Source: Hawksworthiomyces lignivorus (Eukaryota; Ascomycota; Sordariomycetes; Ophiostomatales; Ophiostomataceae). From it: 64,000 nucleotides of DNA. The DNA is taken from positions 1 through 64,000 of the forward strand of contig NTMA01000031.1 in NCBI GenBank assembly GCA_002917075.1. Direction: 5' to 3'. The translations under genes and the position numbers were made by a program. The notes under the pieces were generated by a model that had not been told where the DNA came from, searched no databases, and was given only the letters and a program-made list of their open reading frames with translations. Positions 1-64,000 of the stretch are shown in pieces; positions within the stretch are counted from its first letter, which is position 1, and the number at the start of each line of letters is the position of its first letter.

Positions 1-313
1 CACAGTGCGTTATATACAGTAAATGAGTGTAATTCACACAGTGCCCAACTCAACACTAGCGCTTCAGTTGAAAGCCAAAAAAGCACTTAGTAATCTCGTC
101 GCGGCAAAAAAAAGAAGAAAATGTCTAATACCGCTTTCCAAATGGTCGTCAACACGCCACAAAACAGCTAGTAGACACACTCTGCCTGACTCTCACATAC
201 GGTCAATTACTCTGGAGGTCTTTGTGCTTTTGTCTCGTTTGGTCTTGCATCGGTCTCTGGCCAGCTTGAGGACGTAAACTACATGGTACCTGCGGCTTCG
301 AGCTAAACGACCC
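1..313. other. Upstream intergenic DNA, no gene seen
   Basis: This stretch precedes the GUF1 start. Short open frames on both strands show no recognisable motif or codon bias. It probably holds the GUF1 promoter and 5' UTR. Confidence 0.5.
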
Positions 314-2803
314 ATGCGGCCATGTGTGCGGCTGCTGCGCCCTGCCGCTGTGCTCCAGGACCACTTGACTGCAGGTCCATCATTCTTCGCCAATGCAGCG
401 ACCAAAGGTTTTCGCTTTTATAATTGCGACAGCTGGGCGGCGGGGAGACTGTGGCGGCAGCAGAAGCAGCAGAAGCCGAATCAGCTGCGTCGCTACGCAT
501 TCTCGCCAGGTGCCTCGCGGGCGGCTGTGACGACGACGAGCCCTCCAGCTGCGACACCGGTTCTGACGTCGTCTTCTTCCTCATCCTCTTCTTCTTCTTC
601 TTCTCCTTCGAAACAGCCACCGCCGAACCGGAACCCGGCCGACCTCGAGCGGCGCATTTCTGCGATTCCCATTGAGCGCTTCCGCAACTTCTGCATCGTG
701 GCCCACATCGACCATGGCAAGAGCACGCTGAGCGACCGCCTGCTGGAGCTGACGGGCACCATTGCGCCGGGCGATGGAAACAAGCAGATCCTGGTATGTG
801 TGCGAAAGAAGCCGTCGCCGGGTTCCGTCCTTTCCCTCTATGTCTTCCCCCCCTTTTCGCTATGACGTTCCGCTGATGCGCTGACTCTCCGCTGCGCACC
901 GCTCTCCCAGGACAAGCTCGACGTGGAGCGCGAGCGGGGCATCACGGTCAAGGCGCAGACGTGCACGATGCTGTACCGGTACAAGGGGCTGGACTACCTG
1001 CTGCACCTGGTGGACACGCCAGGCCACGTGGACTTCCGGGCGGAGGTGACGCGGTCGTACGCGAGCTGCGGCGGGGCGCTGCTGCTGGTGGACGCGTCGC
1101 AGGGCGTGCAGGCGCAGACGGTGGCCAACTTTTACCACGCGTTCGCGCAGGGGCTGGCGCTGGTGCCCGTGGTCAACAAGGTGGACCTGCCGACGGCGGA
1201 CGTGCCGCGGGCGCTGCGGCAGCTGCGCGACACGTTTGAGCTGGACGTGGACGAGGCCAACGCGAGCGGCGAGGCCGTGCTGGTGAGCGCCAAGACGGGC
1301 AAGAACGTCGAGGCGGTGCTGCCGGCGGTGATCGAGCGCATTCCGCCGCCCGCGGGGGACACGGCGCCGGGCGCGCCGCCGCGCATCCTGCTGGTCGACT
1401 CGTGGTACGACACGTTCCGCGGCGTCGTGCTGCTGGTGCGCGTCTTCGACGGCACCGTGCGCGCGGGCGACGCGCTGGTGTCGCTGGCCACGGGGCGGCG
1501 CTACACGGTGGGCGAGGTGGGCATCCAGTACCCGGAGGGCGTGCCGCAGGCGCAGCTGCGCGCGGGCCAGGTGGGGTACCTGTTCTTCAACCCGGGCATG
1601 AAGCGCATCCAGGACGCGCTGCTGGGCGACACGCTGACGGCGGCGGTGCTGCCGCCGGGCGCGCCGCCGCCCCAGCCGCTTCCCGGCTTCGAGGCGCCCA
1701 AGCCCATGGTCTTCGTGGCCGCCTTCCCCACGGACCAGGGCGACCACGCCCGCCTGGCCGACAGCCTGGGCCGCCTCGTGCTCAACGACCGCAGCGTCAC
1801 GCTGCAGCCGGCCGTGTCCGAGGCGCTGGGCGCGGGCTGGCGCCTCGGCTTCCTCGGCAGCCTGCACTGCTCCGTGTTTCAGGACCGCCTGCGCCAGGAG
1901 CACGGCGCCAGCGTCATCCTGACCGAGCCCGCCGTCCCCACAAAGGTGCGCTGGCGCGACGGCAGCGAGCGCGTCCTGACCAGCGCCGCCGAGTTCCCCG
2001 ACGGCGACGACCCCCGCGCCCGCGGCGCTGCCTACTTTGAGCCCTACGTCAATGCCACTATTACGACGCCCGAGGCCTACCTGGGGCGCGTCATCGCCCT
2101 GTGCGAGGCCAGCCGCGGCGAGCAGCTCAGCATCGACTTTCTCAGCAGCGGCGGCGCCGGCGGCGGCCTGGCGCCGCCGCCGACGACGACGACGGCAGAC
2201 CAAGGCGAAGAGGGAAGCAGCAGCAGCAGCAGCAGCGGCGACGGCGACGGCGTCGGCGATGTCGCCGCCACGGCCGCCGTTCCCGCCGCCGCCGCCGCCG
2301 CCGCCGTCCCCTCCACCGCCGCCTCCCCCCAGGTCATCCTGCAGTACGCGCTGCCCACCATGGCGCTCGTCGACGACCTGTTCGGCCGCCTCAAGGGCGC
2401 GTCGCGCGGCTACGCCACGCTCGACTACGAGGACGCCGGCTGGCGCCAGAGCGACCTCGTCAAGCTGCAGCTGCTCGTCAACAAGAAGCCCGTCGACGCC
2501 GTCGCCCGCGTCCTGCACGCCTCCCAGGTCGACCGCGTCGGCCGCCGCTGGGTCACCCGCTTCAAGGAGCACGTCGACCGCCAGATGTTCGAGGTCGTCA
2601 TCCAGGCCGCCGTCGGCAAGCGCATCGTCGCCCGCGAGACCCTCAAGCCCTTCCGCAAGGACGTCCTCGCCAAGCTCCACGCCGCCGACATCACCCGCCG
2701 CCGCAAGCTGCTCGAAAAGCAAAAGGCCGGCCGCAAGCGCCTCACCGCCGTCGGCAACGTCACCATCGAGCACAGCGCCTTCCAGAAGTTCCTGTCCAAG
2801 TAG
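314..2803 (+). CDS. GUF1: Mitochondrial translation factor GUF1 (LepA/EF4-type GTPase)
   Basis: Exons 314-793 and 911-2803, 790 aa. The 117-nt intron has a GTATGT donor and CCCAG acceptor, and splicing joins KQIL to [13 protein letters not shown]. LepA/EF4-family GTPases promote back-translocation on mitochondrial ribosomes and support translation fidelity under stress. Seen: an Arg/Ser-rich N-terminus of about 110 residues consistent with a mitochondrial presequence, P-loop AHIDHGKST at about residues 130-138, G2 in [11 protein letters not shown]3 DTPGH at about 195-199 and G4 NKVD at about 249-252. The C-terminus keeps the LepA-type [19 protein letters not shown] block. The protein is longer than usual (family about 650 aa) because of a poly-Ser run near residue 90 and a Thr/Ser/Ala-rich insert encoded at about 2170-2330. 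Start chosen as the first ATG that gives the presequence. Family assignment is firm; the exact N-terminus is inferred. Confidence 0.95.
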
Positions 2804-3142
2804 GAGGAGCGAAGAGGGAGAGAAACTAAAAGAGAGAGAAGAGTCAGGCAAACAGAGAGTGCCAATCAAGAAAAAATAGAAATTCTGAAAGGAGGAACAC
2901 AGCGAGGGTTCGCATATTACAAGGGGAGTTTTGGCTCTAGCATGTCTTTTTACTTGTACGCATATGTATCTATGAATATGACAACTCCTAACTACGACTT
3001 CATGCTAGCTGGTGGATCACGGATAAAAAAAGGAAAACAAAAGCAATAAAAGAATGAACGCATGTCATCTTGCATGGTTGATCTAAAGAACAAGAAGACA
3101 GCCAGTGAAGGACAAAAAAATAAAGAAAAAAAAAAAAAAAAA
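2804..3142. other. 3' flank of GUF1, no gene seen
   Basis: A-rich sequence after the GUF1 stop leading to the tRNA terminator run. No supported coding frame. Confidence 0.5.
3126..3142 (-). terminator. Pol III terminator of tRNA-Arg
   Basis: On the minus strand this is an uninterrupted run of 17 T starting directly after the tRNA discriminator base. RNA polymerase III stops at four or more T, so this is the expected terminator. Confidence 0.8.
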
Positions 3143-3250
3143 CGACCACTACGGGACTCGAACCCGCAACCTCGGTCTAACCCTCCCGTATTTAGCCCTT
3201 TGGTCGGGACCAAATAGGAGGACCGCGCGCTACCATTGCGCCAAGCGGCC
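3143..3250 (-). tRNA. tRNA-Arg (anticodon CCT) with a 36-nt intron
   Basis: Folded by hand on the minus strand. The acceptor stem GGCCGCT pairs with AGTGGTC (with G-T wobbles). The D arm is GCGC-loop-GCGC, the anticodon stem CGGTC pairs with GACCG, and the T arm is GCGGG-TTCGAGT-CCCGT. The anticodon loop reads C-T-CCT-A, then the intron (3179-3214), then A. Exon 1 is 3215-3250 and exon 2 is 3143-3178, 72 nt together. The intron lies one base 3' of the anticodon, the canonical position for nuclear tRNA introns removed by tRNA-splicing endonuclease. The tRNA would decode AGG. Internal A and B boxes are present (B box GGTTCGAGTCC). Confidence 0.92.
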
Positions 3251-4224
3251 TTTTCAGTAGCATGTTTAATTAACCACAGGATGTGGCCAATAGCGACGTG
3301 GCGCAAGTTTCGATGGTTCCATGTCTTATAAAGGCTGCACAGATGAGACTATGGACGTAAATTGGCTTGCCTCTCTATGCGACGTGAAAATAAGAAACCA
3401 GATCGCAGGAAAAAGATGGGTGTCAAACTCTCGCACATAGAGAGTAGGTGGATTCATATATCTTGATGCAGTAAACATATCTAGATTCTCTCCGCAGTGA
3501 CGCTGATAGCTGGAGTATGTGACTGGATATAGTGATTAGGGAGAAACAATAAGTGAGCAAGTTTATTGTGACAGAAGGAAAATAAAACGAGAATGAATGT
3601 AGTTGACTCGAGAGAAATGGTAAGAAAAATAAAAGTAAGATAAACGTGTAAAAAAAGAGGGTGGTGGAGTAGTACGTTACAAGTTCTTCTCCAGGCTTCG
3701 TATTTGAATTTTTGTTTGCTTTTGTTTGCTTTTGTAGCGGTTCGTGCTGTCGTTTATTTGCAAGTCGCCCCAATTTGACATTCACTCTCCTTTCTCTTTT
3801 ATTTTATTTTCAGATTAATTTTCAGTTTCATTTCATTTAATTTGATTTATAGCTAGTACTTGGTTTGCTGGCGTATTCTTACTCAAGGCATCATAGCCGA
3901 AGCATACAAAGGCCCCCTGCAGCATCTAATACCAGAGGCAGGTTCATGTCAACAATACTAATTCGAAATATATCATTGTATTTAAAAGAGTGAGCGCTGT
4001 ATAAACGCCAGAGTGCAAAGACATGCAGGCACTGAAATATACGGGAAATTGTAGGTGTTAAGTAATGGTCCAAACCAAGAATACAGATACAAGACAGAAG
4101 AAAGAAGGTCTGCCAAAAATAAGGCTACACTGCGCAGCACATCTAAGGACATATCAAATTAGAGCCATCCTAGTGCAATCTCACCTTGCACTGACACAGA
4201 CCGGCTGAACCTCACATGAGAAGC
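3251..4224. other. Intergenic DNA, no gene seen
   Basis: A+T-rich sequence between the tRNA 5' end and the 3' end of STE2. Open frames are short, without motifs or convincing starts. Confidence 0.5.
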
Positions 4225-5642
4225 TCAGACGGCATCCGAGTGGACGTTGACTTCATGGTCGACCAATACGCGGCCATCGGGCCCCCACGCGACCAGAGTG
4301 TCGGGGCTGGCAGACTCGTCATCGATCCTCTTCAGCTCTTGGTCCACGGGGTCGACTACCTTGCTCTTAGCCAGGCCGCTGCCCGCCGTGCTCCCGTCGC
4401 TTCCGCCGCCGCTGGCGCGGACACTTGCAGCGATAGATCTGTTCTTAACCTGCGCAGCAGAACCGCCCGGGACCGGGAGGGCCGTGGTGTCCGAGTGGTG
4501 CGACCAGGATGGCAGCAGACTCCTCTTGCAGCGGTCCTTCTCCGAGGCATCGCCGCTGCTAGACGCTACTTGTCTGTTGAGGCGTCTGGCGGGGCCGCCG
4601 CTGCCGCTCTCGCCGCCGGCCTGCGATAGGTTCTGCGCGATCAGCGTGCCCAGGGGCAGGACGATCACAACAGAGGTCAGGGACAGGGAGCCCGGCTCGA
4701 ATTTTGAATAGCCGGCCAGCTCAATCCCGGCAAACAACGCTGCGAGAAAGAAACCTTGTCAGCAGTGTGCCGAAGCGCAGGCGAAGACATTGAAGCGTGG
4801 GAAGTGAGAGAAAGGGGGGGGAAGGGGGGGGGAGGGGAGGGGAGAGAGAATGAGAGAGACATACTCGGAACCAGCATGAGCACGCCGTTGGTCATGACGA
4901 GCACCTCCATGGCCGACACGCCTCCCATGGGCGGCAGGATGCTGCGGTACTCCCACATGTGGGCGGCCAGGCGGACGATGAAGATGAAGCAGAACCAGAA
5001 GATGGTGCCGGTGGTGCAGCCCAGCTCGGCCGCGCCGAGCCAGGCGCCGCCGTCATAGGCCGTGTTGCCGACGATGGCCGGCACGCGCAGCGCGACGCTG
5101 GCGCAGCTAAAGGCCATGGTCAGCACGGCGACGAGCGCCGACAGCGCCAGCGCCAGCGCCTTCCACGCGGACGGCCACAGCCGCAGCATCGAGTACGCCT
5201 GCAGGAACAGCGCCGCCTCGATCAGCATCAGCTGCGGCAGCAGCATCGCCGTCGCCGCTACCGACCGCCGCGTGTCGTTGCGGCTCACGCGGCTGTAGTC
5301 GCCCCCGTAGACGGCGTAGAACTTCACAAAGCCCGACACGAAGTAGATCGTCAGCAGCGTGTAGCGCACCGTGCTCACCGCCAGCCCCGCCACGCTGGCC
5401 AGCGTCGCCGCCCGCGCGAAGCGCGTCCGCGACGTCATCGTCAGCACCACCAGCAGCATGATAAAGCTGGCCCCGATCTGCGTGCTGTAGTTGATCGCCG
5501 TGCCCATCATCGCGGAGAACACCTCGTCAATCTCCGGAACCCACACGGGAATCTGCTCGTCGTGAGGGCCCTGGAGAATGATCGTCTGGTTGAAGGGATC
5601 AAACGGCGCCTGTGACGGCGGGGCGGAAGAAGGGGAGGCCAT
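4225..5642 (-). CDS. STE2: Alpha-factor-type pheromone receptor, STE2/PRE-2 family GPCR
   Basis: Exons (minus) 5642-4865 and 4739-4225, 430 aa. The 124-nt intron has a GTATGT donor and CGCAG acceptor, and splicing joins LMLVP to TLFAGIELAGY in phase. The protein is a seven-helix class D GPCR that binds alpha-type peptide pheromone and signals through a G protein and MAP kinase to mating. Seen: extracellular N-terminus with FDPFNQTIILQGP and VPEIDEVF, a block shared by filamentous STE2 receptors; an N-glycosylation sequon (NQT); TM1 near INYSTQIGASFIMLLVVL; later helices including IFWFCFIFIVRLAA and SLTSVVIVLPLGTLIAQNL; and a long Ser/Arg/Asp-rich cytoplasmic tail likely used for desensitisation. 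ATG at 5642 gives the family N-terminus. No mating-type gene lies in the window. Confidence 0.93.
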
Positions 5643-7402
5643 GTTAGATCGGTTGCGGCACGCAGCTAGAGTATGTAGGATTCAAGGCGCCTCAGATCCG
5701 CGAGGCTCTCAGGATTTGTGCCAGAGATACACAAGGCTAGCAATAAGTTGCTCGGTTTGGCAAGACAAGATGAGGATGCTTCCTCACCAAGAAAGATAGA
5801 AGAGTGCCTGCAGAAGAGCGAGAACAGGGGAATCAAGAAGGATGAGGGTATTGTTGACAGCTGGAAACTGAAAGTAAAGAAGAAGAGAATATCGACAGAA
5901 GAATTTCATGAAATGCTTCTAGCATGAAGGAAGAGCAGGCGCCTCTGGTATTTAACAAGACAGGAAGAGAGGAGCACCAGCCTCTCATCCTGTAATACTG
6001 GGCAGTCCATTCTTTGAAAATTTTCGCGAGAAAAGTGACGTCCTACACCTTCTCGAAACGCTGATGAGGGTGCCCTTTGGCTCATGGATGAAATTATTGA
6101 AGCAAGAAAAGCGATAGAGTTGCCAGAATATGACAGCATACGACAATACTAAGGCTTGCTTTGAATGAGAGAAAATAGAAAAAGCAAGAGACCTCAATGA
6201 TCCTGCAAGGAATAAGACAAGATTGATAGGTAACATGCAAAGGGAGAAGAAAATGACCGGCTGGAGCGAGCCGGCATGTGCGTTGATACTTAGCATTGTT
6301 CTCAGCCTTTAGCCTTAGTATTGTTCTCCGTTGGCACCCACATCCAGAGGGTCACGATGCCTGCTTGGACCTCCCTTCATAATGTCTCGCCACGTCCAAT
6401 ATTGTCAGAAAGAAGATATCATACAGAAGAATCAGAGATAAGTAAATATATTCACCTATGGAACCAATAGAACGCCTGTGATGTCTCACGAAGAAAGTAA
6501 TGGGAAGCAAGGCATTTTGCTGCCTCATGGATTTTGGCTGATTTGGTGATGGCAAGTGCGCGCTCTGCATAATTTGACATGATTTGAACATTTCAAAGTA
6601 ATGTATCATCAATGTAATAAAAAGTCTCGATACATTTCTATACGGCAATGTTTTTAGCTTTTTCGATCGGCTGTGGTTGGAAGCCAACCTATCCTCATTT
6701 GACGTTGAGAGTAGATTGGAGATCTCTTCTCGTACTATGACAACAGTAGCAAAGGATTTAGATTGTGCAGGAGTTGATTATGAGAGAAAAACTCTCGAGA
6801 AAGAATTAACGACGAGGGCTCTACCATTATTTCTGCCGTGCAACGTAGTCGTTTGTGTATTAGGCCAGATCGTGTTGGAAGTTGTGTTAATTGTGGTAAG
6901 GGATTGGTAACGACTATGTAAAACAAAATCTTGATACTATGGATTTGGTAAGATTATCTTGTTGTCTAGAGATGGTCAACACATATCACGCTGCTATGCT
7001 ACCTACATATCCAAAGTTAGGAGCTCTCATCCACGACAAGGTATTCCACAATGCTGAAAATATTTAGAGCTACACTCTACCCAGAAATTATGTTTGTTAT
7101 GGGAATTTCCAAATAGATATGTAGATCTAGTAGAAGAATCATGGAGGCTTCGAAGAAATTATTTCAAGAGGAACTGTACACGTATTTGCAAATGATCCAA
7201 TTAGACACATTGTCAGCCTGAGGCTGACAATGTTAGCAGTCATCCCACCAACATGCCATTGCCCTTTTGCTTCATCTCACCAACAAACATCTGATGAATT
7301 CTCATTGTACCTTCATCTATCTGCATAATTTAGCTTTGTAATGTCCCTCACAGTTTGCTTGGAGAAAAGTTCACGGCAAGCATCCTCCATATTAGCTGCA
7401 TT
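5643..7402. other. A+T-rich intergenic DNA with one hairpin, no gene seen
   Basis: About 1.8 kb between the divergent STE2 and PNP-NACHT-ANK-HET genes. Open frames up to about 110 codons have no motif and no fungal codon bias. The only structure found is the perfect inverted repeat listed separately at 7207-7233. Confidence 0.5.
7207..7233. repeat. Perfect 12-bp inverted repeat with 3-nt loop
   Basis: Left arm acattgtcagcc (7207-7218), loop tga, right arm ggctgacaatgt (7222-7233). The arms are exactly complementary. It lies about 170 bp upstream of the ATG of the PNP-NACHT-ANK-HET gene, so it may be a dimeric transcription-factor site or a hairpin in the 5' leader. Function is inferred from position only. 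Confidence 0.6.
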
Positions 7403-10400
7403 ATGGAGGCCGAAGACACGTCGTCCAGTGAGGAGGAGTACCATGTGCTATGGGTCTGCACGCAGGATGAGGTCTGGGAGAGAGTGCTGAACATGCTCGA
7501 TGACCGCAACCGCCCTCACCATAATGAAATTCCATCTTTAGTTCCAGCTTCGGGCTTGGTCCCTATGGCGACTTTCTTTCTCGGGCCGCGGTTCTCGTAC
7601 CAATACTGTCTGGGAGGGATTCAAGGTCACAATATCATCATTGCCAGGTTTATCCACTACTCTGCAAGCGAGAGTGATATCTCGGACAGTCGTACAGAAG
7701 CTACCATGTTCAGCAAATTGAAAAGCGCATATCCCAAGCTGGAGTTTGCCATGCTCATTTCTATCGGGGCTGGCGTTCCTATCGATGGCAAGAGCCCAGC
7801 TCTCAGTCTCGGCGACGTTGTGATAAGCGAGCCGTCCATTGGACATGACGGCGGTCAGCGCCATTCTGGAATATTGCTTTGTGATGCCGAAAAGGCCCGA
7901 AGCGGCCAGTTTCTGTGCGTCGGCTCTCTTCCAGCTCCGCCGAAGAAAGTCTCCAACGCTGCACACAAACTGGCCGCTTCGTGGCAGACGTGGAGCGCGG
8001 ATATGAGACTATCATCCGTAGCAGAATCAAATTCAGAGAGGAGATCAAAGCCAGGAGCAACAAAACGATCCATCTCTGTCGTCAAGGACGTCCAAGAGAG
8101 TTTAGACACGGAAACCAGCATGGCACATGATCAAGACCAAGCAGACCAGTCTATGGACACATTAGAGCTCCGTACCAATAATGATGTTGATCCGAATATA
8201 GTCTCCCAGAATCGCTCTGTTGCCTTTCATTTTGGCAACATAGCATCTGCTACATTTGGCATCGACCACATAGCGCCTCAGGATCATCTCAGCCGCGGTT
8301 ACAATATCCGCTGCTTCGACGAATCGGGAGCGGCTGCAGCCATGGATAACACGCCTTGTATGTTCATACGGGTCGTCACAAATCTTTGTGACCTAGACAA
8401 TACCGTGACCACGAACGAACAGAGGACAGACGCAGCCACTCTGGCTGCTAACTTTTCCCGTGCGGTTTTGGATATAATGTCCACAAATTGTGACGAGATG
8501 TCAGACGAGTCTGAACCAGATACTGCACCGTCTGATGAGACATTAAGGTGAGTCATGCTTTTTGTGGCTCCTTCTAACCTCCCCTCCTTCATCTATGCAC
8601 ATGCGAAACCAATATAATCCAATTCCTCTAACTAACCTTTCTGTTTAGCCATTCGTTGAGATCGTTGCACGTACCATATAAAGAGGTCGTGGAGTGGTTG
8701 GCTATGGTGGCGCCAATTGATTATGAAGCTCAACAGACAGACTACAGCAGGAGGTTGTATCCGGGGACGTGCCGCTGGCTCCTTGATTCGGGAGCATACA
8801 ACAATTGGGTCAGTGAACCTGGACAGACCATGTCTTGTCAAGGGCCTCCGGGGGTCGGCAAGACGATGTTGGCAGCGTCTGTGGTAGAAAATCTAAATGC
8901 GAGTTTTAGTGCGAACAAGAGCATTGGTGTTGTGTACATCTACTTCGACTCCTTGCGTCTCTCACAGGATATCAACTCGCTTCTGTTGAACATAGTGAAG
9001 CAGCTGGCACGACACAATTCGGATTTTCGGGCAGAGGTGAGGCAGATGCATAAAGATACATCTTTTGGATATGAAAATCCTGATTGGCGGGATATCAGAA
9101 AATGCCTTTATTCAATGGTCGGCAAGATGGCGCGCATATTTTTTATCATCGATGCCGTAGATGAATGTCTTGCAACCTACCGTGGCCAGTTTCTGCGAGA
9201 GATACGTATGCTACAACGAAAATTCCAAGTCAGCATTATGCTCACTTCAAGGCCCGTTGAAGGCTTTAGAGTTTCTGAACAATTCGACAACGCCAAGGAG
9301 ATTGAAGCACGTGCTACTGTGAATGATTTGCGAGCATTCGTTCGGGGAAACGTGAGCGGTTTGCAGCTCTTGCGGCAGGCTGGAGGTGAGCTTCAGAGCA
9401 AGACTATAACAAGCCTTGTGCAATCAGCAGATACGAGGTAAGGGGATCCCGTGGAGGCTAGAGCATTCCAAGCCATAGCTAACTGCGTACTAAGCTTTTT
9501 GTTAGCTGCACTCAACCTATGCTTCCTTGCTCAGGAGACGTACCACGAGTCGACGCAACGCTTTCTGGTGAGGCCTGCTTCTGAATCGGATAGCTACGAC
9601 GCTGCGTACAGTAATATCATGGAGCGAGTTTCTGCCCAAGTCCCTGAGCGCTGGAAGCTTGCAAAGAAAGCCCTCTCGTGGCTGACATTCACCACACGGC
9701 AGCTTTCAATCTTGGAGTTGCAGCATGCGCTAGTGATGCCAGGCATTGGCCCAGCAGTCGAGTCCGTCAGACTACCCTCTATTGCAAGCATAATCTCTGT
9801 TTGCGGAGGATTGGCAATTCTTGATCTTGAGAGTGGTAATATTCGTTTGGTACACAGCACAGCAAGAGATTACCTATATCGGGCTCGAGAACGGTATTTC
9901 CTAGGCGAGGAACAAATCGGGGATGCCTGTGCAGTGTGTCTCTCTTCCTGCCAATTTGAAGAGGAAAGTTTCAAGAGAGACAAGGTTGACGAAATACTAA
10001 AATCAATTCCGCTTTATGCGTACGCGGCTGAGAATTGGGGATTCCATTCTGGTGAGGTTATGCCGCTTCACCAGCGAATCACCGATCTGCTTGCTTCTCC
10101 CCGAAAGATGAAGCTTGCTTGCCAGGTGTCCATGGCAGCAGCGTTGTCAAGACCCAGCCGCTTATTTTTAAACGAGGCTGGAGGGCATATTGGTGTGATG
10201 CACATGGCAGCATATGCTGGAGCCAAAGGCGCCATTCAATCTCTCCTCGCTAGTTCGGCCACGCAGCTCTGTGAACAAGATGAATTTGGTCAAACTCCGC
10301 TTCATTGGTCAGCGCAGGGTGGGCGTGGCCAAATTGTCGACTTGATCTTGGCACAATCGTCAGTCGATGTGGATTTGAGAAACATTTACGGTCAGACGCC

Positions 10401-13400
10401 ACTGGCTATAGCATCAGAAAAGGGCTATTCCTACATTGTTGAGAGGCTACTCGTTCATGGCGCAAATCCAAACCTGCAAGACCTGGCGAAGGTGACGCCG
10501 CTCTGGTATGCCGCGTGGGCCGGACACACGGCTGTTGTCAGCTTGTTGCTAGCTACAAGGAAGCTGGCCGATCTAAACCCACACTTTGAAATGCATGGCT
10601 GGGGCTATGATACAAATATGCTCCAAGGGTTCCGTTATGAAGGTTTGACACCGCTAGCATTAGCCGCAATGTATGGAAACATTGATATTGTGCGGTTGCT
10701 GTTGGGTCAACAAGGCATAATCAGTCGTCCTGAAGATTGGGTCACTAAGAAGGACGTTGCGAAAGCTCTGGAATTGGCTCTAGAGTTTGGAAATGACAAT
10801 GCAACAGAGCTGATTCTTGATAAGGTTGCCGCTTGTCCCGGCTTGGACAATAAGAAGATATCGGGGGATCTTCTTGACGAAGCAGCTAAGAGAGGAGACG
10901 AAAATGCGGTAAAATTGTTGCTTGCCAGACCAGGTGTAGACTCAAACTACCAAGGTGAGAGGTATGGGATGACACCACTCATGACAGCAGCTAGAATGAA
11001 CCGTAGTGCGGTTGTGAAGCTTCTGCTTGCATTAGAAGATGTTGATCCGAACAGGACTGCGTACAAATTTCATACTGTGAATCTAGCTATGTACAGCCAG
11101 ACGAGGTATTTGGCTTCACCTGGTCAGATTATGAGTCTGACTTCTCGCAGAGGCCAGTCCGCGTTATCAATTGCAGCGGAATGGGGTCATGAGGCCATTG
11201 TCAAGCTACTCGTGGCAGACAAGAGGGTTGATCCAGATATACCAGATGTCGAGAACCGAACCCCACTCACCCTTGCAGCAGAAGCTGGAGAAGAAGCAAT
11301 CGTAGAGCACCTTCTCGGGACTGGGCGCGTGGACCCGGATCACAGAGACGAAGATGGCCGTACTCCCCTATCGAGGGCCATGGCTCCGAAGCCAGACTGG
11401 ACCAGGTATGACTGGTCTGACAATGATATGAGCGTACGGATCCTTAACTATGACCACATAGTAACAGAAGAAGACCGCGGTTGGAATAAGGAGCATAGGG
11501 GAGTAATCCAAAGCCTACATGCGACTGGCCAGGTTGACCTGAATGCTCGAGATAGAGACGGCCGAACACCGGCCTCCCACGGAGCCGAGAGAGGCAATGT
11601 CGACTTATTCAAGCTACTTCTTAGCTACCCTGGTACAGATCCAGACGCAAAGGATAATCGTGGATGGTCTCCACTTCTCTGGGCCGCAGCAGGTGGCCGC
11701 CAAGCAGTTGTCGAACTGCTCCTTGATACACAGCGGGTTGACGTGGCCGCGTCGTCGAATTCCTATGAAACGGCTCTGTTCCTCGCGGCTAAGTCTGGAC
11801 ATAAAGGCGTGGTGGATGTTCTGATTGCTAAGAATGGGATTGAATTGGATTCACAAAACAGAGATGGAATAAGCCCTCTTTCTGTTGCGGTTCAAGGTGG
11901 CTACTATGACGTGGTACAGCAGCTCTTGGAGACCCAGCGCGTCGATCTGAACTCTCGTGACAACAAGGGACGTACTCCCTTAGCGGCTGCAGCTCTTGCA
12001 GGCTCAGAGGCGATAGTAAACCTCTTCATAGCCTTGGGGGAAGTGGACCTAGAATCAGAAGATGCTGAGGGACGCACACCACTCTCACTAGCTGCAGAAC
12101 ACGGACACGCCGGAGTCGTTGGGCAATTTCTTGCCAATGATCGAGTTGACCCCGATCGCATAGACCATGCTGGAAGATCGCCACTTTCCTGGGCCGTTGA
12201 TCCAGGTAGTATACCAGAAGAGGCAGCTGGCAGAGAGGACGTAATTCGACGGCTGCTACAGGTTGGCACAGTTGATCCGAATCGTGTTGATTCTTCTGGA
12301 TGTACACCACTTCTTCGAATAGCGGGACAGGACAGCCATAAACGCGATGGAGAAGTAGTAGAACTCCTTCTCTCACGAAAAGACACTGATGTAGAACGGA
12401 AGGATCCTAAAGGACGTACTGCGCTTTCAATTGCCAGAGACACGGGTGCAACTGTCATGGTTGACCAACTGCTAGCGATGCGTAATATCAACTCCAATTT
12501 GCCAGACGGGGAAGATGAGGTTGTTTTTACCGACACAGAGATGACCAAAAAGGACAGCAGCGAATTGCAGCTGTGTACCAAATGTGGAGCTTTGGATGTG
12601 AACAAAATCTTCTCTTCGGAGTCACCCGCAGTTGCAGACACAAGCAGAGTTAACAGAATCGCACACCTGGGACTGGTAAGCGATGCGTGGAAAAGTAGGC
12701 CCTGCCCATTTTGTCGACTTATAGCAGCCATCTGTCCCGACTCCGGAGATACAGGCGCTGGCAGGCCAGAGCTGTACGGTCACAGTCTCTTTGCGGTTTC
12801 AAGCAATGTGGTGTGGCTCTGGCAACGTAGAGACAACGACCACCGTCACAATGTGATACCGGATTGGATCGATACGGTTTTCCTTAGTCTGAGCTTCTCT
12901 AGATCAGCCTCAGGTTATATAAGTCGTGTCGGATCAAATAGCAACCACGGACTACGTGCTCTTACAATACCAAGGCTGCTCCCTGGCCGAATCGATCTGA
13001 GCAAAGCAAGGGGCTGGATTGACTGCTGCAAGACAAGTCACGGCAAGCAGTGTAACCCCGATGGGAGCCGAATAGCACCGTATCTCCGTCTCATTGAGTG
13101 CGCTTCCCGCAAGATAATCACCCCAGCAGCCTCTGTGCCGTTTGTTGCACTGAGCTACGTGTGGGGGCCTCCACCAGATGTTCCAGAAGTCGTAGATCGC
13201 ACTCATCTTGACCCGAAGATTGAGCAGGTCGTTGAAGATGCGATCCGCGTGACGCTCGCTCTCGGAATTTCACACTTGTGGGTTGACCGCTACTGCATCA
13301 CCAAGGAAGATGATGCAATCAGACAGGAGCAGCTGCGAAACATGAATGTTGTGTACGAAAGCGCTGAAGTGACACTAGTTGCTGCTGCTGGTACAGATTC

Positions 13401-14670
13401 TTCCTTCGGCCTTCCTGGAATCGGCCCGCGACCAAGGAAATCTGCGCCTTGTGTTAGAATAAAAGACAATCTCCTTGTTGTGATCCCCCCAGACCCAGTT
13501 CGGAATATTCTAACATCTGCGTGGTCGTCTCGAGGGTGGACATTCCAGGAAGGCTACTTGGCGCGGCGCCGTCTATTCTTCACGGAGTATGAAATGTCAT
13601 ACGAATGCACACAGCTCATAGGGAGAGAGGCCATTGAAATTCCACAACATATACAAAGGAGCTCGTCCATGTTGTCGAGAGAGATGATGCCAAATTCGTG
13701 GTGTTACGGACATGAGGGCATCAGGAATGGATATCCAAGACCCGACAAGGCGCCATCGAGTGACATGCCAAAGATAATGAACTACTCCAGTGCGACGCAG
13801 TTGTATGGTCTGCTCGAAGCATACACGAAAACCAAATTGACACACGAGGACGACATTTTGAATGCAATGCTCGGTATTTTTCAAACCTTTTCTGATCTCG
13901 AGACACCATTATACCACTTATGCGGTGTTCCAATCTTGCATTCTGTGCCAGATTGGGTTTCTCCATATGAAGCCCGCAACTATAAAGACACTGTAGAGGG
14001 ATTCATGGCTGGCCTGTGCTGGATCCTCAAATCGCCGGGAAGCAGACGCCGGTTAGCCAGAGGCCAGAAGTTTCCCAGCTGGTCGTGGATTGGCTGGAAA
14101 GGCTGCATGAGTTACGGGGGTATCAACCCGGACAGCTTTCGCTTTCAGAAACAATTTCCTACAGGAGTCACTATCATCTTCGAAAGAGATGCTGCAGATA
14201 GCAAGTCATCAATCTCGCCCAGCCAGCACGACGTTTCGTGGAGTGAGTATGCAACGCTGGACAAAACCGCTAGGAGGGCCGACTTTCACCAGTATCATCT
14301 TTTGCAAGTCACGGCACTTGTGCTGATGATCACTCTCCGGAATACTGGCTTTGTGGACGGAATGACAGAGTGGATGGCCACCACGTGCATAGAGGATGAG
14401 GTCTTGCAAGGGCCTTTCCACCTCACCAAGGATGACAGCGCCGATGCTGATTTTAGCCATCGGCTCCGGAAAGATGCGTGGCTTGGAATCATCCTTGTGT
14501 CATCAGAGGATATTTTATATGTGCTGGTCTTGGAGAAAAGAGAAGACCTGCCAACATCTCAACAGCAAATGCAGAAAGTGTACTGGGAGAGGATAGGGCT
14601 GGCCAAGATTCGCTGGAAATCAGATCTGCAGAAAGACGTGACAGAGCAACGGACTCTCATTCTCGGATAA
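7403..14670 (+). CDS. Giant NLR-like protein: PNP-like, NACHT, ankyrin array, C-terminal HET domain
   Basis: Exons 7403-8547, 8649-9437 and 9495-14670, 2369 aa. Intron 1 (GTGAGT...TTTAG) carries CTAAC. Intron 2 (57 nt, GTAAGG...CTAAG) was placed by frame and restores the FLLAALNLCFLAQ block seen at this point of fungal NACHT proteins. Domains: PNP/UDP-phosphorylase-like, about 12-375 (FAMLISIGAGVP, LSLGDVVISEPS); NACHT with Walker A GPPGVGKT at 447-454 and Walker B FFIIDAVDEC near 546-556; winged-helix part (ALSWLTFTTRQLSILELQHAL); about 20 ankyrin units, about 878-1650; then a full HET protein: Cys pairs CTKCGALD and CPFCRLI, ALSYVWG near 1863, LWVDRYCITKED and SRGWTFQEGYLARRRLFF. Exon 3 alone holds winged helix, ankyrins and HET without a stop, so this is not two adjacent genes merged by error. 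Fungal NLRs sense non-self and HET domains trigger cell death; the specific role here is inferred. The first ATG in frame is 7403. Confidence 0.88.
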
Positions 14671-15598
14671 AGCAATGAGAGATATCTGGTCTGACACTTC
14701 ACAAGCGTTTGAATAGTGACAAAAACGGGAATTCTGTGTCACTAGGAGCATCTTTTCCTGCTTCAATTAGGTTTTAATACTGAAAAGATCGTAGCAGTCG
14801 ACAGTAGCTAAGCTTCGGGGCTTCCAGTGATGAGGTAGCAAGCTAAACCCACTAATTACCTCATGAGGAAACTGTCGTGTGAGGTACTAGATTGATCACG
14901 TGCAGAACACAGCTTTTTGCGTATTTCTAATCATAAGCAGACGGAAAAACTGCGTGGAGGCCTTTTCAGGCAGTGGCGACCCACCCCTGTTCGGTTCTAA
15001 GCTAGTCCACTTTGGGTCGTTGCCCCCTACGTGCAGCTTCCAGCAGCCTCCTGGCAAAACGAAACAAAAAAAAAAGAGAAGGAGCGACAGGCACTGGAAT
15101 TGTGGCTCAAACCCGCCTTGACTTTTGCATCCACTCTCGACTCGCCTTTGAGCATCGCGGCTTTTCTCAACGTCTCTTCCATCGCCATCAGCCGTTGCGC
15201 AACACTTGGACCGCTGTGCAATCACTTTTTTTCTTCTGGTGATTTGTTTCGCTCCTTTCTATTGCTCCTTGATGCGCTGATTTTCGACGACCGGGAGAGC
15301 AGGAACGCGTCGCGCTCTCTTGCTAGGCCGATTTCTAATCCTCCCTTTTCTCTCCGTCTCTCGACCCTGGGGGGCTCATTTCCATCGGTAAGCGGATATT
15401 CTTTATTCTTCAGAGTCTACTGGTTTCCTATCTGCTGTCTTCTGACGGCTATGGATTCTCCATGGCTCTTTTCTTGACGTGGCGCAAGTTCTGATCGCTG
15501 TTGTGAGCGTTTCGTTCGCTGCAGAGTCGATTTCTTTGCCATTTCTCTCCGTCTTCCCTCGCACCCAAGCAGAATCCGAGACGACCTACGCGATCACC
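14671..15598. other. Intergenic DNA and RPB2 leader, no gene seen
   Basis: The first half is A+T-rich 3' flank of the NLR gene. From about 15110 the sequence becomes pyrimidine-rich, typical of a strong fungal promoter and 5' UTR leading to RPB2. A GTAAGC donor-like site near 15389 could mark a 5' UTR intron, which I cannot confirm. Confidence 0.45.
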
Positions 15599-18500
15599 AT
15601 GGCCGACTACGACGATGGATACGAGTACGACGACATCGTCGATGGCGAAGGCGAGACCGAGGAGGGCATCACGCCCGAGGATTCCTGGAAGGTTATTTCT
15701 TCATATTTCGAGAAGAAAAGCTTGGTGTCACAGCAGATCGACTCGTTCAACGAGTTCACAACGACCACTGTGCAGTCGCTCATCGATGAGCACTCTCTCC
15801 TCACGCTCGACCAGAGTAACCCTCCCATCACCTCGGACCGCCCTGTCAAGCTACGACGCTACGAGATCAAGTTTGGCAGCGTCATGGTGTCGAAGCCCCA
15901 GTTTGCCGAAGGTGACGGTCGCGTGTCGACGCTGACCCCATACGAATGCCGTGACCGAAACCTGACATACTCGTGCCCCATCTATGCGCGCATCACCAAA
16001 AAGGTGTCTTTGGCCGTCGACGAACCGATCCCGGAGGATGAACTCGATGACGAGCAGAGGCTTGAGATGGAGCAGACCGGCGAACAGCCAACGCGCATCG
16101 TCTGGGAGGAGGAGCCGGCCGACCTGCCTGATTATGAGAAGGACAAGGCTGACGAGGACATGAAAGACATGGTCTTCATGGGACGTCTGCCGATTATGGT
16201 CAAGTCCAAGATCTGCCATCTGGCCTACGAGGATGACGACGGCCTGTTCCTGCTCAACGAATGCCCCTACGACCAGGGCGGCTACTTCATCATCAACGGC
16301 TCCGAGAAGGTCCTGATCGCCCAAGAGCGCTCGGCTGCAAACATTGTTCAGGTCTTCAAGAAGGCTCAGCCCAGCAAGTTCTCGTACACGGCCGAGATTC
16401 GCAGCGCCCTGGAGAAGGGCTCGCGCCTCATCTCGTCTCTCAGCATTATGCTGCTCACAAAGGGCGATACAGGCCGAGGCAGCTTTGGCCAGACGGTACA
16501 TACCACTCTGCCGTACATCAAGTCGGAGCTTCCCATTGCGGTCGTCTTCCGCGCTCTGGGCGTGGTGTCTGACGAGGACATCCTCAACCACATCTGCTAC
16601 GACCGTAACGACAGCCAGATGCTAGAGATGCTCCGGCCATGTATCGAGGAGGCCTTCTGTATCCAGGACCGAGAGGTGGCTCTCGACTTTATCGGCAAGC
16701 GTGGCCAGAACTCTCACGGTGTTAGTCGGAAGGACCGTGTACGTGCCGCTCGCGACATTCTGCAGAAGGAGATGCTGCCGCATATCTCCCAGAGCGAAGG
16801 CTGCGAAACTCGCAAGGCTTTCTTCCTTGGCTATATGGTTCACAAGTTGCTGCAGTGCGCGCTGGGTCGTCGCGACACGGACGATCGTGATCACTTTGGC
16901 AAGAAGCGTCTGGATCTGGCTGGTCCGCTGCTGGCCAAGCTCTTCCGTGGTATCATTCGCAAGATGTACCAAGAGCTGATGAACCACCTCAAGCGGTGCG
17001 TTGACACGGGCAAGCACTTTGATCTGCGCGTCGGTATCCGGCACCAGACCCTGACCAACGGTCTGAAGTACTCGCTGGCCACGGGCAACTGGGGCGACCA
17101 GAAGAAGGCCATGAGCTCGACGGCCGGTGTGTCGCAGGTGCTGAATCGGTACACATTCGCATCGACGCTCTCCCATTTGCGGCGGACCAACACGCCCATC
17201 GGCAGAGACGGCAAGCTCGCCAAGCCGCGCCAGCTGCACAACACGCATTGGGGTTTGGTGTGTCCGGCAGAAACGCCCGAAGGACAGGCTTGCGGTCTTG
17301 TGAAGAATCTGTCCCTGATGTGCTATGTCAGCGTGGGTACGCCGGCAGAGCCGATCGTGGAGTTTATGATTGCGCGAAACATGGAGGTGTTGGAAGAGTA
17401 CGAGCCGCTGCGGTATCCCAACGCCACCAAGATCTTTGTCAATGGCAGCTGGGTCGGTGTTCACCAAGATCCAAAGCATCTTGTAAGCCTGGTGCAGGGA
17501 CTGCGGCGTAAGGGTGTTATTCAGTCGGAAGTGTCCTTGGTCCGCGATATCCGTGACCGAGAGTTCAAGATCTTCTCCGACGCAGGCCGTGTGATGAGAC
17601 CGCTCTTTGCTATTGAGCAGGAGGACAACGCCGAATCCGGCTTGGAGAAGGGCACGCTTGTGCTGACCAAGGAGCACATCCAAAGGCTAGACGCCGACGA
17701 GTCTCTGAGCAGAGACGACCCCAAGTTCTTTGGCTGGGACGGCATCTGCGAGGCCGGCGCCATCGAATACTTGGATGCCGAAGAGGAGGAGACAGCTATG
17801 ATCTGCATGACTCCTGAAGACCTGGAGAACTACCGGTTGCAAAAGGCTGGCTACCAGCTGCCGGACGAGACGGGCGATGATGATCTCAACAAGCGTCTCA
17901 AGACCAAGATGAACCCGACGACGCACATGTACACCCATTGCGAGATCCATCCCAGCATGCTCTTGGGTATCTGCGCCAGCATCATTCCCTTCCCCGATCA
18001 CAACCAGGTGAGATTCTACTGCGTTTTCTTTTTCTAGGTTCTCCGCATACTAACAAATCTAGTCTCCCCGTAACACCTACCAATCTGCCATGGGTAAACA
18101 GGCCATGGGTTTCTTCCTGACCAACTACCCGCGGCGCATGGACACCATGGCCAACGTGCTGTACTACCCCCAGAAGCCGCTGGCTACGACGCGGTCCATG
18201 GAGTACCTCAAGTTCCGTGAGCTGCCGGCCGGCCAGAACGCCATTGTCGCGATTCTGTGTTACTCTGGTTACAACCAGGAAGATTCAGTTATTATGAACC
18301 AGAGCAGCATTGACCGTGGCTTGTTCCGAAGCTTGTTCTTCCGCGCGTACACGGACTCGGAGAAGCGCGTTGGTATCAACTTCGTGGAGACATTCGAGAA
18401 GCCGTTCCGGAGCGACACGCTGCGTCTGAAGCACGGTACCTACGACAAGCTGGACGACGACGGCATCGTCGCCCCCGGCGTCCGCGTGTCGGGTGAGGAC

Positions 18501-19540
18501 ATTATCATTGGCAAGACCTCCCCAATCAACCCGGACCACCAGGAGCTGGGCCAGCGGACACAGGCGCACGTGAAGCGGGACGCCTCGACGCCGCTTCGCA
18601 GTACAGAGAACGGTATCGTAGACCAGGTCGTGGTCACGACCAACCAGGACAACCTGCGCTACGTCAAGGTGCGGGTGCGCACGACCAAGATTCCGCAGAT
18701 TGGTGACAAATTTGCGTCGCGTCACGGTCAGAAGGGTACCATTGGTGTCACATACCGTTCTGAGGACATGCCCTTCACCGTGGAGGGCATCACGCCGGAC
18801 ATCATCATCAATCCCCACGCCATTCCCTCTCGTATGACCATCGCCCATTTGATCGAGTGTCTTTTGAGCAAGGTGGCGACGCTGAAGGGTATGGAGGGCG
18901 ACGCCACGCCGTTTACGGACGTGACCGTGGACTCGGTGTCAGGTCTGCTGCGCGAGCACGGCTACCAGTCACGCGGTTTTGAGATCATGTACCACGGCCA
19001 CACGGGCCGCAAGCTCCGGGCGCAGGTGTTCTTTGGCCCCACGTACTACCAGCGGCTGCGGCACATGGTGGACGACAAGATCCACGCCCGTGCTCGCGGT
19101 CCGGTGCAGATCATGACGCGGCAGCCGGTGGAGGGTCGTGCCCGTGACGGTGGTCTGCGTTTCGGTGAGATGGAGCGCGATTGTATGATTGCGCACGGTG
19201 CGGCGGCATTCTTGAAGGAGCGTCTGTTCGAGGTATCGGACGCTTACCGGGTCCACATCTGCGAGATTTGTGGACTCATGACACCGATTGCGTATGTCCC
19301 CCCCCCCCCCCCCCCTTTTTTTTTTTTAGAACCTCCCATTACGTGTCGTGGCCGTGTTCGTGCTAACAGTATCATAGAAATTTGACGAAGCAGTCGTTCG
19401 AGTGCCGGCCTTGCAAGAACAAGACCAAGATCGCACAGGTACAGATACCTTATGCGGCCAAGCTCCTGTTCCAGGAGCTGGCGTCCATGAACATCGCTGC
19501 CCGCATGTTCACGGATCGTTCCGGAGTCTCCATCCGCTGA
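15599..19540 (+). CDS. RPB2: RNA polymerase II second-largest subunit RPB2
   Basis: Exons 15599-18007, 18063-19291 and 19378-19540, 1266 aa, the normal fungal RPB2 length. The protein forms half of the Pol II active centre with RPB1. Seen in order: acidic N-terminus [12 protein letters not shown], protrusion/lobe/fork regions, [16 protein letters not shown], hybrid-binding region [35 protein letters not shown], and the C-terminal zinc ribbon with CEIC and CRPC pairs. Intron 1 (55 nt) splits PDHNQ from [16 protein letters not shown]. Intron 2 (86 nt, GTATGT donor, TCATAG acceptor) contains a C18-T12 homopolymer tract, and splicing restores [23 protein letters not shown] at 15599 gives the expected start; the open frame further upstream is 5' UTR. 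Confidence 0.97.
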
Positions 19541-20263
19541 GCGGACGGAGGCATCCAAAGAGTAAACAAAACAAGAATAATTTTTTTCGGGTGGAAGAGC
19601 ATTTTACGTTGGAGTATAGGAAATAGTTTCGTAAAAGGCTCTCATTGTGCTTTTTTTTTTTCAAGCATGACCTTTAATGGCGTTTGTTTTTTGCTTCTTT
19701 TTTCGACACCATAAAAATAAAGAAAAAGAATGGGAGGGTCGGCCGGGCAAAAAATGGGGAGAAAGATTTGATATATAATTTTTCTTGTCTACCTGTATTT
19801 TTTTTTTACTTATCTCTTTGCTTTTATTCCCCCCTACATGCTTCATTTCCATCACCTTTTCAGCTTGGCTTTGCTTCGTCCTAAAGATTGGCAGAAGGAT
19901 GGAGAGACTGGAAAATATATTTGCTTCAGCGGAGTGTACAGTACTGCAAGATAGAAAAATACCGAGAGAATGTTCTACACCCGAGGTATGCTTTTTCTAA
20001 ACTTGGATTTCGTACAGTGAAACAGCAATGCAATTGAGATTTCAATAGGCCGTGAGAAATGAGGTGTTTACTTTCATTTTCATATTTTTACTTTTAGTTT
20101 GGAGAGAAGGGCGATGATGTCTAACCAGTAGCAACCGTCTATGCTATATAATACAAGATATATCCCAATCCTAACGAGGTCCTATCGTACAACATTCTCC
20201 TCATTTTTTGATGTCCTTATGTACAATGCGTCTCCGTTCGTGCTCAGTTTCGTCTGGTCATCG
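19541..20263. other. Intergenic DNA between convergent RPB2 and PET117, no gene seen
   Basis: A+T-rich with poly-T and poly-A runs, consistent with the 3' UTRs of the two convergent genes. No supported frame. Confidence 0.5.
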
Positions 20264-20630
20264 TCATGATGGTTTTCCTTTTACGCCGCCGCCGCTGCCA
20301 CTGTCGGCCTCTGCCGCGGCGATTGCGTCGTGCACCGACTGGCTCTTCTTGTACTCGGCCTCGAGGGCCCGCTGCATGTCGAAATCCAGCTGGCGCTCGT
20401 TCTTGATGCGCTGCTGCTCCATGTCGCGAATGACGCCCTCGTGCATGGCCTAGAGAGAGCGGGTGAGGTTAGAAAATAGGCACGCGGGAAGGGAAAGGCA
20501 AAGCAACAGCTGCATCTAGACGAAGAGGACGCACCCTTCTCTCAGCCTCTTGCTGGAAGTGAACGAACACCACCGTCGTTACGGCAAAGAGCGACGTGCT
20601 CAGCAGGGTGAGCTTGGAGGCGCGAGACAT
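20264..20630 (-). CDS. PET117: Cytochrome c oxidase assembly factor PET117
   Basis: Exons (minus) 20630-20535 and 20449-20264, 93 aa. The 85-nt intron runs GTGCGT...CTCTAG and joins QQEAERR to AMHEGVIRDMEQQR. PET117 is a small mitochondrial membrane protein required for complex IV assembly, where it works with the heme A synthase COX15. Seen: MSRASKLTLLSTSLF start, one N-terminal hydrophobic segment ending in VVFVHFQQEAE, then the conserved GVIRDMEQQRIKNERQLDFDMQRALEAEYKKSQSV-type charged helix and a Gly/Lys tail. Length and motif order match the family. It is divergent from VMA10, sharing about 550 bp of promoter. Confidence 0.93.
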
Positions 20631-21178
20631 GGCGTGCACTTTTGCCTCTTTTTTCTATGTTTTTTAAGAAAGTTTGATTTTCTTTCGGTCCTTGTGAAGA
20701 ACGAGCAAATCCCGTCCAACGTACCAAGAACAACAGGTGATGTTCGCCAATTGGCGGCAGAAAACTGCATCTACTCCATACTAAAGGTAACTACATACGA
20801 GAGTACAAGTACTTAGCTCTGCCGCTGCAAAGCTACGCCGCCCAATGTTACCTCACCCCACTAGATTCTGCCCTGTCTGACCGCCTTCAGATGCACCTGC
20901 GCAATTAATCGGAGATCGCTGGTGCAAGCTTCCCTCGAGATAGGCATTAACAGGCATCCTCTCTTTGCATTTACCTCGACCGAACCAAGCCCACGCATTT
21001 CGAACTCGCCCTGCTTGCTTTCTCTCCGCGAGAACTCCTCTCTCTGAAACCAGAAAAAAACCAACCTGCCTTGTTCGCAGCTTCTCACAGCTTACCAAGC
21101 GAGCTCCGACCTACACCATCCTTGCTCGACATCCCTTGCTGTCCCTCCTTCAAAGCTTCCTTTGACCACGCTACAGTC
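20631..21178. promoter_or_regulatory. Divergent promoter region of PET117 and VMA10
   Basis: 548 bp between two divergent start codons. No gene was seen and no specific binding site is claimed. The half nearest VMA10 is C/T-rich, as fungal 5' UTRs often are. Confidence 0.5.
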
Positions 21179-21985
21179 ATGGTTTGTCTTCCCCATCTGT
21201 TTCCTCTACTTCAAATTCAATGGCATAATTGAATAAGCTAGATGTCAGAGCTTCTGGTGCAGAATGATAGGAACATAGGGCCCATCCCGTTTGCTAACAA
21301 TGGACTGTGTAGTCTGCCCAAAACTCGACCGGTATCCAGACCCTGCTCGATGTATGGAAAGCCATTCTCGCAACCGAACAGATGCAACTATTCCTTTGCC
21401 ATCCTGTTTCCTCGAATCCTCTATGCTTTCTCATACTGACAACTTCGCTTCCAGGCTGAGCAAAAAGCTGCGCAGATTGTGCAGAAAGGTGCGTCATTTT
21501 CCGAAATGTACTTGCCAGCCAGATTACAGCTAACAGCAGACAGCACGGGAGTGTATGTGACTAACCATAGTTCTGCTTTTCTCTCCTATATCTTGTTTTA
21601 ACATAGTTTCTTCTCGCCAGTCCGGACGAAGCGTGTGAGGGAGGCCCGCGACGAGGCCCGGAAAGAGATTGACGCCTACAAGGCCGAGAAGGAGGCCGAG
21701 TTCAAGAAGTTCGAAGCTGAGGTGCGTCCTTTGTCCTCGTCTATTTGCTCTAGAGAGGAGTCATCTTCTCTCTTTTTTTTTTTTTTTTTTTTGCAGCCTC
21801 AGCCCTCCACTAACGTCGTGCAGCACACCCAGGGAAACAAGGCCGCCGAGGAGGAAGCCAACCGCGAGGCGCAGGCCAAGATCAAGGAGATCCACGCCGC
21901 CGGCAAGAAGAGCCAGGACAAGGTGGTTAAGGACCTGCTGGCCGCCGTGCTGACTGCCAACCCGGTCCCGCCAAGCCAGTCATGA
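21179..21985 (+). CDS. VMA10: V-type ATPase subunit G (VMA10), six coding exons
   Basis: Exons 21179-21181, 21313-21351, 21455-21488, 21544-21552, 21621-21721 and 21824-21985; 115 aa, the usual subunit G length. Subunit G pairs with E to form the peripheral stalk of the vacuolar proton pump. The protein reads MSAQNSTGIQTLLD, then AEQKAAQIVQK, ARE(F), RTKRVREARDEARKEIDAYKAEKE and HTQGNKAAEEEANREAQAKIKEI, a continuous charged helix. Two features are odd. The first coding exon contributes only the ATG, and the fourth is a 9-nt microexon without which the conserved KAREFRTKRV is lost. CTAAC branch points lie before the acceptors of introns 1, 3 and 5. Ten copies of this intron density per kb make it one of the most fragmented genes in the window. 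Confidence 0.93.
21544..21552 (+). other. VMA10: 9-nt microexon of VMA10
   Basis: The nine bases cacgggagt are bounded by an acceptor (...agacag, with gctaac upstream) and a GTATGT donor. Inserted between AAAG (exon 3) and TCCGG (exon 5), they give codons for K-A-R-E-F-R, exactly the conserved subunit G block. Direct joining of exons 3 and 5 keeps frame but deletes three residues from the stalk helix. Confidence 0.85.
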
Positions 21986-22309
21986 GCATGGAGAGGACTA
22001 TCTGCAAGCTGAGGAAGGGCCTGCGGTTGGGAGTGTGAGACTCTTTTTTTTCTAATATATTTGTTTTGGTACACGCCTCTGCTGTAGACGCAGAGCTACT
22101 CTGTACACGTTATATTTAGAACGGAAATTAGCTGGCCAAGGCTGGTTGCGGCTGATCACGGCTGCTGTTCTTATTGCATAGTTTCCATAGTCTTTTTTCT
22201 GTTTACTGTTTTGGCATTTGCTCATAAATTGGGGGCCATCCGGTCCGCTATTGACTACACATATATCTACACGTATTTTTTCCCCTCTATTGTGATATTC
22301 TCCGGGACC
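21986..22309. other. Intergenic DNA between convergent VMA10 and CTNNBL1
   Basis: 324 bp of 3' flanks, T-rich, no gene seen. Confidence 0.5.
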
Positions 22310-24544
22310 CTATTCCAGAAACTCCATCAGCGCCGTCAGCATCTCGTGCATGTCCTTGCCGTCGGCGATGGTCAGGTCGAGCTCGTCGCGGCGCTCCTGC
22401 AGGGACTGGCGCAGCACGGCGAGCGAGTCGCCGCGTTCGGCCAGCACGGCGCGGATCTTGGCGCGGGCGCCGTCGTCCTCGGCGGCGAGCCAGGCCAGGA
22501 TGGTGTCGAGGGTCTGCAGGGCGAGCAGGCCGGCGTCCATCTGGCGGCCGAGGCGCTCGGCGGCCCAGGCCTCTTTTTCCTCGGCACCGTCGTCGTCGTC
22601 GGGCAGCGCGGCGGCGTAGCGCGGGCCGCGGCCCTCGGCGTCCATGTGGCGGTCGACGAGGGCGACGCGGGCGGCGTACTGGGGCCGCAGGGCCATGAGC
22701 TGGTCGACCTTTTGGTAGTCCTTCTCGACGAACTTGGCGAGCAGGCGGACGCGCTCGGGGGCGTCGGCGGGCAGCAGGCGCAGCATGGAGGCGAAGAGGG
22801 CGAGCAGGCGCTCGGCGGTGGGGCCGGCGCGCAGGCCCGCGTCGGCATCTTCCTTGGATTTCTTGTGCTTCTTGCCGTGCTTCTTGCCGCCGCCGGCCTC
22901 GTCGTCGTCGCCCCGCATAAACAGCGTGAAGAGCGTCTTGAGCCCGCCGGCGTCGACAACGCGGCGGCAGACGGGACCGGCGCGGCTGCCGGCGGCGGCG
23001 TGGTCCAGAAGGCGCAGGGCGGGGCCGCGGGCGCGGCGGGCGTCCTTGAGCAGTAGCAGGCACAGCTCGACGCCCTCGGCGTCGAGGAACTTTGCCTTGC
23101 CGAGGGGGAGGGCGTCGTCTGCGTCAGCGTCGGCGCCGTCCGCGCTCTCGGACGAGTCCTCGTCCTCGTCCACCAGGTACGTCAGCGCCTCAAACAGATT
23201 CTCCATGTACTCCTCCTCGTCGCTGCCGCGCGGCGGGTCGCGGCGGCGGTAGGCGGCGACCAGCTGCAGCAGCACGTCGACGGCGTCGCGCTCGGCCAGG
23301 CGGCGCGCGTTGCGCGGCGACGCCTGCGCCAGCACGGCCAGGATCTCGGCGGCGTACTGGCGGTTCTGCGAGACGGCGGCGGACCCCTCCTCGCTCCCGC
23401 CGTCGACGCGCCGCACGCGCCCCAGCAGCCAGTCCACCAGGCCGTCGTGGCCGCCCAGGGCCTCGGCGGCGGCGCGGCTGGCGCGGCTGCCCGCCGAGTC
23501 CGCCGAGTCCGCCGCACCCCCTGCGCCCGAGCACAGGTTCTCCACGATGCCCAGCGCGTGGTACACGCCCGTGCGGTCGGCCTCGTCGGCCGACCCGTCC
23601 AGCCGCGCCAGGTTCGCGACCAGCAGCCCCACCAGGTCGGCCGCCAGCAGCGCGTCCACCAGCGCGGCCCAGTCGCCGTCGGCCGCGTCCACGTCCTCGT
23701 CCGTCAGCTCGCCCACGATCTCGATCGCCGCCAGCGCAATATCCGTGTTGTCGTGCGCCAGCAGCCCCACCAGGCTCGCCGCCGTCCCCAGCCGCGCCAG
23801 CTCCGGGTACAGCGCCGGGTGCTCGCCCACAATCGACAGCGCCCGCACCGCCGCGTCCAGGTCCGCCTCGCTGCCGATGAACCGCGTCGGCTCGCTCTCG
23901 TACCGCGCCCGCAGCTCCGCGTTGCGGCTGATCCGCTTCTCCAGCGCCAGCGCCGTCCGCCGCAGCCACGCCGCGTCGTACGTCGCCTCCTCCTCTGCCA
24001 CCACCGCCTCCGCAGGCTCCCGCGCTCCGCCGCCCCGCTTGCCGCCGCCGCCGCCGTCGCCTTCGTCGTCCTGCCCTTCGACGTAGTCTAGGATGCTCGC
24101 CTCGGTCCGCGTGATGCCGCCGCCAAAGAACCGCCCCTCCTCGTCGTCGCCTTCCTCCTCATCGCCCGGCGGTGGTGCTGGGCCATAGTCGCCATCGTCC
24201 TCATCTTCTGGTGGTGGCCGTGATGGGCCCGCCTCGACATCGTCTTCGTCCTCCACGCGCGCGTGGCGCGAGCTGCTGCCGTTGGTCGAATATTTCGCCG
24301 ACTTGTAGATTTCGTCTGCAAAGGGGGAGAAGCGACAGTTAGTCTCGTGCAGGCGCACAGCAAACAATGAAACTAGGGCGAAGGGAGACGCAAGGAAACC
24401 TTACTGGGGTCGCTAATTGGCTCGAACTTGCGTTTGCTTGGAACGCCCGATTTCTGGTGTTGTCAGCGATGCGTTACGTGGACGAATAGATTGACTTGGC
24501 GAGAACTTTCTGCTCACCTTGAAGAGCTCGTCGATGCTCGTCAT
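22310..24544 (-). CDS. CTNNBL1: Beta-catenin-like protein 1 homologue (CTNNBL1), spliceosome-associated armadillo protein
   Basis: Exons (minus) 24544-24518, 24453-24405 and 24315-22310, 693 aa. Exon 1 encodes MTSIDELFK, exon 2 KSGVPSKRKFEPISDP with a basic KRK patch that may act as a nuclear signal, and exon 3 continues NEIYKSAKYS. CTNNBL1 is an armadillo-like protein of the Prp19/CDC5L-associated spliceosome complex. Seen: an acidic and Pro/Asp-rich region (residues about 40-110), FFGGGITRTEASILDYVEG, and helical repeats including LARLGTAASLVGLLAHDNTDI and AAIEIVGELTDEDV. The C-terminus retains the RVRLLAKFVEKDYQKVDQLMALR block. Third positions are extremely GC-rich, so many overlapping open frames on the opposite strand are shadows. 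It is convergent with VMA10. Confidence 0.93.
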
Positions 24545-25479
24545 TTTGGTCAGGCAAGCGAGAAATCAAAAGGGGGGATATGCAGTCTAGAGAGAGCTGT
24601 CTATTGAGTTCTCTGCAACGCGAGGAGGAGAGGTGAATGCGCCAAGAAGCAAGAAAAGGATGAAGTTGCAGAAACATGTGAGGCTGCGAAATGCAACAAA
24701 GCAAGCACAGAGTCGGATTTCTCGCCGTAGTGCATAATTTGCCTTAGTGCGCTCATAGCGTTTTCCATTGCATTGGGGGAAGGCTACAGGCCTTGGGTCC
24801 AGTAAAATTCAGTTGCTTCTTAGCTCAGGGCTCCACTGCAGCAGCTAAAGTGACAGGCAGAATTTGCCCATGCATACGGATTAATATGTAAGGCTTCAGT
24901 CTGGACAATGAAGACAGAAATTCGAAGAGCATGCCAACATGCATTCCTTTTGGACGAAATCAAGGCAAGCATCGTGCAAGAGTACATCGAACAAGACTCC
25001 ATATGCAAGATATAGGTAGATGCAGTCATGGTCACAGAAAATCAGGCACATAGAACACGAAGCTGTGGAATTCAATAAATGGCATCACATAACAAAACCA
25101 GGTATTACAAGCGTACGCCTATACATAGCTGACATCATATACACGTAGGACGTGTTGTTTCTAAGCTTGAAAAGTCCAAGTGCTTATCCAGCATTATAGT
25201 TTGTCCCACCCCAGCAGGACTTGCAAGTATCTCCCTTGCAGACATTGTCCCTCTGATCTAATAGACGACCGCTCAAGAATCAAATCTTCTGAAATTTCCC
25301 GTACGTGGGCGCTGCAGGTCATGTATCCGTGGCCTGTACAGGTCTTACAGCCGGCACACGTCTGTGTGTGAGGCTCGCATGGTGAATGAAATCGTTGGAA
25401 TAGCGGAGTGGCATCGCGGCAACCCTTCCTCCTAGCTCTGCTTCAGTCTCTGCGCCGCGTTGGCAATCGGCAGCAGCGG
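24545..25479. other. Intergenic DNA, no gene seen
   Basis: A+T-rich after the CTNNBL1 promoter; open frames under 80 codons without motifs. Ends at the 3' end of the HET-S homologue. Confidence 0.5.
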
Positions 25480-26313
25480 TCAGTCGTCCCAGATCCCCTT
25501 GCCTCCATACGTGTTTCCAATCTGGACGCGAGCTTCGCCGCTCGCCTCCACGATTCCCACCACGTTTGTCGCTTGGTCTCGGACGCAGATCTCGTCAGCA
25601 AATGTCGCATCCGTGAAAACGTCGCCGAGCTGGAATCTTGCGCGGTCTGTCGTCAACATCTTGCCGACTGAGTTGCGCGCTGCGACGGTGCCGGTCTGGT
25701 GCACTTCTGCGATTATGCGGGCTGCCATGCGCGGCCCGTCCTCGACTTCTTCGATTTCTATGTCTGCCAGCTGGCGGGGCGCTTCGGCAGGGCACACCTT
25801 GTCCAGGTCGTCGACCAGGGCGGTGACCTGGTCGACCAGTGTCTCGAATTGCTTGCCGTCGTACAGCGCCCACGCCGTCTTCTTTGCTAGCCCGGTCTCT
25901 GCCTGCCTGCGGCGCACCACGTCCCGCAGCCGATGGTGCAGCGCACGGCCGGTCCGATCTGTGCCGCTTTGTTGGAGCAGCGCGTGATCCTGCGGGCCCG
26001 GCGCGCGCTCGTACCGCTTCGACTTCTCTTGGGCGCGCTCAAACAGGAGCGCCAGCTGCGCCAGGATCGCCTGCGCCAGCTGCACCCGCCGGTCGGCCGG
26101 CGCGCGGGCGCGGAAGCGCGGGTCATCGCGGACCCCCACCGCCTCGCCCCACTGCGCCAGCCGCGCCCGCGCGACTTCTAGCCGCAGCTGGCACCGTTCG
26201 TAGTCGGCCCCATAGTGGCGGCCCTGCTGAACGTACTCAAAGCACTCGACGCAGTTGTTGAAGAGCGCCGCTACGCTCAGCGCGCTGGCTATGGTGCCAA
26301 AGAGCTCGGCCAT
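25480..26313 (-). CDS. het-S: HET-S homologue: HeLo domain plus two HET-s amyloid motifs
   Basis: Single exon, 277 aa (Podospora HET-s/HET-S is 289 aa). The known HET-S protein is a dormant pore-former: its C-terminal domain folds as a beta-solenoid amyloid when seeded, which unmasks the HeLo domain for membrane insertion and kills the cell. Seen: HeLo domain at about 1-220 with family N-terminus FGTIASALSVAALFNNCVEC and later KKTAWALYDGKQFETLVDQV and IEIEEVEDGP. The C-terminal motif R1 starts near residue 224 (RARFQLGD) and R2 near 260 (EARVQIGNTYGGKGIWDD). They are about 36 residues apart, as in HET-s. Residue 33 is His, the HET-S (killer) state rather than the Pro of the HET-s prion allele. 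ATG at 26313 is inside a longer open frame and is chosen by homology. The gene is divergent from an amyloid-tagged NLR. Confidence 0.94.
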   Translation of the reverse strand: MAELFGTIASALSVAALFNNCVECFEYVQQGRHYGADYERCQLRLEVARARLAQWGEAVGVRDDPRFRARAPADRRVQLAQAILAQLALLFERAQEKSKRYERAPGPQDHALLQQSGTDRTGRALHHRLRDVVRRRQAETGLAKKTAWALYDGKQFETLVDQVTALVDDLDKVCPAEAPRQLADIEIEEVEDGPRMAARIIAEVHQTGTVAARNSVGKMLTTDRARFQLGDVFTDATFADEICVRDQATNVVGIVEASGEARVQIGNTYGGKGIWDD

Positions 26314-26859
26314 CGATGATAAAGGAGATTCCCTTGCGAGGTCGACCTTTTCAAAGTCTAACACACACACCCCTGATTCAATAAGGAGCAAAAAGCGCCT
26401 AGGACCCTGTAACAGGAAGTCTATCAATAAGCGCTAGGTGTGTCGAAAAAGGTGTATTCACAGCATGATCAAATTTGTGCCTAGTCTGTTGGCGAGCCAT
26501 TGCCTTAGAATCACAAGGCTTGGGCAATCCGCAGGCTGCTGGTTTAACCCTTTTCAGACCGAAAGAGAGGGCGCCTAATTGCAACCCTCCCTTCCAAAAA
26601 CAGAGACTGAGCTGACGCTGCGAGGTTGATGTCAGCCAATCAGGACTCTATGCCTCCTCGTGAGGCTGACAGACCACAGAAAATGAGCTCCTTGAGACGA
26701 GTGTCGGGCGTCAGTGCTGCTCCGTTTCTCTGAGAACAGGTCAACACTTCTAGACACTTCTTTGTGGGACGAACCTCTCTCTATTCGTCTGCGCTGTCGC
26801 ACAGCAGCGTTACTCAATCTCGGCCAGCTGTTTGTGAAATTTTGCAGTCTAAACAAAAC
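26314..26859. promoter_or_regulatory. Divergent promoter between HET-S homologue and its NLR
   Basis: 546 bp between the two divergent start codons, suggesting shared control of effector and receptor. No specific binding site can be defended by eye. Confidence 0.55.
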
Positions 26860-29481
26860 ATGCCTCGAGAGACAGAGCCTCCGGGGCGGAAAGACCAGCT
26901 CGGTCAAAAGCGGCATTCTCGGCGACGCTCTGCCATCCTGCGCTGGTTTCGCGGCAACACGCATACGCCGGCAGCGGGCAACACGTACACTCCCAAGCAT
27001 TCTCCACCCTCTTTTGAAATAGATGGCCTTCCTACTGCTCGCCCTGGTGCGTCTAATGTTGTCGAAGCACTAAGGGCCGACGGCCAGGCGCACGTACAGA
27101 TTGGAAACAGCACTACCTATAACGTTCACTATGGGAACCAAGAACCGTCTCACTTGGCTCATGTGGAAGCTCGCCATTCTACAAACGACGAGGCACCCCT
27201 CTGCATCATCCCGTTTGGCCGCAATAGAGACTTTGTTGGCCGCCAGACGATCCTGGATCAGCTTCTTAAAACCGTCCCGCCAAGGGCAGACCCTCACGAC
27301 TGTCAGCGGATAATTATCGAAGGTCTAGGCGGAGTCGGAAAGACGCACATTGCGCTGGAGACGGTCTACCTGCTGCGCGACAAGCATCCCGACTGTGCCG
27401 TCTTCTGGGTTCCCGCTGTAGACATAGCTACTTTTGAGAACGCCTACCGCGACATCGGCCGCCAACTGAACATTCCAGGAATCGACGACGACAAAGCGGA
27501 CATCAAGCTGCTTGTCAAGAGAGCGCTCAGCCAAAGCTCCGACTACTGGCTAATGGTGATTGACAATACCGACGATTTGGGTCTGCTGGCTAGAGGAAGG
27601 GCACCACTACGCGACTATCTTCCTTTTAGCTATAAAGGCTCTCTTCTCTTCACAACACGGAACCATGCTGCTGCCCAAAAGCTTGGCATTCGGTCAGCAA
27701 ATGTCGTCCGCGTGACAGAGATGAGCAGATCAGAAGCCGCTGAAATGCTGCAAAAAACCCGAAACATAGCTCAGAAGCACGACACGGAGAGTATACCAAG
27801 GTTGGCTGACTACCTGTCCAATCTACCGCTTGCTATCAAACAGGCGTCTGCCTATATGGACAGAGCAGGAATAACTGCGGCGAAGTATCTAGAATATTGC
27901 CAGTCGAGCGACACGCAAATGATCGAACTCCTCAGCAAAGACTTCGATGACCTTGGCCGCTACAAAGGCACCCAAAATCCAGTCGCTACCACTTGGCTGA
28001 TCTCTTTCCAGCACATCTTCCAGGAGAATCGAGCTGCGGCGCAATGCCTCCAGTTCATGTCGTTGCTCGCTGAGAAGGGTATTCCAAAGAGTCTCCTACC
28101 GCTAAGTGAAGATCCGTTAGAGTCTGAGGAGGTTATCGCAACTCTGAAAGCATATGGATTTATTACCGAGAATGCGGACGAGAAATCTTTTCAGATGCAT
28201 AGACTTGTGCGACTGGCGATGCAGAACTGGCTAATGGTGACAGGAAAGATGACTGCATGTGTCACAAGTGTGATCCAACGGCTGCATGAGATGTTCCCTT
28301 GGCCAGAACATGACAACAAAGATATCTGGATAACGTATCTTCCGCATGCTATAGCAGCGTTAGAATTCCGAGGTAGTTCATTAGATAAGAGAATTGTGGG
28401 AGGATTTCTGTTCGTGATAGGGTGCTGCTACATTTATCAAGGCAAGTACGGGAAGGCCGAAACGACTTATCGACAAACAATTAAGCTCCACACAGAAGTA
28501 CTAGGAATCAAGCATCCTGATACACTCCACAATCAAAATATCCTTGCCATCGTTCTTAGGAACCAAGGAAAACTCGAAGAGGCCGAAGCGATACATCGAC
28601 AAACGTTAAAGCTTCACATGAAAGTACTAGGAGTCGAGCATCCTGATACACTTATAAATCAAAATAACCTTGCCAGGGTTCTCAGGGACCAAGGAAAATT
28701 CGAAGAGGCCGAAGCGATACATCGACAAACGTTAAAGCTTCAAATGAAAGTACTAGGAGTCGAGCATCCTAGTACACTTAACAGTCAAAATAACCTTGCC
28801 ATCGTTCTCAGGAATCAAGGAAAACTCGAAGAGGCAGAAGCGATACATCGACAGACGTTAGAGCTTCAAATGAAAGTACTAGGAGTCGAGCATCCTGATA
28901 CACTTAACAGTCAAGATAGCCTTGCCGTCGCTCTCAGAGACCAAGGAAAATTCGAAGAGGCCGAAACGATACATCGACAGACGTTAAAGCTTCAAATGAA
29001 AGTACTAGGAGTCGAGCATCCTGACACACTTTACAGTCAAAGTAACCTTGCCATCGCTCTCAGAGACCAAGGAAAATTCGAAGAAGCCGAAGCGATACAT
29101 CGACAGACGTTAAAGCTTCGAACGAAAGTACTAGGAGTCGAGCATCCTGACACACTTTACAGTCAAAGTAGCCTTGCCATCGCTCTCAGTAACCAAGGAA
29201 AATTCGAAGAAGCCGAAGCGATACATCGACAGACGTTAAAGCTTCGAACGAAAGTACTAGGAGTCGAGCATCCTGACACACTTTACAGTCAAAGTAGCCT
29301 TGCCATCGCTCTCAGTAACCAAGGAAAATTCGAAGAAGCCGAAGCGATACATCGACAGACGTTAAAGCTTCGAACGAAAGTACTAGGAGTCGAGCATCCT
29401 TATACACTCAACAGTCAAAATAACCTTGCCAAGGTATTGCGAGCTCAGGGCAAACCTGAGGAGTCTAAGACACTTTATTGA
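26860..29481 (+). CDS. NLR-like receptor: N-terminal HET-s amyloid motif, NB-ARC ATPase, TPR array
   Basis: Single exon, 873 aa from the first in-frame ATG (context aaacATGcc). The open frame extends further upstream without an ATG. Residues about 64-90 carry an amyloid motif: ASNVV...GQAHVQIGN, closely matching the R2 region of the neighbouring HET-S homologue (ATNVV...GEARVQIGN; 12 of 20 aligned positions identical). Then come FVGRQTILDQLL, NB-ARC P-loop GLGGVGKT at about 145-152, Walker B-like YWLMVIDNTDD, sensor-like GSLLFTTRN, a NLPLAIKQASAYM GxP-type motif and MHRLVRLAMQNWL. The C-terminus is eight 42-residue TPR units plus a partial ninth. In known amyloid-signalling pairs, ligand binding oligomerises the NLR, stacks the N-terminal motifs into an amyloid seed and converts the effector. 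That role here is inferred from motif match and gene adjacency. Confidence 0.92.
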   Translation: MPRETEPPGRKDQLGQKRHSRRRSAILRWFRGNTHTPAAGNTYTPKHSPPSFEIDGLPTARPGASNVVEALRADGQAHVQIGNSTTYNVHYGNQEPSHLAHVEARHSTNDEAPLCIIPFGRNRDFVGRQTILDQLLKTVPPRADPHDCQRIIIEGLGGVGKTHIALETVYLLRDKHPDCAVFWVPAVDIATFENAYRDIGRQLNIPGIDDDKADIKLLVKRALSQSSDYWLMVIDNTDDLGLLARGRAPLRDYLPFSYKGSLLFTTRNHAAAQKLGIRSANVVRVTEMSRSEAAEMLQKTRNIAQKHDTESIPRLADYLSNLPLAIKQASAYMDRAGITAAKYLEYCQSSDTQMIELLSKDFDDLGRYKGTQNPVATTWLISFQHIFQENRAAAQCLQFMSLLAEKGIPKSLLPLSEDPLESEEVIATLKAYGFITENADEKSFQMHRLVRLAMQNWLMVTGKMTACVTSVIQRLHEMFPWPEHDNKDIWITYLPHAIAALEFRGSSLDKRIVGGFLFVIGCCYIYQGKYGKAETTYRQTIKLHTEVLGIKHPDTLHNQNILAIVLRNQGKLEEAEAIHRQTLKLHMKVLGVEHPDTLINQNNLARVLRDQGKFEEAEAIHRQTLKLQMKVLGVEHPSTLNSQNNLAIVLRNQGKLEEAEAIHRQTLELQMKVLGVEHPDTLNSQDSLAVALRDQGKFEEAETIHRQTLKLQMKVLGVEHPDTLYSQSNLAIALRDQGKFEEAEAIHRQTLKLRTKVLGVEHPDTLYSQSSLAIALSNQGKFEEAEAIHRQTLKLRTKVLGVEHPDTLYSQSSLAIALSNQGKFEEAEAIHRQTLKLRTKVLGVEHPYTLNSQNNLAKVLRAQGKPEESKTLY
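28411..29478 (+). repeat. 126-bp tandem repeats encoding 42-aa TPR units
   Basis: Units start at 28411, 28537, 28663, 28789, 28915, 29041, 29167, 29293 and 29419 (last partial), all in frame. Units 29041 and 29167 differ at three of 126 bases. Units 29167 and 29293 differ only near their 3' ends. The outer units are more diverged, which indicates recent duplication or gene conversion in the middle of the array. Each codes LAxxLxxQGKxEEAExIHRQ-type TPR sequence. Confidence 0.95.
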
Positions 29482-30554
29482 GTAATTCAATGTGTTAGAA
29501 ATTATATAGTGAAGTTTACATGTGTGCATGATGACACTACAAGCGTTAAGAGTGAGCATCTCAACGTGTGAAAATAGACTTTAAGAATTGATCTATTCTC
29601 AACATAAGGGGTTACATTGACACGGGTTTGAATTACGGTACTAGATTTTTTGATATTACAAAAATGTAAATAAGTAATTGCTTCCCCTTTATATATTTTC
29701 ACTCTCTAGGCACTCGAAAGCGAGTAGTCTTCTTGCAAGTCTACAGATAACTTTGGCAAATGATCCGCGCCAGATGAGCTTTTTTTTAACTAGCTATGCA
29801 GGTTTTATTACATCCAACCTATGTAGCAACCTCTTGGTGTCACCACTGGGTTTATGCTTAAGGTGAAGGAAGAACAGCGCAAATAAGTTGTGCACCAGCG
29901 TAGGTGCTGTTTCTAGCCTTCCTGGGCGACTACTGAAGGTGTAATCTAAGCCTCGCTAGTGGACGGACTTGGAGCACAGGGAAGGGGGCACTAAGCTAAT
30001 CAAGCTGCCCAGCTCAATTTTTACTTTGGCTGCGGTGGATGAGATACCAGATGGAAAATTGAAATAGGTATGTGGGTAATTCACTGGTAAAGACTAAGCC
30101 AGAGGTGGCAGTAAGCTAGCAGACCCGACGGTTGATGAGAAGTCTTTGAACCATATCATTCAACAGAGTGCCGCAGCTACTTGGGCCTCTTACTATCCGT
30201 GTGAAAGAATTCTTTAACAGATTCTTTAATAGATTGATGAGGGCGTAAGCCGACGTTGCTCTGTGGAATCTGCTGCGGTTGCGATGAATGGAGAGGAAAG
30301 CTATTTAGGGTGCTGACACACCGCCCTTGCTGGGCTTCTGTGAAGAAGCAGGCCGCTACAAGAGTCACAACCCACTCTGCCAGATCGTTTCCACTATGGA
30401 ATCTTAGTCGCACTGCATGCGACTCTCTCTATATTCGAGGCTCTAACAAGACAGAGCATCGCGGACTTATAAATCTCTACACTTCAGCAAAAAGGCATTA
30501 AAGAGACAGAAGCAGTCACAAAAGTTTCCTAATCTCGTTACGCGGCGCAGTACA
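29482..30554. other. Intergenic DNA, no gene seen
   Basis: About 1.1 kb, A+T-rich, without a supported frame. The last 100 bases are the probable promoter of the histidine-phosphatase gene. Confidence 0.5.
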
Positions 30555-31505
30555 ATGCCTCCAACCGTCATTCTAGTGCGCCATGCGCAGGCTTTGCACA
30601 ACATTGCAGATAAGTGGAAGCAGATTTGGCTTTTTTTGTGTTATTCGATGATTCTGCTCCCATTGACTACTGTTTGTACCTAACATTCTCTTGGCCTCGC
30701 TGTACATGACTGGAGCATACCAGATCCAGGTCTCTCTGAGCTCGGTTTTGAGCAGTGCCAAAAACTGCGCGAGACGCTGCGGATGACACTGCCCAGCAAG
30801 CTGGACGTGCAGTTAGTCCTCGTCAGTCCGATGAAGCGCACGCTGCAGACGGCATTGGCTTCGCTTGACTGGCTCTTGGCTACGGGCGTTCCCATCCAGG
30901 CACACGCCGGATGGCAAGGTATTGCCCCGCGTCTCCGCCTGCCCGCCCGCCCTTCTCCACTCGAGCACGCAGACACAGCAGAGTGCTGACGGCTGACATT
31001 CTTCTGCGCAGAGACAACAGATCACGCTTGCGACATTGGCTCGCCCGTGGACGTCCTGCAGAAGGAATTTTCCACAGTTGACTTCTCCCAGGTCGACCCC
31101 ATCTTCCCGGACAAGACGTCCGAGCGGGCCCGCTTCTACGCCTACAACCGCCGGGCGCTGGTGGCGCGGGCGCAGCACGTGCTGGCCGAGCTGCACGCGC
31201 GGCCCGAGGCCGTGGTGCTGGTGGTGTCGCACTCCGCCTTCCTCAGCAAGGCCGTGAGCGGAAGCATGTTTGGCAACGCCGACTTCCGCATCTTTTCGTT
31301 TGAAGACGTGGAGGCGCCGCCGCCGCCGGTGGCCGACCCGCCATCAGAGCCGCCAACAGACGGCGCGCATCTGGCAAGCAGCTCGACGGACATTCCGCCC
31401 TTGGTCTACCGGCTGCGCGAGTGGGACGAGACGCGGGAGTCGCACGGCGGCATGGGCTGGAGCTACGACAAGATCCGGAAGATCGGGGACGAACTACCGA
31501 TATGA
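30555..31505 (+). CDS. Histidine phosphatase superfamily (phosphoglycerate mutase-like) protein
   Basis: Exons 30555-30609, 30706-30918 and 31012-31505, 253 aa. The fold carries a catalytic His that becomes phosphorylated. Here the motif is ILVRHAQALHN at residues 5-15, with SPMKRTLQTA as the arginine segment and VVLVVSHSAFL holding the second His. The middle matches the fungal subgroup: WQETTDHACDIGSP then VDFSQVDPIFPDKTSERARFYAYNRRALVARAQHVL. The substrate is unknown; many members are broad acid or sugar phosphatases. Intron 2 is ordinary (GTATTG...GCGCAG). Intron 1 (30610-30705) best fits ATAAGT...TGTAC, an AT-AC intron, giving HNIADDWSIPDPGLSELG of correct family length. A GT-AG alternative (donor 30612, acceptor at about 30716) would shorten this conserved stretch by two residues. 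Confidence 0.85.
30610..30705 (+). other. Putative AT-AC intron
   Basis: The intron begins ATAAGT (a GTAAGT consensus with G1 changed to A) and ends ...GCTGTAC. A CTAAC branch element lies about 22 nt before the end. The exon bases AT repeat at both boundaries, so the junction could be drawn in three ways, none of them GT-AG. Only the AT-AC version follows a known class (U2-type AT-AC). Confidence 0.6.
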
Positions 31506-31832
31506 TGCAGGCCTCTATTGTTTTTCACGATACGTCATACGCCAATGCAAGCGCTGTTTTGTGATGCAGTGTTTATTCGTCTGGTTGCTTGGTCTGCTTT
31601 CATGCATGCCATATTTCATACTGCCAGCCTATTCCAACATTTTGGCGTCTCAGCCTTTTGCTTATTTATGCAAAAACATTGCCCAAAAGATTCAAAAGTA
31701 AATGAAAAACCGCTTATCGACATTCCTCCATACAGGACTATGTATCATATTATCATTAGAAATTTAGCAAATCAATGGTCTTGGTGTGCCAAGGAAAGAA
31801 ATAAAAAAAAGAGAGACAACAGTCAAGTATCC
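31506..31832. other. Intergenic DNA between convergent genes
   Basis: 327 bp of A+T-rich 3' flanks; no gene seen. Confidence 0.5.
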
Positions 31833-33428
31833 TCAGTTCTGGACGACAAACTGCTGCTGGTGGGACTTGTAGAGCACCGAGCTGTCGAGCAGCTGGCCGG
31901 TGGACGACTGGTAGAAGTCGACCTTGAGGTGCTGGGCGTCCTGGAAGGTGACGGAGGCGTAGCTGAAGTCGTCGGCGTAGGCGAAGACGTTGGTGGAGAA
32001 GTTGGCGCCGACGGAGCTGAGGCCCTCGACGTTGCCGGCGCCGCCGGCGACGATGTAGGCGGGGGCGGCGGGGTCCTGCAGGCCCTTGGGGTCGGCGACG
32101 CCGCCGTTGACGGGCAGGAAGCGCTGCGAGTTGTGCACGTGGCCAAAGATGCCGAGGTCGACGCCGTACTTGTAGAAGAGGGGCTCAAAGGCCGACTGGC
32201 AGGGCCCGCAGACGTTGCCGCTGCCGCCGGTCGAGTACCAGGGCCGGTGGCCGCCGACGATGAGCCAGGGCGTCACGGCGCGGTCGACCGACGCCAGGTC
32301 GGCCTCGAGGAAGGCCAGCTGCTGGCCGCTGGCGCCAAAGGGCCCGCTGTTGAGGTCGGCGCTGCCGCCCGGCGCGTCGGGCGCGTTGGGAAAGTCCGTC
32401 TCCGTGTCGATCATGACAATGTGCGCCATGCCGTACTCGAACGAGTACCAGAAGGGCGGGTTGGCCAGCTGGGCCGCCGTGTTGGCGGCCACCTTGGCGG
32501 CGCTGCTGCCCGACGTCGACGGGAAAGCCGACGGCATCGTGCGGCCGAAGCGGTTCATAAAGTCGGTAAAGTTCTTCTGGCCGTTGGGGCACAGGAACGA
32601 CGTGTAGGGGATCTCCTCGCAGTCGGCCTCGTGGTTGCCTGGCGACGCCTGGTAGGGCTTGCGGCCCGCCACCGGCGCCAGCTGGTTGTAAAACGTCTCG
32701 ATGATGGCCTCGTACGCCGCCGAGCCGTCGAGCAGGTTCGCCAGGTTGTAGTACCAGTCGTCCGCGTACGCAAAGTCGCCCGGGTGCACGATGAACTCGT
32801 AGTCGTCCACCGTCTGCGCCAGCCGCCCGATGGTCGTGTGGTTCAGCGACGGCTGCACCGACGGGATCGTGTCGCGCTTGGTCATGTCCATGTTGATCGT
32901 GTAGCCGTCCACGCCGTACACGCCCAGGTCGATCACCACGTTCATCGTGAACGGCGTCTTGTCGCCCGGCAGCCGCGGGCTCAGAAAGTGCTCCACCGTC
33001 GAGTTGCCCGACGCGATCTGGTAGTAGTACGTCGTCGCTGGCTTTAGGCCCGACAGCGTCACCGCGTTCGCGTACGTCCGCGATGTCGGGTACGTCACCG
33101 GTGTGCCACCGCAGGCCTGCGACGTCAGCTGGTCGGGCGACGTGCCATAGTTGACGCAGGGCTTGCTCAGCTTCTCGTAGGTGTTCCAGCCAACCGAGAT
33201 GGCTGCGAAGGCGTACGTGTTAGTCCAGGCCCGCGGCTATATATATGATCTTCGCTCTGAGCAGATGGCAGCTTTCTACTTACAGTTCGGTCCGTTGACG
33301 GCAAGCCGCTGCTGGACGGGGGTGGTCTTATCCGACGGAACGGGCGGGTAGTTGGCCGCATTTGCCCAGGCCGCCAGCAGCGGCAGAGCCCACACTGAGG
33401 AAGAGAAATGGCGTTGACGAGGAGCCAT
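31833..33428 (-). CDS. Secreted purple acid phosphatase (metallophosphoesterase)
   Basis: Exons (minus) 33428-33284 and 33202-31833, 504 aa. The 81-nt intron has a GTAAGT donor and CGCAG acceptor and joins LAVNGPN to SISVGWNTYEKL. Purple acid phosphatases hydrolyse phosphomonoesters at a di-metal centre and usually act outside the cell in phosphate scavenging. Seen: signal peptide (MAPRQRHFSSSVWALPLLAAWANA), N-terminal fibronectin-like domain ending LKPATTYYYQIASGN, then the metal-binding series: VVIDLG (D-x-G), HPGDFAYADDWY (GDxxYxD), SPGNHEADC (GNHE), IVGGHRPWYS and IFGHVHNSQR (GHxH). All five blocks are intact and in order. Several N-glycosylation sequons (NST, NHT, NFT, NFS) fit secretion. 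It is convergent with the histidine-phosphatase gene. Confidence 0.94.
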
Positions 33429-36244
33429 CGTTATGGTAAAAGTAGGTTGCAGCTGGAAGGAGATGCGCGTACAATATTCAGAGTCCCAAGATCACGACCT
33501 TGCTGTCCCTAAGAGGCAATTCTATGTACAGTGGAAAAGAGACACGGCCAAAAAAAGGAGAGAATAAGAGAAACGAAGGAGGACAAGAAGGCTTTAAAAG
33601 TTGTCAAAGGTACTCGTACACCAGACGGGGCCTCGTATTTCTACCTTTCATTTTGAATGACATCGTGAGAAGAAATTCTTACCCACTCAAGGACTACAAA
33701 AGCGTCATCCCCCGTCTTGAGCTATCTGCATTTGGAAGGCCAATGCCATGCGCCTCTTTAGGTCTGGTCTTATTCTGCGAAAGTTGCGCCAGGACTTCAA
33801 TCTTTTTTATTTTCGTCTCATTTTCTGGAGGTGTGGACCAATTGCCTCTGCCAGAAAGCTGCTTTCCCTGGCCCAAGAGGCTGTCGTCTATTCGTACGCG
33901 CAACACGGCATATTCAATATTTTGTTCTGCCCTGCCAGGAGGGAGGATCGTCATCTCCGCTCCTGATTGGGTTGGACTGTAGATTGTTCAGGTCGGTGGA
34001 GGAGGCACATGGGTGTACAGGGGACGGTAGCCTGGTGGAGGGGGATGAGAAATACACGACTCACAGCCATGTGGTGTTGACGATTGGGCGAGAAAAGAAA
34101 ACAAGCATCCGTGCAAGGGCGCATCTGGGGGGAGTGGAGAACAAAAGAAAACGGCGGACGATGTTCTCTTTTCTTTCTTCTCTTTCAGAACGCCGACCGC
34201 TCGGCAAAGAAGAGGGATCTTCGGCGCTAACTAGGATAGATCTTGTTCTAAGAACCCTCTTCGTACAGGGATCTTTGCAATACCTTCTGCTCAAAGATAC
34301 GGAGTAGAAATCCTTCCCGTAGCCCACAGTTCGTCATCTCAGCGGCCTTGCGAGCTGAGTCCCGAATAGGATGTCCCTTCGCTAGATGCTATGCATTAGA
34401 GGGAAGGTGAAGCTTTGGGCACTACAAGGGAGCGCTGGCCAATGCTACAGCTGCCATTTATAACTATTCGGTCGCCTCATTGGGACTACTCTCCTTTCTC
34501 TTCCAGCCGGCAGCCATCCAAACTGACAGGGGCTGCCTTGATTTCGGCGCCTTGTTGCAGTGGCATTTACATGTGCTTGAGCAGCAGCCGAGGACGAGGC
34601 TATTGTCAGTGCTCGACAAAACAGAGCAGCATGAAGACAGCGGAGCAAAATCCCCAATTGACAACCGAGACGGCTTTGACATGTCTCACTGACAACTGGT
34701 TCTCATCTAAGACTTACTTGCTTCCAAAACTGACGTTCTGAGCCTTGTCAAACCACGTGGGCAAATCCTACCACATCATCAGACCAATACCAACTTCTCG
34801 CTAAACATACACATATTTGCTACCGACGAACGGTGTGACCTGCAGAATATCAAGCATTGTCAACGGATTACTTTTTCTCTCTACCATTTAGTTACATTTG
34901 CGTTAATGCGGCTTCCACTGCTACGTGCGTATGATATTCCGGTGAGGCCGCACGAAGACTGATCAAAAAGAAATTGCGGAGAAGAACACAAAACATCAGG
35001 CGTGCCCTAATAGAGTAGGTGGAAAAGACATCTGGTAGACACGTTTGTCTGGGCGCGCTCTTTTAAAAGATCTCTGCGCACGCCTGGCCCACTCTCTCGC
35101 ATTGGCTTTCATTTAGCAATATGAGAAAGGAGACTGAGCTCCAAGTCCGATTATGCCGAAAATGAACTTAATCAAGCGAAGACGTATTTCCAAGTTGAAA
35201 AACTCGCCTTGACCATGGCCGCATTCAAGAAATAATGTCAATATACTCTTCTCTTTATCTGTCGTCGTCTGACATAATCGCAAAAATGCAAAATCTGAGA
35301 AGCATCTTCACGGCAGTGCAAGAAGCTGTTGAATGTCTTACCCATTGCTCAGTTTAACCCCGGTCGTCATCCTTTGCGCCAAATAAGAATTCATAACCAT
35401 GAGAGTTAGTTGGCCCCTGAACGAATGAAGACCGCACATGCCCACTCTTTTTAGGTATTTGGTCTAGATATTCGGGCGGAATTTTCCGTCTCTCATGCCC
35501 TGTAGCATTCGGAGGTCTACCGTTGCACTATGTCTACCGAGTACAACATGGTGACGACTAAGTTCTGGTGGCCACTCGTCCCTCATCTCTATTTGACCTA
35601 GACGAATGAAGCAAGAAAGAATCCATCTAATTTTATATTGACGTGAAAATTATTTCTACTTTGACAGACGCGTGGGCTGACATACCTTTATTACGTTAAG
35701 CTGCCACAAGAACAGGAAGGATTTATTAATCTCGTAGGGAATGCGAATTACAGCGGCCATATTTGATACAACTACAAAAACTCGCAATTGCATATGTGAA
35801 TAGCAAAGAGCTCGCTTAGTTTAGTATCGTAAAATAGGGGAGACCTGGTTACTGTTTTCCTGCCTCAAAATCTCTAAGAATGATTCATCGTTGGAAGCTC
35901 GTTTGTTTACGATTGAGGCAGCTGCGACGTACACATGCTGATGCCTGTGTATCCTTTTTTCGGCGCTATAGACATTGTTCATTGCTTCACTCTCTCCCTG
36001 CCAATATCAAAACATAAACATCTATTACATGATGATACAGATATCGTATTATTTACTTCATCTGCCTTGGTTCTAAGTCTCCTCGACTAGTTTTATTTTA
36101 CATCGAAGAGAAAAGTCGCCGCAAACAATGGCATCCGCTCCCAGTCCAACTCGGCTCAGTCCGCGTTCACACGTTCATTGGAGGCAGATAGGCACCTCAC
36201 GTTAGGAAGTCGTGTGTAGTCCTTGTCTTGCGGATGTGCCAAAC
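33429..36244. other. 2.8-kb interval, no gene supported
   Basis: Open frames up to about 160 codons (for example 33831-34307 on +) lack motifs, fungal codon bias and intron structure. From about 34750 to 36150 the DNA is A+T-rich with no frame of note. Promoters of the flanking divergent genes must lie at its ends. Confidence 0.5.
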
Positions 36245-37837
36245 ATGGGCTGCTTGAACAACTCAGTCCCGGAGTTTCGAAGGTTGAATATTAGCGAAGA
36301 CAAATCCACAAATTCCTTTGAGACGCAGGTGCAGTCAAGGAGGTACAGTTTGCCTGGAGATATCCGAGCTAGAGATATGGACGTGACCTTCACGCCGAGC
36401 AACCCATCAATCACAGGAAAGACACATAACCCGGCTACTCAAAAGAGTGATCTTCGAAAATCCCATCAAGTCGGGGTTCTGGTCAAATTGATGGCTCCCA
36501 TCGAACCTGAGCCTCCAAGAAGCGCAGTCGTGTACGGAATTCGATACGAGTTCTCTCCTGTTGCGACTCCTCGCAAAGCTCTTCCTCAAAGTTCACGTCA
36601 GAGAACTTATTGCCACGCAGGCACAAAGGGCAATGCAATTCAATTTCACCGTCAGAGAGATATGAGTGTAGCAGACCTGAGGAAGCTTTTCGATGTACCA
36701 GTCGCAGACATAGTCGTGATGTCTGAACAACATGCGTCTTCAGCGGATGAGTTGCTGATCCGTCACTCGAAGTGTTCTACTATCCCCAAAGCTTTACCGA
36801 GAAAGCCAAGGCCAAGCCCGGCGAAGACGCCTGTGAACAATGCGCCATGCATGCGAATTCGTCTCGAAGACAAAACAACCAAGTCAATGAAACCAGAGTC
36901 TCCAGTAAAGCAGAAAATTGGCCTTTTCGAGGCTGTTGAATCTCAGGAACCAAAGCCGAGGAGATCGTCACTGAGTTTGGAACGGCTTCAAATATCAGCT
37001 ACAGACATTACCCAGCGAGAAAACACCGGAGACTTAAAAGCAAAGCATCAAGAATGCATCAACCAGAAACATCGTTTCGGTTCCTGGCGCCAACTGACGC
37101 AACTACGCCGCAGAGGCTCAGATAAGGCACAAAAAGATGGATGTGCCCAAACCAACAGCTGTTTCGAGATTACTTCAAAGTGCCCACAAGCACTTTTGTT
37201 GAATTCGGCCTCTGGCGGTAGCGGCAAGCAGGATGGCCACACAATGGCAACTGATAGTAGAAGTTGTATTGCCCAAGAACATCATCAAGAAGGGGCATGC
37301 AGCATTTGGGACTTGCAAACCGATGTGTCCGTACCGGCAAGCGAATCTTCAGAAGCAGTTGTCATTCCAGCAGCGGCAGCCAGTTGGCGACACAGATGGC
37401 TTTGGGGCCATGCGTATGGAAGCGAGACACAGCCTGATTTCACCTTTGACAGCACTGTCACAGACAACGATTGCAGCGAGTCGAGCCGCCACGTTCGCAA
37501 GAGGGACCGTATTCGCAGCTGGAGCTGGAGTCGGCGAAAGTCAAGCAATGGCAGCATTGATAGAGAATCAGACTTTGTCGGTGGTACAGGGAGCGCCATG
37601 GATAGTGGCGGTCAGAAACTAGGTGAAAACGTGCCTAATGGAGGTAATGGTCACCAAAGCATGAATTTTGACGGACCACCCGATACAGACACAGCAGATG
37701 CCGCTGTCGCAGTAGCGTATTGCAGTCTGCAGCACCCATTTCCAGTCCATATCAACGACATCAGACGAATTGTGAGCCTGAGCAAGAAGCGAGAAAGTAG
37801 TATTAGGCCGAATGCGTTGACGCATTTCCAAAGATGA
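36245..37837 (+). CDS. Hypothetical low-complexity protein
   Basis: Open frame of 530 aa from the first ATG (context caaacATGggc). I do not recognise the family. The protein is hydrophilic, rich in Ser, Arg, Lys and Gln, with no signal peptide or membrane segment. Most of it looks disordered. Two blocks look more structured: VGVLVKLMAPIEPEP...VVYGIRYEFSPVATPRKAL (about residues 85-120) and MSVADLRKLFDVPVADIVVMSEQHASS (about 140-165). A Ser/Arg-rich tract HVRKRDRIRSWSWSRRKSS lies near residue 425. Such features occur in fungal regulatory or cytoskeletal proteins, but no function is claimed. An additional 5' exon cannot be excluded. It is convergent with VPS23. Confidence 0.6.
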   Translation: MGCLNNSVPEFRRLNISEDKSTNSFETQVQSRRYSLPGDIRARDMDVTFTPSNPSITGKTHNPATQKSDLRKSHQVGVLVKLMAPIEPEPPRSAVVYGIRYEFSPVATPRKALPQSSRQRTYCHAGTKGNAIQFHRQRDMSVADLRKLFDVPVADIVVMSEQHASSADELLIRHSKCSTIPKALPRKPRPSPAKTPVNNAPCMRIRLEDKTTKSMKPESPVKQKIGLFEAVESQEPKPRRSSLSLERLQISATDITQRENTGDLKAKHQECINQKHRFGSWRQLTQLRRRGSDKAQKDGCAQTNSCFEITSKCPQALLLNSASGGSGKQDGHTMATDSRSCIAQEHHQEGACSIWDLQTDVSVPASESSEAVVIPAAAASWRHRWLWGHAYGSETQPDFTFDSTVTDNDCSESSRHVRKRDRIRSWSWSRRKSSNGSIDRESDFVGGTGSAMDSGGQKLGENVPNGGNGHQSMNFDGPPDTDTADAAVAVAYCSLQHPFPVHINDIRRIVSLSKKRESSIRPNALTHFQR

Positions 37838-38139
37838 CTGCTAAGTATACCAATAAAATCAGCATCTTTGTGCAGTCACTCACAAATCATATTTTCGTAC
37901 TCTCCATGATCATGTCCTTAAGCGTGTCCTGTATTGTCTTGGCTCTAATTAAAATATTGCCACTCTCCTTCTTGCACATGTTCATGTATATATACTGTCA
38001 TTAGACGAAGGAGCTCTGGATAAAAGTCATATTTATTTGCAATGACCCTCCAAACAATGAGAAAACACCTCTAGTATGTGAAGGCTAAAAAAGATTATCA
38101 ATAAAAAGAATCTGCCAGCATGGCACTTCCCTCCTCTCA
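37838..38139. other. Intergenic DNA between convergent genes
   Basis: 302 bp, A+T-rich 3' flanks; no gene seen. Confidence 0.5.
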
Positions 38140-40320
38140 TTACGCCGACGCGAGGCCCATGCCGCGGCCGATCTTGCGCACGAGCGCCTTCTTGAGGTAC
38201 CACTCGCGGGCGAGCGAGCGGGTCATGCGGGCAAAGACGGCCGGGCTGACGCGGCCGCGCTCGACGGCGCGGCCGAGGACGAAGACGGCGTCGGCGAGGG
38301 CGCGCTCCTCGGCGACGAGGTCGTAGAGCTGGTTGGCGACGACGGTGGGCCCGACGAGCAGGTCGTCGACGGCCGGGGCGGGGGTCTGCTTGCTGTCGGC
38401 GACGACGGCGTCGGCGGTGGCCATGGTCTCGTGCAGGATGGCCGTGTTGGACGTCAGCAGCGCGGACAGCTGCGCCAGGTCCGACATCTCCTGCTGCAGG
38501 CGGCCCGCCGCCGTCAGCATCGCCGCCCGCTGCGCCTGCAGCCCCGCCAGCGTCGACTCGTTCTGCGCCCGGCTGCGCTGGCGCTGCTCCGCCAGCATCC
38601 GCCCCAGATGGTGCAGCAGCGCGTCCTTTTCTGGGTTCGGCGGCACCGGCGGTGGCGGCGCCTGGCCCGCTGCAGAGCTGCCGGTGGCTGCGCCAGACGC
38701 GTCGACGCCGCCGCCGCCGCCGCCGCCCGGCGATGTGACAGGCTCGTCCATAATGTCCGGCGGTGGCGGCATCTTGGGCCGCGGCTGGACCTGCTGCTGC
38801 AGATGCGGCGGATATTGCTGCTGGGGCAGGTACTGTTGGTAGGCCTGCTGGAAAGGAGGTTGCTGCTGTTGCGGTGGCTGCTGCTGCCATGACGGTCCTG
38901 GAGGCTGCTGTGGTGGGTATGCCGTTTGCGGCGGCTGCTGCTGCTGCTGCTGCTGTGCTGAATAGGGGTAGTACGACGCGGACGGCTGTGCTCGGGGGCC
39001 GTATCCGTCGGCAGGGTAGCCAGCTGGTAAGGGCGGTGGTGAAGTGGTGGAATTTTGCGGCGGCGGCGGCTGCTGCTGCTGCTGCCCATAAGGGGGGTAC
39101 ACTTGCTGGTGTTGTTGGCCAGGGCTCATTGGCGGCTGGCCCAGCGGCGACTGCTGGTATGGTGGACGTCCCGGAATCGGCGGAGCGCCTGGTCGTGCAG
39201 GAAGCTCGCTGCTTCGTGCGGACGGTCCTGCCTCGACTGCCTGAGGCGGAGGCGACGTCAGGCCGTACTGTGAATTGCGATAGCCGGCTGCAGAGGACTG
39301 AGGATGTGGTGGAGGTGGAGGGGGACTCGGGGTCTGGACGGCGGCATAATTGCGACTGCCGGCATTGTTGGCACTATGAGGATAAGGCGGAATGGGTGGC
39401 GGGGACGGCGTGCTGGCCTCAGATGTCACAGCGCTCGGCAGCGGTGGACCATTGCCTTTTGGTGGCGGCGCCGGACGCGGCGGGGGAGCTTGAGCGGCGG
39501 CGGGTGCGGGAGGAGGGCGAGACGTGGATGCGAGCTCTTGTGGGAAAGGTGGGATCGGCGGCGGTGTCTGCGTGACAGGAGGGGATTGGGAGACAGGTTG
39601 CCCTCGTGCAGTCTGCCGCGAGATCACTGGAGGTTCCTTTGCAAAGACATCTCGAAGGATAGTCAGGAAGTCGACAATGGTGGATTTCTTAGACAAAGAG
39701 TTAGCCAGCTGTGAAACTTTTGCGCCTGGAAACATGGCGCTGGCAGCCGGGTCCTGTTTAATGCTCACGTCCCAAAATTCAGACCACCCAGCAAGGTAGG
39801 GGTGATAGACCTGGCCTTGGGGATCCACGTGCTGCCCAGGCCGGACCATCATATTCTCGGTTGGTGTCACATAGACGAGGGGGGCCTCTCTGGGGTACGC
39901 ATGAGGTACCCAGAGGGAGATGGGATATCGATAGGTGGCGCCGCGAAATACTGCGGGCAAGGTGCCGGAGAGGTGGAGAAGGAGGGCAGAGGCGCCATTA
40001 GGGAATGCTGAGTGCGAAGTCAGAGGAGCCGTTGTTGCGGTAAATTAAGAACGCAAGGTGGGAGGGGAGCATTGGAGAGAGCGGTCTTACTATGAACGTC
40101 TGTCCGAGGGGACAAGGAGGCAAACTGAGAGAGAGCTTGGGAGACATCATTATACGTGCGATTCACGTCTTGATATTCCTATGGAAAGAATGCATTGTTA
40201 GAGAAGCGGGAATTTGCGGAGAAACAGAGCTTCGGCAAAAGCAGCAATGGGAGAAGGGAGCTGTCTCACGCTCGTCAGAACGCTGTAAAGCCAATTCAGC
40301 ACGTGCTGCGGGACAGCCAT
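38140..40320 (-). CDS. VPS23: ESCRT-I subunit VPS23 (TSG101 homologue)
   Basis: Exons (minus) 40320-40270, 40178-40091, 40007-39769 and 39687-38140, 641 aa. VPS23 binds ubiquitinated cargo and starts ESCRT-driven sorting into multivesicular bodies. Seen: UEV domain at about 1-150 (MAVPQHVLNWLYSVLTS, EYQDVNRTYNDV, TLPAVFRGATYRYPISLWVPHAYPREAP, HVDPQGQVYHPYLAGWSEFWD); a long Pro/Gln/Tyr-rich disordered middle; a coiled coil (LLHHLGRMLAEQRQRSRAQ...); and a C-terminal steadiness box (LYDLVAEERALADAVFVLGRAVERG...FLKK-type end REWYLKKALVRKIGRG). The third intron (39688-39768, 81 nt, GTGAGC donor, GGCTAAC branch, CTAAG acceptor) has no in-frame stop. Removing it restores the conserved EFWD-KSTIVDFL junction, so I treat it as an intron. 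Confidence 0.94.
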
Positions 40321-42879
40321 GGTCGGCGTCTTTGGCAGCGAGGCGTGCTATTTTGCAGACTGGCTTTTTGCTCGACCGGCGGGGAGCATGTGGTGGTTGT
40401 CTTCTGCTGTCACCTGCTGCCTTAGGACGGTGAAGCTTTAACTCGCATTCGTTGGGGTCGTAATCTCCAGTGACGATATGTTTTGGTGCTCTCCGACCAT
40501 GCGGGAAAGGGCCCCCGAGCTTGTGGCGGTGCGCGGGGCCGCCCTGTGGCGTTTGGTGCCTGCAAAGTCATGGTGCGGGTACGCTAAACCTTGCTCTAAC
40601 TCTAGGCGTTCATATGCTTATGGCAATAACACGCGCTGTAATTTTACAACAAGGAGTATATCTTACAATATGAAATAGCACTTTAGATAAGATCGTAACC
40701 GATCACAGTATTAAATATTTCAATATAGCGTAAATCTGATAGAATTTCGTCATGAATATTCTAATGGCTCCTGCTACCATGCGTGCCTACGGAATCATTT
40801 GTTTTCTTGTGATTAGGTTTTGCGCCGCTGTCATGAGGTACTCTGTAGTTTAGTGAACTTTTCCGCGAGAAACTTCCAGCGTTCTGGCCATTTACCACCC
40901 GGAAAATCACGTGCAAACAGATGGCCAGGGCGTCAAGTCACTAAAACCCCACATGCAGCACGTAAAGTACGACGACGTAATAATCCAACCCACCCAGCAG
41001 GGACCTTCACAAGAAATCGGATTGGCAGAGAGCAGCAGATGGCTGACCATCCATGTCCTCGTTGGATCTCATGCAGAGGCAAGATGCAGTACGTGTATTT
41101 CACATGCCGCCGCTCAAACTTTAATGTTCTCCTGGTTCGCTCTTCATTGCCGTGGTTCTTCCGTCGTGTCCTGCGTCGAAACCCCCCACGACCAGGCCGG
41201 CTGGGCCACAGAAAAGGAATAAACTATCATAAAGGTTGCAACTTTTTGTTGCAAATATTGAGTGCTGTTACGAATGGGGTTGCGAGTTATTTTACGAAAA
41301 TGGCCTCTTGCTTCCGCGACATTCTTAGGCCGCACATTTGCCTGTCTGGAACGGCCCTCAAATGTGGGATGCAGAACATCAAAACCCGAGGGCAACAGAA
41401 AAGATGAGACCATGAAACAAGAGTAAGACGGAATAAAAAGGAACACCAGCTTGCAGGGACAATTGACAATTGCAAAACATGCTCTCACCAAGAAAAAATG
41501 ACCAACTCCAAAAATGCCAATGAAGAAAAGATCGTGTCACGAGACAAAAAAAAAAAGGCCGCTGTCGGAGGGGGAGGTTTGCGATATAAAAAATACTTTA
41601 GCTCCTTGGTATGTAAGATATGTACGAGCAGCTCTGGCGGGCCATACATGTGGTACATTGAATTGAGCAAGATTACGGGGATGTAATGCTAGCAATAATG
41701 AAAATAATAAAAGCGGAACTGAGAAGAGTCAAGCGAAAAGACTAATAACGGGATAAAGCATGGAAGGAGTACATCGCAATAATAGCGACAAAAGGGACGG
41801 AAACTGCGCAAGCGTTTCTCATGTTTTTATGTCATCTCGTCTTCTAATACTTTCAGCGCTCTCTGAAGGGACTAAGGCTTTGGGTGTTCAAGTTTTTGCG
41901 CTCGTGCTGTCACGACTCGTTCGATTTTTCTGCTCTTAAACGCATTTCCATTGACTCCGTACCTCCTTTAGTCCACGCTACTGTCCATCATCGGACCATG
42001 GGAAAACGGATTTGGTTACCCCAGGGGGGCTGGAAGAGAGGGAGAGAGAGACCAGAGAGTGGCGACGGGAACCCCTTGGCACTTTTTCTGCTTGGAAGGC
42101 CAAAGAATGTGTTAGCACTTCCCATTACTCGCCAGCCAGCAGGGAAGAAACGGGTCGGTTCTCTTTCTTTCGTCTAGGCTAGTGTCTCTAGTGTCGTTTT
42201 CTATTGTCGCGCTGCAGCGTGCGATTTGTGATCACAACTGTCTTAGCTTCTTCTTAGCCTTTTTTCTTTCACCACTACTTATTATAAATCGCCTTCTGCG
42301 AGGCTTAGCCCCTTTTTGGCTTATAAGCCTACTTAAACTCTGCCGTTGCCGTCTATTTTCTTTAGACTTTTTTCTCTTTCTCTTGTTCAACCACACTCAA
42401 CCCCATGCTCACGTACCCTTCAGAGTCTCGCACGGCTGAGGAGTATCACAGAGTTCATTCTGTATACTCCTTGCGTCAGGACCTTTTGTCGGGCACTTAA
42501 AACAAACCAAAAAAACATCATAACTTATACAGCATCACTTGCCTTATAAATCTTGCTGCGGAATTCATTTTCCCAAAGAATTAATTTTCACTCAAAAAAA
42601 GAAGCAAAAGAGCATTTGGCCACTGGCACTTTGTTAGCTGATAATTTCCAATATTGTAAAGACTTTCTGAAATACGGCACACTCAAAAAAGGCCCAAAAT
42701 CTGCAAGATCGTGCACTCAGTATTCCTCAAGAGGGTCGAGTTATAGCACGAACAAACAAGCGTTCTGCTGGTTACTTGGAATATAGAACCAGTCCACCCC
42801 CCTTCTCTGTTATAGTCGTCTGATCACGCTCGGATTCCCCCGGAAAGCCACTTGCTCGGTGCTTCTGCCCCAGCAAACC
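40321..42879. other. 2.6-kb divergent intergenic region, no gene supported
   Basis: Lies between the divergent VPS23 and BNA2 starts. A 195-codon open frame (40820-41407, +) is basic, without motifs, and is not accepted. From about 41800 the plus strand becomes C/T-rich, consistent with a long BNA2 leader. Confidence 0.5.
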
Positions 42880-44508
42880 ATGCTGCCCGAAATCCCGGTG
42901 CTGTCCGACTACGGCATATCGCCGAAGCACGGGTTCCTGCCCAACGAGCTGCCGCTCGCGAGGCTGCCGGACCCGTACTACAACAAATGGGAGGCCGTCG
43001 CCGCCAACCTGCAGGCGCTGATTCTCAGCCGGCGCCTGCGCGGCGTGGTCGACCGCCTGCCCGTGCTCTCCACCGTCGGTCTGGAACACGACGCGGAATG
43101 GCGGAGAGCCTACTGCATCCTCTGCTTCATGGCGCACGGCTACATCTGGGGCGGTGACAGCCCCAGCGACCGCCTGCCGCCGCCCATCGCCGTGCCGCTG
43201 CTGGCCATCTCGGCCCGCCTCGAGGTGCCGCCCGTGGCCACCTACGCGGCCGTCTGCCTGTGGAACTTCAAGCCGCTCTTCATGGACGAGGGCGTCGACC
43301 AGCTGGAGAACCTGGCCACGCTCAACACGCTGACGGGCTCGCTCGACGAGTCCTGGTTCTACCTCGTGTCCGTGGCCATGGAGGCCCGCGGCGGGCCCAT
43401 GATCGCCATCATGCTGGCCGCCATGGCCGCCGTGCGCCAGGACGACGCCGACGCCGTCACCGCCTGCCTGTGCGCCTTCGCCGAGCGCCTCGACGACCTG
43501 GGCGTGCTGCTGCAGCGCATGCACGAGCAGTGCGACCCGAGCATCTTTTACAACCGCATCCGGCCGTTTCTGGCCGGCAGCAAGAACATGGCCGATGCCG
43601 GCCTGCCCCGCGGCGTCATCTACGAGGACGGCTCCGGCGCCGAGACCTACCGCCAGTACAGCGGCGGCAGCAACGCCCAGAGCAGCCTGATCCAGTTCTT
43701 TGACATTGTGCTGGGCATCGAGCACCGCCCCACGGGCGACAAGGGCGACAAGGCGGAGAAGGCGGCGGCCGCCGCCGCCGCCGCCGGTGTTGGCGGCGGA
43801 AGCAAGGCAGAGGAAGACGCGGCTGCCGCGGACGCCGCCGCAGCCAAGAAGCGCCACAACTTCATCATGGAGATGCGCCAGTACATGCCGGGCCCGCACG
43901 CCCGCTTCCTGCGCGACGTCGCCGCCGTCGCCAACATCCGGCCCTACGTGCTGGCCCGCGCCGCCGCCCACCGCCCGCTCGGCATCGCCTACGACTCGTG
44001 CCTCGCCATGCTGCGCGCCCTGCGCGACAAGCACATCGCCATCGTCACGCGCTACGTCGTCGTGCCCTCGCGCGAGGTCGCCCGCGCCCGCAGCCGCTCG
44101 CGCAGCCCCGCCGCCGTGCGCAAGCTGTCAGCAGCAGCAGCGGCGGCGGCTGCCCCAGCCTCCGCCCCAGCCGCCTCTCGCCCCAAGACCATGAACCTGG
44201 CCCGCGGCGACCCCCAGCGCCGCCCCAGCCAGCTCAAGGGCACCGGCGGCACCGCCCTCATCGCCTTCCTCAAGCAGGCCCGCGACGAGACCGGCGAGCC
44301 CGCCGTCGAAGAGTGGACCCAGCGCTTCCTCAACCGCCAGGCCCGCGCCCCGGGCAAGAACGACTTCTTCCTCGGCAAGCCCGACGAGCCCCCCACCCCC
44401 GAGGTCGCCGCCGCCGTCGTCGCCGACAGCGACGACGTCGAGGCCGTCGGCGGCCTCGCCGGCACCTGGACCCTCGACGACGACGTCGGCGGCCTCTGCC
44501 AGTACTGA
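42880..44508 (+). CDS. BNA2: Indoleamine 2,3-dioxygenase (BNA2-type)
   Basis: Single exon, 542 aa. The heme enzyme opens the indole ring of tryptophan to N-formylkynurenine, the first step of the kynurenine route to NAD. Seen: MLPEIPVLSDYGISPKHGFLP start typical of fungal IDO; PPIAVPLLAISARLEVPPVATYAAVCLWN; MEARGGPMIAIMLAAMAAV; FYNRIRPFLAGSKNMADAGLPRGVIYE; FMEMRQYMPGPHARFL-type block; and LRALRDKHIAIVTRYVV holding the conserved proximal-type His. A GTGGTALIAFLKQARDET block follows a basic/Ala linker. The protein is longer than a minimal IDO (about 400-460 aa) because of two inserts: Ala/Gly/Lys-rich at about residues 285-325 and Arg/Ser/Ala-rich near 400-435. Both are low-complexity and may be disordered loops. 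Third positions are strongly GC-rich. Confidence 0.93.
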   Translation: MLPEIPVLSDYGISPKHGFLPNELPLARLPDPYYNKWEAVAANLQALILSRRLRGVVDRLPVLSTVGLEHDAEWRRAYCILCFMAHGYIWGGDSPSDRLPPPIAVPLLAISARLEVPPVATYAAVCLWNFKPLFMDEGVDQLENLATLNTLTGSLDESWFYLVSVAMEARGGPMIAIMLAAMAAVRQDDADAVTACLCAFAERLDDLGVLLQRMHEQCDPSIFYNRIRPFLAGSKNMADAGLPRGVIYEDGSGAETYRQYSGGSNAQSSLIQFFDIVLGIEHRPTGDKGDKAEKAAAAAAAAGVGGGSKAEEDAAAADAAAAKKRHNFIMEMRQYMPGPHARFLRDVAAVANIRPYVLARAAAHRPLGIAYDSCLAMLRALRDKHIAIVTRYVVVPSREVARARSRSRSPAAVRKLSAAAAAAAAPASAPAASRPKTMNLARGDPQRRPSQLKGTGGTALIAFLKQARDETGEPAVEEWTQRFLNRQARAPGKNDFFLGKPDEPPTPEVAAAVVADSDDVEAVGGLAGTWTLDDDVGGLCQY

Positions 44509-45583
44509 TCGGAAGAGAGACCCCTTTGCTCGCCCTCTCCTTCTAGCCCACGGCCCCTGGCTTCGCTTCGTTTTCTTCTGCCCTCTTGTGTGCTGCTTCG
44601 CGATTTGGCTCTCCCCTCTAGCTTTTTGTTCTCCGACAGGAGCCCTGCTCCTGCTCGTCTATTTTGCATATACGCAGTCAAGTTCAACTATATAGCAAAT
44701 AGAAATTTCACACTATATTTTATAACAGACAAAATTCCTCGTGCTCAAGATACAGATTGACATTTCGCGTATATGTAGAGCTCTCACATCCGGCTTAGGC
44801 GCAACTTCACCTGTCACCATGCAATAGAAATCGACATATTATGTAGATGTGACGACTATATTCTAGTAGGCTACAAAATATTCAAATTTCGCATCACGCT
44901 GCCTTCCATACGATTGCCAAAGACGCCGAGGAGGAACACAATGTCAGCTAGCATGGTATTCTTCTAGTATGTACCTTCCAACATCCAATACTCTATTAGA
45001 TGGCGAATATGCCTAAACGATATCTGTTCTTTAGAAGAACGTGGTTGTCCGTAGCAAAAGTGCTCCCAAGCTCTGTTGCTGCCTGACGAACAAAGCAGTT
45101 GATCAAAGTGCTTCGGATTGGTTATCCAGATTTGGCAATCGATTTCTCTTTAAGCTAAGGCAAATTCGAGGGAGGCATGCCGCCACATTGGGTTAACCTC
45201 ACATCGAGCCGAATACACGGGCGTAAAACTGGTCAAGCCTTGTACTTCTTTTCAATATTACGATATGAAGTTTGCACCAGAGTTCAACGTGTGAGGGACA
45301 GTATCTTGGCATCACAAAAGCAGAAATGAAAAAGGGATTTGGCCTGTTCAGGCTCCGCTGCAAGCCAATATGGAATACATGCCGGACGCCCAATACGCCG
45401 GGCAATAGCTAAAAAAGGAGAAACAGTCTTGTCAATGCGTCTGCTGCTGTGTTGCCCGGCATATGAGAATATTGGAACACACATGAAGGAGAAATCGCTC
45501 ATTGAATTTGGGAATAGTAGAGTTGTCCAATGTATCCCCTTAACAGTGCAATCCACCAATCAAGGCCAATAGCTCTCAGCCTC
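44509..45583. other. Intergenic DNA, no gene seen
   Basis: About 1.1 kb between the 3' ends of convergent BNA2 and the coiled-coil gene. A+T-rich, no supported frame. Confidence 0.5.
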
Positions 45584-47693
45584 CTACTGCGAGATCTTGC
45601 CCGCCCTCGCAGCTGTTCCGCCCACCCAAATCCGTGCTTTCATGAAGACACGAGATGCATCAGCCTGGTAATTCTCTCCCTCTTCAGTGCCGCCACTAAT
45701 AATGCATGGCTGAGCAGCCACTAGGATTGGCTGACCATCAAAGTCCTCTGGTGAGCCTAGCTTCTGTGACTGGTAAGGTTGCATCTTTTCAGAAGGCGCT
45801 CTGAACAAGCTCTTTCTGTTCAGGTTGATGACGCGAAGAAAAGACCTGTGAGACCAAAGCTGGATAGAGTAATATAATGCCGAGTTAATTTCCTCTTCTA
45901 GGACATGAGTGCAAGTCGTAAACTGTCCCGGCGATAACTTCTTGAGCAGCAACTGGGTTGCTGGACGCGCGAGAAATCTCTGCGTAAGCTTCTTTGCGTG
46001 CCGAAGGCGGTCCTCGGTGAATCTTTTCTTGGCGTCTGCCTCTTTGTCCATTTTCAGACCTCCCATTCCATTTGCCAAGAAGATCCGCATCAGCTGGGCG
46101 CGCCATTGATGAGCGTCCTTCTTCTGACCCGACACTGGCGGCAAATTAGTATTCGCAATGGCTTCGCTTCCACAATTCTTCGATTTTTACTCTTACCTTC
46201 ACTCAGAAGTCGGTAAAGGTTGTCCATATGATCTTTCATTCTGGGCCACTCTTCATGACCCCTGCCATCCTCGTATTCTGGAGCGCTGTACGAAGAATGC
46301 TTCTCTTCTGGTGGCACAAACTGCTCGAGGGCATCAAAAATCCACCAGGGAGATGAAAAGGCTTCGTTGCAGATGAAGTTGGCAAGTAAGCCGTGCAAGA
46401 GAATGTACGGAGCTCGCTTCTCAAACCTCAGCGCCTCGGGCAGCTGACGGTTTTCGAGGTCGACAAACATGTCGAAATCTTGAAGTGCGTCTTCCGAAAG
46501 GCTCGCAAGCCGAGTTGGGTCCTGGTGCGCATAGTCCTTGGCCCACATATACCATCTCCCTTCTGTTCCTACGAACCACGCTCTGACCTCGCTGTCGGAC
46601 GCCGCAAGAGACCTATTCTGCTCCATCATCGCCTTGGCGGCTGACTGAGCTCTGGCGACAGTTCTATCTTGTTTCGCGATTTCCTGCTCTAGCTGCGTGA
46701 TCCTAGCATTGTAGACGTCTTCCTGCCTCTGCTTCTCGCCAGTGACTCTCTCCAATTCTCCGGCTACATCGTAGTAGGCCTGTGAGTACTTCCGCTTGAA
46801 ATTGTTTAGATCGTCCTGCTCCTTTTGAAGGTTGTTGAGTTGGCTTTTCAGCAAGTTTTTTTCCTCTCTTATTTCTCGCCACGCTGCCTCCTGGTTCTTT
46901 TTTTGGATCTCGAGTTCTTCAGCGAGGCGGAAAGACACTACCGACTCGCCCCCTACGTTATCCTTTTCTTTCTCTTCACTATTTAGTGTCCCTCCCTTGT
47001 TTTTCCCGGAGTCGTCACTGCCACGCAAAAAAGGCATTCTTGAGAGCCAGCCAGACTTCTCTGCTCTGCTCTCGGAAATTTGGGGTTTGGTCGGGCCAGT
47101 TTCCTGGGTTTCCGAATTAGTACCAAACTCTCCCTCATTAACTTACTTTGGATGGCATATACATACTATTGTGCCTTTCTGATTATTTTGCATTACGTGT
47201 TTGAGTTGGGAAGGGTCCCTGGTGTGTTCCGACGAAGCTGCGGCGTCGCGGATAGGTTGAGGTCCATGAACGACTGCATCAACAGGAGTTTTATCATGCA
47301 TTGTGTTCTCATATGGCATCTTGCTATTTCCAGTCTGATATGTGGGAGGTGGTTTCGTGATGCTCTCAAGTTCCGATGTTGGTCCGCTCGGTGTGAGATT
47401 TTCTGGCTCCCCCGTCGACTCTAACGGTTGTGTGGCCGATTTTTGACTATCGTCCACATTGTCCGATAAAGATTCTGCTTCCGGCGCAGCTTCGGCGCCG
47501 TCTTCCTCCGGTTGCTCATCGTGAGTCTCTTGGTCGCAAGTACAAGACTCATTAACGCAATTAGAGCATGTACCTAAGGAGTCTTGCACTGTAATTAGCA
47601 AACAGATTCAAAGTAATTTCGATAAATTTCAAGATGCATACTTTTTGTCTTGGGACCAGACAAGAAACCTGGTTCTTCTATATGATTATTCAT
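45584..47693 (-). CDS. Coiled-coil protein of unknown function
   Basis: Exons (minus) 47693-47642, 47588-47167, 47103-46197 and 46134-45584, 643 aa. All junctions keep frame: ATATA-GTATGT, and a CCCAG acceptor preceding ETGPTKPQISESRAEKSGWLSRMPFLRG. Residues about 18-50 have clustered Cys (CSNCVNESCTCDQETH). Residues about 50-180 are acidic and disordered. Residues about 205-300 form a long coiled coil (ELEIQKKNQEAAWREIREEKN, LKSQLNNLQKEQDDLNNFKRKY). The C-terminal half is helical (FDMFVDLENRQLPEALRF, APYILLHGLLANFICNEAF) and resembles a domain common in uncharacterised proteins of filamentous fungi. I assign no function. A model starting at MPFLRG is possible, but the upstream exons splice cleanly. 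It is divergent from the Hsp70-like gene. Confidence 0.72.
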
Positions 47694-48289
47694 TTTAATG
47701 GATCCAGAATGGCAGCAAAGTAATGTACGTCGACATTGATAATCTTCTGACTCGACGGTGTGTTGGAGACAAAGGTTTCCAACCTAGTCAATGTTGTGAG
47801 GATGCCCTTAATGTAGTCTTGCGTTCGTGTAATACTACTACATGCCCAGAATGTGCTTAATAGCTTGAAGTTTTTGGGAGACCTGGAGCTCATGCCTATC
47901 GTCATAGCTGCCCAACTGCATGGAGACGCAAACCAAAGTGACCACGGGCACAAGGAATTTGTAATAGAGGGATTGAATGATATGCCATGATTGAAATATG
48001 TATGACGAAAGTGCACTTCTCAGCCCCATGCATGTTTCCGGATCCACTAGGCTGAATACAAAACGTCGAAGATGAGGCTCAACTGTAACTATAGCTTTGT
48101 ATCGCACTAACAAATTCCATGTGAGAGAGCAGTACCATTTTTCCTTTGGATAGCAAGGAATGTCATTTAATAGCATTACAGAAATAGCTCGGAGTCCCAA
48201 TCCTGAAAAACTTTCATCTTCCCAGTGTTCCAGATCCCCAGGGACTGCCGCATCACACGTCTCACCATATTGTTTGCCCCAGTTTCGAA
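47694..48289. promoter_or_regulatory. Divergent region between coiled-coil and Hsp70-like genes
   Basis: 596 bp between two divergent starts. Minus-strand frames here (about 47690-48016 and 47838-48302) read like protein in part, such as DYIKGILTTLTRLETFV. They lie in different frames, end in stops and show no clean splice path to the coiled-coil gene. Unrecognised extra 5' exons or a decayed gene remain possible. Confidence 0.35.
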
Positions 48290-50605
48290 ATGGATGTGGC
48301 ACAAAAAAGACTCATTGTCGGCGTTGACTATGGCACAACATTCTCTGGTATGTTTCATTCCATACACCACTTATCTGAATCTTGCTGACAGTGTATCTAG
48401 GTGTGAGCTATGTCTGGTCCGACGGAATTGGCGTTGAGGACACGAGCCTCATAATGGACTGGGGAGGCTCTCTACATGGGCCAGAGAGGCAAACACCATC
48501 AAGAGTGGCTTACGGCAACGAAGGCAGAAGCAAGAAGGTCTATTGGGGATACGAAGTGGGGAGCAAAATGGTAGGATACTGCTGGACCAAACTTCTCCTT
48601 GACCGACATGCCCAGTCTACAGACTTTGATGACCCGGAACTCAAAGACCTCCTCGGTCCTGGCATACTCCAGCTACCCGACGGCAAGACTCCAGAAGATG
48701 TCGTTGCCGACTTTCTTACAGAGCTGTACAAACACGTTATAGCGTATCTCGAGCGCAAAGTCTCAAAAAATATCCTCGACGTCACGCCTATCGAGTTCTG
48801 GTTTACCATGCCCGCCTTATGGTCGATCAGGGCCCAAAATGCGACAATGAATGCCGCTATAAAAGCTGGCTTTAGCTCTAGACCTGGCGACAAGATTCAC
48901 CTCATCCGTGAGCCAGAGGCTGCCGCTATTGCTTGCTTGAATGAGCTCATCAGGAATGGAGAAAGTCCTCTTATAAAGGTAAGACGTGCATTCTCAGTTC
49001 TATGTCAACTGGGACAACAAAAATCTAACGTGAGATGATTACACTTTAGGTTGGCAACGGTGTGTTGGTCTGCGACTGCGGCGGTGGAACAGTTGTACGT
49101 ACATCCCCAAAAGCGGCTTGCAGCCCCTGAAGACATCTAACGCTCTCTAGGATCTTGCTTCATATGAAGTGAAGGTGGCATACCCGCGGCCAAGCTTAGA
49201 TCAGGCTTGCGTGAGTGAAGGTATAGACCACAGCCTCGGTGCAAGAATACAGAGTGACAAACTCGCGAAACTAACAGGAATTATGCAGGCGGAAAATGCG
49301 GTTCAACTACAATCGATCGCGCATTTCATGCCTTGATGCATGAGCGATTCGGCCGAGCCTTTAAAGACCTACCTCGAGAGAAGAAAGGAGCCAACTCGAA
49401 GTTTATGGCGGAATTTGAGTCTGCTAAACGTGAATTTGGTAACTCTCAGCTGTCGAGGACTTACCGCTTCCATCTCAAAATGCACGTGGAGGGCTCTGAG
49501 TGGTACGATGATGACGATGATGAAGTTCTCTTCAAAACGTGAGTGTCATGATTCCATGCATACATTTCACTTCACTCTCTGACTGACCATACAATTTCAA
49601 TATAGAGAAGATATGCAATCTTTGTTCGATCCTGTTGTGAAGAAGATTATTGGCCTGGTCGAACAACAGATTCAGGCAACGAAAATAGAGAGCAATCTTG
49701 CGATCACTGTTAGTGTATCCTTCAAAATACTTAGTAAAGCAAGTATGAAAGGCACGCTAATGCTGTTTTAAGACTCTCATTCTTGTCGGTGGTTTCGGTG
49801 AATCCCCCTATTTGTTTGCAAAGCTTAAAGAATGGTGTCCCTCTGGCATCGAGATAGTCAATCCGCCGAAATCGTAAGCGTTCCTCTCTACCGAATCAGC
49901 TGTCACGGTTATCTAACATACTGGCAGGTGGCAAGCGATTTGCGTTGGGGCTGCCCTTCGCGGACTCGAGGGCCCGGTTGTTATGAAGAAAAAGAGCAAA
50001 TGGCACGTAGGGAGGCCTATTGCGCGGGAGTTCCGAGAGGGTATCGACGATGAGGCGGATTCTTTTTTGGATCCCTTTGATGGAATTAAAAGCGTGTCTG
50101 GTTACATGAGTTGGATGATTGCCCGAGTAAGTCTGATCCGCGTCATCAAGAAGGCATATTCCGGAAGCATGCTTACATGTCTCAGGGTGAGGTGATTACT
50201 CCAGAGACGGTCAAAGTGACCAGCTACTGGAGGAAATGGATCCCCGGTATGCCGAAAATATTTAATCTAGATCTATTCGAGAGCAGCAATGGGGTTGCTC
50301 CCGAAAAGGCATCCCACAGTTGTGAGTGTCAGGGCCTATCAAATTCCATGTGTGAGGCTAATAATTTTCTAGCTATTAAGAAGACTGGGGAAATCCCAGT
50401 TGACTTGACTCCAGTAGATTTCGATATTTTCGACAAGAAAGAAATAGAGTGGCCCTATGCATTTAAGAATATACAGATATACAGAGTAGAGTTCGATGTA
50501 GTCACAGTTGTTGATGATGATATGGGATACATGTACTTCCGTGTTGTGTGTCAAGATAAGAAGGTTGGAGAAGTAAGGCTACGGTTTGACAAAAATGAAG
50601 AATAG
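48290..50605 (+). CDS. Hsp70-like (actin-fold ATPase) protein, HSPA12-type
   Basis: Ten exons: 48290-48347, 48401-48978, 49050-49094, 49151-49220, 49289-49538, 49606-49708, 49773-49873, 49928-50126, 50186-50321, 50373-50605; 590 aa. The actin-like ATPase signatures are all present: phosphate-1 LIVGVDYGTTFSGVSYVW, WFTMPALWS, IREPEAAAIACL, phosphate-2 VLVCDCGGGTVDLASYEV, CGSTTIDRAF and adenosine motif LILVGGFGESPYLFAKL. The C-terminus is divergent and lacks a canonical Hsp70 substrate domain, as in HSPA12-like fungal proteins, so chaperone activity is not assured. The exon 6 donor is ambiguous (49709 GTTAGT or 49715 GTATCC). Intron 9 (51 nt) has no in-frame stop. The number of introns is much higher than in its neighbours. 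Confidence 0.88.
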
Positions 50606-51966
50606 AGAGTTATCCCATCTAGATAATTGCCCAACAAAGAAAAAAAAAAGAAAAGAAAAGAAAAGAAAGAGAGTACCAGGTTCATCATATTGTGTACAAC
50701 AGGATGCGGCAGCAAGGCTCTGTGGCTGAGCCATAAAAGTATATGGTACTCAGCGAGACTGGGGCATAATACGCTAATGCGAAAATGGAAGGGGGGTGGC
50801 CGTAGAAAATGATTCATTTTGACTCACGCTGAATCAACTCCACCTCATTTGGCAGAGCCCGTCCTTGGCATTCGCCCATCCCGTTCGCTCTTTTACAACG
50901 GAGCGTCAACGAGATGGAGGGAGATATATCGGCAAATGATGGAAGAACTGTGTGGATTGATTGACCATTTGTACCCTCTAACGCGCTCTCGTAACTAGGC
51001 ACAAAGAAAGCGGCTGAAGAGAAGATCGAGGGAAAGAGTGACATTTTCTTCTTGTTTCGGGCATCAAATCGGATTTTGGTTGATCACTTTCCAGAGTCGA
51101 GAGATTTAGCATATGGAAACAGGGAGTATTTCGGCATATCATCGCGTGAGTGTACAGATGCGGAGGTTGAAAGCAGGATACAAGATCTTCTCCGCCGAGC
51201 AGTGGGTATGATATATACCCGTGGCATGGGGTTGGTGTTCGACATGGATCCTGCAAGTAACCCAACGTAGAAAGAACTAGATAATATTAGTGATGATGAA
51301 ATATGAATCATTTTTGGTCGATGCGAGCCCAGAGAGCGAGTGTGTATGGTGACAGAAAGGCGTAAGCGGTTGTAATGCGTGTCAGCTATGAGGCCAATGA
51401 TTTTCGGAGTATGGCAGATAGATTCGAAGGTGTCGAGGGCTTGTCACATCCATAGCTTTTGCAATGGATGGTCCAAACATACATAAAGAGGCTACGAAGG
51501 CCTGTCTACGAAAGGAAGGACATTTGGAATAGTCCATCACAACTTTCAGGACTGCGACGTCCTTATCTGCCTTGCATTCCCCCAGTATCGACCAAGCCAG
51601 AGAATGGGTATCTCCCCCATACATAGTAAGGTAACAACACGTCTCTTTTACCTCTTATATATGCATGTGTGTTGGCACGTGTAACGGAAGATTGGGGAGG
51701 AAAGGAAGCTCTGCATGAAGAAAATAACCGTTCCCTATGTTGAGAACAAAATCCGCATAAAAGACAAACAGTCTTTTCCGCGATACCATGATATCAACCT
51801 ACGTGATATGTCACCTAAGAGCCGACATCGTCTGACAGCAGTGGAAATATATAGCTTTTTTAGAATTTCTTTTTAAAATGTGCTAGAGAAAGAGCAAAAC
51901 TCGCTAACAAACAAAAGTCAAAACAAGTGGCCAGCCAAGTAGTTTCTGTTTCCCACCGCGCGCCTC
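50606..51966. other. Intergenic DNA, no gene supported
   Basis: 1.36 kb between the 3' ends of the Hsp70-like gene and the bZIP gene. It contains an AAAAG-type microsatellite near 50640-50672. A 72-codon + frame at 51052-51270 reads plausibly (ESRIQDLLRRAVGMIYTRGMG) but has no homology I recognise. Confidence 0.45.
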
Positions 51967-52662
51967 TCATTTCCTCTTCCTCCGCCGGACATCTCCCCGC
52001 TCCTCGCGCCCGAGCAGCATCTCCCGCAGCGCCGCCGTCTCGGCCTCCTGCCGCGCCAGCTGGATGCGTAGGGCATCGCGCTCTTGCTGCAGCTGGCCGA
52101 CCTCGGTCTCGAGCTCGGTGATGCGGTCGAGCTTCTTCTGGCGGTACTTGCGGGCGGCCAGGCTGTTGCGCTGGCGCTTCAGGAGAAGCTCGGCGTCCAC
52201 GCCCTCTTCGCTGCCGTCGACGACGTCGTCGTCGGCGGCCACGGCAGAGGGCGAGGGTCGGCTTCTTCCCCGGGCGGCAGGCGCTTTTTGGATCCGGCCG
52301 CTCAGGGTCAGGCCAGGGACGAGCTTGGCTCCGTGCTTGCTGCCAGCAGCCGTCGACGATGACAGGGACGGCGCCGACGATGCAGGCGTTGGTGCGAGAG
52401 AAGACGAAGAAGACAAGTCGAGAAACGAAAAATACTGCATGTTGTGGTTGTCGCGGTCGACAAGGTCGCGGTCGTTGTCCTTTATAGTCGGAGATACCGA
52501 CGTCTCGGTAGACGAGCACACCGGTGAAAGCGGCAGCGGCGGCGTGCGGGTCCGCAAGCCGACGCCCGACGCAGCAGAAGCAAGCGCAGCAGCAGCAGCA
52601 GCCGTGTCTGCTATGGCAGGGTGGTTTGAGAAGACACCGGGATCCATCGAAGGCATGGCCAT
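51967..52662 (-). CDS. bZIP transcription factor (AUG-initiated form), with upstream in-frame extension
   Basis: From the first in-frame ATG (52662) the product is 231 aa. The C-terminal bZIP has basic region KRQRNSLAARKYRQKKLDR followed by a leucine-zipper helix (ITELETEVGQLQQERDALRIQLARQEAE). It will bind DNA as a dimer in the nucleus. The basic region resembles GCN4/CPC-1-like and IDI-4-like fungal bZIPs; I cannot choose between them. The same frame is open without interruption up to about 53208. That extension reads like an acidic activation region (DSDPSFFSWADEEADNSF, FDFAPSAFSNSVSDFANW), yet it contains no ATG. The first ATG of the leader, at 53197, lies in another frame and opens a 32-codon uORF. 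Either a near-cognate start (two CTG codons near 53205 and 53193) makes a protein of up to about 408 aa, or an unrecognised intron joins frames. Confidence 0.82.
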   Translation of the reverse strand: MAMPSMDPGVFSNHPAIADTAAAAAALASAASGVGLRTRTPPLPLSPVCSSTETSVSPTIKDNDRDLVDRDNHNMQYFSFLDLSSSSSLAPTPASSAPSLSSSTAAGSKHGAKLVPGLTLSGRIQKAPAARGRSRPSPSAVAADDDVVDGSEEGVDAELLLKRQRNSLAARKYRQKKLDRITELETEVGQLQQERDALRIQLARQEAETAALREMLLGREERGDVRRRKRK

Positions 52663-53098
52663 AAAAGAGGACCAATCCAATGGATCGAGTGCGGCTTCTT
52701 GCGGCAGCGATTGTTGCGAATCCCCAGCCTCCGCTTGCACAGGAAAACTGGTAACCTGGAGCAAGGGAACCGAAACAAGTGTAGACGCAGAAGGCGCAGA
52801 AGACGTAGACAGCGTAGATGAGGCTGCCGGAACAAGATGAGATGGAGAAGCAGAAGAGGGGTCAGAAATTGAAGGCGTAGCGGGAAACAGAGGCCAATTG
52901 GCAAAGTCAGAAACAGAATTGGAAAAAGCAGACGGCGCAAAATCAAAAGATGACGAATCGAAACAGAAGCTGTTGTCAGCCTCTTCGTCAGCCCAGGAAA
53001 AGAACGAAGGATCACTGTCACGACCGGCGTACTGGTCGTGGCAATGATCTGGTTGTTGATGTTGTCGTTGATTATTGTCACACTGCCCTTCTCGACAA

Positions 53099-53197
53099 CT
53101 AGGATGAGTCGACTGGAACAGATGCTTGGCTGGGCTTGAACCAGTGCATAATGATGAGACGAGTGCAGCTTGCGGTTGGTGTGCCTCCGACAGCCAT
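53099..53197 (-). other. uORF overlapping the extended bZIP frame
   Basis: 32 codons plus TAG, starting with the only ATG between the TATA-like box and the bZIP frame (context gcaagaATGGC, favourable). It begins MAVGGTPTAS and ends VPVDSS. Its frame is shifted by one base relative to the bZIP frame. Translating it should limit access to the downstream AUG at 52662, as uORFs do in GCN4/CPC-1-type genes. Confidence 0.6.
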
Positions 53198-54179
53198 TCT
53201 TGCAGAGTTTAGGGTCGGCCCCTAAAAGTCGAGGCCGGTGACGGGCTAGAAGGATTAAAGGGAAAAGAGGACGAAGAAAAACTTCAGTTCCTCCTATTGG
53301 TAAGTAGGGGATGAAAGAGAAAAGGGGGGAAGTAGAGTTTAGATTGGCGTAGAATGAGGAAAGAAAAAGGAAGATGGGAGGAGGAGGGGGAAGAAGAGAT
53401 GGCGAGATTTATAACGGACGTTGAAGAAGTAAGACAAAGGAGCAAAGACTGGTTTTTGGCGCTTGTTCTCTTTTTGCTCCACCGCAGCTTATCTACACGC
53501 CCCGGCTAAGCCGCACAGAGATTCGTCCAAAGTACCTCATACCCGTCCAGAACTAGCAGATATCTTAAGGTTAAAATGATCGACAAAATCTCAGCCACAG
53601 AGAGAAATTCGGGCACGAGATGGGAATAGCGGCGCTTGATAGACAGACCAACGCTGATCTCCCCCCAAAAGAGCTGCCCCTTGTCCACAGCGACTTATAA
53701 TATATATTCCTCAGATGTTCAGTATTTTTGTCATGCCATATACCAGAGGCAAAAATAGTCCTTGGAAGTGGAAACTGAAAATCAACCCTGCTCTAGAGGT
53801 CTTCTGGACGAAGTGTCTGCTCAATCTGCCGTATCATATGTGCAGCGGATCATTAAGAGCCTCTTATGAATTGGAGAATAATATTCATTGAATTTCACGT
53901 TCATACGTAATTGCTAACACAGGCTGGCAAGCTGCTCCTAGGCTCTCCAGCATCACTTGCAGCGCAACACAAAATAGACTTCGGACAAGACACATATTAC
54001 CTCTGGCACGGACTATTTCTTTCCGATACCGATCCAATAAGATCGTATTTTTTTTTAGAGAATGTGACAAATATAAAACATCAATTGCTTATTGAACCAC
54101 CTGAAAGAAGCCAATACACAGAGAAACGAAGACGTAAAAAAGAAAAAAAAAAGCCAAGGGTATCCCGGGGTCCTCTCCC
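53198..54179. other. bZIP promoter and leader, chitinase 3' flank
   Basis: On the minus strand 53210-53410 is a C/T-rich leader without any ATG. No gene seen further up to the chitinase stop. Confidence 0.5.
53407..53414 (-). promoter_or_regulatory. TATA-like box upstream of the bZIP leader
   Basis: Minus-strand ttataaat, about 210 nt upstream of the first ATG (53197), followed by a long pyrimidine-rich leader. Position suits a core promoter; sequence evidence only. Confidence 0.35.
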
Positions 54180-56918
54180 TTACAGCATCATCATAACAGC
54201 GGCGACCAGGAGGGCGGCGAGGCCCATCCGGCTCGACACCTTGTCGGCGCCGGCCGTGACCACGCTGGACGGCGTGGTGGGCAGGCGCGTGGCGCTGGCG
54301 CTCGGCTGGGAAGATGCGGGCACCTTCACGAAGCTGGCAGTCGAGTTGGTGTAAGGAACAGCAGTAACGACAACCACGGCCGTGGTGGTGTACGAGGGCA
54401 CGGCAGCGTTCTCGGCGCCAGAGCCAGAGCCCGAGCCGGAACCGGAACCAGAGCCTGAGCCAGAGCCAGAGCCAGAGCCGGAACCAGAGCCAGAGCTAGG
54501 GCTAGGACCGGAGCCAGAGCCACCAACATAGATGGTGGTCGTGCCGACAGGCACAACCTTGCTCGTGACGCGGGCCGGGCAGTTCGTGACGGTTGCGGCG
54601 CACGAGGTGATGGTCTCGTAGTAGGTGCTGTAGATGGTGCTGACGACCGGGACGGCCGGGGTGCTGGTGGGCGCGGGCTTGGTGGTGGGCGCGGGCTTGG
54701 TGGTGGGCGCGGGCTTGCCGGCCTCGCTGACAGGGCACACCGTGGTGTACAGGTCGATGACCTCGGTGGTGACCTTGCCGTAGGGGCAGTTGGTGACGGT
54801 CGGGGCGCACGACAGGATCGTGCTGGTGACGGTCGTCTGGACGGTGCTGGTGGTCAGGCCCGAGTTGGAGGCCGAAGCAGAGGCAGAGCCGGTGGGAGCC
54901 GTGCTGGAGACGCTCGAGACGACACCCGAGCCAGTGGCGGACGCGCTGCCAGTAGCAGATGCGGAGCCAGAGATGACGACAGACGAGGAGGTGCCAGCGG
55001 AGGCGCCACCAGAGGCAGTCGACGAGACGGCGGACGAAGAGGCGACTGAAGCGACCGAGGACGAAACGACGGACGAAGAGGCGATGGTAGACGAAGAAGC
55101 GGCAGGCGACGAAGCGACAGAGGACGAAACCGTAGAAGATGAAGCCGCAGGCGAGGAGACTGCCGGAGAAGAAGCGACTGAGGACGAGCCAGTTGAGGAC
55201 GAGCCAGTAGACGACGAAGCCACGGTCGACGAAGCAGTAGATGAAGAAGTTGCGGGAGACGAAGCCACAGAAGACGAAGTCGATGAGGACGAAGCCACAG
55301 AAGACGAAGTCGATGAGGACGAACCCACAGAAGACGAAGTCGATGAGGACGAACCCACAGCCGAGGCCGAATTGGAGGCTAGGGAAGACGAGCTCGCGGT
55401 GGATGAAGACGAAGCCACGGTGGACGAGGACGAGGCCGTGGACGAAGACGAAGCCACGGTAGACGAGGACGAGGCCGTGGACGAGGACGAAACCACAGTA
55501 GACGAAGAGGAAGCTACGGTGGACGAAGAGGAAGCCACAGTAGACGAAGATGAACCCGCGGTGGACGAAGAGGAAGCCACGGTGGACGAGGACGAAGCCA
55601 CGCTGGACGAAGACGACGCTACAGTGGACGAGGACGAAGCAACGGTGGACGAAGATGACACGGTGGACGAAGATGACACGGTGGACGAAGATGACACGGT
55701 GGACGAAGATGACACGGTGGACGAAGATGACACGGTGGACGAAGATGACACGGTGGACGAAGATGACACGGTAGACGACGAAGAAGCAATGGTGGACGAC
55801 GAGGAAGAGGCGGACGACGTGGTAGAGGCAGAGGAGCTGGCGATCGAGCTGGAAGAGGAGCTGGAGGCCACCGTCGACGAGCTGGACGCAGAGGACGAGG
55901 TCGAGCTGATCGAGTGCGACGACACGACGGAGGGCACCACGTCGGTCTTGACCAGGTCGATGGCCAGGTCAAGATAGTTGATCTTGGAGTCCGGGGTGTA
56001 GACCGAGTTGCTCTGGGCAAAGAACTCGTCCCACAGCATGATGCCACCAAAGCGCGGGTTGGTGCGGTACGCCTCGATCAGCTGCTCGAACTGGGCGGGG
56101 TCCAGATAGTCGCCACCGCCGGCCGCGGCGCCCGGCAGGCCAATGTACAGCGGCGTATCGGCGTTAGCGCCGTTCTTGTTCGTCGCCGTCGGCCCGTAAG
56201 TGTTAACCCAGTCCAGGAAGTTGTTGGATCCGAGAGGGCCGTCGCAACCAGGGTTGTTGTAGAACTGAATCCAGATGGCATCGAATTTCGACTGAGTCAG
56301 AATTGTGTCCATCTGGAAACCCGAGTAATAGTACGGGCACTGGGGAGCAGCCGTGATCATGTAGTTGTCGTCACCGTTGAAGTTGGTGCGCATCTGATCC
56401 ACAAATGCGGCCCACGGGCCCTCCGGGATGGCCTGCTCAATGTCCAGGTCGAAGCCGTCTACGGAGTTGGTGCCAAAGGCGCGGATGTCGGCGTTTGCCT
56501 CCTCATACGGGCCAAATGATTTCCACAGAAAGTTCGCAAAGTCTCTAGCATTCGCGTCGCTTGAAACCGCGTAGTTCCCTCCTTGACCACCGATAGACAG
56601 CAGGACCTTGACGCCGTTTTCCTTGCAGGTAGCAAAGCCGGGCTCAATATAGGGGCAGTTGTTGAGCAGGCTCGAGTCGTTGCCAACACTCCCAACCCAG
56701 CAGTGGGCGCCGAAGTTGGTGCCAGGCAGGCCAGACGCGCCGCCGTTCTCCGGCGAGATATCGACGAAAGCGAGAGTCACATAGTCCACACCAGTTGAGC
56801 ACACCTCAGCCAGTGTATTCTCACCGTTCTGGCCATAGTACACATTTACTTTGCCTGCGTTGGCAGCAACTGTGATTGCTGAGGCAGCAGCCAAGAGGGT
56901 ATTTTTGAGGGAAGGCAT
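54180..56918 (-). CDS. GPI-type class III (GH18) chitinase with Ser/Thr-rich stalk
   Basis: Single exon, 912 aa. The enzyme cleaves chitin in the cell wall. Seen: signal peptide [23 protein letters not shown]18 domain at about 22-330 with [30 protein letters not shown] and catalytic [10 protein letters not shown] (DxxDxDxE with the acid Glu intact), then [11 protein letters not shown] and GIMLWDEFF. After it comes a stalk of about 300 residues made of short Ser/Thr/Val repeats that would be heavily O-mannosylated. Next are adhesin-like Cys-containing units ([27 protein letters not shown] and a second [10 protein letters not shown]), a Gly-Ser run of about 13 repeats, and a C-terminal hydrophobic tail ([16 protein letters not shown]) typical of a GPI-anchor signal. 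It is likely cell-wall or plasma-membrane attached, acting in wall remodelling. The start at 56918 is set by the signal peptide. Confidence 0.95.
55657..55764. repeat. Six perfect copies of an 18-bp repeat inside the chitinase stalk
   Basis: Plus-strand unit gacacggtggacgaagat repeated six times without change, flanked by imperfect copies. On the coding (minus) strand each unit gives a six-residue Ser4-Thr-Val block. The surrounding 55.0-55.8 kb has many degenerate copies, so stalk length is likely variable between strains. Confidence 0.95.
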
Positions 56919-59011
56919 CTTGCAATATTGGGATTTGGTTGAAAATGAATGACAAGACGGCGAAAGCCGTTTAAAATAAAATTGCAATACAAAAATGAGT
57001 GAAAGAATGAGTGAATATGATCAAGAGGATCAAACGAAAGGACGCAAAACCGCGAAGGTCTGCAGACGGCTCAAAGAACGGGAGCCGGTTGGTGATAGAT
57101 TTGTTGACGAAGAATGAAAGAAGAAAAGAAGAAGCAGAAGAAGGGGGAGAGAAAGGAAGCCAGCACTAGTTAAAACGGTCGGCCATCGTCTATACAAATA
57201 AGAACCATGAGTGGCCAAGCCACTTACGCACACGCACACAGAGTCTGGGTCAAGGAAGACGATTCACACACCACACTAGGGACTGCCGCCGAGGAGCAAA
57301 TAGGGGGGAGGCAAGCAGGCCGATGGGAGATGATGGGTAAGGGTGCCCAGATGGGGAAGGCAGATAATACCCCATAACGTCTGAGGTACAAGGTGCGTAT
57401 GGAGCATCTCTCTACGGAATTTTCCATGAGTAGAACGGCAGAGCCGTCATGAAAGAACAAAGACAAAATGGTCCAGCCACTCAAGCCCGCCCAGTTATTA
57501 GACGAGGTGGTGGATACGCAGCATCCAGGGACCTTGGCATGGGTTATACCAACGTTGTGGACAACCTCGAGAAACAACGATGAGTTTTCAGTGCACTTAG
57601 ACGCAAGTTGCACTGTATTGGGACATGGCACAGTACGAAATATGTATGCTCGTAACCGGCCAGCATTCCCAATTAGAAAGATGTCAGTATGGCTTCGTCT
57701 TCCTCATGACATTGCATTCCCCAGAAGTGAATTTTCGCGGTTATGCTTAAACGGAGAGAACCGCCATTCCTTATCTGTATTCGTCGACATGTCTATTGAA
57801 GTGTACTTACAAGAGTCCACAAGCATAAGCAGACTTGCACGATCAGAGAGGACTCGCGTGGACTGAGGGATTTCGATTGCCTAGCTTCCAGAGATGGGAC
57901 GAAACACAGATCGTAGCGTGTGGCAAACCGGCCTGCAGTTGTTTTGGTGATCTCCTAGTTGTCCCCCCTCCAGCTCTACGTGTATAATGCAGCATGCTCG
58001 CCCCTTGCAGATTCGTCTGGATGGCTCGTATGGTTCAAGTGGGCGACGGTTTTATGTGGCGTTGCCCAAAACCCCGAAAGAAAGAACACGCTTCTCTCCA
58101 GACCCGGCATCGTTCGTCTGTGGGCTATCGCAAGCCACAGTGAGATTCCCGTGCACATCAGGAAACTGCTACGTATTAAACTTTGGCTTAAGATGAAATG
58201 GCCGACAGTGCACGAGAAAAGAGCAAACGGTGTATGTCTGAAATGACAATAACCAGGGACGACGAACGAGAAAAGAAAAAAAAAAAAAAAAAGACCTCAC
58301 AGCACCAAGCGGCACACCAAAGAGGCGCCAACCCAGAACTAACACCACGAGGACCCGCCGCCGGCCAGGCTAGCCTCTTTCTCCCAGCAAGTAGCCAATC
58401 CTGGTCGTGGCCCAGAAGCCACCCGCCCAGGAGGGTGTGATTGAACGTGGTGAAAGTGGTGGGTCGCCCTCCCAAAACATCAGTAGTGTCGGTGGCGCTT
58501 GTGCAGGAGAGACACCCAAATGAGGCATAATGACAAGCGAAGCGAAATAAGATTAAAAAAGTTAGAAGCAAAATAGAAACAATGAATGACATTCAAGCTC
58601 GAGTCAGGGGTCCATCACGGTTGTATACTCCGTGACTCCTTCATCGTACGTATGTACGTGCGCATGCTGTACAGGCCCATGTAGTCGTAAGCATTTGTGT
58701 GCGTACGTGTATGTGTAGTGATGTGCTCTGGGCGTGGGACTACATTGTCCATGCAAAGGCTATGCGCCGAGACAAAAGTCAACCAAGCGAGTTGTGATGG
58801 CACTCGTATTCCACAGGTGGTGAAAGTAAGCATTAGGAAATAGCACTTTCGTGAGGTTTCTTCATTAGCAGATAAAATATTTTGTAACCATACACATATC
58901 ATTATCGTGACTTGTACCGCACGCGAGAGAGCAGGCGCTGTATGGATGGAGCGGAAAAAGGAAAGCGTGGGATGTCGTCTATCCCTATGAGGTGAGTATT
59001 GTCAAGCCTCT

Positions 59012-59027
59012 CATACTCATGAGTATG
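59012..59027. repeat. 16-bp perfect palindrome
   Basis: catactcatgagtatg reads the same on both strands. It is isolated in a gene-free region; possible dimeric protein site, otherwise unexplained. Confidence 0.5.
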
Positions 59028-60738
59028 CTTATTGTGTAAAAATTCTCTTCAAAGATGCACCTTTTTGAGCGCATCCAATAAAGCATTCCATTCTTTTCAG
59101 ATCCGATGAACATGGAAAAGTCATCATGGGCTTTTAACAGCCACAAAGGATGTCACTGCAGCAAATAAAAGGCACTTCGTCCGCCATGTCTGCGAGTGTT
59201 CGGAAATAACTACTTGGCAGCGCACTTTGAGCCCTTTTCACAGGTACCGAATATTGAATTCTAAGTGCTTACTTTCTATACTTGTCTACGACCGGTACCT
59301 GTCCGCATTGGTCCGCTATCTTATTGTGTTCTCCCTTTTTTTTATCGCTTCTAATTCCGCCCTGGCCAGCACACGATACTCCATACGTATTTCTTCGCTT
59401 TGCTGCAGAGTCAGGTTTACGGTGGATGCTCTTGTTACCACGGTCTTGTCATATTGCAACCAGCAAGCGCAAAGAGAGTCTCTCTCTGTCTCTGAAGCCT
59501 TTTCTCCCTTCTTCCTTGACTCTGCGGTCCCCAACGTTATTCCCCCGCGCCAGAGAAGACGCTCGAAACGTTCGCCACGACAGAGTTTGTTCGACACTGG
59601 AAAAGTGGTACCTGACTAGGCCCAAAAGTGGCATGGAGAGCGAAATGCTGCCCCCGCGCGCTTTCCAGTTGCAGTCTCGGCTCATGCGGTGCGCTATTGC
59701 GAGTGGGTCAGGCACCATCGTAATGCGTCCTGTAAGAAAACAAAGAGCAACCCCCGGCCACTCGCCGGTGCTGGTGCACTTCACTGTAGCGGGTTTTTTT
59801 CACTGGGACAGCAGAGTGCTGCGGGGCGCACGCACGTCTGTCATACTCAAAAAAAAAAAAAAAATATGTGTGTGTGCAATCCGTGTAATTGATCTGTAAT
59901 ACAGACCATACTGACCAGGTTGAGGGACGCTATGCGTATTTAGAAGAAACTAGGCGAAGAAGGACTTAGATGACGACATGGGCTTGACTGGATTTATAAC
60001 TGATCGGCAACAGTAGCATCTAGAAGAAGCGCCGTGGGGACTGGCGACAGCATTGTATCTTCAAATCTTGTGAAGCCAACTCCATCTTGCCGACTTCCGC
60101 TGTGGAGAATAACTACAGCGTACATACTCGCACAGAATACTCATCAGAGGACTATGAGCGGTTCTCCATACAGAGGGACCACTTTGTATGGTCCCTAACA
60201 CATACGAGTATACTAGTACTCCGTACTCCCTATGTACAGCGGTCACCAAAAACGCAACAGGGCTCTCTTCCAAATATCAAATATTGCTCCATATTTTTAG
60301 TGGGCTTGGTTTCCATGCAGTTTCACGCAAAAAGTTTCTGTTTCTTCACATATCAGTGGAGACATCGACGAGACCCGCCATAGTCCCCAATGGAGTATTC
60401 ATATACACGTAGTCTCCAGCGGAGCGCTCATGATTTTCTCCTAACGAAATACGTGTAGTCGGTGATTCACGGTAAGCATATGTCATTCTTAGTTCCCGGT
60501 ATGTGCCTGGCTGTCAAATAACTTCGCTGCGCTGGTTACAAGTATGGTATACATATGTACATACAGACTCGTGCATACGTGTACTCGAAATTACTGCGTA
60601 GATTTCTACATCGAAAAACAAAAAGGTTTCCGTGGCTGCACCGTGCACATATGCACATGTTCTTTATTTTTCCACAAGCCGATGAAAGGGGTCACTGAGG
60701 AACAAGCGGCCTCACGCCTAAAGGGGAAAGGGGGCGGG

Positions 60739-60766
60739 TGCCTGGTGCCTGGTGCCTGGTGCCTGG
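60739..60766. repeat. Four copies of a 7-bp tandem repeat
   Basis: The unit tgcctgg is repeated four times exactly. Non-coding minisatellite-like sequence. Confidence 0.8.
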
Positions 60767-61366
60767 TCATGCCCAGAGGTTGCAGCGAAGGATCTAAACA
60801 AAAAAGAAAAAGCCCAATAATGCGTAATGTAACATGCAAACAGGGGGCCAGGGGGGAACAGCACCAAAAGAGTAGTAGTCCCAAGATTGAGGCCATCCAT
60901 TTTACACACTGACCAACTTTTGCATGTCACTCTGTCGCTGTCACTGGGCGCCTGTGAAAATAGTCGTCGACTATAAGCCAGAGAAAGACCTCTCTCGCCA
61001 GCCAAGACCGCCTCCTGCCGCGCTATTGATGACAAGACGTCCGAAAAATTGGGTGGCAGCGGAAGGATCATCTCATTTCACAGGAATTAAATGATCTTTT
61101 TTTCGGGCATTGGAAGAGGTTTTTGTTGTTCGTCGTGAGGCTGTTGATGAATCAACAAAATCTCCTTTGTTGGCAAAGAGTCAATGTCAGTGCTCGCAGA
61201 GTTTACAGCTCTCCAATATTCATATTTTGATCTCGGTCAGAAATAGGTTTAAAAAATATACATGTTCCGTGAGAATAGAAACCTCAGCCTCCTACGTTCG
61301 GAAATGTCCAGCGCCTTTCTCATCTCCACCGATCCTGGATGTTTCCGTCGCTCCTTGTTCGTCTCG

Positions 61367-63328
61367 TCATGAAGGCGCCAAGACGTTCTTGTCTGCCTTC
61401 TGCCAGGTGACATGCTCCACGGGAACATTCCAGGTGTCGTCTTGGTTGGTGAGACACTGCGTCTGGCCCGCCGCTGTCGAGCAGCTCAGCGGCTTCGAGA
61501 CGGTCGTCGTGGCCGTGCCGCTGAAGAGGATGCTAGAGTGCGAGGACATGTCAGCAATGAGTTGTGCAAATCTCTTGTTGCGGTGTCACAGCGAGTGAGG
61601 GAAAAGGGGGGGACTAGGGGGACTAGGGAGGAGGTGGCCGTACGGATGGTCTTTGTCCAGGTCGCTGCAGATCCAGTCGGCTGCCAGCGTGACCCGTTTG
61701 GTCGCCGCGTCGTAGGTGTACGAGCAGCTGTACGGCACCAGAGGCAGCTCATCCGGACCGAACTTGCAGGCGACCCATTGCGAGGACGACGACGATGACG
61801 ACGAATTCTGCTTGCTGCCGCTCGGTGCCGCCACGACGCCGCCGGGATAGATGCTCACCGGGTACGTGAACTCGTTGGTGCCGGTCGAAAACTTGACATC
61901 GAAGCCGACGCTCGACGCGGTGGTGACGTTCGCCCCGACGCCGCCGGCGCTGCTCTCGTTGGCGGCCCGGTCCAGCTCGAAGCTGCTAAAGGTCCAGGCC
62001 GGCGACACGATGGACGACACCGTGCAGCCGTCGGGGGTGGGCAGCGGGTCCTCGATCGAGTAGGGCGCCAGCGGCTTCGAGACGCCCGGCTGCTGGCCCT
62101 TGAGGACAATGTCGCCGTTGGACACGCAGGTTGTCTTGTTTCCGGGCTTGCCGCCGGCCGCCGCCTCAATTGGCACGCTCGTGCAGTTCAGGGGCAGCTC
62201 CATGCTGCCGCTCGCGGAAATCGTCACCCTAGAAGAGACAAAACAAATGATTGCTTTAGTAAATCATTTTCGTAGAAGCCAGAAGTATAGATCGCGTGGA
62301 TAAGTAGCGAGGCCAGTGCACGTACGGCTTCCCCGGGTCCTCGTCGTCGCAGAACCACGTCTGGTTGACGGTGAATCGGAAGGTGGCCGGCTCAAAGAGG
62401 GCCTGCGTCGTGATGCGGTAGCGGTCCTTGCCGATAAAGTCAAAGCCCTGTCCGGAGCAGGTGAACGCCGTAGGCTTAGTCGACAGGTCATCCGACAGGA
62501 ACCCGACGCAGCCCGCCTGGTAGCCGATCGCATGGTTGATGACCTGCAGCATAAGCGTCTGCGACGCGAGCGACGTCTGGCCGTTGTCTCCCGTCTGGTT
62601 GAGGTAATACACCGTTTGCAGCGTCCACTCCGGCGGCGCCTTGGCGGCCGCCGCACAGCCAGGCTTAGCGTGGCCGACGGGGCCCTCGGCGTATACCGGC
62701 GTGATGGCTACCGGGGCCTGGAGAGAGCCCTTGACGAGCAGCGGCGAGTCGACGGCCGTGCAGCCGCCCGAGCCCGCGCATGTGAGCGCTACAGAGCTGT
62801 TGCCCGAGGCAGAGAATTTGATCCTTCGCCTTGTGTTAGCATGTTCGTCCCACCTTTTGCTTCTCCACACTCCTGCATTTTCCAGTCTCTTCTTTGCCTG
62901 TCTTCCACCTACGGGCGAGATATATTTCGGTCGTTGCAGCTCCAGGTCTGGCTCAGAAGTATACTAGCCGTGCTGCTGTTGGCCACCCGAACCAGTGCCA
63001 GTAGGGATGTGTCGGTCGTATTGCTCCCCGTAACGGAACAATGATTCCATAGATTGGTCACATTGCTGGCCGTGCTGTTGGCGCAGGCCAAATTGGCTGT
63101 GTAGTTGTTGGCTCTGTTCAAGAGGTGAAACGTTGCAGTGTCGTCAGACTTGGAGAACGTAAAGTTGTGGATGTACCAGCTGGGCACAGAGAACGAGTTG
63201 GTGGTGCATCCAGGAATGACTCCTGCCTGTGCCACATCTGATGTCGGCCGAACTTCTGTAGATGAAGCCGGTGGCAGAACTATTGCCTGGGCCGAGGCGG
63301 CCAGCAGAGCAAACCGTAGAAAGGACAT
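61367..63328 (-). CDS. Secreted Cys-containing protein of four similar modules, function unknown
   Basis: Exons (minus) 63328-62913, 62823-62326, 62228-61644 and 61532-61367, 554 aa. A signal peptide (MSFLRFALLAASAQA) and many N-glycosylation sequons (NFT, NYT, NST, NVT, NTT, NIS, NSS, NQT, NKT, NES) indicate an extracellular glycoprotein. Each of the first three exons ends in W-x-C-x-D before a Pro codon: TWSCNDRNISRP, TWFCDDEDPGKP, DWICSDLDKDHP. Each following exon opens with a matching strand: IKFSASGNSSVALTC, VTISASGSMELPLNC, ILFSGTATTTVSKPLSC. All three introns are phase 2 and interrupt this Pro codon. Acceptor 1 was chosen as gcgaag (62824) because the nearer cacaag sits too close to the CTAAC branch; it would add RR. 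I do not recognise the family. It may be a cell-wall or effector-like secreted protein. Confidence 0.78.
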
Positions 63329-64000
63329 GGCAGAATTATAGGACCAATGGGACAACCAACAAATCGAATCCAAAATAAAGTTGTAAATAATACCTATGTG
63401 GGCACAAGACCCTGTCGAAGGAGCGAAAAGAAACGAAAACCCAGTATTCACCTGCAAAGAATCATGGGAGATCATCAACGAGGTTCCCAGAAAGGCTTCC
63501 ACACAACCAATTTTATGGAAATCCTTCCCTTTCTCTCCTGCATCATGTCCTCCTCCACTTTCATTACTATTGATTATGTATTTTAACTTTGCAGTGAGCA
63601 GAGAATAGGAGGCCTAATCTCGGTTGGTGAAAAGAGCTTGTTTATTGCTTGAATTTGAAGCCCACGTTTTGCTCATTACCGTGCTAGGCAATATATCCAG
63701 ATTAACTGCCAATTGGTATTTTCCATAATGGTTGGAGAGGGTTAAAAGGTGGAGGATAAACCAAAACAACAGGGGGAGCACACAAGAAGAGAACATACCG
63801 CACGGCTTAATCGGCCTATTATCGTGAAATAAAATTAAACAAAAGCCCGGAAATCAAGGAGAATGGAAGATAAGGCTTCGCACCTTCAATAACCGCCATG
63901 ATGGAGCCGAAATACGCGAGTCAGACAGAGCTTGCGGATAAAGTCACCGAAACGCAAATTATTACTTCTGAAGGCATGAAATACAAAATAGACATCATGT
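63329..64000. other. Terminal intergenic DNA, no gene seen
   Basis: A+T-rich promoter side of the secreted-protein gene up to the window edge. No supported frame. Confidence 0.5.

What the first reader, a model, noticed from the sequence alone, without database searches (positions are those of the whole stretch)
25480..29481. Divergent HET-S-like executor and amyloid-tagged NB-ARC/TPR receptor form a two-gene death module
The minus-strand gene encodes a HeLo domain with R1 and R2 HET-s motifs. The plus-strand neighbour encodes NB-ARC and TPRs with a third copy of the motif near its N-terminus. Aligned over 20 residues, receptor and R2 share 12 identities, including A-N-VV upstream and VQIGN in the core. 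In Podospora the partner of HET-S is NWD2, a NACHT-WD40 protein; here the ATPase and sensor are NB-ARC and TPR. The adjacency, divergent promoter and motif match together suggest an amyloid-signalling pair with an exchanged receptor.
Basis: partly seen in the sequence, partly recalled or inferred. Interest (0 to 1): 0.9.

Follow-up and report, generated by a model that had tools for sequence, protein, structure and literature searches.

The report
Amyloid-linked fungal death gene pair
A fungus carries a likely cell-killing protein beside an immune-type receptor that shares its amyloid trigger motif, a known kind of pairing with an unusual receptor type, and two more receptors elsewhere in the genome carry the same motif while only one intact copy of the killer was found.

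Summary
Window 25480-26313 (-) encodes a HET-S homologue: a HeLo domain plus R1 and R2 of canonical HET-s (HRAM1) type. Divergent from it, 26860-29481 (+) encodes an NB-ARC/TPR receptor with a third motif copy (r0) at residues 64-85. Pfam scores r0 below its cut-offs, but profiles from about 110 other HET-S proteins single out R1, R2 and r0 in the whole window. Best reading: the HET-S/NWD2 mechanism, an oligomerised receptor templating the executor's beta-solenoid and freeing a pore-forming HeLo domain. NB-ARC/TPR amyloid receptors are already known (FNT1, PNT1); new, in the passages I read, is this class with a canonical HET-S. The same genome adds two paralogous receptors with r0: C107, divergent from a broken HET-S relic, and C137, with no executor in the stretch fetched. 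The three form one clade; summed over them, their r0s fit the R2 of the one intact executor best of 114 R2s compared. This suggests three receptors feeding one executor in trans. Nothing was tested at the bench, and synteny in other fungi could not be checked.

The parts
25480..26313 (-). HET-S-like executor, 277 aa in one open frame; HeLo domain (residues 6-192) plus two amyloid repeats
25738..26298 (-). HeLo domain (PF14479); residue 33 His as in toxic HET-S, residue 23 Glu (acidic, as the Asp of HET-s)
25615..25680 (-). R1 amyloid repeat, residues 212-233
   Evidence: R1 model 37.1 bits; AF2 strands 213-221 and 226-229
25507..25572 (-). R2 amyloid repeat, residues 248-269
   Evidence: R2 model 42.0 bits; AF2 strands 249-257 and 262-265
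26314..26859 (.). 546-bp divergent intergenic region
26563..26706 (.). upstream block, 81.5% identical to the region upstream of the C137 receptor; found at these two places only in the genome search; probably non-coding by its indels
26860..29481 (+). NB-ARC/TPR receptor, 873 aa
26860..26955 (+). basic N-terminal extension, shared with C137; in C107 an in-frame TAG lies in this part
27049..27114 (+). r0 amyloid motif, residues 64-85
27295..27885 (+). NB-ARC ATPase domain with P-loop
28454..29431 (+). TPR array, 126-bp period, 7.8 copies, 91% matches

Best explanation
This is an amyloid-signalling cell-death pair of the HET-S/NWD2 type. The TPR array senses a ligand; the NB-ARC domain oligomerises; clustered r0 motifs fold into a HET-s-type beta-solenoid; this templates R2/R1 of the HET-S-like protein; its HeLo domain then attacks the plasma membrane and kills the cell. 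Shown here: the genes, the domains, the motif match, constraint on r0, and the paralogous arrangement. Inferred from published work on HET-S/NWD2: ligand sensing, oligomerisation, amyloid templating, membrane attack. Likely extension, given separately as the novel case: two further NB-ARC/TPR receptors signal in trans to the same executor.
For: HeLo and HET-s profiles far over cut-off and matches to the solved HET-S structures. R1, R2 and r0 are the three best positions in the window for both motif models. Genome scan with PF17108: 4 of 5 matches are the C137 receptor, the C107 HET-S relic, this executor and this receptor. r0 pN/pS is 0.20, 0.37 and 0.39 over three receptor pairs, against 0.78, 0.95 and 0.87 in the following linker and 0.26-0.29 in NB-ARC; one-sided Fisher for fewer nonsynonymous differences in r0 than in flanks p 0.0007, 0.047, 0.18, and for nonsynonymous against synonymous counts p 0.008, 0.020, 0.068. 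Same divergent arrangement at C107. The executor's C-terminus is modelled as two strand-arch-strand units and matched to the HET-s amyloid (2lbu, E 1.1e-4, target TM 0.73, 65 columns). His at position 33, where proline makes HET-S non-toxic (PMC3531502 passages). P-loop present; receptor residues 1-110 modelled without order, NB-ARC and TPR mostly confident; structural matches include KLC TPRs, Apaf-1 and a plant NLR resistosome.
Against: Pfam scores of r0 are below curated cut-offs. PF17108 matches in the genome scan are also all below cut-off (E 0.0065 to 1.4), and at the same lax threshold the family rang in 4 of 14 control genomes. r0 carries His at the conserved R15 position, while C107 and C137 carry Arg; proline there abolished templating by NWD2 (PMC4344463 passages). 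r0 starts at residue 64, against 3-23 in NWD2. Executor residue 23 is Glu; HET-s has Asp there and needs both D23A and P33H to become HET-S, though 76 of 120 homologues have Asp and 19 Glu. Residue 86 is Gln (18 of 120 homologues; 73 have Glu) and E86K disables HET-S. r0 resembles R1 poorly (6 of 22). The C137-C107 comparison alone does not show significant constraint. The executor model is weak overall (mean pLDDT 57.8, HeLo part misarranged, rmsd 17.9), the HELLF match has E 2.0, and AF2 may have memorised HET-s. No expression or functional data. The E23 caution was added on re-checking and lowers the confidence from 0.82 to 0.80.
Confidence: 0.8

Rival explanations
1. The executor's real partner is a NACHT/WD40 receptor of NWD2 type elsewhere in the genome, and the r0 of the NB-ARC/TPR gene is vestigial.
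For: NWD2 is the characterised HET-S partner (PMC4344463 abstract and passages), and the genome has at least 89 NACHT matches at E <= 0.01, a lower bound.
Against: Scans of the genome with PF11558 (3 matches) and PF17108 (5 matches) showed no NACHT receptor with an N-terminal HET-s motif; the one C46 match (15.5 bits) lies at the far end of a NACHT match. These scans do not read across introns and can miss a diverged motif, as they did the C107 receptor's. r0 shows constraint.
Confidence: 0.08
2. The executor acts mainly in allelic HET-S/HET-s-type incompatibility and not downstream of the receptor.
For: It keeps the full HET-S layout, including H33.
Against: That use is described as exclusive to Podospora anserina (PMC10197012 passage). 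The conserved r0 beside it would be unexplained.
Confidence: 0.05
3. The shared motif is a general interaction tag used by the receptor for inhibition or assembly, not for amyloid templating.
For: No amyloid assay exists for these proteins; r0 has H15 and an unusual position.
Against: The core pattern (N3, hydrophobic residues at 5, 8, 16 and 18, G19, with minor departures) fits the HET-s-related consensus quoted in PMC4518210 (passages), and R1/R2 are modelled as the solenoid.
Confidence: 0.07

Closest known systems
HET-S / NWD2 of Podospora anserina
   Same: HeLo executor with HRAM1 R1 and R2, divergent neighbour NLR with a single r0, ORFs 0.6 kb apart there and 546 bp here
   Different: Receptor is NB-ARC/TPR instead of NACHT/WD40; r0 at residue 64 behind a basic extension instead of at residues 3-23; two further paralogous receptors in the genome
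HELLF / FNT1 of Podospora anserina (HRAM5)
   Same: NB-ARC/TPR receptor with r0 next to an executor with R1 and R2 of HET-s-related type (PMC7885112 and PMC7889193 passages)
   Different: There the executor has a HeLo-like domain and the most diverged motif class (HRAM5); here a HeLo domain and HRAM1
HELLP / PNT1 of Podospora anserina (PP motif)
   Same: NB-ARC/TPR receptor beside an amyloid-gated executor
   Different: Motif is the PP/RHIM type, single copy in the executor
HeLo / NB-ARC-TPR pairs of Arthroderma (Daskalov 2012)
   Same: HeLo domain beside an NB-ARC/TPR STAND protein sharing a terminal motif (PMC3321046 passage)
   Different: The shared extension there is stated to be distinct from the HET-s motif

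Membership tests
HET-S executor (HeLo + HRAM1) | HeLo domain | tested here: met
   PF14479 171.6 bits, cut-off 23.2; 2wvn E 2.6e-72
HET-S executor (HeLo + HRAM1) | C-terminal R1 and R2 of HET-s type | tested here: met
   PF11558 62.6 bits, cut-off 32.2; motif profiles 37.1 and 42.0
HET-S executor (HeLo + HRAM1) | HRAM1 class: N at position 3, no Q at 16 or 18 | tested here: met
   N3 in R1, R2 and all three r0; positions 16/18 read by eye as F/L, V/I, V/I, L/V, V/I (class rule from PMC4518210 passages)
HET-S executor (HeLo + HRAM1) | membrane toxicity on amyloid conversion | not testable with these tools
   H33 as in toxic HET-S, but E23 and Q86 (meaning of these positions from PMC3531502 passages); no assay
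NWD2-type receptor | single r0 in the N-terminal region | tested here: met
   motif profile 22.6 bits, residues 64-85; Pfam below cut-off
NWD2-type receptor | r0 at the extreme N-terminus | tested here: not met
   r0 starts at residue 64; NWD2 residues 3-23
NWD2-type receptor | NACHT ATPase | tested here: not met
   NB-ARC 34.1 bits over cut-off 23.5; NACHT 22.6 below 26.7
NWD2-type receptor | WD40 repeats | tested here: not met
   TPR families and no WD40 family among the 25 of 32 matches shown; TPR superhelix in the model
FNT1/PNT1-like NB-ARC/TPR amyloid receptor | NB-ARC + TPR with N-terminal amyloid motif beside an executor | tested here: met
FNT1/PNT1-like NB-ARC/TPR amyloid receptor | common descent with FNT1 | not tested
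   FNT1 sequence was not compared
Amyloid signalling pair | r0 seeds R1/R2 | not testable with these tools
   needs a seeding assay
Many-receptors-one-executor network | several receptors with r0, fewer intact executors | tested here: met
   3 receptors and 1 intact HeLo + HRAM1 executor found; searches do not read across introns
Many-receptors-one-executor network | activation of the executor in trans by the other receptors | not testable with these tools
   motif similarity only

The most novel reading that the evidence does not exclude
A fungal NLR network: three dispersed NB-ARC/TPR sensors descended from one pair converge by amyloid templating on a single surviving HET-S executor in trans, after local executors decayed (C107) or are absent (C137). 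This would be a prion-based counterpart to sensor/helper NLR networks of plants (the plant comparison is recalled).
Probability: 0.42. Interest if true: 0.72.

Novelty: new variant of a known kind. Interest (0 to 1): 0.52.

Why it matters
It would show that the canonical HET-s amyloid can be driven by a different ATPase and sensor class. More usefully, it offers a natural test of a possibility that a review states without showing it: that one amyloid-gated executor may be activated by different receptors (PMC5485727 section 8; PMC7889193 passages predict branched pathways). The three r0 variants are a natural series for asking how far an r0 may drift and still template one R2.

Tried and rejected
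The region search of receptor residues 1-150 against the protein collection gave 401 candidates and none at E <= 0.001, so it says nothing about r0 elsewhere; a wider region (55-480) was used. A viral-contig search with the executor found no relative. No Rfam family at gathering threshold in 24500-30500. I considered whether Trichoderma receptors aligned over 94-99% of residues 55-480 share this r0: by the HRAM1 profiles they do not; the best score anywhere in the 120 listed relatives (of 1062 matches) is 11.6, against 22.6-40.0 for the three receptors here. Other, non-HRAM1 motifs in those relatives were not excluded. I considered that C107 keeps a working short executor: rejected, because the HeLo N-terminus changes reading frame near codon 16-17 and R1 with most of the HeLo domain is missing. 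A conserved intergenic coding exon was considered and judged unlikely from the indel pattern. Segmental duplication was considered: the nucleotide comparison of the window with the fetched C107, C137 and C110 stretches showed, in the part of the output that I printed (first 3,000 characters), only the two genes and, for C137, the upstream block.

Dropped rows: for the motif profiles, 8 of 120 (R2) and 9 of 120 (R1) homologues whose aligned motif was not 22 residues were left out; identical motifs were counted once (105 and 104 distinct). The 120 homologues are those listed of 154 found. For the tree, 1 of 28 other own-genome NB-ARC loci lacked a recognisable P-loop and was left out, only 30 of 57 NB-ARC matches had been cut out as loci (two of them C117 and C107 themselves), and 42 of the 120 listed relatives were used.
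Full report
What is there. The window is fungal: it lies in an assembly of 43.7 Mb in 191 contigs (contig C117). The closest HET-S homologue is an unnamed protein at 56% identity; the closest named ones include Rhypophila (52%), Staphylotrichum (50%), Podospora (52%) and Madurella (53%). The closest receptor relatives with names include Parachaetomium, Corynascus and Achaetomium. The species itself was not identified.

The executor. The minus-strand ORF 25480-26313 encodes 277 residues with HeLo PF14479 (171.6 bits, cut-off 23.2) and HET-s_218-289 PF11558 (62.6 bits, cut-off 32.2). It matches the solved HeLo of HET-s/HET-S (2wvn, 2wvo) and the HET-s amyloid (2kj3). Against the 120 listed homologues it has H33 (75 of 120), E23 (19 of 120; 76 have D, 8 A) and Q86 (18 of 120; 73 have E). 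Of 60 positions conserved in at least 90% of them it departs at 8. PMC3531502 (passages) reports that H33P alone makes HET-S non-toxic, that HET-s needs both D23A and P33H to become toxic, and that E86K removes toxicity. So H33 speaks for a toxic form, while the acidic residue 23 and Q86 are cautions; most homologues share the acidic 23. AlphaFold2 (36-row alignment, mean pLDDT 57.8) is poor over HeLo but gives R1 strands at 213-221 and 226-229 and R2 strands at 249-257 and 262-265. Foldseek ranks four HET-s/HET-S HeLo chains first (E 1.6e-9 to 2.7e-8, but rmsd near 18) and then three HET-s amyloid models (E 1.1e-4 to 2.3e-4, target TM 0.68-0.73); the HELLF amyloid is at rank 27 (E 2.0, target TM 0.65). 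Memorisation of HET-s by the predictor cannot be excluded.

The receptor. ORF 26860-29481 (873 aa) has NB-ARC over its cut-off, NACHT below it, and TPR_10/TPR_12. The TPR array has a 126-bp period, 7.8 copies and 91% matches. Predicted structure: residues 1-110 at pLDDT under 50; 687 of 873 residues at 70 or more. The best structural matches are APPBP2 and kinesin light chain TPR chains; a Podospora near-identical TPR array, full-length Apaf-1 (rank 46) and a plant NLR resistosome (rank 50) are also among the 50 listed. By sequence the only PDB hit below 0.01 is 6j5t (E 7.1e-4), the same resistosome entry.

The motif. I built position profiles from R1 and R2 of other HET-S proteins (111 and 112 of the 120 listed homologues, 104 and 105 distinct), leaving out the window's own. 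r0 of the receptor scores 22.6 (R2 model). In 68,881 six-frame positions of the window, the three best for each model are R1, R2 and r0. None of 20,000 shuffles of the first 122 residues reached the score (best 15.2). Identity with the neighbour's R2 is 12 of 22; shuffles reached at most 9. Over 230,777 positions of the loci fetched by then, many of them overlapping, nothing outside these three loci scored above 13.2. Pfam alone is weak: PF11558 15.2 bits and PF17108 13.7 bits, below cut-off. In a scan of the whole genome with PF17108, all matches are below the cut-off, but 4 of 5 were the C137 receptor (22.9 bits, E 0.0065), the C107 relic (22.6, 0.0085), this executor (19.8, 0.061) and this receptor (16.6, 0.65); the fifth (C46, 15.5, 1.4) lies at the far end of a NACHT match. 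In that call's control, 4 of 14 genomes rang at the same lax threshold, none over the cut-off, so the weaker of these scores are not significant alone. The PF11558 control rang in 0 of 14. By the class rules quoted from PMC4518210 (passages), with N at position 3, hydrophobic core positions and G19, the copies read as HRAM1.

Paralogues in the same genome. C107 holds a divergent pair: a receptor ORF of 930 codons with r0 at residues 30-51 of the ORF and, on the other strand, a HET-S relic. In the relic, HeLo residues 1-16 and 17-63 are in different frames, and the sequence then passes directly into R2; R1 and most of HeLo are missing. The junction falls where both flanks encode Val-Arg-Asp (read by eye). 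In C107 the match to the receptor's N-terminal extension contains an in-frame TAG, so its protein would start nearer to r0. C137 holds a third receptor (1152 codons from its Met) with r0 scoring 40.0 and no executor in the 9.9 kb fetched. A protein search of the genome with the executor gave 7 matches and the HeLo family 9, 8 over cut-off. PF11558 found 3 places, 2 over cut-off: this executor, the relic and the C137 receptor. Only the C117 copy was found with both an intact HeLo and an HRAM1 pair; these searches do not read across introns.

Descent and selection. In a 72-row NB-ARC tree the three receptors form one clade (SH-aLRT 100), with C117 and C137 sisters (99); quick method, no bootstrap. 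They are 68-71% identical to each other over NB-ARC and 54-64% to the four nearest of the 27 other own-genome loci compared, though C107 is about as close to some foreign receptors (67-68%). Several foreign relatives carry PNP_UDP, patatin or HET domains by their precomputed Pfam lists. r0 is conserved against variable flanks: pN/pS 0.20 (C117-C137), 0.37 (C117-C107) and 0.39 (C137-C107), against 0.78, 0.95 and 0.87 in the following linker, 0.56, 1.08 and 0.66 in the part before it, and 0.26-0.29 in NB-ARC. One-sided Fisher tests of nonsynonymous differences gave p 0.0007, 0.047 and 0.18; of nonsynonymous against synonymous counts 0.008, 0.020 and 0.068. The last pair, in which neither member has an intact local executor, is the weakest.

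Which executor do the other receptors fit? Against 114 R2 motifs (112 homologues, this executor, the relic), this executor's R2 is the best match by BLOSUM62 for the r0 of C117 and C107, and tied second for C137. The relic's R2 ranks 12 (C117), 37 (C107) and 16 (C137). Summed over the three r0s it is first (199; others mean 123, s.d. 25.5; relic 149). By bare identity it is first for C117, tied first with one other for C107, and tied first with at least eight others for C137. Its R1 ranks only 98 of 112. So the match is to R2, in keeping with the r0/r2 interface suggested in PMC4344463 (passage). This is correlative, and shared ancestry within one genome could contribute.

Promoter. 146 bp upstream of the receptor are 81.5% identical to the region upstream of C137, higher than the stretch holding the coding DNA (71%), and the genome search found only these two places. 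The alignment has single-base indels, so the block is probably regulatory or 5' UTR. C107 shows only a weak 35-bp match in the opposite orientation (E 0.04).

Comparison with the known. HET-S/NWD2 is the model: NWD2 r0 is necessary and sufficient for templating, and ATP-site mutations abolish it (PMC4344463 abstract and passages). That paper counts 55 genomes with HET-S homologues, 46 with an adjacent STAND gene sharing the motif; the passages I saw mention WD, ankyrin or no typical repeats for the receptors. NB-ARC/TPR amyloid receptors are published with other motifs: FNT1 (HRAM5) and PNT1 (PP) (PMC7885112, PMC7889193 passages), and Arthroderma HeLo pairs whose motif is distinct from HET-s (PMC3321046 passage). 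PMC4986451 (passage) names NB-ARC-TPR among the architectures carrying HET-s, sigma or PP motifs taken together. In Sordariales, amyloid N-termini of all types pooled occur on NB-ARC (87, 56%) and T-NACHT (68, 44%) (PMC12258605 passage). I found no text describing a canonical HeLo + HRAM1 executor with an NB-ARC/TPR receptor in the 13 papers I read in passages, which came mainly from searches; not every paper listed there was opened, and supplementary tables, where such a case could be listed, were not readable. Hence 'new variant of a known kind'.

Verdict. Very likely a working amyloid death pair. The part that raises it above routine is the three-receptor, one-executor arrangement, which is directly testable.

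Noticed in passing
window 7334-14670 (+): A second NLR-like gene about 12 kb upstream of the receptor: a weak PNP_UDP match (below cut-off), NACHT over cut-off, ankyrin repeats and a HET domain near the C-terminus, spread over three open frames with stops near 8551 and 9441 (introns or decay not decided).
   Followed up: partly
window 26563-26706: The conserved upstream block holds a CCAAT sequence and an inverted repeat GTCAGCC...GGCTGAC shared with C137 (read by eye).
   Followed up: partly
L016:4646-5209 (C110): Another HeLo protein (156.7 bits) ending in a different single motif-like stretch (YSNVTINGKAHTGDTF); a pattern search found it in no other fetched locus.
   Followed up: partly
L060:1195-1698 (C145): HeLo-related gene in broken frames with a two-fold repeated C-terminal element (KY..P........QIN..V); no ORF over 300 aa resembling a receptor was seen in the two flanks fetched.
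   Followed up: partly
C106:12330-17740: A HeLo ORF lies between a NACHT match (minus strand) and an NB-ARC match (plus strand) within about 5.4 kb; by eye no HRAM1 motif at its C-terminus.
   Followed up: no
P0134, P0219 (Trichoderma virens) residues 34-57: Receptor relatives carry HQGDQ in the N-terminal region, reminiscent of the GDQN motif pair described in PMC12261475 (passages).
   Followed up: no
L014:5434-5745: The HET-S relic's deletion joins two places that both encode Val-Arg-Asp, as would be expected of a deletion between short direct repeats (read by eye).
   Followed up: no
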